DNA from: Nitrospirota bacterium
Lineage (GTDB): Bacteria > Nitrospirota > Thermodesulfovibrionia > Thermodesulfovibrionales > Dissulfurispiraceae
Assembly: GCA_004321915.1 (NCBI GenBank)
Contig: SCQE01000079.1
Location: 1 to 48,596 of the forward strand
Length of the DNA stretch: 48,596 bases
Direction of reading: 5' to 3'
Below are positions 1-48,596 of the stretch, piece after piece. The notes under the pieces were generated by a model. That model was not told the origin of the DNA, did no database searches, and saw only the letters and a program-made list of their open reading frames with translations. A program made the position numbers and the translations under genes. How positions within the stretch are numbered: the first letter of the stretch is position 1; each line of letters opens with the position of its first letter.

Positions 1-72
1 TTAAACCTTCCCAGATCGGTAAAACTATTTTCAAATCAGACGCACGCATTTTCTCTTGTAAAGTAGCTCCTA

Positions 73-840
73 TCAACACTTTTCAGCTGCTCCCCTCGAT
101 CTTAACCGGACACTACTGGTGTCATATAACACCTTACTGCGAAGCATGAAATCGCGTGGATAAAGAGCAACTGTGCCTGTTCCGTCGTACAAATAATGTA
201 CCCATCCGGCATGATGCTGAAATATTGTCGCTCTCGCTATTTCCTCGCCTGTTTCCATATCCCTTATAACGCTCGTTGCCTTCATGATAAAGGGAACGAC
301 CTTTTCAAAGTTATACGAATGATACAAATACCTGCTTTTCAGTTTGTCGATCCTTTCCGAAGCGATACAGTAAGGTTCATTGATTTTCTTTGGATTATCC
401 TTGTAATACAATTTGCAAAGAGGAGATCCCTTTTCAACCAAGGAAAAACGATGCAGACCCGGCTGTTCGACATAAAATTTACTCGGAGGCCCGTAAATCG
501 TTTTAAACGGAGCAACATTGCATTCTATAAATTGATATTTATGCGTCTCCAAGCGTTCTTTACAAACCGGATCACACCCTAACTCACAGCCTTCATCGTA
601 ATAGCCATCAACGTTTTCGACCACTTTATAAATATGTTCGCCCCCATCTTTTAATCCGAAGTAATACAGGGCGATATTTGCATAGATGTTATCCCATGAA
701 AAAAACAATAAGAGAACCGCTGCGTAAAAATATTTCGGCCGCTTGATCTTGTGAATGCGCATGTAAATAACAAGCGCAGTGGTGAGGACGGCACACACAG
801 CGAATCCTTTTAGAGTAAACGCTAATATAGAACTGTTCAT
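73..840 (-). CDS. hypothetical membrane protein, 255 aa
   Basis: I do not recognise this protein. The N-terminal 60 or so residues contain two hydrophobic stretches (about residues 7-26 and 38-58) separated by a basic segment (MRIHKIKRPK), so it is probably anchored in the inner membrane by two helices. The remaining 190 residues look like a soluble domain. It is Cys-containing, with a cluster near residues 85-94 (EGCELGCDPVCKE) and further Cys at about 105, 142 and 157, which could form disulfides if the domain is periplasmic. The C-terminal end is Arg/Ser-rich. It lies alone on the minus strand, upstream of repeat-rich DNA, and the start is the ATG directly after TTATCCCCC. Reality as a gene is likely from length and composition; function is unknown. 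Confidence 0.6.
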   Translation of the reverse strand: MNSSILAFTLKGFAVCAVLTTALVIYMRIHKIKRPKYFYAAVLLLFFSWDNIYANIALYYFGLKDGGEHIYKVVENVDGYYDEGCELGCDPVCKERLETHKYQFIECNVAPFKTIYGPPSKFYVEQPGLHRFSLVEKGSPLCKLYYKDNPKKINEPYCIASERIDKLKSRYLYHSYNFEKVVPFIMKATSVIRDMETGEEIARATIFQHHAGWVHYLYDGTGTVALYPRDFMLRSKVLYDTSSVRLRSRGAAEKC

Positions 841-937
841 TTATCCCCCAGATTTATACACAGCGACAAAACAATTGCCGCATAACGTGGCTATATATAA
901 GGCTTTCCAAGACAATAATGCGGCAAAATATATGACG

Positions 938-991
938 TTATGTATAGTTTGTTGATAATCCGGCATTGATTAACAGCATATCTTTATTCAT
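938..991 (-). CDS. possible 17-residue peptide or gene remnant
   Basis: On the minus strand a textbook Shine-Dalgarno sequence, AAGGAGGTG, sits about 8 bases before an ATG that opens the 17-codon frame MNKDMLLINAGLSTNYT followed by TAA. The ribosome-binding site is the strongest reason to list it. It may be a leader peptide, a small peptide, or the surviving 5' end of a larger gene. The next minus-strand gene starts about 100 bases further on. No family is recognised. Confidence 0.3.
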   Translation of the reverse strand: MNKDMLLINAGLSTNYT

Positions 992-1182
992 TTTGACTGC
1001 ACCTCCTTAAACGAAAAAGCAGCGATAATATTGAAGTTAACGCCATACCTTGTCATATATTCTTCAAGCTTAATCTCCCGTTTTTATATCTCGGGGTTGT
1101 CGGCGATAATTTAAAGAGACAACCGCCAATTTTGTCGTTGTCCGACTTGAGCGGGCAATCCAGATTTCCTCTAAACGACTGG

Positions 1183-1202
1183 ATTCCCGCCTGCGCGGGA
1201 AT
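1183..1202. repeat. short palindrome, GCGGGAAT type
   Basis: Arms ATTCCCGC and GCGGGAAT form a perfect 8-bp stem with the 4-base loop CTGC, inside the context ACTGGATTCCCGC...GCGGGAATGACAG. Repeats of this wording are very common between genes in many Proteobacteria and related phyla; they are usually treated as mobile palindromic units. Confidence 0.6.
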
Positions 1203-1317
1203 GACAGCGTCTGTAGTCTTGAATGCCTAATACAGCCTCCCCTTGCTTCAAACAATGAGAAATTATGCCACTTCCATGCCTAAAGGTAAAGGGAAAAGTA
1301 CCATTTTCTTAAATAAC

Positions 1318-1350
1318 GATTGCTTCGGGACTTTGTCCCTCGCAATGACA
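1318..1350. repeat. partial GCAATGAC-type palindromic repeat
   Basis: The stretch reads GATTGCTTCGGGAC-TTT-GTCCCTCGCAATGACAGG, with GGGAC (1327-1331) and GTCCC (1335-1339) able to pair. It shares the TTGCTTCG and CGCAATGAC words with the longer palindrome at 12130-12202 and looks like one half or a short form of the same family. Confidence 0.5.
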
Positions 1351-1389
1351 GGCAACGCATGGGGAACAGACTGCATATACGATTCAACA

Positions 1390-1560
1390 ATAGGGATAAG
1401 TTCCTGTAGTGAATGCGGAGTTTTGGAAACAGCTCTTTGCGAAGTGAAGCGTTAAGCAGCCGCAAGTGTCTGAGGCCGAAGGCCGAGTTTTGCGGCTGTA
1501 GCGGAACGAGCATTTAGAGCTGTCCAAACGCAGCCCTGAACGGAAGGAATTTATCCCTAT
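1390..1560 (+). repeat. palindromic repeat family, copy 1 (171 bp)
   Basis: Terminal inverted repeats ATAGGGATAAGTTCC (1390-1404) and GGAATTTATCCCTAT (1546-1560) match at 14 of 15 positions. Further nested arms are ACAGCTCT (1429-1436) with AGAGCTGT (1516-1523), CAGCCGCAA with TTGCGGCTG, and an apical GGCC-GAA-GGCC (1474-1484). The whole unit can therefore fold into one long interrupted hairpin. A second full copy lies at 15619-15786 and a shortened, inverted copy at 12021-12094. Differences between copies fall in pairs that keep the stems, so folding appears to be selected. No transposase lies next to it. It ends 30 bases before the vapBC promoter. Confidence 0.85.
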
Positions 1561-1589
1561 CGCAGACGGTTAATCTGGAATTTTTTCTA

Positions 1590-1618
1590 TTGACATCCGG
1601 CAGCATAAAATATATACT
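1590..1618 (+). promoter_or_regulatory. vapBC promoter, sigma70 type
   Basis: A consensus -35 box TTGACA (1590-1595) and a near-consensus -10 box TATACT (1613-1618) are separated by exactly 17 bases. The antitoxin start lies 28 bases downstream of the -10 box. Confidence 0.7.
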
Positions 1619-1632
1619 TTAAATATATATTT
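1608..1632 (+). promoter_or_regulatory. candidate VapB operator palindrome
   Basis: AAATATAT (1608-1615) and ATATATTT (1625-1632) form an inverted repeat that overlaps the -10 box and ends at the ribosome-binding site GGAGG (1633-1637). AbrB-like antitoxins usually repress their own operon from such a site; binding here is inferred. The AT-rich wording makes chance symmetry possible. Confidence 0.45.
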
Positions 1633-1645
1633 GGAGGTGATGGCA

Positions 1646-1873
1646 ATGAAAACGGCAAAGGTGTTTCAGAACGGGCAGAGTCAGGCGGTCCGTCTGCCCA
1701 AGGAATTCAGGTTCGAAGAGGATCAAGTGTTTATAAAGAAATCGGGCAATGTTGTGATGCTTATTCCGCTGAAAAACTCATGGGACTCTCTTGCAAAAAG
1801 CCTCGAAATGTTCACGGATGACTTCACGATAAAGAGAAAACAACCAAAAACTCAGACGAGAGAGAATCTTTAG
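1646..1873 (+). CDS. vapB: VapB-type antitoxin, AbrB-like
   Basis: The 75-residue protein begins MKTAKVFQNGQSQAVRLPKE, which is the swapped-hairpin AbrB/MazE-like DNA-binding signature of VapB antitoxins (QNGxSQAVRLPKxFRF). The C-terminal half, after about residue 45, is the usual toxin-neutralising tail. The start at 1646 is chosen because GGAGG at 1633-1637 gives about 8 bases of spacing; an upstream ATG at 1640 would be only 2 bases away. The stop codon TAG is immediately followed by the ATG of the toxin gene, so the pair is translationally coupled. It probably binds and inactivates the PIN toxin and represses the operon. Confidence 0.85.
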   Translation: MKTAKVFQNGQSQAVRLPKEFRFEEDQVFIKKSGNVVMLIPLKNSWDSLAKSLEMFTDDFTIKRKQPKTQTRENL

Positions 1874-2275
1874 ATGAAGTTCATGCTCGATACCAATATC
1901 TGCATTTACCTCATAAAGGAAAAGCCTGCGGCTGTTTTAAGGCATTTTAACCGCTATCATGCAGGTAACATCGGCATTTCTTCAATAACCCTTGCGGAGC
2001 TTGAGTACGGGGTTGCCAAAAGCCTGCATGTCCAGAAAAATCAGGCGGCTCTGCATCAATTTATCCTGCCTTTAGAAATTGCAGTCTTTAAAGAAAATGC
2101 CTCAAAGACCTACGGAATTATCAGGGCTGAGCTTGAAAAGAACGGCACTCCCATAGGCTCTATGGATATGCTCATAGCCGCGCATGCCCTGACTCTCGGA
2201 GTAACGCTCGTCACAAACAATACAAAAGAATTCCAGAGAATCAAGCGGCTGAAAGTCTCTGACTGGACAGTTTAA
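1874..2275 (+). CDS. vapC: VapC-type PIN-domain ribonuclease toxin
   Basis: This 133-residue protein starts MKFMLDTNICIYLIKEKP, the classical beginning of VapC toxins, with the first metal-binding Asp in LDTN. A conserved Glu in SITLAELEYGVAKS (about residue 45) and the Asp in GSMDMLIAAHAL (about residue 99) followed by LVTNNTKEF complete the acidic PIN active site. PIN toxins of this group are Mg-dependent endoribonucleases that cut tRNA or rRNA. Length is normal and no catalytic residue appears missing, so the module is probably active. The gene starts directly after the antitoxin stop codon, with no spacing. Confidence 0.9.
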   Translation: MKFMLDTNICIYLIKEKPAAVLRHFNRYHAGNIGISSITLAELEYGVAKSLHVQKNQAALHQFILPLEIAVFKENASKTYGIIRAELEKNGTPIGSMDMLIAAHALTLGVTLVTNNTKEFQRIKRLKVSDWTV

Positions 2276-2340
2276 ACAACATCCTGTCTTTGTTCCCGAA
2301 CACAGATTTCTACAATTTTATGCAACCGAAAGGTTTGTTG

Positions 2341-2346
2341 TATAAT
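2341..2346 (+). promoter_or_regulatory. possible mutS -10 box
   Basis: A perfect TATAAT lies 54 bases upstream of the mutS ATG. The hexamer 17 bases upstream of it (TTATGC) is a poor -35 match, so the assignment is tentative. Confidence 0.35.
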
Positions 2347-2399
2347 CTATGATTCATGAGGGCACCCGCAGGACTTTCTAAAAACACGAGGAGCATATA

Positions 2400-4967
2400 A
2401 TGGCCGAACCCACGCCGCTGATGAAGCAGTATATGGGCATAAAGGAGCAGTTTCCCGATGCCATTCTGCTGTTCAGGCTCGGCGACTTTTACGAGATGTT
2501 CGGGGAGGACGCAAAACTCGCGTCCCGAATACTCCAGATCGCGCTGACCAGCAGGGACAAGAACAAGGAAGACCCGACCCCGATGTGCGGAGTGCCGCAC
2601 TTCTCGATAGACGGACATATAACAAAGCTTATCAAAGCCGGCCATAAAGTTGCGGTCTGCGAGCAGATGGAAGACCCCAAAGCCGCAAAAGGCATCGTGC
2701 AGCGCGAGGTGGTAAGGGTCATAACTCCCGGAACGCACATACCCGAACATCCGAAAGAAAACTCATATCTGATGAGCGTCTTCCCTTACAAGAACAGCCA
2801 CGGCATCACCATAGCGGATTTGTCCACCGGCGAATTCACCGTATTTGAAACATATAAACCTCTTGAAGACGAGATCGGAAGGTTCGAGCCCCGGGAGATC
2901 GTCTGCCCAAGAAGCATAGAGACAAATCTGCATTATCAGGAGCTTTTCAGCGGCATGTGCGTTTCGTATTGCGATGATATATTATTCGATTATGCCGAGG
3001 CCTACCGCACCTTACTGCTGTACTTTAAAGTAAATTCGCTCGACGGCTTCGGATGCGGGGAGATGAACCCCGGCATTTCAGCTGCAGGCGCCTTGATGCG
3101 CTATCTAGAAGAGACACAGAAGGTCCTGAGCTTCAGGAAAATATCGGTCCTGAACCAGTCCGGCTTCATGTTCCTCGACTACGCCGCCAAACGGAATCTG
3201 GAACTGACCCAAAACCTTAAAGACGGTTCTCCCGAAGGCTCCCTGCTCTGGGTCCTCGACGAGACGCTCACCCCTATGGGCGGCCGGCACCTGAGAAACG
3301 CTGTGGTCAAGCCGTTCCTCGATACGCAGGACATAATCAAAAACCAAAACGCGGTCGAGGCCTTGATCGAAGACTATGAACTGATGGAAGAGCTGCGCAC
3401 CACCTTGAGAAAGATTCAGGACATCGAAAGGCTGGTCTCAAAAATACTACTGAAAAGCGCCGGACCGCGAGACCTTGTTGCGATAAAAAATTCTACGACC
3501 TATCTGCCTGAGATAAAAAAATTCCTCGTTTCGTCCAAAGACCCTTACATCAAGGCGCTCGGCAGAAGCATAATGGAATTCTCGGACCTCAAAGAACTCA
3601 TAGAATCCTCGCTCGTCGAAAGCCCGCCCATAAGCGCACGCGAAGGCGGCATAATAAAAAAAGGGTTCAGCCCCGAGATCGACGAACTGAAAAGCATCTC
3701 GATCGACAACAAGGATTACATAGCGCGGCTTGAACTCGAAGAAAAGAAGAGCACCGGAATATCCTCGTTGAAGGTGGGCTTCAACCAGAACTTCGGCTAT
3801 TACATCGAGATCACAAAATCCAATCTGCATCTTGTCCCTGAGCATTATATACGGAAACAGACGCTCGTAAACGGCGAGCGGTATATAACCCCTGACCTGA
3901 AAGAATACGAAACCAAGGTGCTCGGCGCAGAACAACGCCTTAAGGAAATGGAGTTCGCAGCGTTTCAGGACATCCTCGAAAAGACGAACAAATACACCGA
4001 GCATCTGCTCGACACATCTGCGAACCTTGCGGTCATAGATTTTCTTGCCTCGCTCGCTACCGTCGCCAAAAGATACGATTATGTCAAACCGCAGATAACC
4101 GACGGCGATCTGATAGACATCAAGCACGGCAGGCATCCTGTGATAGAGAGGCTCATCAACACCCGCACCATCTCGTCCTCGGACGAAAAATTCATACCGA
4201 ACAATCTGATCATGGATAGAACGGACAGCTGCCTTCTCGTGATCACAGGCCCGAACATGGCCGGCAAATCCACCTACATGAGGCAGGCCGCACTGATAGT
4301 GCTGATGGCACAGATAGGTTCTTTCGTGCCTGCTGCAAGCGCAGAGATAGGCGTGGTTGACAGGATATTCACAAGGATCGGCGCCTCCGATTACATAACG
4401 CGCGGCCAGAGCACCTTCATGGTAGAGATGATAGAGACCGCGAACATACTGAACAATGCCACCGAGCAAAGCCTGATACTGCTCGATGAGGTGGGAAGAG
4501 GCACAAGCACCTTCGACGGGATAAGCATAGCATGGGCGGTTGCCGAATACCTGATAAAACATACAAAAGCGCGCACGCTCTTTGCCACCCATTATCACGA
4601 ACTCACAGACCTTTCAATTCTGCTAGACGGAATTAAAAACTACAACGTCGTGGTCAAGGAATGGGGCGAAGAAGTGATATTCCTTCGCAAGATCGAGCCG
4701 GGGCCTGCCGACAAAAGCTACGGCATACAGGTCGGACGGCTTGCAGGACTTCCTGACACTGTCATAAATCGCGCAAAGGATGTGCTCGAAGAGCTCGAAA
4801 GAAAAGAGTCGGGCAGGGTCAGGAGAAAGCCTTCGCAGATGGACCTCTTTGCAGGAGCGGACCCCCTTACCAATGAGCTCTTAAATATAGATATCTCCAA
4901 TATCACGCCTCAGAAAGCCCTTAAAAAGCTGGCAGACCTCAGGAAGAAGGCCGAAGACCGCTTATGA
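2400..4967 (+). CDS. mutS: DNA mismatch repair protein MutS
   Basis: MutS recognises mispaired bases and starts methyl-independent or methyl-directed mismatch repair. The 855-residue length is that of MutS1. The mismatch-wedge motif is visible as GDFYEMF, with Phe30 and Glu32 at the positions that contact the mismatch. The C-terminal ABC-type ATPase has a Walker A motif TGPNMAGKST near residue 616, a Walker B/signature region LLDEVGRGTSTFDG near 695, and the ATHYHEL switch near 730. The start has GAGGAG about 7 bases upstream. It overlaps coaE by 4 bases (ATGA), so mutS, coaE and ribF are likely one transcript. No odd features. Confidence 0.97.
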   Translation: MAEPTPLMKQYMGIKEQFPDAILLFRLGDFYEMFGEDAKLASRILQIALTSRDKNKEDPTPMCGVPHFSIDGHITKLIKAGHKVAVCEQMEDPKAAKGIVQREVVRVITPGTHIPEHPKENSYLMSVFPYKNSHGITIADLSTGEFTVFETYKPLEDEIGRFEPREIVCPRSIETNLHYQELFSGMCVSYCDDILFDYAEAYRTLLLYFKVNSLDGFGCGEMNPGISAAGALMRYLEETQKVLSFRKISVLNQSGFMFLDYAAKRNLELTQNLKDGSPEGSLLWVLDETLTPMGGRHLRNAVVKPFLDTQDIIKNQNAVEALIEDYELMEELRTTLRKIQDIERLVSKILLKSAGPRDLVAIKNSTTYLPEIKKFLVSSKDPYIKALGRSIMEFSDLKELIESSLVESPPISAREGGIIKKGFSPEIDELKSISIDNKDYIARLELEEKKSTGISSLKVGFNQNFGYYIEITKSNLHLVPEHYIRKQTLVNGERYITPDLKEYETKVLGAEQRLKEMEFAAFQDILEKTNKYTEHLLDTSANLAVIDFLASLATVAKRYDYVKPQITDGDLIDIKHGRHPVIERLINTRTISSSDEKFIPNNLIMDRTDSCLLVITGPNMAGKSTYMRQAALIVLMAQIGSFVPAASAEIGVVDRIFTRIGASDYITRGQSTFMVEMIETANILNNATEQSLILLDEVGRGTSTFDGISIAWAVAEYLIKHTKARTLFATHYHELTDLSILLDGIKNYNVVVKEWGEEVIFLRKIEPGPADKSYGIQVGRLAGLPDTVINRAKDVLEELERKESGRVRRKPSQMDLFAGADPLTNELLNIDISNITPQKALKKLADLRKKAEDRL

Positions 4968-5563
4968 TCACTGTCGGGCTTACAGGCAACTACGGTATGG
5001 GCAAAAGCACCGTATCCGGCATGTTCCGGGACTTGGGGGCTTCGGTCATCGACACCGACAAGGTGGTCTCAGAGTTGTTCGAAGACGAAGAGGTGAGGAA
5101 GGAACTGAAAAATTGTTTCGGAGACGATGTTATAGAGGACGGCAAAGTCAATAAAGAACTGCTCTCCGAAGTTGTCTTCACCGACCCGTCCACGAGGATA
5201 TCGCTCGAAAATATTCTACACCCGAGGGTTTTTCAACGAACAGAGCAGATGACAAAACAGATAGCTGCATCAGCTCCCGAAGCCGTAGTGATAATCGAAG
5301 CGACCGTGATATTTGAAAGAGGCTATCAGAACAGGTTCGACAGAATAGTCACGGTTTACACCGATGAGGATACGGCAATAGAGAGGCTTGCGGCCAAAGG
5401 CGTATCGGAAGGCCAAGCGAGAAAAAGGCTCGCTAGCCAGTTCCCGATCCAGAAGAAAATGGACGGCTCGGACTTTACCATCGACAACGGGAACAGCCCC
5501 GAAGACACAAAAAAACAGACCGAACACATTTATCAGAAATTACTTGGATATGCAAATAATTGA
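4964..5563 (+). CDS. coaE: dephospho-CoA kinase
   Basis: CoaE phosphorylates the 3' hydroxyl of dephospho-CoA, the last step of coenzyme A synthesis. The 199-residue protein opens with the P-loop GLTGNYGMGKST (about residues 5-16), followed by the DTDKVV motif near 30, HPRVF near 86, and a lid region with QFPIQKKMDGSDFTIDNGNS in which the final I/D-N-x-G is characteristic. The IEATVIFERG segment replaces the more usual E-P-L-L-F-E, a mild variation. The start overlaps the mutS stop by 4 bases and the stop lies within the start region of ribF, so translation of all three genes is probably coupled. Confidence 0.92.
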   Translation: MITVGLTGNYGMGKSTVSGMFRDLGASVIDTDKVVSELFEDEEVRKELKNCFGDDVIEDGKVNKELLSEVVFTDPSTRISLENILHPRVFQRTEQMTKQIAASAPEAVVIIEATVIFERGYQNRFDRIVTVYTDEDTAIERLAAKGVSEGQARKRLASQFPIQKKMDGSDFTIDNGNSPEDTKKQTEHIYQKLLGYANN

Positions 5564-6494
5564 GGGCGTTCCTGACGAACCCGTAGGGAAAAACCCTGTA
5601 GTCACTATAGGCAATTTTGACGGCGTGCATATCGGCCACCAGAAAATTTTCAGACTGGCAGCCGAAAAGGCCGGAGAAATCGGCGGCACTCCGGTTGCCA
5701 TAACCTTCAACCCCCATCCTGTAAGGGTCCTCGCACCGGAGAGAGGCATGAAGCTCATAACCACCCTCGAACACAAAAGGGAACTTATCGCAAAAAACGG
5801 GATCCGGACGCTGATCTGCCTGCCCTTCGATAAAGACTTTGCAAAAACAGAGCCGGACGATTTCATCAAAGAAGTATTGGTGGAGACTCTTGGCGCGCGC
5901 TGGGTGATAGTAGGGCACAGCTACTCCTTCGGCAAAGGCAAAAAAGGGACCACAACCCTCCTCAGGGCGAGCGGCAGAAAATACGGCTTCGGGGTCAAGG
6001 TGGTCAGGTACGCAAGGGTTTACGACGATATCGTAAGCAGCAGCAGAATACGGAGTCTCGTACTCAGGGGAAGGGTCTGCGAAGCAGCGCGCATGCTCGG
6101 ACGGGCCTATCATATGGACGGCACAATCATCAAAGGAGCGGGAAGAGGAGCATCTCTGTTAAAGATACCAACGGCCAATTTAAGCACAGACAATGAACTG
6201 ATACCTAAAGAAGGCGTCTATGCTGTGCGGGTTTCCTTAAAAGATACCGTTTACGACGGGGTGGCCAATATAGGCAAAAACCCGACCTTCGGCGATGTGC
6301 CTGTAAGTTATGAGACCCATCTGTTCGACCTGAAAGCAGACCTTCTCGGACAGAATATCAGGCTTCATTTTATAGACAGGATAAGGGACGAGAAAAAGTT
6401 CCCGGGCGTACAGGAACTTATAGAACACATAAATAAAGACATCAGCAAAGCCCGACAGATACTCTCAAAAAGAAAAGACCTGCTGTTTCTTTAA
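5550..6494 (+). CDS. ribF: bifunctional riboflavin kinase/FAD synthetase
   Basis: RibF makes FMN from riboflavin and then FAD from FMN. The N-terminal adenylyltransferase domain shows VVTIGNFDGVHIGHQKIF with the HIGH-like nucleotidyl-transfer motif (about residues 18-33), and FNPHP follows. The C-terminal kinase domain shows KIPTANL, the PTAN motif that binds ATP/Mg. I place the start at the ATG at 5550, which gives MQIIEGVPDEP and 314 residues, the usual length; the frame stays open further upstream but that part is antiparallel to the coaE coding logic. The start overlaps the end of coaE by 14 bases, with no strong Shine-Dalgarno, suggesting coupled translation. Confidence 0.94.
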   Translation: MQIIEGVPDEPVGKNPVVTIGNFDGVHIGHQKIFRLAAEKAGEIGGTPVAITFNPHPVRVLAPERGMKLITTLEHKRELIAKNGIRTLICLPFDKDFAKTEPDDFIKEVLVETLGARWVIVGHSYSFGKGKKGTTTLLRASGRKYGFGVKVVRYARVYDDIVSSSRIRSLVLRGRVCEAARMLGRAYHMDGTIIKGAGRGASLLKIPTANLSTDNELIPKEGVYAVRVSLKDTVYDGVANIGKNPTFGDVPVSYETHLFDLKADLLGQNIRLHFIDRIRDEKKFPGVQELIEHINKDISKARQILSKRKDLLFL

Positions 6495-6546
6495 GGTCTC
6501 TTCAGCTCAAAAATGCGTTTTGACGTTCCACCCCGGGGACCCGGAT

Positions 6547-6900
6547 TCACAACTTTATCGAGGTGATATTTTCGTCGATAAGCCGCTTCAGCCTCTTTTG
6601 TTCCTGCTCAAACGCTTCAAACTTCTGCGCATTTCTAAGATGTTTTCGTCTGTCTATGGCTTCGGCGAGAATAGGCAAAAGCAGCATGCTGCCGGGCAGA
6701 AAAAAAACAATAAGCCCGGGGATGTACGCGGTAAGGTGCTTGAGATGTTTGCGCAAAAGCCTTAGCTCCTCGTCCGTCCATTTTTCGGAACTGTTCCGTT
6801 CTTTAAAAACAAGATGAATAAAATCATTAAAGAACCGGCCCTCGCTCAGTATAAGCTCCCTGTTATTTTCGAATATCCTTCTGAATATTTTTTTTATCAC
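6547..6900 (-). CDS. LETM1-like small membrane protein
   Basis: The 117-residue protein has one clear hydrophobic segment, LTAYIPGLIVFFLPGSMLLLPILAEAI (described here as residues 56-82), flanked by highly charged helices and a long C-terminal Lys/Glu/Arg helix. The run of Pro-Gly/Pro within a hydrophobic hairpin followed by a basic stretch (DRRKHLRN) resembles the membrane motif of LETM1-domain proteins (ion exchange or membrane-associated translation factors in eukaryotes, poorly known in bacteria). This resemblance is by eye and not decisive. It is convergent with ribF and 14 bases downstream of the small cytochrome gene, so it may be the last gene of the minus-strand haem-protein operon. 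Confidence 0.55.
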   Translation of the reverse strand: MIKKIFRRIFENNRELILSEGRFFNDFIHLVFKERNSSEKWTDEELRLLRKHLKHLTAYIPGLIVFFLPGSMLLLPILAEAIDRRKHLRNAQKFEAFEQEQKRLKRLIDENITSIKL

Positions 6901-6914
6901 AATTCCTTAAACAC

Positions 6915-7163
6915 CTACCTTCCGTAAACCCTTGCAAGATATTCCACTACAAGCTTCTCTTCATCCCCCGAAAGCAGCGCCCCGTATTTCTTCATCCGTT
7001 TGACGATACGCTTCCATTCCCCACGCGACCGCTTCTTAGCCTCTATTCTGTCGGAACTGTGGCAGACAGTGCATTTCGCCTTGATCAATGTCTCGTCCGC
7101 AAACGCATGTGCCCTGTATTGAAACGCAGCCAGCGCAGCGAGAAATATGAGGAAATACCGCAT
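6915..7163 (-). CDS. small periplasmic monohaem cytochrome c
   Basis: The 82-residue product has a signal peptide (MRYFLIFLAALAAFQYRAHA, cleavage probably after the AHA) and one haem-binding motif CTVCH at about residues 32-36. A Met in the sequence KRMKKYGALLS is a reasonable sixth ligand of the haem iron. Short monohaem cytochromes of this kind carry electrons in the periplasm. It lies 7 bases downstream of a gene that also encodes a CxxCH protein, so the two may act together. The partner and redox pathway cannot be read from the sequence. Confidence 0.8.
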   Translation of the reverse strand: MRYFLIFLAALAAFQYRAHAFADETLIKAKCTVCHSSDRIEAKKRSRGEWKRIVKRMKKYGALLSGDEEKLVVEYLARVYGR

Positions 7164-7170
7164 ATGACGC

Positions 7171-8100
7171 TTATGAATAATGCTTTTTAAAGCATGTGGG
7201 ACATATAGAATGGGAACACAGGGTATCCGTACGCTCCAACAGATAGTTTTCTATCGGGGTCCATGAAGTTTCCTTTTCATACGCCTCGTCGATCCTTATT
7301 TTTTTGCAATGCGAGCATATAGGCAGTATGCCCTCGATCCTTTTTATGTGCAGCAGCGCGTCCTCGAGTTGGGAGACATGCCCCGCAAGCCTTCTTCCTA
7401 AAAATAATATCACTGCCGCAGCCACCGCGAAGAACAGCAGGTGTATGGTTATGACCTGTCTGTTATGGGCCGACAAAGCGTTATTAAAAGGGGCGTAAGG
7501 AAACGATATGCTTATACCGCCCCTGACATCTCCGACTTTGTAGCCCAAATCCATGTGGCACTTAAGACATGACTCCTCAACAGTAAGCGCCCCGATATAC
7601 CTGAATACGGCCCTATCTCCGTACCCGATTATATCAAAAGCCTCTTTTGCGCCTTTGTCCAGACGTTCAAGCGCCTGTTTCTCCCATGCATCCGGGCCGT
7701 TCTCGGGCCTGACGTATTTGATGCTCGTAATCTTCACGACAAAGCCTTTTGTGCGCCTCAACTCATCGGCAATCAAACGCGTCATATAAGCGGGATTTAT
7801 CTTGGTCAAATGCAAACCTTTTTCAGTCTTTATATCTCTCTCAGGGTCTTTGAGATACTGATTGGGCTTGGTTTTGTCCGTCACCGGCACATATAAACCG
7901 CCCTGTTCGGCGTTCCAGATTCTGGCTGCCACAAAAGAATCGAAAAAAGACCTGCCGGTTATGGCCGCAAGGGTCCGGTACTGGTTACCTGCATCGGATA
8001 AAGCGTAAAAAAGAGAGATGGCAATAACGAACAGCACCAAGACTATAAGTCCTGAAATCAGGTTTCTTACCTGCGACGGGATATTGAAGGAGAGATCCAT
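7171..8100 (-). CDS. haem-binding Tll0287-like sensor protein
   Basis: The 309-residue protein has an N-terminal membrane helix (about residues 14-31), a periplasmic domain of the DUF3365/Tll0287-like type ending in the haem c motif CLKCH (about residue 181), a second membrane helix (about 220-237), and a short cytoplasmic tail. The tail carries the pattern LPICSHCKKIR...SHSICPTCFKKHY, a four-Cys zinc-knuckle-like end often seen at the C-terminus of sensor proteins of Deltaproteobacteria and Nitrospirota. There is no kinase domain, so it would have to signal to a partner, perhaps by the Cys module. The next gene downstream is a small cytochrome, which supports a redox-sensing role. Function is inferred. 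Confidence 0.75.
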   Translation of the reverse strand: MDLSFNIPSQVRNLISGLIVLVLFVIAISLFYALSDAGNQYRTLAAITGRSFFDSFVAARIWNAEQGGLYVPVTDKTKPNQYLKDPERDIKTEKGLHLTKINPAYMTRLIADELRRTKGFVVKITSIKYVRPENGPDAWEKQALERLDKGAKEAFDIIGYGDRAVFRYIGALTVEESCLKCHMDLGYKVGDVRGGISISFPYAPFNNALSAHNRQVITIHLLFFAVAAAVILFLGRRLAGHVSQLEDALLHIKRIEGILPICSHCKKIRIDEAYEKETSWTPIENYLLERTDTLCSHSICPTCFKKHYS

Positions 8101-8113
8101 GCGTGCCTCAGGA

Positions 8114-8779
8114 CTATTTCAGGGCAAGCCGTTCAAGCTCGTCTAGGTCAATATCGAACTCACGGGCGAGCTGTTTTGGCGATGTGCCTGTTTGTCTGAT
8201 AAGCTCCCTGACATATTCTTCATGGGTAGTGCTCGAATCCCAACATCTGTAAAAATAGTCCCTTAAAATATCGGCGAGCCCCTCCGAAGGTATGCGGTAA
8301 CCCTTCTTGGTAGACTCCTTGTCGCCTTCGCCCTCGGGAATGCCTATTACGGCGAGGGCGTCGTCAACGACGATATAGCGGGTGTCGTGTACTGCAAGGC
8401 AGTTGCTGTATCTCACCTCAGCGCCGGCCTTAGAGTATAGTGTTCCGATATGAAGTCGATCAGGGAATTTAGGCATAAGATATTTTACTGTCACGCCGTG
8501 AGACATGATATTCTCTATCCTGCCTGTTATATCGGCAGTTCTTTTCCTGTCTTCCTGTTTGGGGAGTCGGCCGGTGATGCAGCCGATCACCTCATCTTTG
8601 GCGTCCAGCATAGCATCCGTAACCGCAAGGAAATATTCCTGTCTCGTCAGTATCTTCGTGGCCTTGCCGACCTCCATTATTATCGCCTTCCGCTCTTTGC
8701 CCTCCCTTATACTGTAAAGAAGAAGAACGATAGTGAAAACCAGAAGCACCGACTCCAAAATCAAAAGTACAGCTTCCAT
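8114..8779 (-). CDS. membrane-anchored PLD-like domain protein
   Basis: This 221-residue protein has one N-terminal membrane helix (about residues 4-23) and a cytoplasmic domain. The stretch VHDTRYIVVDDALAVIGIPE followed by SEGLADILRDYFYRCWD resembles the C-terminal half of phospholipase D-like regulatory domains, in which the HxK motif is degenerate (H-D-T-R here). A catalytic role is therefore unlikely. The last 25 residues (GTSPKQLAREFDIDLDELERLA) look like a small helix-turn-helix or protein-binding element. It is 13 bases upstream of the haem sensor gene, so the two are probably co-transcribed. The family call is tentative. Confidence 0.5.
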   Translation of the reverse strand: MEAVLLILESVLLVFTIVLLLYSIREGKERKAIIMEVGKATKILTRQEYFLAVTDAMLDAKDEVIGCITGRLPKQEDRKRTADITGRIENIMSHGVTVKYLMPKFPDRLHIGTLYSKAGAEVRYSNCLAVHDTRYIVVDDALAVIGIPEGEGDKESTKKGYRIPSEGLADILRDYFYRCWDSSTTHEEYVRELIRQTGTSPKQLAREFDIDLDELERLALK

Positions 8780-8815
8780 GTCCCCTCTCGATCAAGCTTT
8801 TCTGTTTTGAGTTAA

Positions 8816-11800
8816 TTATACTACGCCGGCAGGCCCTTCTGCATTTTTCTTCGATGAAAGTTTCTTCCGGACCGCGTCGAGATAAACATACACCACGGGT
8901 GTTATGTAAAGCGTCAGGACCTGAGAAAACAAAAGTCCCCCCACTACGGCAAGACCGAGAGGCCTCCGCGATTCGGCCCCTGCCCCCAATCCCAAGGCTA
9001 TGGGCAGCGTGCCCATAAGCGCGGCCATAGTGGTCATCATGATCGGCCTGAACCTGACAATGGCGCCTTCGAAAATAGCATCCATTGAGTTCTTGCCCGA
9101 TTTCCTCTGCGCCTCGATCGCAAAGTCTATCATCATGATCGCATTTTTCTTGACTATTCCGACCAGCATGATAACGCCTACAAAACCATAGATATTGAGG
9201 TCTTTACCGAAGATTATAAGAGTAAGCAGCGCGCCCACCCCTGCGGACGGCAAACCGGAAAGAATAGTGATCGGATGGACGAAACTCTCATAAAGAATCC
9301 CGAGTACTATGTAAATCACGAGAATCGAGACTATCAGCAGAATCCAGAGCCCTTTTGTCGAAGACTGAAACGCCTGCGCAGCCCCCTGAAAACTTGTGCT
9401 GATGGTCGGGGGGATAGAGGTCCTTGCGAGCCTATCCACTATCGCCACGGCATTGCTCAAAGCAACGCCGTGCTTCAGGTTAAAAGAAATGGTCACGGCC
9501 GGCAGCTGTCCCAAATGGTTCACAGAAAGGGGCCCTATTCCTTGGCCCAGTTTTGCCACTGCGCTCAACGGCACAAGCTGCCCTGAGGATGAGCGCACAT
9601 ACAATTTCGAGAGCGACTCCGGCGACATCTGGTGTTCGGGCAGCAGTTCCACTATGACCCTGAACTGGTTGTTGGGGGCGTAGATAGTAGAAACCTGACG
9701 CGAGCCGTATGCGCTGTAAAGCGTGTTCTCTATCTTATCGGCAGTTATGCCGAGGGCGATGGCGCGGTCCCGGTCTATGGAGATATTCACCTCGGGGTTT
9801 TTTATCTGTAGGTCGCTCGTCACATCCTGAAGTTCGGGCTGCGCGCGCATCTTCGTCTCAAACTCCGTAGCAACGCGGTAAAGATCATCGGTATCGGGTC
9901 CCTGCAGCGTAAACTGATACTGGCTTTTGGTAAGCTGGCCTCCTATGCGAATGGGCGGAAGGTTCTGCATGAACATCTGTATGCCCGGCACCTCTGCAAC
10001 CTTCGGCCGTAAATCAGCCATAATCTCATCCGCGCTCATCTTGCGGTCATGCCTCGCCTTCAACCGCATAAATATCCTGCCGGTATTGCCCGAAGCATTG
10101 GCCCCTCCGGCGCCTACGCTCGACATGTACGCCTCTATATTCGGGTCCTGTCCTACAATGGCCGCCAAAGCCTGCTGGTGTCTCTTCATGTCCTCAAAGG
10201 ATATTCCCTGCTGCGCCTCTGTGAATGCGAAAATCTGTCCGGTATCTTCTGACGGCAGAAAACCCATAGGCATCTGTTTGAACAAGAATATCGTGATGAA
10301 AAAGAGCAGAACGGAAACTATCAGCATTGCCAAGCGATGTTTTAACACAGCCCTAAGGCTATCTTCATAAAGCTTCCGCATCCCTTCAAAAAATCTTTCG
10401 AGAAACATGTAAAGTCTGCCGTGCCTCTCTTCGGCGTGGGGCTTAAGAAAACGGCTGCAAAGCAGGGGCGTAAGACTCAAAGAAACAAAACCGGATATTA
10501 AGATCGCCATGCTGATGGTCACGGCAAACTCATGCAGAAGACGTCCGAGCAGTCCGCCCATAAAAAGCACCGGTATAAATACCGCAACAAGAGAAAGCGT
10601 CATCGAAAGTATAGTAAACCCTATCTCCTTCGAGCCCTTCAGCGCGGCTTCCAAGACACCCTCGCCTTTCTCCATGTGGCGGACTATGTTTTCGAGCATG
10701 ACTATCGCGTCATCGACGACAAAACCTACAGACAGCGTAAGCGCCATAAGCGAAAGATTGTCTATGCTGTATCCCAAGAGATACATGGCCGCAAAGGTGC
10801 CCACAATGGACATCGGCAAAGCAAGACTCGGTATTATGGTGGCAGAAACATTGCGCAGAAAAAGGAAAATGACCATTACGACGAGCGCAACCGTCAGAAC
10901 AAGCGTAAATTTCACGTCCCGCACAGACTCGCGTATCGAGACCGAACGGTCATAAAGGACATTGAGGTCAACAGAGGCGGGCATCTGCGCCCTGAATTTA
11001 GGCAAAAGTTCTTTTATCGCATCAACCACCTCGATAGTGTTTGTGCCCGGCTGCCGCTGTATGGCCAGAATAATCGCCCGTGTGCCTTTGAACCAGCTCG
11101 CCACTTTGTTGTTCTCAACATCGTTGACCACCCTGCCTATCTCATTAAGCCTTACCGGATTACCGTTCCTGTAAGCAACAATAAGAGGGCTGTATGCCGA
11201 GGCATCCAAAAGCTGTCCGTCCGCCTGTATCGTATAAGCCCGATGGGCCCCGTCGAGTATCCCTGTAGGAAGGTTCACATTCCCTGTCTGGACTGCGCCC
11301 ACAACCTCGTCCAACCCTATGCCCCTAGAAGCAAGGGCGCTCGGGTCAAGCTGTGCCCTGACAGCAAACTTCTGGGAACCGAAGACTTGGACCTGCGCCA
11401 CGCCGCTTATCATCGAAATACGTTCGGCTATCATGGTTTCGGCGTATTCGTTCACCGAAGACAGAGGAAGTATCGAAGAACTCAACGCCAGATAAAGCAC
11501 AGGCTGGTCAGCCGGATTCACTTTCTGATATGTGGGCGGGGTCGGCATATCCTGAGGCAGGTTGCGGCCAGCCTTGGCTATCATGGACTGCACATCCTGC
11601 GCCGCAGCATCGATGCTCCTGTCAAGGTTAAACTGGAGCGTTATCCTCGTATTGCCTATCGCATTTACAGAACTCATGGAATCAAGGCCTGCAATGGTAG
11701 AGAACTGTTTTTCGAGCGGAGTGGCAACTGCCGACGCCATCGTCTCGGGGCTTGCGCCCGGAAGGTTTGCGGTCACCTGAATCGTCGGGAAATCCACATT

Positions 11801-11914
11801 CGGCAAGTCGCTGACCGGCAGAAACATGTAGCTGAACATTCCGAAGATCAGGATGGCGAACATGACCAGCGTGGTCATGACCGGACGCCGGATAAAATTT
11901 TCGGCTATATTCAT
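8816..11914 (-). CDS. RND multidrug efflux pump, inner-membrane subunit
   Basis: The 1032-residue protein is a proton-driven RND pump of the AcrB/MdtC (HAE1) family. It begins with the family signature MNIAENFIRRPVMTTLVMF, followed by the porter-domain GASPETMASAVATPLEKQF. The transmembrane proton-relay motif GFVVDDAIVMLENI contains the paired Asp, and the second half has GFVGVIMLVGIVKKNAIMMI. Twelve helices and two large periplasmic loops are as expected. It would expel drugs, detergents or bile-like compounds with a periplasmic adaptor and TolC. Its probable adaptor gene lies 1.3 kb upstream, separated by repeats, a toxin-antitoxin pair and a pseudogene, which is unusual because the two are normally adjacent. 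Confidence 0.95.
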   Translation of the reverse strand: MNIAENFIRRPVMTTLVMFAILIFGMFSYMFLPVSDLPNVDFPTIQVTANLPGASPETMASAVATPLEKQFSTIAGLDSMSSVNAIGNTRITLQFNLDRSIDAAAQDVQSMIAKAGRNLPQDMPTPPTYQKVNPADQPVLYLALSSSILPLSSVNEYAETMIAERISMISGVAQVQVFGSQKFAVRAQLDPSALASRGIGLDEVVGAVQTGNVNLPTGILDGAHRAYTIQADGQLLDASAYSPLIVAYRNGNPVRLNEIGRVVNDVENNKVASWFKGTRAIILAIQRQPGTNTIEVVDAIKELLPKFRAQMPASVDLNVLYDRSVSIRESVRDVKFTLVLTVALVVMVIFLFLRNVSATIIPSLALPMSIVGTFAAMYLLGYSIDNLSLMALTLSVGFVVDDAIVMLENIVRHMEKGEGVLEAALKGSKEIGFTILSMTLSLVAVFIPVLFMGGLLGRLLHEFAVTISMAILISGFVSLSLTPLLCSRFLKPHAEERHGRLYMFLERFFEGMRKLYEDSLRAVLKHRLAMLIVSVLLFFITIFLFKQMPMGFLPSEDTGQIFAFTEAQQGISFEDMKRHQQALAAIVGQDPNIEAYMSSVGAGGANASGNTGRIFMRLKARHDRKMSADEIMADLRPKVAEVPGIQMFMQNLPPIRIGGQLTKSQYQFTLQGPDTDDLYRVATEFETKMRAQPELQDVTSDLQIKNPEVNISIDRDRAIALGITADKIENTLYSAYGSRQVSTIYAPNNQFRVIVELLPEHQMSPESLSKLYVRSSSGQLVPLSAVAKLGQGIGPLSVNHLGQLPAVTISFNLKHGVALSNAVAIVDRLARTSIPPTISTSFQGAAQAFQSSTKGLWILLIVSILVIYIVLGILYESFVHPITILSGLPSAGVGALLTLIIFGKDLNIYGFVGVIMLVGIVKKNAIMMIDFAIEAQRKSGKNSMDAIFEGAIVRFRPIMMTTMAALMGTLPIALGLGAGAESRRPLGLAVVGGLLFSQVLTLYITPVVYVYLDAVRKKLSSKKNAEGPAGVV

Positions 11915-11937
11915 TTAGTTATGCTCCTTGTTATTTT

Positions 11938-11973
11938 GTCAGGCCTAGGAAAAGCAATTTCCTCGCGCCTGAC
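11938..11973 (-). repeat. hairpin upstream of RND gene
   Basis: Outer arms GTCAGGC (11938-11944) and GCCTGAC (11967-11973) enclose inner arms AGGAAA and TTTCCT. The stem lies 24 bases upstream of the RND start and could be a transcription terminator, an RNA processing site or simply a palindromic repeat. No T-run follows on the coding strand, so a standard terminator is unlikely. Confidence 0.45.
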
Positions 11974-11977
11974 TGTC

Positions 11978-12002
11978 ATGCCCGAAGTTCTTTATCGGGC
12001 AT
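11978..12002. repeat. short palindrome ATGCCCGA/TCGGGCAT
   Basis: Perfect 8-bp arms ATGCCCGA (11978-11985) and TCGGGCAT (11995-12002) with a 9-base loop. The flanking words GTCATGCCCGA and TCGGGCATCCAGTC are typical of widespread intergenic palindromic units. Confidence 0.55.
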
Positions 12003-12020
12003 CCAGTCAAAAAACACGAT

Positions 12021-12094
12021 AGGCATAAATTCCTTCCGTTCAGGGCTGCGTTTGGAAAGTTCTAAATGCTCATTCGCTACAGGAACTTATACCT
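12021..12094 (-). repeat. palindromic repeat family, copy 3 (short form)
   Basis: Read on the minus strand, this 74-bp unit starts AGGTATAAGTTCCTGTAGCG and ends with CTGAACGGAAGGAATTTATG, matching both ends of copy 1. About 95 internal bases are missing. The junction lies at the word CTGTAGYG, which occurs twice in the full-length copies, so loss by recombination between those two words explains the short form. Terminal arms remain complementary. Confidence 0.8.
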
Positions 12095-12129
12095 ACCTCA
12101 CTTAATCATGCGTGTATGGCATTAACGCT

Positions 12130-12202
12130 GTCATTGCGAGGAATACAATGACGAAGCAATCTTTTTGTTTATTAAAGATTGCCGCGCTTCGCTCGCAATG
12201 AC
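12130..12202. repeat. 73-bp GCAATGAC-type inverted repeat
   Basis: Terminal arms GTCATTGCGAG (12130-12140) and CTCGCAATGAC (12192-12202) are perfect, and inner arms AAGCAATCTTT and AAAGATTGC also pair. It resembles the small GTCATTGCGAG...AATGAC elements scattered in many deltaproteobacterial and Nitrospirota genomes. Its right arm runs into the pseudogene at 12131-12472 and supplies that frame's last residues. Confidence 0.75.
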
Positions 12203-12472
12203 ACCCCAATTCGTCTCTCCCATCAGTATAAACGGCGCCCAGTAGAACGGATTGTCATAGCCATTGTTTCTGAGATAGTTCTTTGCTTCTTTAAGCGCGG
12301 CTTCCCATTTCTCGATAGCCTTACGGAAATCGGAATGATTAAACAACTGCTGTCCCTCATTAAAAAGCGCAATGGCTTGGCCAAATTCACCAGCCATAAG
12401 CGGTTCTGCCAGCGCGACGATGAAAACGACCGACCATAAGAATAAAAATCTCTTTTTGGCCATTTTATTCAT
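12131..12472 (-). pseudogene. remnant of a secreted TPR-CHAT protein
   Basis: The 113-residue frame has an intact signal peptide (MAKKRFLFLWSVVFIVALAEPLMAG). It continues with one TPR-like unit (FNEGQQLFNHSDFRKAIEKWEAAL), then jumps directly to YDNPFYWAPFILMGE, which matches the extreme C-terminus of CHAT protease-like domains. The hundreds of residues that normally lie between, including the His-Cys catalytic pair, are absent. The final residues (GVIASEARQS and onward) are encoded by the inserted 73-bp palindrome. I infer a large in-frame deletion plus a repeat insertion in what was a TPR-CHAT gene. It might still be expressed as a small secreted protein, but no CHAT function is possible. 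Confidence 0.65.
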
Positions 12473-12487
12473 CTCCCCCGTAGAGTA

Positions 12488-12901
12488 TCAGGACAAAGCA
12501 TCACATACCAAACTTTTGAACTGAGAAACCGAGAGAATAGTGGTGGTCAATAATTTATGGGCTTCTTTAAAATCACTGTCGCCGGTCACAAAATAATTAG
12601 CCCCGGATGTTACAGCGCATTCCAAAAACTTCGTATCTTTTTGGTCAGGTGGAAAAGATATTGCAGTCTCTGCTGAAACAGCGGTGGTCAATGAGTCCAG
12701 CATCTCAAACCATGATTGTAGTATGTCTAAAGGCAAAGCGAATTTTTTACGGCTAAGGACTTCCTTATATTCGGCAAGTATCTGGTCTGTGACTATCCAT
12801 TCAATGTCAGGCCTTGCCGCTACAAATAAAATAATCGTTTCGGGTTCTCTATTTTTTATAACGGCTGATACAAATACATTTGTGTCGATTACAACTCTCA
12901 C
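12488..12901 (-). CDS. PIN-domain toxin
   Basis: The 137-residue protein begins MRVVIDTNVFVSAVIKN, with the first catalytic Asp in IDTN, then ILAEYKEVL with the conserved Glu (about residue 45), and DTKFLECAVTSGANYFVTGD with two further acidic residues. This matches PIN proteins annotated as putative toxin-antitoxin toxin components (a group distinct from classical VapC). It would be a metal-dependent ribonuclease. The start overlaps the stop of the upstream antitoxin-like gene by 4 bases. The pair sits between the two halves of an RND efflux operon, which fits acquisition as a mobile module. Confidence 0.85.
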   Translation of the reverse strand: MRVVIDTNVFVSAVIKNREPETIILFVAARPDIEWIVTDQILAEYKEVLSRKKFALPLDILQSWFEMLDSLTTAVSAETAISFPPDQKDTKFLECAVTSGANYFVTGDSDFKEAHKLLTTTILSVSQFKSLVCDALS

Positions 12902-13137
12902 CGTCCAGACCGGTATTCCGCGACTTCTTCGGCAATTTCCTGTTCGCTCAGGCTACGGGAGGCAGGCAGATCCTGAGTGCGCTTGAACAGGGTTTTCAGT
13001 TCAGCTATTCGTGCATTGCGGTCTTCATCTTCAGCTATAAGAACCACTTCAACACGCTGGCCTGTCTGAAACGGCAAACCGTTTAAGACAATCTGCCCCG
13101 GCTCGTTAACAGTTATGTATTTTTTGTATGCAAGCAT
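12898..13137 (-). CDS. antitoxin partner of the PIN toxin
   Basis: The 79-residue protein has an N-terminal beta-rich part (YITVNEPGQIVLNGLPFQTGQRVEVVLIA) followed by a charged helical tail with the segment LFKRTQDLPASRSLSEQEIAEEVAEYRSGR. This two-part layout and the tail wording are familiar from antitoxins placed directly before PIN toxins of this group. The gene ends in ATGA overlap with the toxin gene, so the two are produced together. It would neutralise the toxin by its tail. I do not know a gene symbol. Confidence 0.75.
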   Translation of the reverse strand: MLAYKKYITVNEPGQIVLNGLPFQTGQRVEVVLIAEDEDRNARIAELKTLFKRTQDLPASRSLSEQEIAEEVAEYRSGR

Positions 13138-13222
13138 AGTATTGTCACTTTTCTCTTATATAGGCCTATTTTACCACATAAAATAGATAATTTTTAGTTG
13201 GTTTTCGTATAAAAACAGCCTG

Positions 13223-14302
13223 CTATTTTATATCTACCGCAACTCCCGGAACTATCCTCAGCTGGCCGTCGGTAACAACACGCTCACCGGCTGCAACGCC
13301 TTTGTCTATAACAGATTCGCCTTCGGCGATGCCTCTTGCGGTAACCTGCCGCATCTCGACGGTCGAATCCTGTTTGACCACAAACAGATACTGCCCCTGC
13401 TGTCCTGTAAGCACAGCGCGCGAAGGAGCTGTGACGGCTTTTTGCTGCACCGTCAGCTTAAGCGTAACATTCACAAACTGTCCCGGCCAGAGCTTCTTAT
13501 TTTTATTCTCGAAAGTCCCCTTCATGCGAATGGTGCCGGTGCCCCTGTCAACAGCGTTGTCAATAAACGAGAGGGCTCCGGTCTCCGCAGCCCCTTCGTT
13601 AGCAACAGAAGCGGCAACGGTCAGCCTGCCCGAAGCCATGTATTTCTTTATCCCGGCAAGGTGCTGTTCAGGAAGAGCGAATGCAACATAAACCGGCTGC
13701 ACCTGATTTATGGTCACTATAGTTTTATCGTTTTCTTTAATTAGATTGCCCTGATTCACCTGAAGACTGCCGGTTACGCCGTTGACGGGCGAGTGAATAT
13801 AGCAATAACTCAATTGCAGCTTCGCATTTTCGACCGCCGACTTGCCGGCATTGACAACAGCCTGTAATGCTTCCGCGTTTGCCCTCATCTGGTCGCTGTC
13901 CGCCTGCGACACATAGCCCTTTGCGAGCAGTTGTTCGTAGCGGCGCGACTGCTGTATCGCGTTTTCCATCTGTGCTGTGTCCCTCGCAAGCGAGGCCTCG
14001 GCCTGCTTAAGCGCGGCCTCAAAAGGCCGGGGATCGATCGTGAACAGCCGGTCTCCCTTGTTCACGGCCTGTCCCTCGCTAAAATGGACCTGCATCAACT
14101 GACCGCCCACCCTCGAATTAACGGCCACGGTCGAATATGGTTCGACATTCCCAACCGCAGTCAGCTGCACCGGCACATCCTTCTCTTGCGCAACGGCAAC
14201 GGTCACCGGGACCGTCTTCGGTTTCTGTTGTTTGGCCTTATTGTCCGCAGAGCAGGAAGTCAATAATAAAAGAGCCATAAGACAAGGTGACAAAATCCTC
14301 AT
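13223..14302 (-). CDS. RND efflux periplasmic adaptor lipoprotein
   Basis: The 359-residue protein is a membrane-fusion adaptor. It has a lipoprotein signal with lipobox LTSC (Cys17), a biotinyl-lipoyl-like segment VAVNSRVGGQLMQVHFSEGQAVNKGDRLFTID, a helical hairpin rich in Ala/Gln/Glu (about residues 90-160), and the beta-barrel repeat of the lipoyl motif at IHSPVNGVTGSLQVNQGNLI. It would bridge the RND pump in the inner membrane with TolC. It overlaps the TolC gene by 4 bases on the same strand. The RND gene it probably serves is 1.3 kb downstream, after inserted material. Confidence 0.92.
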   Translation of the reverse strand: MRILSPCLMALLLLTSCSADNKAKQQKPKTVPVTVAVAQEKDVPVQLTAVGNVEPYSTVAVNSRVGGQLMQVHFSEGQAVNKGDRLFTIDPRPFEAALKQAEASLARDTAQMENAIQQSRRYEQLLAKGYVSQADSDQMRANAEALQAVVNAGKSAVENAKLQLSYCYIHSPVNGVTGSLQVNQGNLIKENDKTIVTINQVQPVYVAFALPEQHLAGIKKYMASGRLTVAASVANEGAAETGALSFIDNAVDRGTGTIRMKGTFENKNKKLWPGQFVNVTLKLTVQQKAVTAPSRAVLTGQQGQYLFVVKQDSTVEMRQVTARGIAEGESVIDKGVAAGERVVTDGQLRIVPGVAVDIK

Positions 14303-15576
14303 TTAACTCCCCCCATGGCTTTGTCAATCGCAGCCCGCGCTATCTTGTAATCCGAGAGGGCCTGAATATATGCGGTCTTGGCGTTGGTATGGAGGGCCTG
14401 CGCATCCGTGACCTCTATCGGACTGCCCACTCCGGCCGAATACCTTCCGTTGGCTATATCCAGATTCTCCAGTGCCTGTTTTACCGCAAGCTCGGCCGTC
14501 GGTATCCTTTCCTCTGCCTCCTTGAGATTTATAAAGGCCTGCTGCACCTCAAGAAACACATTCTGCTTTACAAGGTCTTCATTGGCCTTTGCAGCCTTGT
14601 GGTTTGCAACAGCTTCGTCCACCTGATGTTTGGTCAGGAACCCGCTGAAAACAGGCACCGTAAGCGTTACGCCTGCGTTCCAGCCTTCCTTCAGTGGAAG
14701 CTTCTCGGCCGATCTGGTGTATGCGGCATTTCCCGACAGGTAAGGATAATAACCTTTACCCGCAAGTTCGAGCGCCTTTTCCGCAGAGAGCCTTTTGGCA
14801 GCAGCCGCTTTGATATCGGACCTGCTCTCCAGAGCTTTGTTCAACGCCGATTCAAAGGTCACCTCATATCTTTTGAAAGAGAGGTCATCCTCGATCGTAT
14901 ATTCAGGCGCATCAGGAAGTCCCATCGAATTATTCAGCGCTGCAATAGCGGTCTTTATGGCGTTTTGGGCTTTTATCAGGCCAAGGCGGGCATTGCTCAG
15001 ATCGACTTCGGCTTTAGTAACATCAAATTTAGGTTTGGTCCCTACGCTGAAAAAACCTTTCGCCTGCTCCAGATGATGTTCGAACTGCTTCACATTGTCT
15101 TCAGCCACGGCCCTGTTCTTTATGGCCTGCAATAACCCGTAATAGGCCTGCCTGACATTTAACGTTATCTGCTGCGACAGGTTTTCCAGATCCGATTTTG
15201 CAGCGTCGGAGTTCAGTTCCTGCACCTTTACTTGGGCCGAAGTCTTGCCGAAATCGTAGATATTCTGAGAAACGGTTGCGCTGTTTGTGTATTGGTTATA
15301 TGTATTCCCTGCTGTGGTGGCCCCCGAATAGTTTCTGCTGTATCCGGATGACAGGTTAAACTGAGGATAGTAACTTGATTCCGCCTGTCCTACCCTGCTC
15401 CTGCCCGCATCGAACGAACTCCTTGAAGAAACGATGCTCGGATGGGTTTTCAAGGCTATATTGACGCATCTGTCAACGGTAAGCAGGTCGCCCTTCTTTA
15501 TAAAGCCGTTGTCTGCCGCACCGGCAGCTCCGCATAAATATAAACTTAAAACAAAAACCGTAAAAAACGCTTTCAT
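14299..15576 (-). CDS. TolC-family outer-membrane efflux protein
   Basis: The 425-residue protein is an outer-membrane factor that forms the exit duct of tripartite pumps. A signal peptide (MKAFFTVFVLSLYLCGAAGA) leads into two repeats of the OEP fold; the first is marked by SSYYPQFNLSSGYSR and the second by KGYYPYLSGNAAYTRS. I place the start at 15576 because of this signal peptide and a GAGAGG site 8 bases upstream. The open frame continues to 15741, but that extension is encoded by the palindromic repeat copy 2 and is not protein-like. It overlaps the adaptor gene by 4 bases and is downstream of the MacB-like permease, so it may serve both pumps. Confidence 0.92.
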   Translation of the reverse strand: MKAFFTVFVLSLYLCGAAGAADNGFIKKGDLLTVDRCVNIALKTHPSIVSSRSSFDAGRSRVGQAESSYYPQFNLSSGYSRNYSGATTAGNTYNQYTNSATVSQNIYDFGKTSAQVKVQELNSDAAKSDLENLSQQITLNVRQAYYGLLQAIKNRAVAEDNVKQFEHHLEQAKGFFSVGTKPKFDVTKAEVDLSNARLGLIKAQNAIKTAIAALNNSMGLPDAPEYTIEDDLSFKRYEVTFESALNKALESRSDIKAAAAKRLSAEKALELAGKGYYPYLSGNAAYTRSAEKLPLKEGWNAGVTLTVPVFSGFLTKHQVDEAVANHKAAKANEDLVKQNVFLEVQQAFINLKEAEERIPTAELAVKQALENLDIANGRYSAGVGSPIEVTDAQALHTNAKTAYIQALSDYKIARAAIDKAMGGVK

Positions 15577-15618
15577 AATTTGACCTCTCTTAATTTTATA
15601 GTTCCCTAGCTCAGAAAT

Positions 15619-15786
15619 AAGGATGAGTCTCTGTAGTGAATTGCGGAGTTTTGGTAACAGTTCTTTGCGAAGTGAAGCGTAAAGCAGCCGCAAGTGTCTG
15701 AGCCCGCAGGGCGAGTTTTGCGGCTGTAGTGAAACGAGCATTTAGAACTGTCAAAACGCAGCTCTGAACGGAAGAGATTCATCCTT
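15619..15786 (+). repeat. palindromic repeat family, copy 2 (168 bp)
   Basis: The terminal arms AAGGATGAGTCTCT (15619-15632) and AGAGATTCATCCTT (15773-15786) pair at 13 of 14 positions, and the inner arms ACAGTTCT (15657-15664) and AGAACTGT (15744-15751) and the apical GCCC-GCA-GGGC (15702-15712) also pair. The interior is largely identical to copy 1 at 1390-1560. Where the two copies differ inside a stem, both partners have changed, so pairing is kept. It lies between the MacB-like permease gene and the TolC gene, both read on the minus strand, so it would be in their transcript if they are one operon. Confidence 0.85.
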
Positions 15787-15801
15787 GTCTCTGAATATTT
15801 T

Positions 15802-17031
15802 TTATTCATATCTCAACGCTTCTATCGGATCCAGCAGCGATGCCTTATACGCGGGATAGAAACCGAAGAATATTCCTACTATCCCCGAAAAACTGAAGGC
15901 GGAAACCACAGACAGCGTTGAAACGATGGTAGGCCAGCCCGCAAACATAGAAAGCAGCTCAGAGCCCGATATGCCTATGATGATGCCGAATATCCCGCCG
16001 ATTAAAGACATTATAAGGGCCTCGATCAAAAACTGGAGCCGTATGTCCCACGTCCTTGCCCCGACAGCCATCCTTATCCCGATCTCCCGAGTCCTTTCAG
16101 TGACAGAAACGAGCATTATGTTCATAATGCCTATTCCGCCCACAAGCAGAGACACGGACGCGATAGCGCCGAGGAGCAGCGTCATCACTTTTGAGGATTG
16201 CTCGGCAGCCTGCAGGGTCTGCGTCAGATTGCGGACCGTGAAATCATTGTCCTGCCTAGGCCCTATGCGGTGGCGCTGCCTCAAAAGCTCGGTTATCTGC
16301 TTCTCAGCCGCATACAGTTGCCCTGCATCCTTTGCCTTGATCATTATGATCCTCACCATCCCCGGAAAGGTGGTGCCGAAAAGCTGTCTCTGTGCGGTGG
16401 TGACCGGCACATAGATCGTGTCGTCTTGGTCCTGCCCGTTCGGAGATTGGCCTTTAGGTTCGAGTATGCCGATTATCGTAAAGGGAACTTTTTTTATCCT
16501 TATCGATTGTCCGATAGGGTTGACGCTACCGAAGAGGTTGTCCACAACGGTCTGGCCGACAAGGCAGACCTTGGCCCCGCTCCTCACTTCATCCGAAGTG
16601 AACGGCCTTCCGCCGGACAAGCCCCAGTCCCTGACGTTAAGCATTGCAGGCGTTGTGCCGACAACTGCGGTGGACCAATTCTGACTGCCATAAACCACCT
16701 GCCCGACACCGTTCAACACAGGGCCTACATGCATAACCGCAGGACATTCTTTTTGAATGGCCTCCGCATCGCCGAGAGAAAGCGTAGGCTGAGTGCCCGC
16801 CCCCATCCTGACCCCGCCCGCAGTTGTGGACCCCGGCAGTATGATAATCAAGTTGCTGCCTATGCTCGATATCTGCTCCGAAATCCTGCGCTGGGCGCCT
16901 GTTCCGACCGCAAGCATGGTTATAACTGCGCCTACGCCGATTATAATTCCGAGCATCGTGAGCATAGAACGCATCTTGTTTACACGCAAAGCCCGCAAGG
17001 CGATTTTTATGGTTGAAGGAACATTGATCAT
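15802..17031 (-). CDS. MacB-like ABC transporter permease
   Basis: The 409-residue protein has the N-terminal helix with the family pattern ALRALRVNKMRSMLTMLGIIIGVGAVI, a large periplasmic MacB_PCD domain, and three C-terminal helices with VSVTERTREIGIRMAVGAR, the FtsX-type cytoplasmic loop. It lacks a fused ATPase; that function comes from the gene just upstream, whose end overlaps it by 4 bases. With the MacA-like adaptor and a TolC partner it would form a mechanotransmission-type exporter for macrolides, peptides or lipoproteins. The substrate cannot be inferred. No motif is missing. Confidence 0.93.
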   Translation of the reverse strand: MINVPSTIKIALRALRVNKMRSMLTMLGIIIGVGAVITMLAVGTGAQRRISEQISSIGSNLIIILPGSTTAGGVRMGAGTQPTLSLGDAEAIQKECPAVMHVGPVLNGVGQVVYGSQNWSTAVVGTTPAMLNVRDWGLSGGRPFTSDEVRSGAKVCLVGQTVVDNLFGSVNPIGQSIRIKKVPFTIIGILEPKGQSPNGQDQDDTIYVPVTTAQRQLFGTTFPGMVRIIMIKAKDAGQLYAAEKQITELLRQRHRIGPRQDNDFTVRNLTQTLQAAEQSSKVMTLLLGAIASVSLLVGGIGIMNIMLVSVTERTREIGIRMAVGARTWDIRLQFLIEALIMSLIGGIFGIIIGISGSELLSMFAGWPTIVSTLSVVSAFSFSGIVGIFFGFYPAYKASLLDPIEALRYE

Positions 17032-17717
17032 AGCGCTTTTGTCTCGTCGCTTATTATCACGCCGTCGAGAAATCTTAACACCCTCTTGCTGTAGGCGGCT
17101 ATATCAGGCTCATGCGTCACAAGGACTATGGTTATGTTCGATTCTGCGTTGAGTTTCACGAAAAGCTCCATGACCTCGGCGCTGGTCCTAGTGTCCAAGT
17201 TGCCTGTAGGTTCGTCGGCGAATATTATCGGCGCTTGGTTAACGATGGCCCTTGCTATGGCGACCCTCTGCTGCTGTCCGCCTGAAAGCTGGTTGGTATA
17301 ATGGTTCTCCCTGCCGGACAGACCTACTACCTTCAATGCTTCCATGGCCCTAAGCCTGCGCTCTTTTGCAGGCATCCCGTTGTAAAGCATAGGCAGCTCT
17401 ACGTTCTCTATGGCCGATGTCCTCGAAAGCAGGTTAAACCCCTGAAACACAAACCCTATCTTCCTGTTTCTTATATCTGCAAGCTCATCCCTATCGAGTT
17501 TGGCTATATCCATGCCGTCGAGCATATAGCTTCCTGCGGTCGGCTTGTCGAGACACCCCAGAATATTCATAAAGGTCGACTTGCCCGAACCGGACTGTCC
17601 CATGATCGACAGGAATTCGCCCCGTTCTATATTCGCAGAAACGCTGCGTAAGGCATTCACCTCAACATCACCCAAATGGTATGTCTTGGTTATGTCCCGT
17701 GCGGCGATAAGCGCCAT
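17028..17717 (-). CDS. ABC transporter ATPase, MacB/LolD type
   Basis: The 229-residue ATPase has Walker A MGQSGSGKST (about residue 40), the Q-loop FVFQGFNLL, the signature LSGGQQQRVAIARAI, Walker B IIFADEPTGNLD, and the switch His in LVTHEPD, all in order. The sequence DEPTGNLD is typical of the LolD/MacB subfamily. The start is taken at ATG 17717; a TTG two codons upstream at 17723 is possible, with a GAGG about 5 bases before it. The start overlaps the end of the adaptor gene, and its own end overlaps the permease gene, so all three subunits are made from one transcript. Confidence 0.95.
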   Translation of the reverse strand: MALIAARDITKTYHLGDVEVNALRSVSANIERGEFLSIMGQSGSGKSTFMNILGCLDKPTAGSYMLDGMDIAKLDRDELADIRNRKIGFVFQGFNLLSRTSAIENVELPMLYNGMPAKERRLRAMEALKVVGLSGRENHYTNQLSGGQQQRVAIARAIVNQAPIIFADEPTGNLDTRTSAEVMELFVKLNAESNITIVLVTHEPDIAAYSKRVLRFLDGVIISDETKAL

Positions 17718-17719
17718 TT

Positions 17720-18901
17720 TCAAAACATCCTCGGCGGAGTCGCAGGCTTGCTTGTATTTTTGGAAAGCGCTTCGAGAATAACTTCCTGTCCTTCTTTAAG
17801 GTCTCCTGACACCACCTCGGTAAAATTACCGTCGCTTGTTCCGGTAACGACCTTCAGCATTTTGGGAGTGTTGTTTTCGAGCACCCAAAGTCCCCTGCCC
17901 TTGTCCTGCGGGCCTTTCTCTTTTCGGGCCTCTTTCGGCCCCCCTGACTTTTTGTCCTGCATCTTAAAACGCAGCGCGGCGTTAGGTATCTTGATAACGT
18001 CTTTGGCCGTAGTTATTATAATCGACACATTCGCGGTCATTCCGGGTTTAAGTTTCAGCTCCGAATTATCGACCTTGATCACGACATCGTATGTAACGAC
18101 ATTCTGCACTGTTATAGGCGCGTTCCTTATCTCCGAAACCTTCCCCTTAAAAATAAGATCGGGATACGCGTCAACAGTAAATTCGACATTCTGTCCCACT
18201 TGGACCTTTCCGATGTCGGCCTCCGCCACATTGCTGTCTATCTGCATCTTTGTAAGGTCCTGCGCTATATTGAAAAGTGTAGGCGTTTGAAAGCTCGCGG
18301 CCACGGTCTGCCCTACATCGACATTCCGCGATACCACAATCCCGTCCACAGGAGACAGTATGCGCGTGTATTCGAGATTGGTGTTCGAATACCTGAGGGC
18401 GGCCTTGGTCTGCGCCACCTGCGCCTTGGCCGCGCTCAACTGCGCCTTGGCAATTTCATAGTTTGACTCGCTCGTATCCAGATCGCTCTTTGCGATATAG
18501 TTCTTTGCGAAAAGCTCCTTGTTTCTGGACGCGGCCCTCTGGGCATCGGCAAGCGAGGCCTCGGCCTTCTCGACATTGGCTTCGGCGGCAAGCAGGTTTG
18601 CGCGTGACTGATCAGCCTGCGCCTCCAAGGTGGTGGGGTCTATCTGGGCTATGACCTGCCCTTTTTTGACCCGGGAATTAAAATCCACATAAAGATGTTT
18701 TATCGTGCCTGACACCTGAGTGCCGACCAGAACGGTCGTCACGGCATTTACGGTCCCTGAAGATGTGACCGTAGACACAATGTCGCCCTTTACCGCCTTT
18801 TCGGTCCTGAACCTGACTTCTCCATCTTTTCCTTTAAAGAAAAAAAAGGCAGCGGAGGCCATCACCACCGCAACCGCAATTCCGGCTATTATCTTCTTCA
18901 T
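17720..18901 (-). CDS. MacA-like periplasmic adaptor protein
   Basis: The 393-residue protein starts with a single membrane anchor (MKKIIAGIAVAVVMASAAFFFF), then the lipoyl half-motif TVLVGTQVSGTIKHLYVDFN, a long helical hairpin (Ala/Glu/Lys-rich, about residues 85-160), the second half-motif ILSPVDGIVVSRNVDVGQTV, and a barrel domain with LKLKPGMTANVSIII. This is the MacA architecture. A Lys/Gly-rich insert (RFKMQDKKSGGPKEARKEKG) lies near the C-terminus and is not typical. The gene overlaps the TetR regulator by 4 bases and the ATPase gene by a few bases. Confidence 0.92.
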   Translation of the reverse strand: MKKIIAGIAVAVVMASAAFFFFKGKDGEVRFRTEKAVKGDIVSTVTSSGTVNAVTTVLVGTQVSGTIKHLYVDFNSRVKKGQVIAQIDPTTLEAQADQSRANLLAAEANVEKAEASLADAQRAASRNKELFAKNYIAKSDLDTSESNYEIAKAQLSAAKAQVAQTKAALRYSNTNLEYTRILSPVDGIVVSRNVDVGQTVAASFQTPTLFNIAQDLTKMQIDSNVAEADIGKVQVGQNVEFTVDAYPDLIFKGKVSEIRNAPITVQNVVTYDVVIKVDNSELKLKPGMTANVSIIITTAKDVIKIPNAALRFKMQDKKSGGPKEARKEKGPQDKGRGLWVLENNTPKMLKVVTGTSDGNFTEVVSGDLKEGQEVILEALSKNTSKPATPPRMF

Positions 18902-19500
18902 TTCTTAAGTGTACCCCCTGCAAAAATATTTACATATTCTTTTATTACCAGATCGAGGTCAGCCTTCCGGTACTTCTTGCCCAAAAGGATTTCCTGTGCG
19001 CTGAAAAACGAATAGAACATCCCCATAAACGCCCGGGCAGCGTATTCGGTATCGAATTCTTTAAGTACCCCCGCCTCCTGAAGGCCTTCGAAATACAGTG
19101 CGAGAGTTCTGATTATCCCGTCAATAAACGAGTTGTATATCTTATGAATTTTTTCGGGATAGCGGGACATCTCGGACTGCATGATCCTTATCATCTCTAT
19201 CCTCGATTTCAGGGTTTCGAGAAATCTCAACGCTATTACAGCCAACGCTTCTTCGTAAGGCAGTTTTTCGACCTCGGGAATAAGGCTCTTTATCGTAGGC
19301 AAAAAAGAATATGTGTTAAGCACCTCTTCGAACAGCTGCTCTTTGGATGAGAAATGCCTGAACAGCGTAACTTCCGCTATGCCTGCCGACTTCGAGATCT
19401 CTTTTGTGGTTGCGCCGAGATAGCCTTTTGCGGAAAAAAGCCTTAAAGCCGCAGCCAGCGCCCTTTCCTTGGTAGTCAATATATTGTCCCCGGTCTTCAT
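18898..19500 (-). CDS. TetR/AcrR-family repressor
   Basis: The 200-residue protein has the TetR DNA-binding domain in residues 10-55: ALAAALRLFSAKGYLGATTKEISKSAGIAEVTLFRHFSSKEQLF (named here by position), with the recognition helix in AEVTLFRHF. The C-terminal ligand-binding part is helical and unremarkable. It is the first gene of the minus-strand run that continues with the MacA-like adaptor, with a 4-base overlap, so it most likely represses this efflux operon and is released by an efflux substrate. A strong palindrome lies 16 bases upstream of the start and is the likely operator. Confidence 0.9.
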   Translation of the reverse strand: MKTGDNILTTKERALAAALRLFSAKGYLGATTKEISKSAGIAEVTLFRHFSSKEQLFEEVLNTYSFLPTIKSLIPEVEKLPYEEALAVIALRFLETLKSRIEMIRIMQSEMSRYPEKIHKIYNSFIDGIIRTLALYFEGLQEAGVLKEFDTEYAARAFMGMFYSFFSAQEILLGKKYRKADLDLVIKEYVNIFAGGTLKK

Positions 19501-19515
19501 AGGTCCCAGTTTCGA

Positions 19516-19537
19516 AATGTAAGTAACCGCTTACATT
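19516..19537 (-). promoter_or_regulatory. candidate TetR operator
   Basis: AATGTAAG (19516-19523) and CTTACATT (19530-19537) are a perfect 8-bp inverted repeat with a 6-base spacer, directly upstream of the regulator gene. The TGTAAG/CTTACA halves resemble operators of AcrR-like repressors. On the minus strand TTTACA overlaps its left edge and could be a -35 box, which would fit repression by steric block. Confidence 0.65.
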
Positions 19538-19623
19538 GTAAAACGAGAGACAGCATCGGTGTCAAATAAACCTTACAGGGAGCGGAGATGCGGGGGCAAT
19601 TCAGGGAACTTAACACGCCAAGT

Positions 19624-22020
19624 TTAAGACAATACCTCGTCGAGAATGCTTTTCAATTTATTAATATCGTACGGTTTTTTCAAGGAGGCCGCAAAACCCT
19701 GTTTTTTATAATCCTCCATGGAAGAGTCCTCCGAATAACCGCTTGAGACTATCGCTTTGACTTCAGGATCGATCACTTTCATTCGCTTTAACGTTTCAGA
19801 CCCGCCCATACCGCCCCGGATAGTAAGATCGAGGATGACAATATCAAAGGGTCTGGCCGAATCCTTTGCCGCCTTATATATGCCCAGAGCCTCTTCTCCG
19901 CGTCCGGCGACCTCTGTCTCATGTCCAAGCGCCGCAAGCAACTCCCGGGCGACATCTCTTATGACCTCCTCGTCGTCCATTACAAGCACTCTGCCGGTCT
20001 TCTTCGAGGTCCGAACAACAGGCGCTGCTGCATCTTCTGCAGAGGCTTCCGTTGCCGGGATGTAAACGGTAAAAACAGTGCCTTTGCCAGCCTTGGATGA
20101 CACATCGATTGTACCGCCGTGGTTCTTGATTATAGAGTAGGAGGTGGCAAGACCGAGACCGCTCCCCTTTTCTTTGGTCGTAAAATAGAGATCGAATATC
20201 CTCGGCAGATACTCTTCCGGAATTCCGATCCCCGTGTCCCTGATCGAAATAGCTGCGTATTCGCCTTTTTCGAGGATGGCCGGCAACACGCTATCGCCGG
20301 ACTCTACATTGCGGGCGGAAATCTCTATAGTGCCGCCGAGAGGCATGGCTTGGTCCGCATTCAAAACAATGTTCTGGACCACCTGACTGATCTGCCCCTC
20401 GTCAGCATTAACGGGCCTGAGCGATTCGGCAATATCGCTGACACAGGAACAATTGGACCCGCTCAATGCAAAGCGTGCCGAGTTTTCTATCAAGGGACCC
20501 AGTTTGATAAGTTTCTTCTCCGGCTTGCCGCCCTTTGTAAAAGTCAGTAACTGGGAAGTAAGTTTTACGGAAAGATGCAAGGCCTTTTCGGCCTGTTCGA
20601 GCATTGACAGGGCCTTGTCACGATTGTCTATGCTGATCCTTGCCATAGAGAGATAGCCGAATATTCCCTGCAGAAGGTTGTTGAAGTCGTGAGCAATGCC
20701 TCCTGCAAGAGTGCCTACGGCCTCGAGCTTCTGTATGTTCCGGAGCTGCTCTTCCAGCCTTCTGTGTTCCGTAATATCTATGCCTAAAGAAGTAATGCCC
20801 GTTATTTCTTCGTTTGGACCGAACATGTGGGAGTTTGTCCATGCAATAAGCCGTTTCTCGCCTGCTTTTGTGAGGATATCGTTTTCGTATTTCTGGACTA
20901 TCTCTTTTTCGAGTATATTTTGGGCATGGAGCTCTTTTATTTGGGCCCTTATGTCATCGGGTATAAACAGGTCCGTCCAGTTCTTCCCTGCAATACCTTT
21001 TATGTCCCAACCCGTCAGCTTCGCAAAAAAGTTGTTTGCGAATGTTATGTTCCCCTCCCTGTCGAGCTGTACCGCAATGAGATTGGCATTCTCTAGGGTC
21101 TCCCTGAACCGACGCTCGGATTCTTTCAATGCCTCCTCAGCCATCTTGCGCGGGGTGACGTCCGTAAACACAACGGCAAACCTGTCCTTCATAGGGCTGA
21201 AGGCCCATACATCATAGTATCTGCCGAGTTCTTTCGAGTAATTCTGGTAGGCTGTCGGTTCGCCGGTTTGCGCTACCCGGCCGTAAACATCGATCCAGTA
21301 TTGTTCCGTAGCAGGCATCGCCTCTTTGACGGTCCTGCCCAGCAGGTCCGCAGCCGAAACGCCTGTGAGTTTCTCAAAAGCGGGATTGATCTCGAGAAAA
21401 CGGTAATCGGCGGGGCGTCCCTGCCCGTCGTATATCATCTCGTGCAAAGCAAAGCCGGTAGTCATGTTTTCGAAAAGCAGGCGGTATTTGCTTTCGCTGA
21501 GGACCAATGCATCGTCCGCCAGCTTGCTGTCTGTGATGTCCCTAAACGAACCTACAAGGTATTTTCTTCCCGATAGGGTCATTACAAACGAATTCACATC
21601 GGCATAAAAAACAGCGCCGTCTTTTCTCTTTACAGGAATATCAATCGCAAGGGTTATTTCGCCTGACAGTTGCCTCTCGATGCAATCGATGACATATGCA
21701 AGGTCTTTCTCGGGGTGTATGTCCGGAACTCCGAGTCCCCGGATCTCTTCTCTGCTGTAGCCCAGCATTTCGCAGATCGACTTATTGCTCGCGTGGAACC
21801 TTTTGTTTTCGATGTCGGCCAGCAGTATCCCATCGGGCGAATTTTCGAATATCGACTTAAACCGATCTTCCGACTCCCGCAGCTCCAACTCCACCCGCTT
21901 GTGCTTACGACTGTTGAATATCAGAACGAATATGAGGACAAACTGGCTTATCAGAAGAAAGATGATGCTTATGGTATATACCCAGTGCTGCTCCAGAATA
22001 TCGGTCCCGTAATTCGGCAT
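19624..22020 (-). CDS. PAS-rich hybrid sensor histidine kinase
   Basis: The 798-residue protein has one membrane helix near the N-terminus (about residues 14-36) and three PAS domains, beginning near residues 50 (FKSIFENSPDGILLADIEN), 180 (YRLLFENMTTGFALHEMIY) and 305 (FRETLENANLIAVQLDREG). A HisKA domain carries the phospho-acceptor His in AGGIAHDFNNLL (about residue 442). The HATPase has the N-box and G-box (DTGIGIPEEYLPRIFD, KGSGLGLATS). The C-terminal receiver domain has the acceptor Asp in DIVILDLTIRGG near residue 731. With no adjacent output regulator, it may pass phosphate to a distant Hpt or regulator. The signal is unknown; PAS pockets may bind small ligands. Confidence 0.93.
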   Translation of the reverse strand: MPNYGTDILEQHWVYTISIIFLLISQFVLIFVLIFNSRKHKRVELELRESEDRFKSIFENSPDGILLADIENKRFHASNKSICEMLGYSREEIRGLGVPDIHPEKDLAYVIDCIERQLSGEITLAIDIPVKRKDGAVFYADVNSFVMTLSGRKYLVGSFRDITDSKLADDALVLSESKYRLLFENMTTGFALHEMIYDGQGRPADYRFLEINPAFEKLTGVSAADLLGRTVKEAMPATEQYWIDVYGRVAQTGEPTAYQNYSKELGRYYDVWAFSPMKDRFAVVFTDVTPRKMAEEALKESERRFRETLENANLIAVQLDREGNITFANNFFAKLTGWDIKGIAGKNWTDLFIPDDIRAQIKELHAQNILEKEIVQKYENDILTKAGEKRLIAWTNSHMFGPNEEITGITSLGIDITEHRRLEEQLRNIQKLEAVGTLAGGIAHDFNNLLQGIFGYLSMARISIDNRDKALSMLEQAEKALHLSVKLTSQLLTFTKGGKPEKKLIKLGPLIENSARFALSGSNCSCVSDIAESLRPVNADEGQISQVVQNIVLNADQAMPLGGTIEISARNVESGDSVLPAILEKGEYAAISIRDTGIGIPEEYLPRIFDLYFTTKEKGSGLGLATSYSIIKNHGGTIDVSSKAGKGTVFTVYIPATEASAEDAAAPVVRTSKKTGRVLVMDDEEVIRDVARELLAALGHETEVAGRGEEALGIYKAAKDSARPFDIVILDLTIRGGMGGSETLKRMKVIDPEVKAIVSSGYSEDSSMEDYKKQGFAASLKKPYDINKLKSILDEVLS

Positions 22021-22170
22021 TCGATATATTACTACACTTGCATTTACAAAGCTAATATTACGGGCAATCCCCTGCCGTTTTTATTGATAGGACGGATTCC
22101 TTCGTGTTATTCTATCCGGATAAATATCTGCTCATTACAATAAACTTGCCGCACCGAAAGGATGATCCGG

Positions 22171-22476
22171 ATGTCCAAGAAAAATTGTTGGGAAGCAAAA
22201 AAATGCGGTCGCGAACCGGGAGGAGAAAAAATCGCGGAGCTCGGGGAATGCCCTGCAGTAAGCTCCTTTAAGGCCCACGGCATCAATCATGGGATCAACG
22301 GCGGACGCGCCTGCTGGGCGATTACAGGAACATATTGCGAGGGAAAGATACAAGGCACCTTTGCCAATAAGATCAGAGAATGCGCGAATTGCAGCTTCTT
22401 CATTTTAGTGTCAAGCGAAGAAGGCAATCAATTGGCCTCTGTCCCCTCGATAATACAAAAGATCAACGAAAAATAA
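22171..22476 (+). CDS. two-CW domain protein
   Basis: The 101-residue protein carries two Cys-Trp units: NCWEAKKCGREPGG near the start and RACWAITGTYCEGKIQGTF in the middle, followed by a CANC pair. This is the two-CW architecture seen in Deltaproteobacteria and Nitrospirota, in proteins often linked to sensor kinases; its job is not known. The Cys pattern suggests metal or disulfide binding. The start at 22171 is preferred because GAAAGGA lies about 8 bases upstream; an ATG at 22162 overlaps that site. It is divergent from the hybrid kinase gene, which starts 150 bases away, and convergent with the aconitase gene. Confidence 0.8.
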   Translation: MSKKNCWEAKKCGREPGGEKIAELGECPAVSSFKAHGINHGINGGRACWAITGTYCEGKIQGTFANKIRECANCSFFILVSSEEGNQLASVPSIIQKINEK

Positions 22477-22498
22477 GGTCAGGGAATATATTTATCGT

Positions 22499-24433
22499 TT
22501 ATGCTTTTGAGGCCGAAAGCAGACCGCCTTTCAAAACAAGATCCCTCTCTCTATCATTAAGGTCGGACACGACACAAAAGGACGATCCTTTTGTGAGGTT
22601 CTCGACTTTATATTCCTGATTTTCTTTGATCGCGCCGAGCAAGCCGCTTATCAAAAGCCTGTCGCCCTGTTCGACCTTATCGTAATCTTCCGCGGCTTTG
22701 AAAAGCAGCGGCAGAATACCGAAATTGACAAGGTTGGCCCTGTGTATCCTTGCGAACGATTTTACGATTACCGTCTGCAATCCGAGATACATCGGGGCCA
22801 AAGCCGCATGCTCTCTCGAAGAACCCTGCCCGTAGTTCTCCCCGCCGACAATAATAGCCCCGCCTTTTGTCTTTGCCTCGTGCGCGCGGCTGCTGAAGGT
22901 CTTATCGATATTCTCAAAAACAAAATCGGAGATGGCCGGGATGTTCGACCTGAACGGAAGCACCTTCGAGCCTGCGGGCATGATGTCGTCCGTTGTTATA
23001 TTATTTCCGGTCTTGAGCAGGACCTCAGCCTCGATGCTGTCTTTCAACGGCCCTTTAACAGGGACTTCTTTTATATTCGGTCCCTTTAGTATGGTCATCC
23101 CGCCGGTCTCGACTTTAGGGGCAACGAGCAGATTATCGTTTACCGTAAAACTCTTCGGCTCTTTCACTTTCGCGATCTCAAAACCCGCTTCCCTAGGATC
23201 GGCCATTTCACCCTTGAGCGCAAAAACCGCGCAGGAAATAGGGCTTGCAAGATAGACCGAAGCGTCCTTCGTGCCTGACCTGCCGTAAAAGTTTCTGTTA
23301 TACGAACGCACAGAAACGTGGCCCGTTCCGGGCGCTCCGCCCATGCCTATGCAGGCGCCGCACGAAATCTCCATGATCCTTGCGCCGGAAGAGATCATTT
23401 CGGCCACAATGCCCTCACGTGACAACATCTCATAGACCTGTTTGGAGCCGGGATTTATGAGCAGATTCAAATGCTCCGCTATTGTGCGTCCTTTGAGTAT
23501 GGACGCCACAGTCTTCATCGCGTGATACGAAGAATTGGTGCAGCTTCCGATGCAGACTTGGTCCACTTTTTTGCCTGTAAGTTCACGGACCGCAACAACA
23601 TTGTCCGGGCTGTGCGGCTGCGCTATCATCGGTTCGATGCTGCCGAGATCGAGAACTATCGTCTCTGAATATACTGCGCCTTTGTCCGCCTTCAGCTCCA
23701 CCCAATCCTTTTCCCTGCCCTCTGCCTTAAGGAATTTAAGGGTATTGGAATCGCTCGGGAATATCGATGTGGTGGCCCCGAGTTCCGCCCCCATATTCGT
23801 TATTGTGGCCCTTTCGGTAACATTGAGGTCTTTGACGCCCGGACCGCCGTACTCTATGATATTCCCGACCCCGCCCTTTACTGTCAGCATTTTTAAAAGC
23901 GTCAGTATTACATCCATGGCCGTGACCCACGGCCTGTTGAGTTTTCCGGTAAGCTTTACTTGGACCACCTTGGGCATATTGATTTCAAAAGGGGCCCCGG
24001 CCATAACTGAAGCCGCTTCAAGCCCTCCGACGCCTATCGCTATCATTCCCATGCCGCCGCCTGTAGGCGTGTGGCTGTCGGTGCCGAGCGCTATCCTTCC
24101 GGGGGCTGCGAACCTTTCCAGATGGACTTGATGACATATGCCGTTTCCGGGTTTTGAAAAATAGGCCCCGAATTTTGCGGCTGCCGTCTGAAGAAAAGCG
24201 TGGTCATCGCCGTTCATGAAGTTCGACTGGAGCATGTTGTGGTCTACATAAGAAACAGCGAGCGGCACCTTTACCCTGTCTATTCCTATCGCCTCGAATT
24301 CGAGCCAAGCCATCGTTCCGGTCGCGTCCTGCGTATAAACCTGGTCCACATTAAGAGCTATCCGGCTTCCGGTGGAAATCTCCCCTGAAACTTTATGCGC
24401 TTCAAAAATCTTCTGGACTATGTTTTTTGCCAT
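22499..24433 (-). CDS. aconitate hydratase, Aquifex type
   Basis: The 644-residue protein interconverts citrate and isocitrate with a [4Fe-4S] cluster. The three cluster ligands are visible as CIGSCTNS (about residue 297) and SCGACIGMGGAPG (about residues 357-361). The C-terminal swivel domain contains the substrate-binding GGENYGQGSSREHAAL. The length, much shorter than AcnA or AcnB, and the domain order match the Aquifex-type aconitases found in Aquificota, Nitrospirota and some Deltaproteobacteria. With korAB in the same window it fits oxidative or reductive TCA reactions. The start ATG has a clear but weak upstream site. It is the last gene of the minus-strand run. Confidence 0.95.
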   Translation of the reverse strand: MAKNIVQKIFEAHKVSGEISTGSRIALNVDQVYTQDATGTMAWLEFEAIGIDRVKVPLAVSYVDHNMLQSNFMNGDDHAFLQTAAAKFGAYFSKPGNGICHQVHLERFAAPGRIALGTDSHTPTGGGMGMIAIGVGGLEAASVMAGAPFEINMPKVVQVKLTGKLNRPWVTAMDVILTLLKMLTVKGGVGNIIEYGGPGVKDLNVTERATITNMGAELGATTSIFPSDSNTLKFLKAEGREKDWVELKADKGAVYSETIVLDLGSIEPMIAQPHSPDNVVAVRELTGKKVDQVCIGSCTNSSYHAMKTVASILKGRTIAEHLNLLINPGSKQVYEMLSREGIVAEMISSGARIMEISCGACIGMGGAPGTGHVSVRSYNRNFYGRSGTKDASVYLASPISCAVFALKGEMADPREAGFEIAKVKEPKSFTVNDNLLVAPKVETGGMTILKGPNIKEVPVKGPLKDSIEAEVLLKTGNNITTDDIMPAGSKVLPFRSNIPAISDFVFENIDKTFSSRAHEAKTKGGAIIVGGENYGQGSSREHAALAPMYLGLQTVIVKSFARIHRANLVNFGILPLLFKAAEDYDKVEQGDRLLISGLLGAIKENQEYKVENLTKGSSFCVVSDLNDRERDLVLKGGLLSASKA

Positions 24434-24501
24434 TTTTTTCTCCGAAAAATTTATTTTGAAATTCGAGCGTTTATTTTAACAAAAGCAGGCAGGCCATTTC
24501 T

Positions 24502-25593
24502 TTACCCCGCAATCCGCCTGTCAGACTCAAAAAGTCCTTTGCTTTTTTGGAGAACTATCCTTAAAAGGCTGCTCCTTGCAAAGACACAATGGTACGTAAA
24601 AGTGAACTCAGCCCCGAGATAAGCCTTTACTTCGGGGTCTGTCCAGCCCGCAATATATGTCTTCAGGCCGTTTTTTATGCAGTACTCGATGTTGTTGAAC
24701 CAACTGACAAAATAAAGATTAAGCTCCAACGAGTCGGGATACACAAACCCGACATACTTGTCCACCAGCGCATTTCTATAAATAAAGCAGAGGTTAAACC
24801 CGATTATTTTGTCTTTGTTTCTGTAAAGGAACACTATGCCGTCGTTTGAATCACGGAACACCTTTGCAAAAAAGTCCCTGCTCAATTTGTCGAAATGGAT
24901 ATAGCTGTGCTCATAAACGTTGATATACAACGAATAAAGAAGGTCCACATTGTCGTCGGTAAAGAAAGCGTCACCTGTTTTAATTTCGGCGACCGACAGT
25001 TCCGAACGCGCGCGCAGTTTTCTTTTAAAATCTTTTCTTCTCGATCTCGAAAATCTTTGCAGATAGTCTTCAACTGACGAAAAACTGACAGGCACATAGC
25101 TTAGGGCCTGTCCTGACAATTTTGTAAACCCTGCGGCTTCAAGCTGTTCGATGATATTTGATGCCCGAATGTTTTCATGTTCCGACAAAAGCGGAGACCC
25201 TAACGGGATGTCCTTCACTATCAAAAAAGAAGGCCCTTTGCTCGAAAACTGTGCGAGCAGCCCATCCGCAAATTCTTTCGGTGAAACTTCCGATGGAAAA
25301 GGGGCATATTCGGTAACGGTTGTGCCGACAAAAAGGACTTTCGGCCTGAATAAGCCGAGAACAAACCGGGGGACAAATCGGACGCACTTATCGCAGGCCT
25401 TCTTAAGCCGTCCGTCAACTGTCGTAAAAATATCGAATTCGGAGACAAAACCATAAACCGTTTTGTCCCCGCAGGCAATTCTTAACGGCTCAAACCCGTC
25501 AGGAGGAAATGCCAAGAAAAACCGGGCAAGCTCCTCGGGTTCAAGAAGATTAGAGACTGTAGGCTGTTTTCCATCGTTATCCCGCATGCTCAT
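24502..25593 (-). CDS. GNAT/FemAB-like acyltransferase
   Basis: The 363-residue protein resembles the peptidogalycan recognition/FemAB-like GNAT family. The C-terminal half shows the acyl-CoA N-acyltransferase fold: LLYSLYINVYEHSYIHFDKLS, then DSNDGIVFLYRNKDKIIGFNLCFIYRNALVDKYVGF, and SLELNLYFVSWFNNIEYCIKNGLKTYIAG. A strongly basic segment RFSRSRRKDFKRKLRARS is near residue 185 and is typical of this group. It would transfer an acyl or aminoacyl group from a thioester, possibly from the ACP encoded two genes upstream. Its start overlaps the end of the hydrolase gene by 17 bases. The final product is unknown. Confidence 0.65.
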   Translation of the reverse strand: MSMRDNDGKQPTVSNLLEPEELARFFLAFPPDGFEPLRIACGDKTVYGFVSEFDIFTTVDGRLKKACDKCVRFVPRFVLGLFRPKVLFVGTTVTEYAPFPSEVSPKEFADGLLAQFSSKGPSFLIVKDIPLGSPLLSEHENIRASNIIEQLEAAGFTKLSGQALSYVPVSFSSVEDYLQRFSRSRRKDFKRKLRARSELSVAEIKTGDAFFTDDNVDLLYSLYINVYEHSYIHFDKLSRDFFAKVFRDSNDGIVFLYRNKDKIIGFNLCFIYRNALVDKYVGFVYPDSLELNLYFVSWFNNIEYCIKNGLKTYIAGWTDPEVKAYLGAEFTFTYHCVFARSSLLRIVLQKSKGLFESDRRIAG

Positions 25594-26368
25594 TAAAAAA
25601 CCTTATGGTCTGCGCCGCCACCTCGTCTTTTTGAAAATCCAGAGTCAGCATGTGGTATGAATTGTCCAAAAATATCTTCCGCACATCGGACGAACCGATA
25701 TGCCTTTCGACATAGTCCGCATTTTTTGTGCTCGCGATATCGTCTTCGAGAGCGTGCAGCAAGAGCGTGGGGGTCTTTACTTCGGGTATTATTTTCTTTA
25801 CTGCGCCGATATGCTTGAACAGTTCATGCATGGCCCTCGAAGGGAATTTCGAATAGGCTATTATGTTGTCCTGCAATGCCGCAGCAATATGCTTTCTCAT
25901 ACGCTCGTCCTTTATGCCGTATGGTTCCCGCTCTTCGTAAGAATAAAAATATTTCAAAGGCGGATAGTAAGAAACAGGCAGCAGGAACTTGTACCACGGC
26001 AGGCTCCATCCGTCATAAGAGAGCGTCGTAGAAAGCATAGCTATTGCGGACAAATCTTCTTTGACCTCGTAAGCGAGGTAAAGCGAAAAAAGGGCGCCCA
26101 TGCACAGACCTGCCGCAAAGACATTTCTGTGTCCCTTTTTTAGCAGATCGAATTCTTCACGCACAGTAGCGTACCAGTCCTGCCATCGTGTTTTTAACAG
26201 GTCGTCTATCGAGGTCCCATGCCCGGCAAGACAGGGCCCTTTGACAGTATATCCCGCCCTGTTAAGGTGGCGGGCAAGGTTTTTCAGCTCGAACGGGCTG
26301 CCGGTCAATCCATGGATAAGCAGTACCGCATCGTCCCCGCCCTTAAGATCGATCATATGGTCCTTCAA
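25577..26368 (-). CDS. alpha/beta hydrolase with Cys nucleophile
   Basis: The 263-residue protein is similar to Est30-type carboxylesterases. The oxyanion strand VLLIHGLTGSPFEL is near residue 15. The nucleophile elbow reads GLCMGALFSL near residue 93, so the usual Ser of G-x-S-x-G is Cys. The acid residue is probably in ALEDDIASTKN and the catalytic His in DNSYHMLTLD near residue 240. Cys nucleophiles in this fold occur in enzymes that hold or transfer acyl groups (PhaC, dienelactone hydrolase, some thioesterases). Because the neighbours are ketosynthase and ACP, a chain-releasing thioesterase or acyltransferase is a sensible inference. It overlaps the ketosynthase gene by 4 bases. Confidence 0.8.
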   Translation of the reverse strand: MKDHMIDLKGGDDAVLLIHGLTGSPFELKNLARHLNRAGYTVKGPCLAGHGTSIDDLLKTRWQDWYATVREEFDLLKKGHRNVFAAGLCMGALFSLYLAYEVKEDLSAIAMLSTTLSYDGWSLPWYKFLLPVSYYPPLKYFYSYEEREPYGIKDERMRKHIAAALQDNIIAYSKFPSRAMHELFKHIGAVKKIIPEVKTPTLLLHALEDDIASTKNADYVERHIGSSDVRKIFLDNSYHMLTLDFQKDEVAAQTIRFFNEHAG

Positions 26369-27594
26369 ACAGCCCTCGCAATAAGGACAGCGTTGGTCCC
26401 TCCAAAGGCAAATGAATTGGACATTACGGCGCGAACATCTATGCCGGTCCTGCCCTCATTCGGAACATAATCGAGGTCGCAGTCAGGGTCGGGCTGACGG
26501 AGATTTGCGGTTGGAGGCACCGCCTTATTTCTAATGGCGAGCAGGGCAACGGCAAACTCAACAGCGCCAGCAGCCCCCATCAAATGGCCTATCATGGATT
26601 TTGAAGAGCTTACAGGCACATTAAAGGCTTGAGCGCCAAAGGCCTTTTTTATGGCTTGCGTCTCTGAGCTGTCATTGGCAAAAGTTGCGGTCCCGTGCGC
26701 ATTGATATAATCGATCATATCGGCGGTCATGGACGCTTCCTGCAAGGCCTGTTTTATCGCCCGGGCCTGTCCGTCCGGAGACGGGCTTGTTATATGATTT
26801 GCGTCGGCCGTTGAACCGTAACCGCTTATCTCCCCGTAAATATAAGCGCCTCTCTTTTTTGCCCGTTCCATATTCTCGAGCACGACCATACCCGAACCTT
26901 CGCCGAGCACCATTCCGGTCCTGTCCTTTGAAAACGGCCTGCATGATGAGGAAGGATTTTCCGCGTCCTCTTTTGCGAGTACCCCGAGCGATTCCCAAGC
27001 CTTGCATGAGCCGTAGGTGATCACGCTTTCCGCGCCCCCCGCAAGCATCAGATCGGCAAGGCCGTATTTAATCTGTCTGTAGGCTTCACCGATGGCCAGA
27101 GCGGAAGACGCGCAGGCGTTAGAATATGTAAGGCACGGGCCGGAAAGACCGTACTTTATCGAAATGTAGGACGCGGGGGCATTGCACATGATCTTGGTTA
27201 TAAAAAGAGGGCTGACCCTCGAAGCGCCCTGTTTGTATAGATTCAGGTATATATCGTCGAGTGCGTGGGCCCCGCCGAGCCCTGTGCCGAAGCATACGCC
27301 TGCGGTATCTTTTTCGGATTCGGCAAGCTCGACACCGGCATCTTTCCATGCCGACGAGGCCGCGATCAACGACAGCTGCACATTGCGGTCGTAAATGTTC
27401 AGCTGTTTTTTCGAAAAATGTTCCAATGGATCAAAAGCAGCTTCAGCGGCGATCCTTACCGAAAGACCCTCTGCAAAATCGGCCGAAATCCTTTTGATCC
27501 CGGAACGTCCCGACATAAGGTCCTCAAAAAATGTCCGTGGGTCCTGTCCTAACGAGGTGATAAAGCCGAGGCCTGTGACTGCTACCCTTCTCAA
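26365..27594 (-). CDS. beta-ketoacyl-ACP synthase, FabF/KAS II type
   Basis: The 409-residue protein is a condensing enzyme that extends or primes an acyl chain on ACP. The catalytic triad is complete: Cys in SNACASSALAIG (near residue 165), His in NAHGTATFAND (near 300), and His in SMIGHLMGAAG (near 335). The frame is open to a TTG at 27627, which would overlap the ACP gene by 26 bases; I prefer the TTG at 27594 because it gives the usual start MRRVAVTGLGFIT and a 7-base gap after the ACP stop. It differs from housekeeping FabF by its setting in a biosynthetic operon, so it is probably specialised. Confidence 0.9.
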   Translation of the reverse strand: MRRVAVTGLGFITSLGQDPRTFFEDLMSGRSGIKRISADFAEGLSVRIAAEAAFDPLEHFSKKQLNIYDRNVQLSLIAASSAWKDAGVELAESEKDTAGVCFGTGLGGAHALDDIYLNLYKQGASRVSPLFITKIMCNAPASYISIKYGLSGPCLTYSNACASSALAIGEAYRQIKYGLADLMLAGGAESVITYGSCKAWESLGVLAKEDAENPSSSCRPFSKDRTGMVLGEGSGMVVLENMERAKKRGAYIYGEISGYGSTADANHITSPSPDGQARAIKQALQEASMTADMIDYINAHGTATFANDSSETQAIKKAFGAQAFNVPVSSSKSMIGHLMGAAGAVEFAVALLAIRNKAVPPTANLRQPDPDCDLDYVPNEGRTGIDVRAVMSNSFAFGGTNAVLIARAV

Positions 27595-27601
27595 AACAGG
27601 C

Positions 27602-27847
27602 TTAAGCCTTCCCCTGTTGTTCCGCAACGAGGCGGTCTATGATTGAAACGAGGTCTTGGACCGTATTGATCGTAACATCGCGTTCAGGCACTTTTATATT
27701 AAACTCGTCCTCTATCGCAAAAATAAACTCTATCCTGTCTAGAGAATCAAGACCGAGGCTTTCGAGCGTGGCATCGAGAGAGACCGAGTCTTCTTTAAAA
27801 TCGAGTTTGTCCGCAAAAAGCTGTCTTACTCTTTCGTATGTGCCCAT
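27602..27847 (-). CDS. acyl carrier protein
   Basis: The 81-residue acidic protein has the phosphopantetheine attachment site at Ser in ESLGLDSLDRIEFIFAIED (near residue 36), followed by the helix FNIKVPERD typical of ACP. It would carry the growing or activated acyl group for the adjacent ketosynthase. Genes for malonyl transferase, ketoreductase or dehydratase are not in this operon, so primary fatty acid enzymes may supply these steps. It lies 6 bases after the exporter gene and 7 bases before the ketosynthase start. Confidence 0.93.
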   Translation of the reverse strand: MGTYERVRQLFADKLDFKEDSVSLDATLESLGLDSLDRIEFIFAIEDEFNIKVPERDVTINTVQDLVSIIDRLVAEQQGKA

Positions 27848-27853
27848 CGAGCA

Positions 27854-28216
27854 TTATCCTGCCTGAACAATAAGGCCTATACCCGCGGCCGTGATGCCTA
27901 TGCCCCACCATTCGGCACGGCTGACATCCTCTTTAAGCACAAGCACTGAAAAAAATATGATGAATACTTTCTGCATGCCTGTCAGCGGAAAAGCTATCGA
28001 AAGCGGCACTATTGAAAGTATAAAAAGCCATATAATATTGTCGATAAGGTAAGTCAATAATCCCGCTATGACCCAGCGATTTCTGAGCAGTTGCAGATAA
28101 TAGGCTATCCCATCCGTCTCGCAGTGGATCGATGCGCCTTTTTTCAAGCACAGGTGGGTGACGCCCTCCATGGAAGCGCCAATCACAAAAAGCGGAGCCA
28201 ACTTTAACAATGTCAT
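27854..28216 (-). CDS. small EamA/SMR-type four-helix transporter
   Basis: The 120-residue protein has four hydrophobic helices (about residues 3-18, 45-64, 70-90 and 98-118), with LSIAFPLTGMQKVFIIFFSVLVLKE in the third and WWGIGITAAGIGLIV in the fourth. This is the layout of half-size EamA/DMT proteins, such as the ArnE/ArnF flippase subunits and SMR exporters, which act as dimers. In this operon it could move a lipid-linked or amino-group-carrying product across the inner membrane. It starts one base after the aminotransferase stop and ends 6 bases before the ACP gene. The substrate is unknown. Confidence 0.8.
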   Translation of the reverse strand: MTLLKLAPLFVIGASMEGVTHLCLKKGASIHCETDGIAYYLQLLRNRWVIAGLLTYLIDNIIWLFILSIVPLSIAFPLTGMQKVFIIFFSVLVLKEDVSRAEWWGIGITAAGIGLIVQAG

Positions 28217-28217
28217 C

Positions 28218-29585
28218 CTATACTCCGCACCTTTTCACCAAAGACCCGAACAACTCGGCAAACAAATCTATCTCCTCATAAGTTATGGTCAAGGCAGGGG
28301 CCAGAGTAAATACGTTCTTGTAGTATCCGCCCACGTCGAGCACAAGCCCGCATTTCCTGCCTTTCGTATCTATATTCCCTTTCATTCCCTCTTGGAATAT
28401 GGCATCGGTAAGTTCCCTGTCCGGAGTATAGCCGTCCGATTTGGTCATCTCGACGCGCAAAGCAAGGCCTATTCCGTCAACATCCCCTATCACCGGATAT
28501 TTTTTCTTGAGGTCCCTCAGACGTTCGAGCATGTAAGCGCCTTTCTCCGCCACCGTCTTTTCAAAATCGTTTTTCTTGACATAGTCCATAACGGCAAGCC
28601 CCGCCGCTGTCCCGAGCGGATTGCTCGAAAATGTGGAGTGCGTACAGCCGGCCGGAAATATCGAGGGATTGATCAACTCCTCCCTCGCCCAAAGACCGGA
28701 CAAGGGGTTCAGCCCGTTCGTAAGGGATTTGGCAAAAGTCACCACATCCGGCTTAAATCCGAAATGCTCCGCGGCCCATAGTTTGCCGGTCCTGTAAAAA
28801 CCCATCTGTATCTCGTCGTCAACCAGCAGGATGCCGTATTTCTTCAAAATCGCCGCGAGCTTCGCAAAATATTCCGGAGGCGGCACAATGTACCCGCCGG
28901 TTGCCTGAAGCGGCTCCATATAAAAAGCAGCATACTCCACTTCGTTGTCTTTCTTGTCTATAATGCCGTAATACTCCGTCTCGAAAAGTTTTTCGAACTG
29001 ACGGATGCATTCATACCCGCATTCGCCCTTCTTTAATCCGTAAAAACAGCGGTAGCAGTACGGGAATGGTATGAAATTCGCCCTGTTGCCGAAATGGCCG
29101 TATCTCTTCCTGTACCGGAAACTGCTCGTAATCTCGGTAGCCGCAAGCGTGCGGCCGTGATAGCCGCCCATAAAGGCCAGCGTAAGCGACTTGCCCTTTT
29201 TAAAATTGCGCACAAGCTTCATGCTGTCCTCGACAGCTTGAGAGCCGCCAACATTGAAATGCACCCTGCCCTTTTCTCCGAACCTCTTTTCGGTCTCGGT
29301 CGCTATGGAAGCGGCAAGAAGGATTTTCTCTTTATGAAGGTATTGCGAGGCAACCTGAGGAAGCGTCTTCATCTGCAGGTCGTGGGCAGCCTCTATTTCC
29401 GGGTTGCGGTATCCGAAGTTCACGGCAGAATACCACATCTGCACATCGAGGTAAGGCGTGCCGTTCATATCATAAAGCCAAGAACCTTCGCACTTTGCGA
29501 ATATGTTCGGATGCTCAAGATAATGCACCGTATCGCCGTATGAGCAATATTTAGCTTCGAGGTCGAGAAGTTCTTTTTCGGTCAT
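28218..29585 (-). CDS. class III PLP-dependent aminotransferase
   Basis: The 455-residue protein is an aminotransferase of the omega-amino acid/ornithine type. Seen are the phosphate-binding GGSQAVEDSMK (near residue 120), GGYHGRTLAATEITSS, the Asp that binds the PLP ring in LLVDDEIQMGFYRTG, and the Schiff-base Lys in VTFAKSLTNGLNPLSG (near residue 285). A Cys-rich insert CYRCFYGLKKGECGYEC (about residues 180-200) is unusual and could bind metal or form disulfides. It would move an amino group to a carbonyl in the product of this cluster. It overlaps the phosphatase gene by 4 bases. Confidence 0.9.
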   Translation of the reverse strand: MTEKELLDLEAKYCSYGDTVHYLEHPNIFAKCEGSWLYDMNGTPYLDVQMWYSAVNFGYRNPEIEAAHDLQMKTLPQVASQYLHKEKILLAASIATETEKRFGEKGRVHFNVGGSQAVEDSMKLVRNFKKGKSLTLAFMGGYHGRTLAATEITSSFRYRKRYGHFGNRANFIPFPYCYRCFYGLKKGECGYECIRQFEKLFETEYYGIIDKKDNEVEYAAFYMEPLQATGGYIVPPPEYFAKLAAILKKYGILLVDDEIQMGFYRTGKLWAAEHFGFKPDVVTFAKSLTNGLNPLSGLWAREELINPSIFPAGCTHSTFSSNPLGTAAGLAVMDYVKKNDFEKTVAEKGAYMLERLRDLKKKYPVIGDVDGIGLALRVEMTKSDGYTPDRELTDAIFQEGMKGNIDTKGRKCGLVLDVGGYYKNVFTLAPALTITYEEIDLFAELFGSLVKRCGV

Positions 29586-30352
29586 TGTACGAAGGCCCCT
29601 GCATTAAAAGATGTGGTTGTCTTTTCGGTCTCATTAAATCCAAAATTCCGGCTTTCGATGAGCAAAGCCAAACTGTTTTCGACTGACGTAAAATCCAAAA
29701 AGGCGGTGTGGTCCAGCTTTCTCGTCCTGCAATAATCCGTCAGCTTTTTCTTCGAAAACACATGCGCCGACTCTTCAGCCAAACAAAAATCGCTCCTGCC
29801 GTCCCCTATATGCACCACCGGAAGCCCCCCGGAATTCGCCCTCGCAACACTGCATTTGCATACGCCGGAAGAGCATCCTGTCTTATTGTGAGGAAATGAG
29901 GTCATAATCTCGCCGTCAATCTCGGTAATCCTGTTGGAATAAACCGGAAGGTCCGGAAGACCTGACTTTGAAAGGATTTTTTTGATGATCAGGTCGAACC
30001 CGTCGCTTATGATCGCAAAAGGTATTTCATTGTTCCTTAAGAAATCCACAAAAGAATTAAAGGTCTTATTGACCGAAAATTCACCCGCATAATCGAGTAT
30101 ATCGCCGAGAGACGCGTCGATAAGCCCGATCTGCCGGGAAAGACATTCCATAGAGCCTATCGCGTCTGCTTCCCAAAGCCTTTCAATGGATTCCCATTCG
30201 GGGCTGGCAAACTTTTTTATGACCGCATCGGTGATATCGCAGTCGGTAATAGTGCCGTCAAAATCGATAGAGACAAAAAAGCCGCGCTTTTCGTCCGGGA
30301 CCGGAAAGACAGTCTCGACAGGCACAAAAATATCATTAAGTTTTATCGGCAT
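29582..30352 (-). CDS. HAD-superfamily phosphatase, MtnX/SerB-like
   Basis: The 256-residue protein has HAD motif I SIDFDGTITDCD (near residue 30, both Asp present), motif II in FAIISDGFDLIIKK with the conserved Ser, a Lys in the region of motif III, and motif IV in VVHIGDGRSDFCLAEES. The cap and spacing match HAD-IB enzymes of the MtnX type that remove phosphate from small metabolites. The Cys-rich segment CSSGVCKCSVARA near residue 160 is a family trait in some MtnX-like proteins. It is the first gene of the seven-gene minus-strand operon, so its promoter should lie just to the right, in 30353-30527. Confidence 0.85.
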   Translation of the reverse strand: MPIKLNDIFVPVETVFPVPDEKRGFFVSIDFDGTITDCDITDAVIKKFASPEWESIERLWEADAIGSMECLSRQIGLIDASLGDILDYAGEFSVNKTFNSFVDFLRNNEIPFAIISDGFDLIIKKILSKSGLPDLPVYSNRITEIDGEIMTSFPHNKTGCSSGVCKCSVARANSGGLPVVHIGDGRSDFCLAEESAHVFSKKKLTDYCRTRKLDHTAFLDFTSVENSLALLIESRNFGFNETEKTTTSFNAGAFVQ

Positions 30353-30696
30353 CTTACCCCTCTTTAAAATTAGCCGGACATATGGATTGCAAGGATCATA
30401 CCAAAATCAAATCTTTATTTTTCAATTTGTTGCATTGACCGGAAAACAATATGCGCAAAAAACGTATACGCTTAAAGTAGAATATCCAGTATATTCATCG
30501 GTGAAAGAAAACAGGGCCGCCGGCAATACGGACGGATTCGACGCATTGATGTCAATTTCGTACGAAGCACATGCCGGTGAAATCAAACATTATTCGTTTT
30601 AGCTTATGCGCTATCCCTAATACTTTCGTTATCTATATGCATACTGCTTGCCGAATTTCGATTGAGGTATCTCGATACACTCGCTCTCTTTGTTTA
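30353..30696 (+). other. intergenic region with a possible gene fragment
   Basis: No complete gene is seen in these 344 bases. The plus strand holds an open stretch of about 65 codons ending at a TAG at 30602 whose translation (for example KTYTLKVEYPVYSS, then NTDGFDALMSISYEAHAGE) looks protein-like, but there is no plausible start or ribosome site; it may be a remnant of a truncated gene. The left copy of the 22-bp direct repeat falls inside it. The promoter of the minus-strand biosynthetic operon is expected here, but no clear boxes stand out. Confidence 0.4.
30528..30549 (+). repeat. 22-bp direct repeat, left copy
   Basis: The sequence begins ACGGACGGATTCG and ends ACGCATTGA, and is identical base for base to 34051-34072. 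The bases on either side of the two copies do not match, so the repeat is exactly 22 bp. It marks the left edge of the NACHT cassette. Confidence 0.9.
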
Positions 30697-32790
30697 TTAT
30701 TCAATCTTGTCCCAAGAGCGAGAGGCTATGTGATCTCTGAGCATTAGATGCAGGAATCTATAGCTGCCTCCTACTCTTTGGAGGATTTTTCGTTCGGACA
30801 TCTCATCGAGAAAACGCACGTATTGGAAAGGCAGTCTTTTTTGGCGCCACAGCAAAAAACGAAGGCAATAATGTTCTATGTAAGCTTGCCCACCGAATAT
30901 AAGGTACAACATAAACCAGAAAAGAAATGGATAAGAAGAAAAATACTTATACAATAAAAGTGCAAAAAATATACTTAGCGGCACGGAAAAAAATAAAGCA
31001 TTCAACATAGAATTTCGGATTCCTTGGTTTGCATTCTTTTTTTTCAGAAGAGGCTGCTTTAGCTCTGTCAGCCCAAAAGCCAACCCCATAAGCAGCCCAA
31101 AAGTCAGCGCCATAGCCAGCCCACCCATAGCCAGCCCACCCATAGCCAGCCCACCCATAGCCAGCCCACCCATAGCCAGCCCACCCATAATCAACCCTAC
31201 AACTAGCCCTACAACCAGCTGTGAGGCTATGTTAGAAAATAATACTCTAACATTATTTTTTGATGAGAGAGAGGACAGTCGTATCAATTCAACAGGATCG
31301 ATAACGGGGGGCTTAATTTCGGAAAAAAATACAAGCAGCCCTACAAGCAGCCCTACAACCAGCCCTACAACCAGCCCGCCAGCCCCCCAACCAACCAGCC
31401 AACCAGCAAGCCCTGCAACTATGCCGTAAGTCAATCTGTATTGCATGCCGGTTTTACTGAACAATATAGTATCTTGTTCAGTAAACAGCCCCCAAGCAAG
31501 CCCCCAAGCAAGCCCGCCAGCAAGCGCCCCAGCAAGCCCCCCAATCAGCCCGCCAGCAAGCATTGTAAGCAATATTAAACTTAATCCGAGCATTGAGGGG
31601 TATTTCAGTAGAGTGGGCTGAAGGCTTTCAAGTGCGAATTCTGTTTGAGAGCGAGATTTCAGGAGTTCGGCAAGCCATGTCAACCAATCAAGCTTCTGCC
31701 GAATTGAGGGTAATAGACATGATGCACCTTCATTGCCAAGCTTTTGCTTAATGAACTCATTTAGCAGATACTTGCGATTTTCTTCTTCTGAATTACAAAC
31801 CAGTGCAACGTCGGTTTCCAGAGTTGTCCGGCATAGGACCATAATACTTAAAAAAAGCGGCGTCTGAGCAAGTGATAGCAAGGGAGGATGCTTTTGTAAA
31901 AACTGGATCAGTTTAAAACAGTTTAAATTGTGAAGGTATTCAAAAAGTATGTCTTGGCTTAACGGCTCGATATAGACCGCGCCGTTAAGGTTCAGTCGAG
32001 CTGATAGGTGTTTATATTCATCTATTCTTGAACAGATAACCAGCCGCATCTGTTGCAGTTGGAATTCATTGATTTGTTGAATAAACAACTCTTGGAGGGT
32101 TGTTTTCAGTTCATCAAGCCCATCGATAAAGGGAAGAATGCTCCCCTTTTCTATCAATTTTTGGCCGATTTTCGGAGAAAGCCTGAACATGATTTTCATC
32201 TGGTCGGCAAGCCATGAGACGATTGGCTCTCCGGCCCAAGTAGAGCATTCAAAAATTACCGGTACAGGCCGATTGGAGTTTTTCTGAGCTTCATCTAATA
32301 GATACTCTGATAGCTCAAGTAGTGTTGTGGTTTTCCCGGAGCCCGGCTGTCCGAGGATCAACAGTTTGCCTTGAATTTCTGGCAAATTGTAAACGTCCTT
32401 GATAGTTTTACCATCAGGGACAGGATGATCTGGCTTTTTTCCTATGGCTCCCATCTTTAATGACGGAAAAACCTGAGAATATTGAATATCCATCTTAAGC
32501 GAAATGGAAACATCCTCATGGAGGGACGATGCCAACCTACACTTGGTGTCCGAAATGAGGCGTTCTATAAGATCACTCCGTGTAACTTCGTCAGGCCATC
32601 CACGCTGTTGGAGTTTGGACAAGCCGACAGCTGTTGTAAGAGCGGCCGATTTATGTCGTTTGAATAACCAGACAAGGAAGGTTATGAAAAGGACTAATAT
32701 TGAAGTGCCGATGCCGCTCCACGCTACTTCAGGATGTTCCATGAACCACGCCCATGTGAATTTAAACCATACTGCAATGTTATCAATCAA
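30697..32790 (-). CDS. membrane NACHT-type STAND NTPase
   Basis: The 697-residue protein starts with one membrane helix (about residues 26-43). The NTPase core has Walker A GQPGSGKTTT (147-156), Walker B LPFIDGLDEL (219-228, with the small-residue/Asp pattern of NACHT proteins), and sensor 1 LVICSRIDEY (250-259). After a winged-helix-like region, residues from about 400 to 640 form a very Gly/Ala/Leu-rich multi-helix membrane part that includes five tandem GGLAM units. Bacterial NACHT proteins include several that protect against phage by oligomerising and killing the cell; a membrane C-terminus suggests pore formation. That role is inferred. Its upstream neighbour is 172 bases away and may be a partner. 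Confidence 0.85.
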   Translation of the reverse strand: MIDNIAVWFKFTWAWFMEHPEVAWSGIGTSILVLFITFLVWLFKRHKSAALTTAVGLSKLQQRGWPDEVTRSDLIERLISDTKCRLASSLHEDVSISLKMDIQYSQVFPSLKMGAIGKKPDHPVPDGKTIKDVYNLPEIQGKLLILGQPGSGKTTTLLELSEYLLDEAQKNSNRPVPVIFECSTWAGEPIVSWLADQMKIMFRLSPKIGQKLIEKGSILPFIDGLDELKTTLQELFIQQINEFQLQQMRLVICSRIDEYKHLSARLNLNGAVYIEPLSQDILFEYLHNLNCFKLIQFLQKHPPLLSLAQTPLFLSIMVLCRTTLETDVALVCNSEEENRKYLLNEFIKQKLGNEGASCLLPSIRQKLDWLTWLAELLKSRSQTEFALESLQPTLLKYPSMLGLSLILLTMLAGGLIGGLAGALAGGLAWGLAWGLFTEQDTILFSKTGMQYRLTYGIVAGLAGWLVGWGAGGLVVGLVVGLLVGLLVFFSEIKPPVIDPVELIRLSSLSSKNNVRVLFSNIASQLVVGLVVGLIMGGLAMGGLAMGGLAMGGLAMGGLAMALTFGLLMGLAFGLTELKQPLLKKKNANQGIRNSMLNALFFSVPLSIFFALLLYKYFSSYPFLFWFMLYLIFGGQAYIEHYCLRFLLWRQKRLPFQYVRFLDEMSERKILQRVGGSYRFLHLMLRDHIASRSWDKIE
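31111..31185 (-). repeat. five perfect 15-bp tandem repeats inside the NACHT gene
   Basis: The unit CATAGCCAGCCCACC is repeated five times without a mismatch and encodes GGLAM five times on the minus strand. Related degenerate 12-bp and 15-bp Gly-Leu-Val repeats continue on both sides (about 31330-31420 and 31480-31560). Perfect identity implies recent expansion; copy number is likely to vary between strains. Confidence 0.9.
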
Positions 32791-32962
32791 TGTTTCTCCA
32801 CGCCATTTGGCGCTGGCCCCATTTTCCGTTTAACGTCCCGATAATTATTGTCCGGCATAATAACTGTCACTATGCTCTCTTGTATTTGGGCTTCGATGTC
32901 GTCTCGCCTTATCTATCGCATCCCTGACATTTCGCCTGATGGAGTACTCCTTTAGTCCTTCG

Positions 32963-33841
32963 TTAGCCAGTACCTTTTGATTTGTCAGCTAATAGTGTTT
33001 TTAGTGCATGATTCAACTCTGCTTCATCTTTTAATGCTTGCGCCAAACGTTCTGAAAGTTCGATCAGAATAACTCTTACACTGCTTGCAATTTCGAGACA
33101 TGCTTCATCAGTCTTATCGTGAACCCCTTCACTCAGAGCCCCATGCAGCAATGATAAGGGATTGTGGCCATTTATTAATAGGCTCTGTGGGATACCTTTC
33201 TTTACCGATGAAAGAGCCTTGCTGAATTGCGTTTCTTTTAACGCGCTTTCGAGTTCAGCAATACTCTCTTTTGGTGCGCCAAGCTGAGTAGCAACTTTGA
33301 TTATTTCCCTCAATATACGATCTTTTTGGTTTTCGACAACCCGTCGATAATAAACAAAAGCACCAATTCCTAATCCTTGGTTCTCACATCTCCGACCTCT
33401 CAGAAACAGTTCTCTATCAGGACCTATTAAACTGATTAGTCGAGCCGGCGTCGGAGGACCAAAAGGTGGAAGCTCCCCAAATTTGTAACAATGACCTGAG
33501 AGTTTACTTTGATCAGTTTTTGCAGCAAGAGCAAAAACTTTATCTGTTTTCTGACAATTGGAACACTTGTATGTCAGATAAAAAAATTTCCACGACAAAC
33601 TAAGGTCAGGCGCTGTAGTTATACATCTAAAAAATCTTGTGCCATTACAAACATCATTTGAACAATGTAATTGTATTTCAGGAATTCCCATGACCTCCGC
33701 TGAATAGCCAGCGCGATACTCACGAGTTGCTATATCACTAATGGCTATAGCTTGGTTTGGCGGCATGCTTTCCAAGAAATCAACCAATGTTAGAACTTGC
33801 ACTTCCGGTTCCTCGGGTTTGCTGTTTTCTTCTGCGCCCAT
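32963..33841 (-). CDS. zinc-ribbon protein with DUF4145-like region
   Basis: The 292-residue protein has two Cys pairs in its first third: CSNDVCNGTRFFRC (near residue 66) and CSNCQKTDKVFALA (near residue 94), which together look like a zinc ribbon. The second half, with LGIGAFVYYRRVVENQKDRIL and LHGALSEGVHDKTDEACLEIASSVRVILIEL, resembles the helical DUF4145 family, often found in restriction and defence loci. No catalytic motif is seen. It is upstream of the NACHT gene on the same strand and in the same 22-bp-bounded segment, so a sensor or partner role is possible. Family call by eye only. Confidence 0.6.
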   Translation of the reverse strand: MGAEENSKPEEPEVQVLTLVDFLESMPPNQAIAISDIATREYRAGYSAEVMGIPEIQLHCSNDVCNGTRFFRCITTAPDLSLSWKFFYLTYKCSNCQKTDKVFALAAKTDQSKLSGHCYKFGELPPFGPPTPARLISLIGPDRELFLRGRRCENQGLGIGAFVYYRRVVENQKDRILREIIKVATQLGAPKESIAELESALKETQFSKALSSVKKGIPQSLLINGHNPLSLLHGALSEGVHDKTDEACLEIASSVRVILIELSERLAQALKDEAELNHALKTLLADKSKGTG

Positions 33842-34050
33842 TTTATTTCTCCATTTGTTTCAGGCTGCTAAGTTATTATTTAAACATTGATAACAAAATG
33901 GCATATTGTAAGGCCTCATGACGAACTACTCCCCCTTCAGACCGACTCTGATGATTTCGGAATGAATGTTGGATAGTACCAAAATTCCCCCACAACGTCA
34001 AGAAAACCATAAACCATAAATTCATCTTCCAAATAGGACTCCATACAGAC

Positions 34051-34072
34051 ACGGACGGATTCGACGCATTGA
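34051..34072 (+). repeat. 22-bp direct repeat, right copy
   Basis: Identical to 30528-30549 and in the same orientation. It ends 26 bases before the likely -10 box of the liv operon, so the cassette lies directly against that promoter. Confidence 0.9.
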
Positions 34073-34097
34073 AATTATTCGCCTTATCAGTTAAGCT

Positions 34098-34103
34098 TAT
34101 AAT
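34098..34103 (+). promoter_or_regulatory. likely livK -10 box
   Basis: A perfect TATAAT lies 42 bases upstream of the livK ATG. The matching -35 region (TTATTC, 17 bases upstream) is poor, so an activator may be needed or the original -35 may have been altered by the neighbouring insertion. Confidence 0.4.
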
Positions 34104-34145
34104 ACTTCGATAAGCAAAATTAATATGCATACAAGGGGAGGAAAA

Positions 34146-35333
34146 ATGAAACGACTGCTTTTTGTTCTGACGATTGTTTGTGCCGTGACCGCTTTTTCCG
34201 CAAATCTTTTTGCCGCAGATTTCAACCTCAGTATTCCGCTGCCGCTTACCGGCAAACAGGCGAAGTTCGGCGAACTTATGAAGCGTTCTTACGAGATAGC
34301 AGCCGAAGAGATAAACGCCAAAGGCGGAATAAAGAAGCAGAAGCTTGTGCTTTCATTCGAAGACTCCGGCGCAAAGCCGGAAACAGCGCGGGCCATCGTA
34401 GAAAAGCTTATCGATGTCAAAAAACAGCCTGTCATAGTCGGCGAATATACATCTGCTTGCGCTAAAGCCGTCGCGGCGGTCGCTGAAGAAAGAAAGACCC
34501 CGTATCTCGTTGTGGCGAGCGCTGACGACGACATAACAAAACAGAAATACAAATATGTCTTCAGGCAGAATCAGGTCAATTCGCATTACGGTGACGGGGT
34601 CGCTTCATATTTAAAGGAAGTGGCAAAACCGAAAACAATGGCCATACTTTATGAAAGCTCGGCTTTCGGGACCTCAGGCGCCGAAGCAATGGTGAAAGAC
34701 GCAGCCGCGCTTGGAATAAAGGTGGTGCTTAAAGAGAAATACGAAGCCGGCGCGCTCGACTTCAAGCCCATTCTTTCAAAGGTCAAGAAGGAAAACCCAG
34801 ATGTGCTCTATATGATCTCTTATGTCATGGACGCTTCCCTGCTTATGAAACAGATAAAAGAGTTGAGGATCGACCTGAAACTCTTTGCCGGCGGCGCTGC
34901 AGGCTTTGCGATACCCGAGTTTATCGGCAATGCAAAAGACGCGGCCAACTATGTTATAAGCGCAACGCTCTGGACACAGAAACTTAACTATCCGGGCGCA
35001 AAAGAGTACGCAGAAAAATACAAAAAGAAATACGGCGATTACCCTTCATATCACGGGGCGTCCGCTTATTCCGCCATGTTCGTCATGAAAGATGCGCTCG
35101 AAAGGGCAAAAGACTGGACTCAGGACAAGATCAGGGACGCCATGAAAGCAACAAACCTGAAGACCGCATTCGGTCCGATAAAGTTTGAGGACAAGGAAGG
35201 CTATCAGAACCAGAATTTCATGGACACCTTCGTTATTCAGGTCCAGAAAGGCGAGTTCGAAACGATATGGCCGAAGCAGTATAAGAGCAAAGACTACATA
35301 TATCCTATCCCTGCTTGGAAAGACAGAAAATAA
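34146..35333 (+). CDS. livK: branched-chain amino acid ABC transporter binding protein
   Basis: The 395-residue protein has a signal peptide (MKRLLFVLTIVCAVTAFSANLFA, cleaved before ADF) and a Leu/Ile/Val-binding type I periplasmic fold: FNLSIPLPLTGKQAKFGELM at the N-terminus and SFEDSGAKPETARAIVEKLI after it. The start is set at 34146 because AGGGGAGG lies 5-6 bases upstream; an ATG at 34125 adds seven non-signal residues. It is the first gene of a five-gene ABC operon with its own likely promoter. Ligands of this family include Leu, Ile and Val but also other amides and short acids, so the substrate is not certain. Confidence 0.93.
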   Translation: MKRLLFVLTIVCAVTAFSANLFAADFNLSIPLPLTGKQAKFGELMKRSYEIAAEEINAKGGIKKQKLVLSFEDSGAKPETARAIVEKLIDVKKQPVIVGEYTSACAKAVAAVAEERKTPYLVVASADDDITKQKYKYVFRQNQVNSHYGDGVASYLKEVAKPKTMAILYESSAFGTSGAEAMVKDAAALGIKVVLKEKYEAGALDFKPILSKVKKENPDVLYMISYVMDASLLMKQIKELRIDLKLFAGGAAGFAIPEFIGNAKDAANYVISATLWTQKLNYPGAKEYAEKYKKKYGDYPSYHGASAYSAMFVMKDALERAKDWTQDKIRDAMKATNLKTAFGPIKFEDKEGYQNQNFMDTFVIQVQKGEFETIWPKQYKSKDYIYPIPAWKDRK

Positions 35334-35365
35334 ATGCTGCGTAACGAAGACGTGCGGAGCGTAAA

Positions 35366-36286
35366 ATGACCTCTCCCCAGCTTGAAGTCCTGTTGCAGAC
35401 CATAATAGCAGGACTTCTGCTGGGCGGACTTTACGCGCTCATAGGCATAGGCATGACGCTCATAATGGGCGTTATGAAGATCATCAACTTGGCCCACGGC
35501 GAACTGATGATGGTGGCAATGTACATAGCCTATGTGCTCTATTCGTCGTTCCATATCGACCCCTACCTATCGGTCTTTTTGGCAGCGCCGGTCCTTTTTC
35601 TGCTCGGTGTCTTGCTGCAAAAATACCTTATAACCCCTGTGCTGCGCGTGGACGCAATAATCCCCGAAAATCAGGTCATCCTGACCGTAGGCATAGGCAT
35701 GGTCCTTTCAAACGTCGCGGCCATTATTTTCAGTTCAGACTACCGTTCGACCCCGGTCGATTACTCGACAAAGGCATGGTACCTGACCGACATCTGGAAA
35801 GGCTCGCCCATAGAGCTTTCGCTTTCGATGCCGTGGTCCGTATCTTTTGTGTTTGCCGTGCTCATTACTGTCGCGCTCTGGTTTTTCCTCGCCAAGACCG
35901 ATCTGGGCAAATCGATACGCGCGACCGCTCAGGACAAGGATGCCGCAACCCTGATGGGCGTAAATGTCGGATTTATGCGCATAGTATCTTTCGGGCTCGG
36001 CTCGTCTCTGGTCGGCGCTGCGGGCTGCCTCTTCATCCCGATTTATTATTTGTATCCGGATCTGGGTGGCCAGTTCACTCTTATCGCTTTTGTCATCACG
36101 ATATTAGGCGGACTGGGTTCGACCGTCGGCGCGATAGTAGGCGGGCTTATACTCGGCGTGTTCGAGTCCTTGACCGCGACCTATATAGGCATGGGCTGGG
36201 CCCCTGTAGGCAGGTTCGTGATATTCGTGCTTGCCCTGATATTCATCCCCGGCGGAATACTATCGCTCTTTAAGAGGCGCCGGTGA
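35366..36286 (+). CDS. livH: branched-chain amino acid ABC permease LivH
   Basis: The 306-residue inner-membrane protein has the LivH pattern at its beginning (LLQTIIAGLLLGGLYALIGIGMTLIMGVMKIINLAHGELMM, about residues 7-48) and further helices ending with GGLGSTVGAIVGGLILGVFES. It forms half of the translocation channel. It lies 32 bases after livK and overlaps livM by one base or a few bases, depending on the livM start. Confidence 0.95.
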   Translation: MTSPQLEVLLQTIIAGLLLGGLYALIGIGMTLIMGVMKIINLAHGELMMVAMYIAYVLYSSFHIDPYLSVFLAAPVLFLLGVLLQKYLITPVLRVDAIIPENQVILTVGIGMVLSNVAAIIFSSDYRSTPVDYSTKAWYLTDIWKGSPIELSLSMPWSVSFVFAVLITVALWFFLAKTDLGKSIRATAQDKDAATLMGVNVGFMRIVSFGLGSSLVGAAGCLFIPIYYLYPDLGGQFTLIAFVITILGGLGSTVGAIVGGLILGVFESLTATYIGMGWAPVGRFVIFVLALIFIPGGILSLFKRRR

Positions 36287-37230
36287 TGGACCTTAAAAAA
36301 TACGCTCCCTTCATAATTTTAGGACTGCTTGCGCTGCTGCCGTTGACCGGGATCAGCACCTATATGCTGCATGTGCTCATCATCGTGATAATGTGGTCGG
36401 TGATAGGCATGGCATGGAACCTGCTCGGGGGATACTGCGGACAGGTCTCTTTCGGCCACGCGGCATTCTTCGGAATGGGCGCATATACCGCAGGGCTTTT
36501 GTACGAAAAACTCGGCATGTCGGCATGGTGGGGATTACCGATCAGTGTTCCGGTTGTCACGGTATTTGCGCTGGTAATGGGCTTTATCTTCCTGAGGCTG
36601 AGAGGGCCGTTTTTTGCGCTCGGCACCCTCGCAATGGGCGTCATTCTTAGAATAACCGCCGAGAACCTCACGGGCTTTACAGGCGGGGACCTCGGCATTA
36701 TGATACGCGAAAGAACATGGGTCGACAAGACATGGTATTTCTATATAATCCTGATCCTTGCCGCCGTGACCTACTATGTGATTAAAAAAGTCGTGGAATC
36801 GAAGCTGGGCTACTATTTCGTAGCGATAAGGGAAGATCAGGATGCAGCGGAATCCCTCGGCATAGACACCACTCTTTATAAGACGATAGCCCTCTGCCTT
36901 AGCGCCGTTATTACGGGACTGGCAGGCGCATTTTATATGAATTACATGGGCTACATAGACCCGAAGGTTGTGTTCGCCCTGCACGACATATCCGTAGTGA
37001 CCATCATGGTCGTGATGGTAGGCGGAGTAGCCACATTCTCAGGGCCGATAATCGGCGCGCTGATAATGGTCCTGCTCGCCGAAGTAATACGCTCCATACC
37101 TAAACTGGGCATGGCGCACCACACATTCTTCGGAATACTCCTGATAGTAATAATCATCTTCCTGCCGAACGGTATAGCCGGAGATTGGCCGAAGCTCAAG
37201 AAAATCTTCGCAAAAGGAAAAACTGCATGA
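36286..37230 (+). CDS. livM: branched-chain amino acid ABC permease LivM
   Basis: The 314-residue protein has the LivM pattern: WSVIGMAWNLLGGYCGQVSFGHAAFFGMGAY (about residues 38-68) and GGVATFSGPIIGALIMVLLAEVI near the end. It forms the other half of the channel. The ATG at 36286 shares its first base with the last base of the livH stop codon; a GTG one codon earlier at 36283 is possible. It overlaps livG by 4 bases. Confidence 0.95.
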   Translation: MDLKKYAPFIILGLLALLPLTGISTYMLHVLIIVIMWSVIGMAWNLLGGYCGQVSFGHAAFFGMGAYTAGLLYEKLGMSAWWGLPISVPVVTVFALVMGFIFLRLRGPFFALGTLAMGVILRITAENLTGFTGGDLGIMIRERTWVDKTWYFYIILILAAVTYYVIKKVVESKLGYYFVAIREDQDAAESLGIDTTLYKTIALCLSAVITGLAGAFYMNYMGYIDPKVVFALHDISVVTIMVVMVGGVATFSGPIIGALIMVLLAEVIRSIPKLGMAHHTFFGILLIVIIIFLPNGIAGDWPKLKKIFAKGKTA

Positions 37231-37952
37231 CCGCTATGCTGGAAGTCAAAGGCGTATCGAGGTTCTTCGGCGGGCTTGCGGCTGTCAATGATGTTTCTTT
37301 CCACGTTAACAAGGGCGAAATATTGGCGCTTATCGGTCCGAACGGCGCAGGCAAGACCACGCTCTTTAACGTCGTCGACGGCTTTTATCCCCCCTCAAGG
37401 GGCGAGGTCCTCTTTAAAGGTCAGCTCATATCCAACCGCAAGCCGCACCAGATATGCAAACTGGGCATAGCAAGGACCTTTCAGGTGGTCAAGCCTCTCC
37501 AGAGAATGTCGGTCCTCGATAACGTCATCGCCTCGGCATTTCTGAGGTCAAAGAACAAATCCGAAGCTCAGGATATTGCGGTCGAGACCATGAAATTTAC
37601 GGACCTGTACGATGACAAGGATGTGATTTCGAAAAGTCTTCCTCTAGGAAAGAGAAAACGGCTCGAAATAGCTAGAGCGCTTGCGACAAGACCGGAAATG
37701 CTGCTTCTCGACGAATCGTTTGCGGGGCTTAATCACGCCGAATTGAATGTTTCGATCGAGATTATCCGGAAGATAAAAGAAAAGGGCATAACCATAATGA
37801 TAATAGAGCACCATATGAAGGTGATAATGGCCATCTCGGACAGGATAGTTGTTTTAAGCTACGGTGAAAAACTTGCCGAGGGCACGCCTGCCGAAATAAG
37901 GGAAAATCCTGCGGTCATCGAAGCGTACCTCGGAGAGGCGCAGAATGCTTGA
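37227..37952 (+). CDS. livG: branched-chain amino acid ABC ATPase LivG
   Basis: The 241-residue ATPase has Walker A LIGPNGAGKTT (near residue 36), the signature region SLPLGKRKRLEIARALATRPEMLLLDESFAGL with Walker B, and the switch His in MIIEHHMK. The signature reads SLPLGKRKRLE, with Leu-Gly-Lys in place of the usual Ser-Gly-Gly; LivG-type proteins often have Tyr/Leu-Gly there, so this is acceptable. The Walker B Glu is followed by SFAGL, where LivG usually has P. The ATG at 37227 overlaps the livM stop; upstream in-frame codons are part of livM. Confidence 0.93.
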   Translation: MTAMLEVKGVSRFFGGLAAVNDVSFHVNKGEILALIGPNGAGKTTLFNVVDGFYPPSRGEVLFKGQLISNRKPHQICKLGIARTFQVVKPLQRMSVLDNVIASAFLRSKNKSEAQDIAVETMKFTDLYDDKDVISKSLPLGKRKRLEIARALATRPEMLLLDESFAGLNHAELNVSIEIIRKIKEKGITIMIIEHHMKVIMAISDRIVVLSYGEKLAEGTPAEIRENPAVIEAYLGEAQNA

Positions 37953-38649
37953 GATAAAAAACATCAATGTGTTTTACGGCGATGTTCAGGTCATACGGGA
38001 CATCTCGTTCAAGGTCAATGAAGGGGAAATCGTGGCCCTTGTCGGAGCAAACGGCGCGGGCAAATCAACGACCCTCAAAACCATATCGGGGCTGGTAAAA
38101 CCCGAAAGCGGAGAAATAATATTCAACGGAACACATCTTGCCAAGGTTGAGCCGTACAGGCTTATCGAACACGGCATAGTCCATGTGCCCGAGGGCAGAA
38201 GGCTCTTTGTAGATATGTCGGTGGAAGAAAATCTGGACATGGGCTCCCTAAAAGGTGCGGCAAAAGCGGAACGGGAAAAGACCAGAGAAATGGTTTACAA
38301 ACTCTTCCCGCGCCTGCTCGAAAGAAAGAAACAACTCGGAGGCACCCTAAGCGGCGGCGAGCAGCAGATGCTTGCGATAGGCAGGGGCTTGATGTCCAAA
38401 CCCAAGCTTATGATGTTCGACGAACCGTCTCTCGGTCTGGCGCCGATTCTGGTCAGGGAGATATTCAGTATACTCGGAAATATCAGGGAAGAAGGCACGA
38501 CCGTTCTCATTGTAGAGCAGAATGTAAAACAGACCCTTTCGATTTCCGATAGGGCGTATGTGCTCGAAAACGGCAGAGTAGTCATCGAAGGCACAGGCGC
38601 CGATCTTCTTAACGACGAGCATGTTAAAAAGGCTTATTTAGGAGTTTAA
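37945..38649 (+). CDS. livF: branched-chain amino acid ABC ATPase LivF
   Basis: The 234-residue ATPase has Walker A LVGANGAGKSTTLKTISGL (near residue 35), the signature TLSGGEQQMLAIGRGL, Walker B LMMFDEPSLGLAP and the switch region IVEQNVKQ, where Gln-Asn replaces the usual His as in other LivF proteins. It pairs with LivG. It overlaps the livG end by 8 bases and is followed at 15 bases by a CBS-ACT gene with a strong AAGGAGG ribosome site. Confidence 0.95.
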   Translation: MLEIKNINVFYGDVQVIRDISFKVNEGEIVALVGANGAGKSTTLKTISGLVKPESGEIIFNGTHLAKVEPYRLIEHGIVHVPEGRRLFVDMSVEENLDMGSLKGAAKAEREKTREMVYKLFPRLLERKKQLGGTLSGGEQQMLAIGRGLMSKPKLMMFDEPSLGLAPILVREIFSILGNIREEGTTVLIVEQNVKQTLSISDRAYVLENGRVVIEGTGADLLNDEHVKKAYLGV

Positions 38650-38664
38650 CTAAGGAGGCTGAAA

Positions 38665-39309
38665 ATGTTTGTATCTGACTGGATGACAAAAAAGGTTTTT
38701 ACCGTTTGCCCCGACGACAGCGTTTCGGATGCTTTGAAGCTGATGAAAGAAAAAAAGATAAAGCACCTGCCTGTGGTAAAAGACTGCAAAATAAAAGGCA
38801 TAATCTCAGACAGGGACATCAAAGAGTTTACCCCTTCCGCAGCAACAACGCTCGATGTATATGAACTCCACTACCTTCTTGCCAAGGCGAAAGTAAAAGA
38901 CATAATGAAAACGAAGGTCTTGACGACAGGGCCTGAAACGCCTGTGGAAGAAGCGGCAATGATACTTTATGACAATGGTATCGGATGCCTGCCTGTAGAA
39001 GAAAACGGCGCGCTTGCCGGGATAATCTCGGACAAAGACATATTCTGCGTGCTTGTTGACATAACTGGCATCAGGCATGGAGGACACAGGATATCCTTCA
39101 TGATCGAAGACCGCCCCGGTTCGATAAAAGAGGTGGCCGACATTATAAGAAAGCACGGCTTCAGCCTTCAGGGCGTGCTTACGTCTTACGAAAGGGTAAA
39201 AAGCGGACATAGAAACATAGTAATAAGGACCAATATGGCAGGCAGCTTCAAACCCTTAAAAGCCGAACTTGAAAGCGCCTACAAGAACGTCAGAATAACA
39301 AAGGGCTGA
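38665..39309 (+). CDS. CBS-pair and ACT domain protein
   Basis: The 214-residue protein has two CBS motifs (VSDWMTKKVFTVCPDDSVSDAL near the start and VKDIMKTKVLTTGPETPVEEAA near residue 75), each with the adenosine-binding LPV/SDRD or SDKD signatures, and a C-terminal ACT-like domain (ISFMIEDRPGSIKEVADIIRKHG). CBS pairs sense adenine nucleotides and ACT domains often bind amino acids. The gene directly follows livF with a strong ribosome site, so it may adjust transport or metabolism of branched-chain amino acids to energy state. This role is inferred; AcuB is the nearest familiar protein. Confidence 0.85.
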   Translation: MFVSDWMTKKVFTVCPDDSVSDALKLMKEKKIKHLPVVKDCKIKGIISDRDIKEFTPSAATTLDVYELHYLLAKAKVKDIMKTKVLTTGPETPVEEAAMILYDNGIGCLPVEENGALAGIISDKDIFCVLVDITGIRHGGHRISFMIEDRPGSIKEVADIIRKHGFSLQGVLTSYERVKSGHRNIVIRTNMAGSFKPLKAELESAYKNVRITKG

Positions 39310-39337
39310 TCACCCGGAAAAAGCACAAGGGGTTTTT

Positions 39338-40615
39338 ATGAATTTAAGCGGCAACCCGAATACTACCGCCGGAAACACGGCCGGAGCGTCAGAAAAACCG
39401 AAAGTCCCGGTAAGTATAGAATCTTTCCTTTTGGGGTTCAAAGTCCCGTTCGATGTTTATACCAAGGAAGGCAGCGGGTATTCCTGCGTCCTAAGAAAAT
39501 GGACCAAATTCGATCAGGATGTAAAAACATCTTTAAAGTCTAAAGGCATCCTGTATCTGTATGTTGAAGGCGACCCGTCTCAAGTCAGAGAGTTTTTCAA
39601 GGCCCCCCCGGCCGCCTCTGCGGCCGCAGCTAAGCCTGCAGAGCCCGATTATACGTCATACACAAAGACCAAAGATGAATTTCATCATGTAAGCAAACTT
39701 GTTTTTGCTGTAGGTTCCAAGGTGAATTTCAGCATATACAACAATGTCGGCACCCGGTTCGCCCCCCTTATAGAAACCGCTGCGGACAGACATGTCCCTG
39801 TTATGGAAAATATTAAGGCCGTTTCGGGAGGTTTGGCCATAAAAGTTTCGGACATAAAATTATTCCGGGAATATATTTTCGGTCTGTCCAAAACATCCTC
39901 ATCCGACAGTTCTGCCGTCCAAGCCAAGATTGCCGGAATAAAAGAAGGCGCAAAAATGAACATCAGGGATTTTCTGTCAGACCCCGGCAGCCCTAAAAAT
40001 ATAGATGGGGTCGTGATTTCCGCCAATCAGATAATAAGTGTGTTGAGACGAAAAGAAGCGACCCTCAGCAGTATGCTTACCGTGAACGCCGGTGACATGC
40101 ATTTGTACAATCACTCCACCAATGTTGCCGTTATGTCAACCGCCATTGCGCTTGCCATGGGCATGGACCAAGGCCAGATCGAGAAGCTTGCGATAGGGGC
40201 GATGATGCATGATGTCGGGAAGAAAAATTTACAGTCATCCATATTGCATAAGAGAGAGGTGCTTACAAACGAAGAATTTTCGATGTGGAAAAAACATGTC
40301 ACGGACGGCATCAGCATTATACAGAACAACGGGATCCCCCGCGATGCCATCGTCGGGGTGCAGCAGCACCACGAGCGCGTATCCGGCCTCGGTTATCCGT
40401 TCGGCTTAAAAGGGATAGCCATTACACCGTTCGGCAAAATATTGTCACTCGTAGATTGTTACGACGCATTGACCACAAGACGACCGTTTAAGCAACCGCT
40501 CACCCCATTCGCGGCGCTTGAGAAAATACTTAAAGAGACGGCAGACAAAGGCAACTTTGACCCGGAACTGGTGAAACTGCTCGTAAAGATACTGAAGGGT
40601 CAGGGGCGCATATAG
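39338..40615 (+). CDS. HD-GYP domain protein, probable c-di-GMP phosphodiesterase
   Basis: The 425-residue protein has a C-terminal HD-GYP domain: the HD pair in GAMMHDVGKKNLQSSILHK (near residue 290), HHERVSGLGYPFGLKG with the GYP element (near residue 340), and a final metal-binding Asp in LSLVDCYDALTTRRP. These enzymes hydrolyse cyclic di-GMP to GMP. The first 200 residues have no membrane helix and contain a PilZ-like or unknown beta-rich part (VPVSIESFLLGFKVPFDVY); an Ala-rich linker (APPAASAAAAKPAEP) follows at about residue 90. It lies 28 bases after the CBS-ACT gene. The missing Phe or other variations of the motif were not examined in detail. Confidence 0.9.
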   Translation: MNLSGNPNTTAGNTAGASEKPKVPVSIESFLLGFKVPFDVYTKEGSGYSCVLRKWTKFDQDVKTSLKSKGILYLYVEGDPSQVREFFKAPPAASAAAAKPAEPDYTSYTKTKDEFHHVSKLVFAVGSKVNFSIYNNVGTRFAPLIETAADRHVPVMENIKAVSGGLAIKVSDIKLFREYIFGLSKTSSSDSSAVQAKIAGIKEGAKMNIRDFLSDPGSPKNIDGVVISANQIISVLRRKEATLSSMLTVNAGDMHLYNHSTNVAVMSTAIALAMGMDQGQIEKLAIGAMMHDVGKKNLQSSILHKREVLTNEEFSMWKKHVTDGISIIQNNGIPRDAIVGVQQHHERVSGLGYPFGLKGIAITPFGKILSLVDCYDALTTRRPFKQPLTPFAALEKILKETADKGNFDPELVKLLVKILKGQGRI

Positions 40616-40660
40616 GCATATTCCAGCTTTGGGCATTACCGGAATACCGAAAAGTCATCT

Positions 40661-40930
40661 ATGAAATATTATCTGCTATTTTCATTGTTATTAATATCAT
40701 CGCCCGCCTTCGGTGCGGAAAATTGTTCCATGTTCGACGGCAAATGCAAAGATTCCTGCGCTGAAAACGAATCGACTGAACAAGGCGCTTTTCTGGACTG
40801 CACCGAAAAACAGGAGTGCTGTGTCCAGAAAAAGGAAACGAAAAAGAATGCGGCAACTGATACGTCATCCCCTGAGAAAAGAGGGAGTACGATAGAGAAA
40901 AAAGACAACAAGCCCGGAATCAAGCATTAA
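40661..40930 (+). CDS. small secreted Cys-rich protein
   Basis: The 89-residue protein has a clear signal peptide (MKYYLLFSLLLISSPAFGA) and six Cys in the first 40 residues of the mature part, spaced C-x6-C-x3-C-x13-C-x5-CC. The rest is a low-complexity hydrophilic tail rich in Lys, Thr, Ser and Glu. The Cys pattern resembles beta-defensins and other disulfide-stapled peptides, but no homology can be shown from one sequence. Periplasmic or secreted location is likely. It lies 45 bases after the HD-GYP gene, on the same strand, upstream of a tRNA gene. Function unknown. Confidence 0.65.
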   Translation: MKYYLLFSLLLISSPAFGAENCSMFDGKCKDSCAENESTEQGAFLDCTEKQECCVQKKETKKNAATDTSSPEKRGSTIEKKDNKPGIKH

Positions 40931-40980
40931 GTTTTTAATAGAAACTGCTACAATTCTGCTACATTATTGGCTGTCAACGT

Positions 40981-41010
40981 TTGAACAAAGGGCTGAAAAT
41001 GCTTTAAAAT
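40981..41010 (+). promoter_or_regulatory. promoter of tRNA-Leu
   Basis: TTGAAC (40981-40986) and TAAAAT (41005-41010) are 18 bases apart and end 7 bases before the tRNA gene. Both boxes match the sigma70 consensus at four or five of six positions. Confidence 0.5.
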
Positions 41011-41017
41011 CAACTGA

Positions 41018-41102
41018 GCGAGAGTGGCGGAACTGGCAGACGCGCTGGACTTAGGATCCAGTGGGGAAACCTGTAGGGGTTCAACTCCCCTCTCTCGCAC
41101 CA
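41018..41102 (+). tRNA. tRNA-Leu (anticodon UAG)
   Basis: The 85-base gene folds into a class II tRNA. Acceptor arms GCGAGAG and CTCTCGC pair perfectly and are followed by A and an encoded CCA. The anticodon stem CTGGA/TCCAG holds the loop CTTAGGA, so the anticodon is TAG and reads CUN leucine codons. A long variable arm (TGGGGAAACCTGTA) and the T-arm AGGGG-TTCAACT-CCCCT are present. Confidence 0.97.
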
Positions 41103-41122
41103 CTTTACTATAGGGGGGCAAA

Positions 41123-41488
41123 ATGGGGAAATTTTTTATATGCTGCGCCACGGCAATCGTATTCAGCGCGTCGATAGCATACGCGGCAGACTGGAGGCTT
41201 TACTCGGCCAATGATGTTTACAAATACTTTTACGATGCCGCCGGCATAAAGCGCACCGGTCACAATATTTTTAAGGTCAGGGCAAAGGAAGTTGCCGGGA
41301 GCAATATGACTAAGGTGTTGACAGAGATAAACTGTTCCACAAAAGAGATCAGGGTACACTCGATCACCATTTTTGACGTGGCCACAAACAAAACCATCGC
41401 CTCTTACAAGTATGATTCTCCGCCGTGGGATTTCATTCACCCCGAACCTGAAGGAGAGTCTCTGATAAAAGCTATCTGTAAAAAATAG
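41123..41488 (+). CDS. small secreted protein, surface-adhesin-E-like
   Basis: The 121-residue protein has a signal peptide (MGKFFICCATAIVFSASIAYA, cleaved before ADW). The mature part begins with a Trp and continues with KYFYDAAGIKRTGHNIFKVRAKEV, then EINCSTKEIRVHSITIFD, and ends HPEPEGESLIKAICKK. The paired Cys near the middle and the end, and the strand pattern, resemble the surface-adhesin protein E domain found in many small periplasmic proteins. Its job in this organism is unknown. A GGGGGGC-type ribosome site precedes the ATG. It sits between tRNA-Leu and the convergent kinase gene. Confidence 0.7.
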   Translation: MGKFFICCATAIVFSASIAYAADWRLYSANDVYKYFYDAAGIKRTGHNIFKVRAKEVAGSNMTKVLTEINCSTKEIRVHSITIFDVATNKTIASYKYDSPPWDFIHPEPEGESLIKAICKK

Positions 41489-41498
41489 CCGGATTGTT

Positions 41499-43763
41499 TT
41501 ATTTGTTCAGCATCAGGCGTATTTTGATCATGAGTCTTTTTATTTCGAGCGGCTTGGGTATGAATTCGAGCTCTTCGGCATATACGCCTTTCGATGTGAG
41601 AATATTCTGCGTGTAGCCGCTCATAAAAATAATCTTCGCTCCCGAGTCCTCTTTTTTAATGGTGTTGTAAACCTCTTTACCGTTCTTACGCGGCATAACA
41701 ACATCCAATAGTATAAGGTCTATAGAGTCTTTATATTGCAGGTATTTCTTTATCGCATCCTCGCCGTCGTTGGCAAGGATTACTTTATAGCCGAACCGCT
41801 CTATGGAATCCTTAAGAAAGGCCCTCACAGCCCCTTCGTCTTCGGCAACAAGTATTGTTTCGCTGCCGGACAAATCAATATCGTCGTTGTTGACTTCTTC
41901 CTCTTTTGCTTGCCGGATGTCCGCCCCCTCCATCACAGGGAAGTAGATTTTAAAGGTAGTGCCTACGCCCATATCGCTTTCTATGTCCAAGACCCCGTTG
42001 TGCTGTTTGACTATGCCGTACACCATCGCCAGTCCGAGCCCGGTGCCCTTACCCTTGCCTTTGGTGGTGAAAAACGGCTCAAAAACCCGGCCCAAATGTT
42101 TCCTGTCTATGCCTTTCCCTGTATCGCTTACTGTCAGGAGCATATATTGTCCGGGTCTGGTAGCATATCTCTCGGCAAAATCCGCATCGACCAGCACAAG
42201 CGATGTTGATACGGTAAGGGTCCCTCCCTCATTCATGGCGTCTCTTGCATTGGTGACGAGATTGATCAAAATCTGCTCTATCTGATGGTGGTCCCCAAAA
42301 ACCGGAAGTTCGTCCCTGCCAAGGACCATCTTAAGCTCGATATCCTCGCTTACAAGACTCCTCATAATATCCGAAATATCCGTGATTATAGAGTTAAGCG
42401 TTATCTGACGGGGTTTGATGATCTGCTTGCGGCTGAACGCCAACAATCCTGCCGTAAAGTTCTGCGCCCTGTCTGCGGCGTCTATGACCTGCTGCAGGTA
42501 TCTTTTTATATTAGCCGGGCTGTCCTCGAGCGACTGCTGCAGCATCGAAGAATAACCGGTTATAGCGGTCAGAAGGTTATTAAAATCATGGGCCACGCCT
42601 CCGGCAAGCAGACCGAGCGACTCCATTTTCTGGGACTGGACAAGCTTCTCTTCAAGCTCTTTCTTTTCGGTAATATCTTTGACTATGTGTATCGTGCCGA
42701 TTATGTTATTGCCGCTGTCGAGAATGGGCGTCGTGGTCTCCTCAAAAAACTTCTGGAGATCGACGTGCTCAACAGGCCCCAGATGCTCGGACTGTTTTGT
42801 AAAAAGGGACTTAAGATGGGGACACCCGTCGATATTTTTGTCTGTTTTATGAAACACCTCATAGCACTTCTTCCCTATGATCCCGTCTATCGGTATTTCG
42901 AGAAGTTTAGAGGTGGACAGATTTGCCCTGATTATTGTCTGGTCTGAACTGAGAATAACGATAGAGTCTTCTATCGAATCAAAAGTGTTCTGCCATTCCT
43001 TCAGGGTATTTTCGAGCTGCAGATAGCTTTCCCTAAGGCTGCTGCTCATTATATTAAAATGTCTTGAAAGCTCGCCGAACTCTGTGCTGTCCTGATATGA
43101 GATCGTGTGCCCCAAGTCCCCTGAAGCTATGACCCTCGTAGCGGTCAAGAGTTCGTCTATAGGTTTTGTGACCGACCTTACAAGCCTTATCGCCACGCTT
43201 ACGGCCAGAATAAAAGCCGCAAACAAAGTGGCCACCAATATAATCCTCGCATTGTTTATCTTGCTCAACGCTTCATTAGTCGCTGCATTGAGCCTTTTAC
43301 CGGCCGTGATCGACATATCTTCGCTTTGAGTCAAAAGCTTGTTGCCTATGACTGCCGCCTCAAATTTAAGTTTTTCTATGCGCTGAACATCAGCCGAAGC
43401 CGTTATGTAATAGCTCAAGGCGTTTTCATATTGTTCCGTCTGTTTCTGCAGTTCAGCAAGGAGCCTAGACACTTCGGAAGTGTGGTGGCAGCTTGTGCAT
43501 CCGTTCACCGCATCTTTGAGCTTGATTACGCTGCTCACTATCGAATCCAGTTCCTTGCCCTGAGGAGTGGCAACCGTGTATAGGTCGGTCTGTACGCTCT
43601 GGATACTTATAACGAGATCCTGTCGTAAATGTTCGATTTGATACAGCTGTATTATGCGGCTAAGCGATTCTGTGGTGTTCGAAATATAGAGCATCGCAAG
43701 AAGACTGCCCGCGGTAAAAAGCGCAAATAAAGCAAACAGCGCTATATAGACTTTTCTTTTCAT
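41499..43763 (-). CDS. hybrid histidine kinase with a CxxCH sensor domain
   Basis: The 754-residue protein has two membrane helices (about residues 7-27 and 172-192) around a helical periplasmic domain with the motif CTSCHH (89-94), a possible c-type haem site. Then follow HAMP (about 195-245), PAS (about 265-370), HisKA with the phospho-acceptor His in AGGVAHDFNNLL (near 391), HATPase (DTGKGIDRKHLGRVFE, GKGTGLGLAMVYG), and a C-terminal receiver with the acceptor Asp in IDLILLDVVMPRKNG. The gene overlaps a PhnD-like binding protein gene by 4 bases, so the binding protein may deliver the signal. Haem attachment is inferred from the motif and the cell side. Confidence 0.9.
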   Translation of the reverse strand: MKRKVYIALFALFALFTAGSLLAMLYISNTTESLSRIIQLYQIEHLRQDLVISIQSVQTDLYTVATPQGKELDSIVSSVIKLKDAVNGCTSCHHTSEVSRLLAELQKQTEQYENALSYYITASADVQRIEKLKFEAAVIGNKLLTQSEDMSITAGKRLNAATNEALSKINNARIILVATLFAAFILAVSVAIRLVRSVTKPIDELLTATRVIASGDLGHTISYQDSTEFGELSRHFNIMSSSLRESYLQLENTLKEWQNTFDSIEDSIVILSSDQTIIRANLSTSKLLEIPIDGIIGKKCYEVFHKTDKNIDGCPHLKSLFTKQSEHLGPVEHVDLQKFFEETTTPILDSGNNIIGTIHIVKDITEKKELEEKLVQSQKMESLGLLAGGVAHDFNNLLTAITGYSSMLQQSLEDSPANIKRYLQQVIDAADRAQNFTAGLLAFSRKQIIKPRQITLNSIITDISDIMRSLVSEDIELKMVLGRDELPVFGDHHQIEQILINLVTNARDAMNEGGTLTVSTSLVLVDADFAERYATRPGQYMLLTVSDTGKGIDRKHLGRVFEPFFTTKGKGKGTGLGLAMVYGIVKQHNGVLDIESDMGVGTTFKIYFPVMEGADIRQAKEEEVNNDDIDLSGSETILVAEDEGAVRAFLKDSIERFGYKVILANDGEDAIKKYLQYKDSIDLILLDVVMPRKNGKEVYNTIKKEDSGAKIIFMSGYTQNILTSKGVYAEELEFIPKPLEIKRLMIKIRLMLNK

Positions 43764-44629
43764 TTATTGACGTATTTATAGGTTGCGATATCTATCCCCG
43801 CTTTATTTGCAATATCGAATACCGCCTTGTAATCTTCGTTGCTTGTAGGAATAAATTTAAGCGCTTCGAATTTCTTTAACGCTTCGACGCCTTCGGCGTC
43901 ATTTGCCATATTGATTAACGCGTCCCTGAGCTTTTTCTTTGTGGCGGCATCGAGATTTTTTCTCACCGCAAGCCCGTTTGACGGCACATGCGGCGACGAA
44001 ACAAGGATCTTCAGTTCTTTCTGCACTGCCGGGTTCTTCTTTGCAACACGGTCGAACATCGAATGTTTCGCGCATCCTATATCGGCCTTCTTTTCAAGCA
44101 CCGCGTTTATGGCCGCGTCGTGGCTGCCCGCAAAATACAGTTCTTTAAAATAGCCTTCAGGATTCGCTATTCCGTGTTCCTTAAAGTAGGCCACGGGGTA
44201 TATGTAGCCGGCGGTTGTGGCCTTTTCTACAAAGGCAATTTTCTTGTTTTTCATATCGTGAACATTTTTAATACCGCTGTCGTTCCTTACGAAAATATAG
44301 CCGTAGTAAGTCGAACTGCCGTCAAGGTTGACCGGTCTTGCAATCGGCTCTACGCCGAGTTTCTTGATTGCCAAGGCGCCGGTGAAGCTGCCGAAAAAGG
44401 CCCCATCCATCTTTTCCGCGGTAAAACGTTCGATGATGTTGCCGTACCTCGACAGGATCGTAAATTTGATCTTAATGCCGGTTTTTTTGGTGAGATAGTC
44501 GCCGAGAGGCTTATAGCGCTCCTGCTGTTTAAAGACGTTCTGTTCCGGGATAAGTCCGATGGTAAGGTCTGCTGCATAGGCCTGCACCGAAAAGCTCAAA
44601 AATAAGAACAACGCGAACAAAGCTCTCAT
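43760..44629 (-). CDS. PhnD-like periplasmic binding protein
   Basis: The 289-residue protein has a signal peptide (MRALFALFLFLSFSVQAYA, cleaved before ADL) and the PhnD-type fold: LTIGLIPEQNVFKQQERYKPLGDYL at the start, FFGSFTGALAIKK near residue 80, and AGSHDAAINAVLEKKADIGCA near 170. These proteins bind phosphate, phosphite, phosphonates or other small anions. No ABC permease or ATPase is next to it; the next gene is a hybrid kinase, with a 4-base overlap. I infer that it is a signal receptor for the kinase rather than part of a transporter. Confidence 0.88.
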   Translation of the reverse strand: MRALFALFLFLSFSVQAYAADLTIGLIPEQNVFKQQERYKPLGDYLTKKTGIKIKFTILSRYGNIIERFTAEKMDGAFFGSFTGALAIKKLGVEPIARPVNLDGSSTYYGYIFVRNDSGIKNVHDMKNKKIAFVEKATTAGYIYPVAYFKEHGIANPEGYFKELYFAGSHDAAINAVLEKKADIGCAKHSMFDRVAKKNPAVQKELKILVSSPHVPSNGLAVRKNLDAATKKKLRDALINMANDAEGVEALKKFEALKFIPTSNEDYKAVFDIANKAGIDIATYKYVNK

Positions 44630-44728
44630 AACATGCTCCTCCCCAAAAGCATTATTTTAATCAATTATATATCATTCCGGATGCAATGTGAAATGAACCC
44701 CGCTAAAAACTGTGATATAATTAACTTT

Positions 44729-46447
44729 ATGGACTATTCGATAAAAATCGGCGGCGAGGCAGGGCAGGGAATCCAGACAATAGGCGATACTCTTTCGCTC
44801 GTGTTCTCTAGGTCAGGCTACCATGTATTCACACATCAGGATTATGAATCCCGCATACGGGGAGGACATAATTATTATCAGGTCCGGGTGTCAGGCAATC
44901 CTGTCATGGCCCCGAAAGAAGCGATTGACATAATCGTGGCCCTCGACGCAAAGAGCATAGAACTCGATACGCCAAAACTTACCGGTATAGGACAGATTAT
45001 TTACGACTCATCCGCCTTAAAGCAGAGACATGATGGAGCGCAATTCCTCGATATACCGTTCACCGCCCTTGCGCTGGAACACGGAGGAAGCAAGATAATG
45101 GCAAACACGGTCGCCACGGGCGCCGTGCTCGGAATGCTCGGAATAGGCCTCGATGTCCTGCTTGGCATAATCAAAGACACCTTTAAGAAGAAAGGCGAAG
45201 AAATTATCAAGGCAAACTCAAGCGCGGCCATGGCCGGCCACGATTACGCCGTCAAACAATGCATAAAATGCGCTTTTTCAGCCGCTGTCGAGGGAAAACC
45301 TAAGATGCTTATAGCGGGCAACGATGCTATAGGCTTTGGGGCGGTGGCTTCGGGCTGCAAATTTTATTCTGCATACCCCATGACCCCCGCAACGAGCATT
45401 ATGCTTTATGTTGCGAGCAAGGCGAAAGAATACGGAATCATAGTCGAGCAGGCCGAAGATGAAATCGCTGCGATCAACATGGCGCTCGGAGCGTCATTTG
45501 CGGGTGTCCGCGCCATGACAGGGAGTTCCGGCGGGGGCTTTGCGTTGATGGTTGAAGGCTTGTCCCTTGCGGCAATGACCGAAACACCGCTTGTCATTGC
45601 GCTTGCGCAGAGGCCGGGACCTGCGACCGGGCTTCCGACCAAAACTGAACAGGCAGACCTGAATTTCGCACTTTATACTTCACACGGTGAATTCCCGAGG
45701 GTCATATTTGCTCCGGGCACGCCTGAACAGGCCTTCTTTCTTACAAACAAAGCGTTTGAACTTTCCGAGAAGTACCAGATTCCGGTGCTTATTCTCACAG
45801 ACCAGTATCTTGCGGACTCGCAGTGGACCTTCGACGGGTTCGATTTGACAAAACTCAAATACAACGATTACAGATTGCGAGGCGAGGCCTTCAGCAGCCT
45901 TGCGGAATACAAAAGACATGCCTTCACAGAATCCGGCGTTACGCCTATGGCTGTTCCGGGAGACGCAAAACACGTTGTTGTCACAGATAGCGACGAGCAC
46001 GACGAGGAAGGACATCTTACCGAAGACATAGACCTGACCTTGAAAATGGCTGACAAAAGGCTCTTCAAAAAGATGCCTCAGATAAGGGCGGAGATGGAAC
46101 CGCCGGCTCTTTACGGCAATGCCAATCCCGACATTGTCCTCGTGGGCTGGGGATCCACTTGCGGAGTTATAAAAGAGACTGTAGACGCATTGTCAAAGAC
46201 GAAAAATATTGCGATGCTCCACTTCAGCGAGATTTATCCGCTGCCCTCGACAAAAAAGTTCAATTACCTCGGCCTGCTTAAAAACGCAAAGACCACTATC
46301 TGCATAGAACTTAATGCTACAAGCCAGTTCGCCCGCCTGCTCAGGACGGAAGCGGGTTATACCTTCAACAGGCTTGTGAACAAGTACGACGGAAGGCCGT
46401 TCACGGTAGAAGAACTCACAGGAGAGATAAATGCCCTCATTGGATGA
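44729..46447 (+). CDS. korA: 2-oxoacid:ferredoxin oxidoreductase, alpha/gamma fusion
   Basis: The 572-residue protein joins a gamma domain (SIKIGGEAGQGIQTIGDTLS, RIRGGHNYYQVRVS) to an alpha domain (GNDAIGFGAVASGCKFYSAYPMTPAT, and GSSGGGFALMVEGLSLAAMTETPLVIA), as in KorA/PorA-type subunits. With KorB it oxidises a 2-oxoacid to acyl-CoA, reducing ferredoxin, or runs in reverse to fix CO2. Substrate cannot be decided between 2-oxoglutarate and related acids. I set the start at 44729 (MDYSIKIGG); an ATG 32 codons upstream gives an extension unlike the family. It overlaps korB by 17 bases. The region 44630-44728 is the divergent promoter shared with the PhnD gene. Confidence 0.9.
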   Translation: MDYSIKIGGEAGQGIQTIGDTLSLVFSRSGYHVFTHQDYESRIRGGHNYYQVRVSGNPVMAPKEAIDIIVALDAKSIELDTPKLTGIGQIIYDSSALKQRHDGAQFLDIPFTALALEHGGSKIMANTVATGAVLGMLGIGLDVLLGIIKDTFKKKGEEIIKANSSAAMAGHDYAVKQCIKCAFSAAVEGKPKMLIAGNDAIGFGAVASGCKFYSAYPMTPATSIMLYVASKAKEYGIIVEQAEDEIAAINMALGASFAGVRAMTGSSGGGFALMVEGLSLAAMTETPLVIALAQRPGPATGLPTKTEQADLNFALYTSHGEFPRVIFAPGTPEQAFFLTNKAFELSEKYQIPVLILTDQYLADSQWTFDGFDLTKLKYNDYRLRGEAFSSLAEYKRHAFTESGVTPMAVPGDAKHVVVTDSDEHDEEGHLTEDIDLTLKMADKRLFKKMPQIRAEMEPPALYGNANPDIVLVGWGSTCGVIKETVDALSKTKNIAMLHFSEIYPLPSTKKFNYLGLLKNAKTTICIELNATSQFARLLRTEAGYTFNRLVNKYDGRPFTVEELTGEINALIG

Positions 46448-47282
46448 TTTCAGCGGTCTTAAGCCTGCTTGGTGTCCGGGCTGCGGCAACTTCGGCATAC
46501 TGAAGACCTTTAAAGATGCCGCAGTGGAACTCGGTCTTGAGCCGCACCAATTCACGATCGTGTCCGGCATAGGACAGGCGGCCAAATTCCCTCACTACCT
46601 CAAATGCAACACCTTCAACGGTCTGCACGGCCGCTCGCTTCCGGTTGCGACAGGAATAACGCTTGCCAACCACTCGATGCTTGTGATAGATGTGGCAGGC
46701 GACGGCGACTGCTACGGCGAGGGCGGCAACCACTTGATGCATACGATAAGGCGCAACGTGAATATAAAGCTCTTTGTGCATGACAACCAGATTTACGGGC
46801 TTACCAAGGGACAGGCATCGCCTACCAGTATGGAAGGCATGGTCACGAAAAACCAGCCTTTCGGTGTTCTATCGGAACAGTTCAATCCCATGGCCTTTGC
46901 CGTTGCGCTCGACTGCAGTTTTGTGGCTCGCGGCTTTGCAGGCGATCAGGAACACCTGAAGATGCTGATAAAAGAGGCTGTGAACCATAAGGGCTTTACT
47001 CTCGTCGACATACTTCAGCCCTGCGTATCGTTCAACAAGGTGAACACCTATGAATGGTACAGGCAGAGGGTCTACAAACTCGGCGCAGACTACAATTCTG
47101 AAAACCGCATAGCCGCATTCGAGAAGGCGCTCGAATGGGGGGACAAAATCCCTATCGGCATAATCTACCGCAACAACCGCCTTGACTTTGAAGAAAGAAT
47201 TCCGGTAATCAAAGACGAGCCGCTCGTCCGCCAGCCCTTCGATATTTCAAAAGTAGAAAAGACCTTAAAAGAGTTTTATTAA
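46431..47282 (+). CDS. korB: 2-oxoacid:ferredoxin oxidoreductase, beta subunit
   Basis: The 283-residue subunit binds thiamine diphosphate through VIDVAGDGDCYGEGGNHLMH (near residue 87) followed by DNQIYGLTKGQASPTS. The cluster-binding Cys are seen in AWCPGCGNFG (about residues 14-17) and near residue 198 (LQPCVSFNKVN). Length matches KorB and similar beta subunits, which hold one [4Fe-4S] cluster. GGAGAG lies about 5 bases upstream of the ATG. No delta (ferredoxin) subunit follows, as in two-subunit enzymes. Confidence 0.92.
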   Translation: MPSLDDFSGLKPAWCPGCGNFGILKTFKDAAVELGLEPHQFTIVSGIGQAAKFPHYLKCNTFNGLHGRSLPVATGITLANHSMLVIDVAGDGDCYGEGGNHLMHTIRRNVNIKLFVHDNQIYGLTKGQASPTSMEGMVTKNQPFGVLSEQFNPMAFAVALDCSFVARGFAGDQEHLKMLIKEAVNHKGFTLVDILQPCVSFNKVNTYEWYRQRVYKLGADYNSENRIAAFEKALEWGDKIPIGIIYRNNRLDFEERIPVIKDEPLVRQPFDISKVEKTLKEFY

Positions 47283-47430
47283 AACAAGACGTTGTCTGTG
47301 GTTGCAAAAACTGCGGCTTCTAGACAGGGGTTATTGCTTACGTCTAAAAGTCCGCACAATCCACTTACAACGAAAAGTAAGGACTTCCGCTAAAAACTGT
47401 CAGTTACAAAATTGCCCACTTGGTATTGGA

Positions 47431-48423
47431 CTAGTTTTCTGGGAAAACGTTATATGCACCTGATTCGGAAGACATTGATTTCTTATGCTCATCTAATATT
47501 ATGTTCCACTTTGCTTTGAAGTTCTTTGCTAATGCTGGTTCTACACTGAACATAAACGCTATCCAACCGTCGATTTTATTAATCTCCCAGTCCACAAACG
47601 ACCAATCAATTCCAATTTTCTCAAAATGATTCAGAAGGCCATATTTATCAGCATAATAAAGCGTCAATCGAAGTTTCTTCTTAATTCTTTTGGGTATTCG
47701 AGGATATTTATCATCAAATACTGTCAATCCAGTAACATACTGTTTGTCACCACGCTTCTGAAGAAAAAACTTCTTCTTGTTTAATTTGAAACCGTGATTT
47801 GAAAGAATGTCTTCAATATCTCCTTGCGTCGGCACGGCATTACCAGAAAATGACATGTCGTCAGCATATCGCGTATAAGTGCAATTATATTGTTTGCTCA
47901 GAGTTACGAAGTCTTCGTCCATACCATGGCAGACAAGATTTGATATAACAGGACTAGTACTGAATCCTTGAACTAATTGTTCATCAAGGGTGCACAGTCG
48001 GGAAAGCATAATTGCAATGTCATCATTACAACCGATACGTTTGAACGCGTTCACAATTTGTAACATACCTATAGATTCAAAGAAATCCTCAATATCGGCA
48101 TTTAAGACATATCGTTTGGCGAGATGCTTCCCAGCATTCTTGGCTATACATCCTTTGCGGACGAAACCTTGAACACACTCCGGAAAAATCTCATTATGAT
48201 TGATTGTCGTTTCTAAATTCTTTTGAATGAGTGACAGACTTTTGTCGAAGGACTTATATACAATTCTATGACCAGACTTATTCTTCTTGGGAATGAGCAT
48301 CTTCCTACAATGTTTGGCCGAAGTCGCATCAAAAGCCAGCCGTCTCAAATCCTCATTAGTGCATGAGAGACACTTTGCGAGGTCATCGATATTTCTTATC
48401 TCAGAGAATTCAATCCTTCTCAT
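47431..48423 (-). CDS. retron-type reverse transcriptase
   Basis: The 330-residue protein has the ordered motifs of retron RTs: IPKKNKSGHRIVYKSF (RT1), the retron-specific NAxxH element as NAGKH (96-100), NADIEDFFESI with the first catalytic Asp (RT3), QGFSTSPVISNL (RT4), YTRYADDMSFSG with the catalytic YADD (186-189), and the retron-specific VTG at 230-232. The enzyme would make multicopy single-stranded DNA from an msr-msd RNA encoded upstream (to the right here). Its base composition is lower in GC than the neighbours, suggesting transfer. No effector gene follows it; korB is convergent, 148 bases away. Any partner must be beyond the right edge. Confidence 0.9.
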   Translation of the reverse strand: MRRIEFSEIRNIDDLAKCLSCTNEDLRRLAFDATSAKHCRKMLIPKKNKSGHRIVYKSFDKSLSLIQKNLETTINHNEIFPECVQGFVRKGCIAKNAGKHLAKRYVLNADIEDFFESIGMLQIVNAFKRIGCNDDIAIMLSRLCTLDEQLVQGFSTSPVISNLVCHGMDEDFVTLSKQYNCTYTRYADDMSFSGNAVPTQGDIEDILSNHGFKLNKKKFFLQKRGDKQYVTGLTVFDDKYPRIPKRIKKKLRLTLYYADKYGLLNHFEKIGIDWSFVDWEINKIDGWIAFMFSVEPALAKNFKAKWNIILDEHKKSMSSESGAYNVFPEN

Positions 48424-48496
48424 AATCTTAAAAAGAAGTGGGCTTCGGATGTAAGGTGAGATTGTAATTGACTCCTTGTTGTTTTTCGAATTAATC

Positions 48497-48525
48497 CGGC
48501 CTAAATATTCTGATTATTCTGGCCG
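48497..48525 (-). other. hairpin 1 upstream of the retron RT
   Basis: Arms CGGCC (48497-48501) and GGCCG (48521-48525) pair, followed inward by a 2-by-2 internal loop and AATA/TATT, with a 7-base loop. Together 9 base pairs can form. Confidence 0.45.
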
Positions 48526-48552
48526 TTTCGTTTTAAACTGACCCATTATTAT

Positions 48553-48572
48553 GGGGGGCATTTCAGCCCCCC
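48553..48572 (-). other. hairpin 2 upstream of the retron RT
   Basis: GGGGGGC and GCCCCCC form a perfect 7-bp stem with a 6-base loop. On the minus strand it reads GGGGGGC-TGAAAT-GCCCCCC. No T-run follows, so it is not a clear terminator. Confidence 0.5.
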
Positions 48573-48596
48573 TACAGATCAGATTATTTCCGTTGA

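Follow-up and report, generated by a model that had tools for sequence, protein, structure and literature searches.

Two candidate anti-phage genes in a low-GC, lineage-specific segment framed by a 22-bp direct repeat in a Nitrospirota bacterium

The window, a 48,596-nucleotide stretch of a Nitrospirota genome, contains at positions 30425 to 34136 a non-conserved, lineage-specific segment that carries two minus-strand genes, a NACHT NTPase gene (30697 to 32790) and a zinc-ribbon gene (32963 to 33841), 172 bp apart. GC content is 0.432 in the segment and 0.455 to 0.517 in every other 3.5-kb interval, and the GC3 values of the two genes (0.30 and 0.44) compare with 0.54 to 0.66 for five neighbouring genes. 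Recent acquisition, as first proposed, is supported by this low GC content and by the rarity of the zinc-ribbon gene, otherwise absent from 396 genomes of the phylum except for one fragment of 25% identity. Both genes lie between two perfect copies of a 22-bp direct repeat, ACGGACGGATTCGACGCATTGA, at 30528 to 30549 and 34051 to 34072 on the plus strand, exactly where the original prediction had placed them. That prediction had also remarked on the absence of a recombinase, and indeed the two genes are the only open reading frames of recombinase size between the repeats.

The first gene starts with TTG and encodes 697 amino acids. Its assignment to the NACHT family, already made in the original prediction, is confirmed by a match to PF05729 (E 1e-7, 32.4 bits for a cut-off of 26.7), together with a family alignment (A4). 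The NACHT domain spans residues 144 to 286 and includes the Walker A motif GQPGSGKTT and the sequence FIDGLDE (Walker B plus acidic patch); GxPGxGKT and DGLDE are invariant in the alignment. Hydropathy predicts a single transmembrane (TM) helix at the N-terminus (residues 21 to 45) and a glycine-rich multi-TM region from about residue 394 to 617, and the protein ends with the tail QRVGGSYRFLH (about residues 672 to 681). No domain, TIR and DUF4062 included, was matched in the N-terminal part, and neither Pfam nor PADLOC detected a PD-(D/E)XK N-terminus or a SNaCT C-terminus.

Relatives of this protein share a common order: N-terminal effector, NACHT, glycine-rich multi-TM region and a VGGxYxFxH tail. 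In an alignment with five full-length relatives from the phylum, all have the multi-TM region and the tail, as does the window protein, so that its membrane C-terminus, initially thought to lie outside described architectures, is a standard feature of this NACHT family. The N-terminus is a TIR domain in four of these relatives and DUF4062 in the fifth. The TIR-bearing proteins (G132, G177, G326 and G358; a second TIR form occurs in G221) also share with the window protein the motifs NxxQGI..S and HYxLR, with 27 to 30% identity when aligned over their full length and 32 to 35% over the matched core, but the window protein has one TM helix in place of TIR. Lack of TIR or DUF4062 is compatible with family membership, since Nostoc members also lack TIR. 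The family is sporadic: of 395 other genomes of the phylum, 14 contain relatives, in many cases matching over only part of the NACHT region, and 38 plasmid records, including Nostoc plasmids, do so as well; viral contigs contained none. The cyanobacterial plasmid proteins (for example, NZ_CP040285, WP_256874683) have the NACHT domain, the multi-TM region and the same tail, and are about 39% identical to the window protein over residues 80 to 436; they differ by a soluble, repeat-like N-terminal stretch instead of the TM helix, and by their neighbours. Bacterial NACHT proteins protect against phages and make use of N-terminal effectors (PMC12169576). The phage-tested bNACHT02, bNACHT12, bNACHT25 and bNACHT32 share with the window protein the central NACHT module and membership in the STAND superfamily, but carry PD-(D/E)XK nuclease N-termini or SNaCT C-termini, which are features of clades 6 and 14 absent from the window protein, and a multi-TM region is not described for them (PMC12169576).

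The second gene encodes a 292-amino-acid protein with a zinc ribbon and a helical C-terminal domain, belonging to the unnamed phrog_25239 family (E 3e-86; alignments A1 and A2), for which AlphaFold2 gives a model with a pLDDT of 90. Four invariant cysteines (C60, C65, C93 and C96) support the zinc ribbon that had been predicted. No Pfam entry at E<=1 and no PADLOC model matches the protein. The family spans Cyanobacteria, Proteobacteria, Campylobacterota, Poribacteria, Spirochaetota and phages, at 38 to 63% identity; the Rhizobium phage TRX32-1 protein (QQM14049) and its relatives are homologous to the window protein over the full length and share with it the four cysteines and the motif RRCENQGLGIGAFxYYRRVVE, at 39 to 63% identity. 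In 31 other records the gene is solitary. It adjoins type I restriction-modification genes at two loci (L053 and L054), a TIR gene at L050 (at L066, TIR is 4.3 kb away), Shedu at L057/L064 and a ResIII helicase at L072; in the Rhizobium phage it is a single reversed gene beside the capsid gene. This defence association is partial: the scanned neighbours were picked by eye, and recognised defence genes are lacking around many loci.

The zinc-ribbon protein had been described as DUF4145-like, a label that was not confirmed: at E<=1, PF13643 matches neither the window protein nor any of 19 family members, and no DUF4145 match exists in the genome itself. When the family was aligned by hhalign with DUF4145-type proteins of the order, E was 0.35 and the probability 0.2%; with only four such sequences used, this comparison is weak. 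The C-terminal helical bundle can be superposed on HEPN chains (AbiA 8oz7, 2hsb, HepT and RnlA; Z 5.5 to 6.7, rmsd 3.4 to 4.5), with which unrelated bundles tie. The likeness to the HEPN superfamily, including DUF4145 (PMC3710099), consists of helical-bundle overlap and a conserved histidine near the last long helix. In the family alignment, no arginine stands at the spacing of the catalytic Rx4-6H motif before the invariant H241, where HxALSxGxH is found instead, and a sequence-based search of solved structures returned nothing useful. The modelled fold is only compatible with HEPN, and no sequence match was found.

The repeat itself is unlikely to be fortuitous. By analytic estimate, an exact 22-bp repeat would arise in the window with a probability of about 9e-5, none of 100 shuffles produced one, and the 3.63-Mb genome contains only these two copies, even with up to three mismatches allowed. 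At 25 comparable loci with other copies of either gene, the longest direct repeat on the two sides of the gene measures 9 to 16 bp wherever enough flanking sequence was available, near the background of 9 to 14 bp found in most of the window. Within the order, near matches to the 22-mer (up to three mismatches) fall in response-regulator genes, in frame at TDG[VF][DG]AL. We do not consider the repeat a receiver-domain fragment: its flanks have no receiver match, two phylum-level matches with two mismatches fall outside receivers, and the genome has no other occurrence of degenerate TDGFDAL codons. We take the likeness as probable similarity through a common motif. For RNA elements and tRNAs, neither Rfam nor ARAGORN gave a credible hit at the repeat, and the inverted repeats detected include none at the segment ends. 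A larger duplication around the repeat was also discarded (p about 0.001 on the right side, 0.03 to 0.05 on the left); the left-side similarity (repeat D14, 30393/33971) carries no weight, as it coincides with a minus-strand promoter-like -10 box at the right copy.

Homology to the sole congener (G001) ends at 30424, 104 bp ahead of the left repeat. On the other side, the sequence becomes homologous to the liv operon of another genome (G042) at 34137, 65 bp past the right repeat, so that the repeats lie near both edges of the non-conserved stretch. The congener has neither of the two genes nor the 22-mer. Each of the flanks named in the original prediction, a biosynthetic operon and the liv operon, is conserved, but the two are neighbours in no other genome examined; the segment thus sits at a synteny break, and not at an established insertion site. 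We consider it probable that two independent single-gene anti-phage candidates reside in a horizontally acquired segment, and that the repeat framing them is an insertion scar; gathering of the genes at a rearrangement or insertion scar is the most likely course.

A possible but doubtful alternative is that the segment is one mobile cassette, inserted by a recombinase acting in trans at a 22-bp core, with the repeats as attL and attR copies. Besides the position of the repeats, their perfect match and their uniqueness in the genome, the sharp GC drop fits this scenario, as does a weak similarity between a stretch just inside the left repeat (30589 to 30644) and one just outside the right repeat (34074 to 34132, in the liv promoter region; both plus strand). 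Such similarity, noticed post hoc (p about 0.001), is expected if attP and attB share sequence beyond the core. However, neither a second occupied site nor an empty one was found in the 396 phylum genomes and the viral contigs. Searches for the 22-mer beside other cargo, which the idea of a passenger cassette at a site-specific hot spot had called for, were fruitless: with one mismatch allowed, the phylum genomes contain only the two copies, their best other matches have two mismatches (the two that were read lie in unrelated contexts), and its 19-base core is missing from the viral contigs. Moreover, the segment has no recombinase of its own, its flanks are adjacent in no relative, and the cargo genes differ in composition and are unlinked elsewhere.

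Alternatively, instead of an insertion at a single site, a rearrangement in this lineage may have joined the phosphatase and liv blocks and left the genes and repeat as debris from more than one event, or the repeat may be a product of chance or assembly; we regard this as possible but unlikely. In its favour, the phosphatase gene is followed by a nitroreductase gene and not by liv in the congener, while liv is preceded by the end of an sdhB-like gene in G042 (our own reading of the translated flank), and the genome is a draft assembly in 145 contigs, of which the window is one. Against it stand the low chance expectation, the closeness of the repeats to both edges, and their length of 22 bp, less than assembly errors typically produce.

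Orientation and spacing would permit co-transcription and local cooperation of the two genes, and a promoter-like site (TTGACG-17-TACTAT, extended -10; 33973 to 34001, minus strand) lies upstream of the zinc-ribbon gene, although it is weak and the scan was near the shuffle background. The zinc-ribbon protein could then be an accessory sensor or effector of the NACHT protein, which, unlike its TIR-bearing relatives, has no recognisable N-terminal effector domain. The distribution of the genes makes such a defence operon improbable. The pairing first proposed recurs in none of the 31 other zinc-ribbon records, all 14 other phylum genomes with NACHT relatives lack the zinc-ribbon gene, only 2 of 22 genomes or records with that gene have NACHT-domain matches (weak, and on other contigs), and the GC3 of the two genes differs. 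Least credible of all is the combination of both ideas, a recombinase-free cassette moved in trans through the 22-bp core and bearing a membrane NACHT protein with a zinc-ribbon/HEPN-like accessory as a new two-gene anti-phage system, which, if true, would represent a new kind of cargo mobility.

Returning to two independent genes, the defence flavour of the locus persists through the NACHT assignment and the restriction, TIR and Shedu genes near some zinc-ribbon relatives. The NACHT protein is most likely a membrane-embedded STAND switch, seated in the inner membrane by its N-terminal helix and glycine-rich TM region. Its NACHT site would bind ATP and, once a phage product or a membrane disturbance is sensed, the protein would oligomerise in the inner membrane and compromise membrane or cell (abortive infection). 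The zinc-ribbon protein would most likely act alone: nucleic acid would be bound by the zinc ribbon, and the helical domain would exert a toxic or blocking effect or pass it on.

The content of the segment is mostly ordinary, though useful. The zinc-ribbon family is the part that deserves attention: well conserved and travelling as a single gene, it lies in places next to genes for restriction, TIR or Shedu, or within a structural module of a phage, and is a good candidate for a factor that alone confers defence or superinfection exclusion. In the NACHT family, a TM helix can take the place of the N-terminal effector with the membrane region and tail retained, an indication that this membrane region takes part in sensing or anchoring. 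In the window protein, perfect 15-nt tandem repeats (31110 to 31199, minus strand) encode GGLAM repeats of this region.

We found the sequence ACGGACGGATTCGACGCATTGA as a perfect direct repeat of 22 bp (0 mismatches) at 30528-30549 and 34051-34072, as originally noted. Tandem coding repeats within the NACHT gene excepted, no other exact direct repeat in the window is as long; a 21-bp match elsewhere stems from a dispersed palindromic element (…GCGAAGTGAAGCGT..AAGCAGCCGCAAGTGTCTGAG..CGAGTTTTGCGGCTGTAG…) of about 145 nt, present in two copies of the same orientation 14.2 kb apart (about 1400-1545 and 15628-15785). The chance of a repeat this long in the 48.6-kb window was computed as about 9e-5, and a search of the 3.63-Mb draft genome that allowed up to three mismatches found no third copy. 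Given this low chance and this uniqueness, the repeat is genuine and calls for an explanation; by itself, it is not enough to establish a mobile element. The 22-mer translates in frame as TDGFDAL, and within the order, the five sequences from other genomes that match it best coincide with the DG-x-x-AL motif of receiver domains. Receiver-like sequence was not found in its flanks, and these near matches remain a curiosity.

The left flank, a phosphatase/aminotransferase/ketoacyl-synthase block, is collinear with the only congener examined (80 to 83% DNA identity) until 30424, beyond which the congener carries a nitroreductase gene, then TolC-like, HigA-like and UvrA-like genes (named from their translations). 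The liv-type ABC operon of the right flank is absent from the congener and shares 70 to 78% protein identity with operons of four other genomes (G042, G034, G002 and G036); similarity to G042 begins at 34137, just ahead of the liv start codon. No genome examined has the two blocks side by side. The non-conserved stretch spans 30425-34136; the left repeat starts 104 bp in from one edge and the right repeat ends 65 bp short of the other, a position that fits an insertion as well as a rearrangement joining the two blocks.

That the 3.5-kb segment is a cassette mobilised in trans, leaving copies of the 22-mer, is unproven. Such a process predicts the 22-mer at further occupied or empty sites, or next to other cargo; however, none was found at up to one mismatch in the phylum sample, nor was its 19-base core found in viral contigs. 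The sequences to the right of the two copies may be related (p about 0.001 by shuffling and against random window segments), a likeness noticed post hoc and given little weight; it would suit attachment sites, or else a longer duplication that has since decayed.

The NACHT protein (30697-32790, minus strand) has an N-terminal hydrophobic helix (residues 21-45, by hydropathy), followed by the NACHT domain (Pfam, E 1e-7). Roughly six to eight hydrophobic, GGL/GLxxG-rich stretches come next (residues 394-617, by hydropathy), and the C-terminal tail reads QRVGGSYRFLH. At 31110-31199, about five perfect 15-nt tandem repeats encode GGLAM units, whose number could differ among strains with the frame kept. 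Among 396 genomes of the phylum, 14 others hold relatives, several of them full length and several matching only part of the NACHT region; further relatives lie on cyanobacterial plasmids (about 31 to 40% identity). In an alignment with five relatives, all have the same order of parts, with invariant GxPGxGKT and DGLDE in the NACHT domain, NQGI..S and HY.LR at the membrane-tail junction, and VG..Y.F.H in the tail. The membrane C-terminus, first taken to lie outside described systems, is thus the hallmark of the family. What is unusual is the start: four of the five relatives begin with a TIR domain and one with DUF4062, whereas the window protein has a transmembrane helix in place of these enzyme-like effectors. 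The gene belongs to a known kind with its N-terminus swapped. STAND proteins work by oligomerising in a nucleotide-driven manner, and those bacterial NACHT proteins that have been tested counter phage by way of N-terminal effectors (PMC12169576); because of this, we infer that the protein assembles in the inner membrane and damages the membrane or the cell.

The zinc-ribbon gene (32963-33841, minus strand) had been read as its partner. No other zinc-ribbon record has a NACHT relative beside this gene (BLASTP with the window protein; motif scan of neighbouring ORFs), weak NACHT-domain matches occurring on other contigs in 2 of 22 genomes or records, and the zinc-ribbon gene is absent from all 14 other genomes of the phylum with a NACHT relative. 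The GC3 values also differ, at 0.30 in the zinc-ribbon gene and 0.44 in the NACHT gene; the host's range of 0.54-0.66 lies above both. For these reasons, two separate arrivals are the simplest account, and the pairing is unproven and on balance unlikely.

The zinc-ribbon protein is matched from end to end by phrog_25239 (E 3e-86). Neither it nor 18 aligned relatives match a Pfam or PADLOC model, and NCBIfam gave nothing near cut-off; DUF4145, the label first given to it, was undetected. The alignment shows invariant cysteines (C60, C65, C93 and C96), RR 166-167, E170 and H233/S237/H241. A confident AlphaFold2 model (pLDDT 90, pTM 0.68) divides the protein into a beta-rich N-terminal and a helical C-terminal half. 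The HEPN chains AbiA, HepT, RnlA and AF0298 are among the best structure matches of the latter (Z 5.5-6.7). Equal scores were reached by rhodopsins, FAT domains and designed bundles, so a HEPN fold is only one possible reading, and the HEPN motif Rx4-6H is absent.

Elsewhere, the gene was recorded in 8 GTDB-collection genomes, 20 viral contigs, 2 Leptospira plasmids and 1 Rhizobium phage, some near-duplicates included. Among its neighbours are parts of type I restriction-modification systems, TIR proteins, a Shedu nuclease, a ResIII helicase and a DNA methylase; as these were picked by eye, they are no more than suggestive. In Rhizobium phage vB_RleA_TRX32-1 (L059:4986-5855), the relative is a single reversed gene adjoining the major capsid gene, a spot typical for cargo genes; this T7-like phage was reported as induced from a lysogen. 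The family merits its own anti-phage test. In a Poribacteria locus (L054:7971-8864), the copy is divided between two ORFs (46% and 57% identity) and may be a broken gene; it directly follows a 1272-aa type IIG-like restriction-modification protein. Finally, a retron-type reverse transcriptase, whose RNA may be cut off (Rfam found no retron RNA in the remaining sequence), lies at the contig end (47431-48423, minus strand; best PADLOC model RT_VII-A2, E 5e-86).
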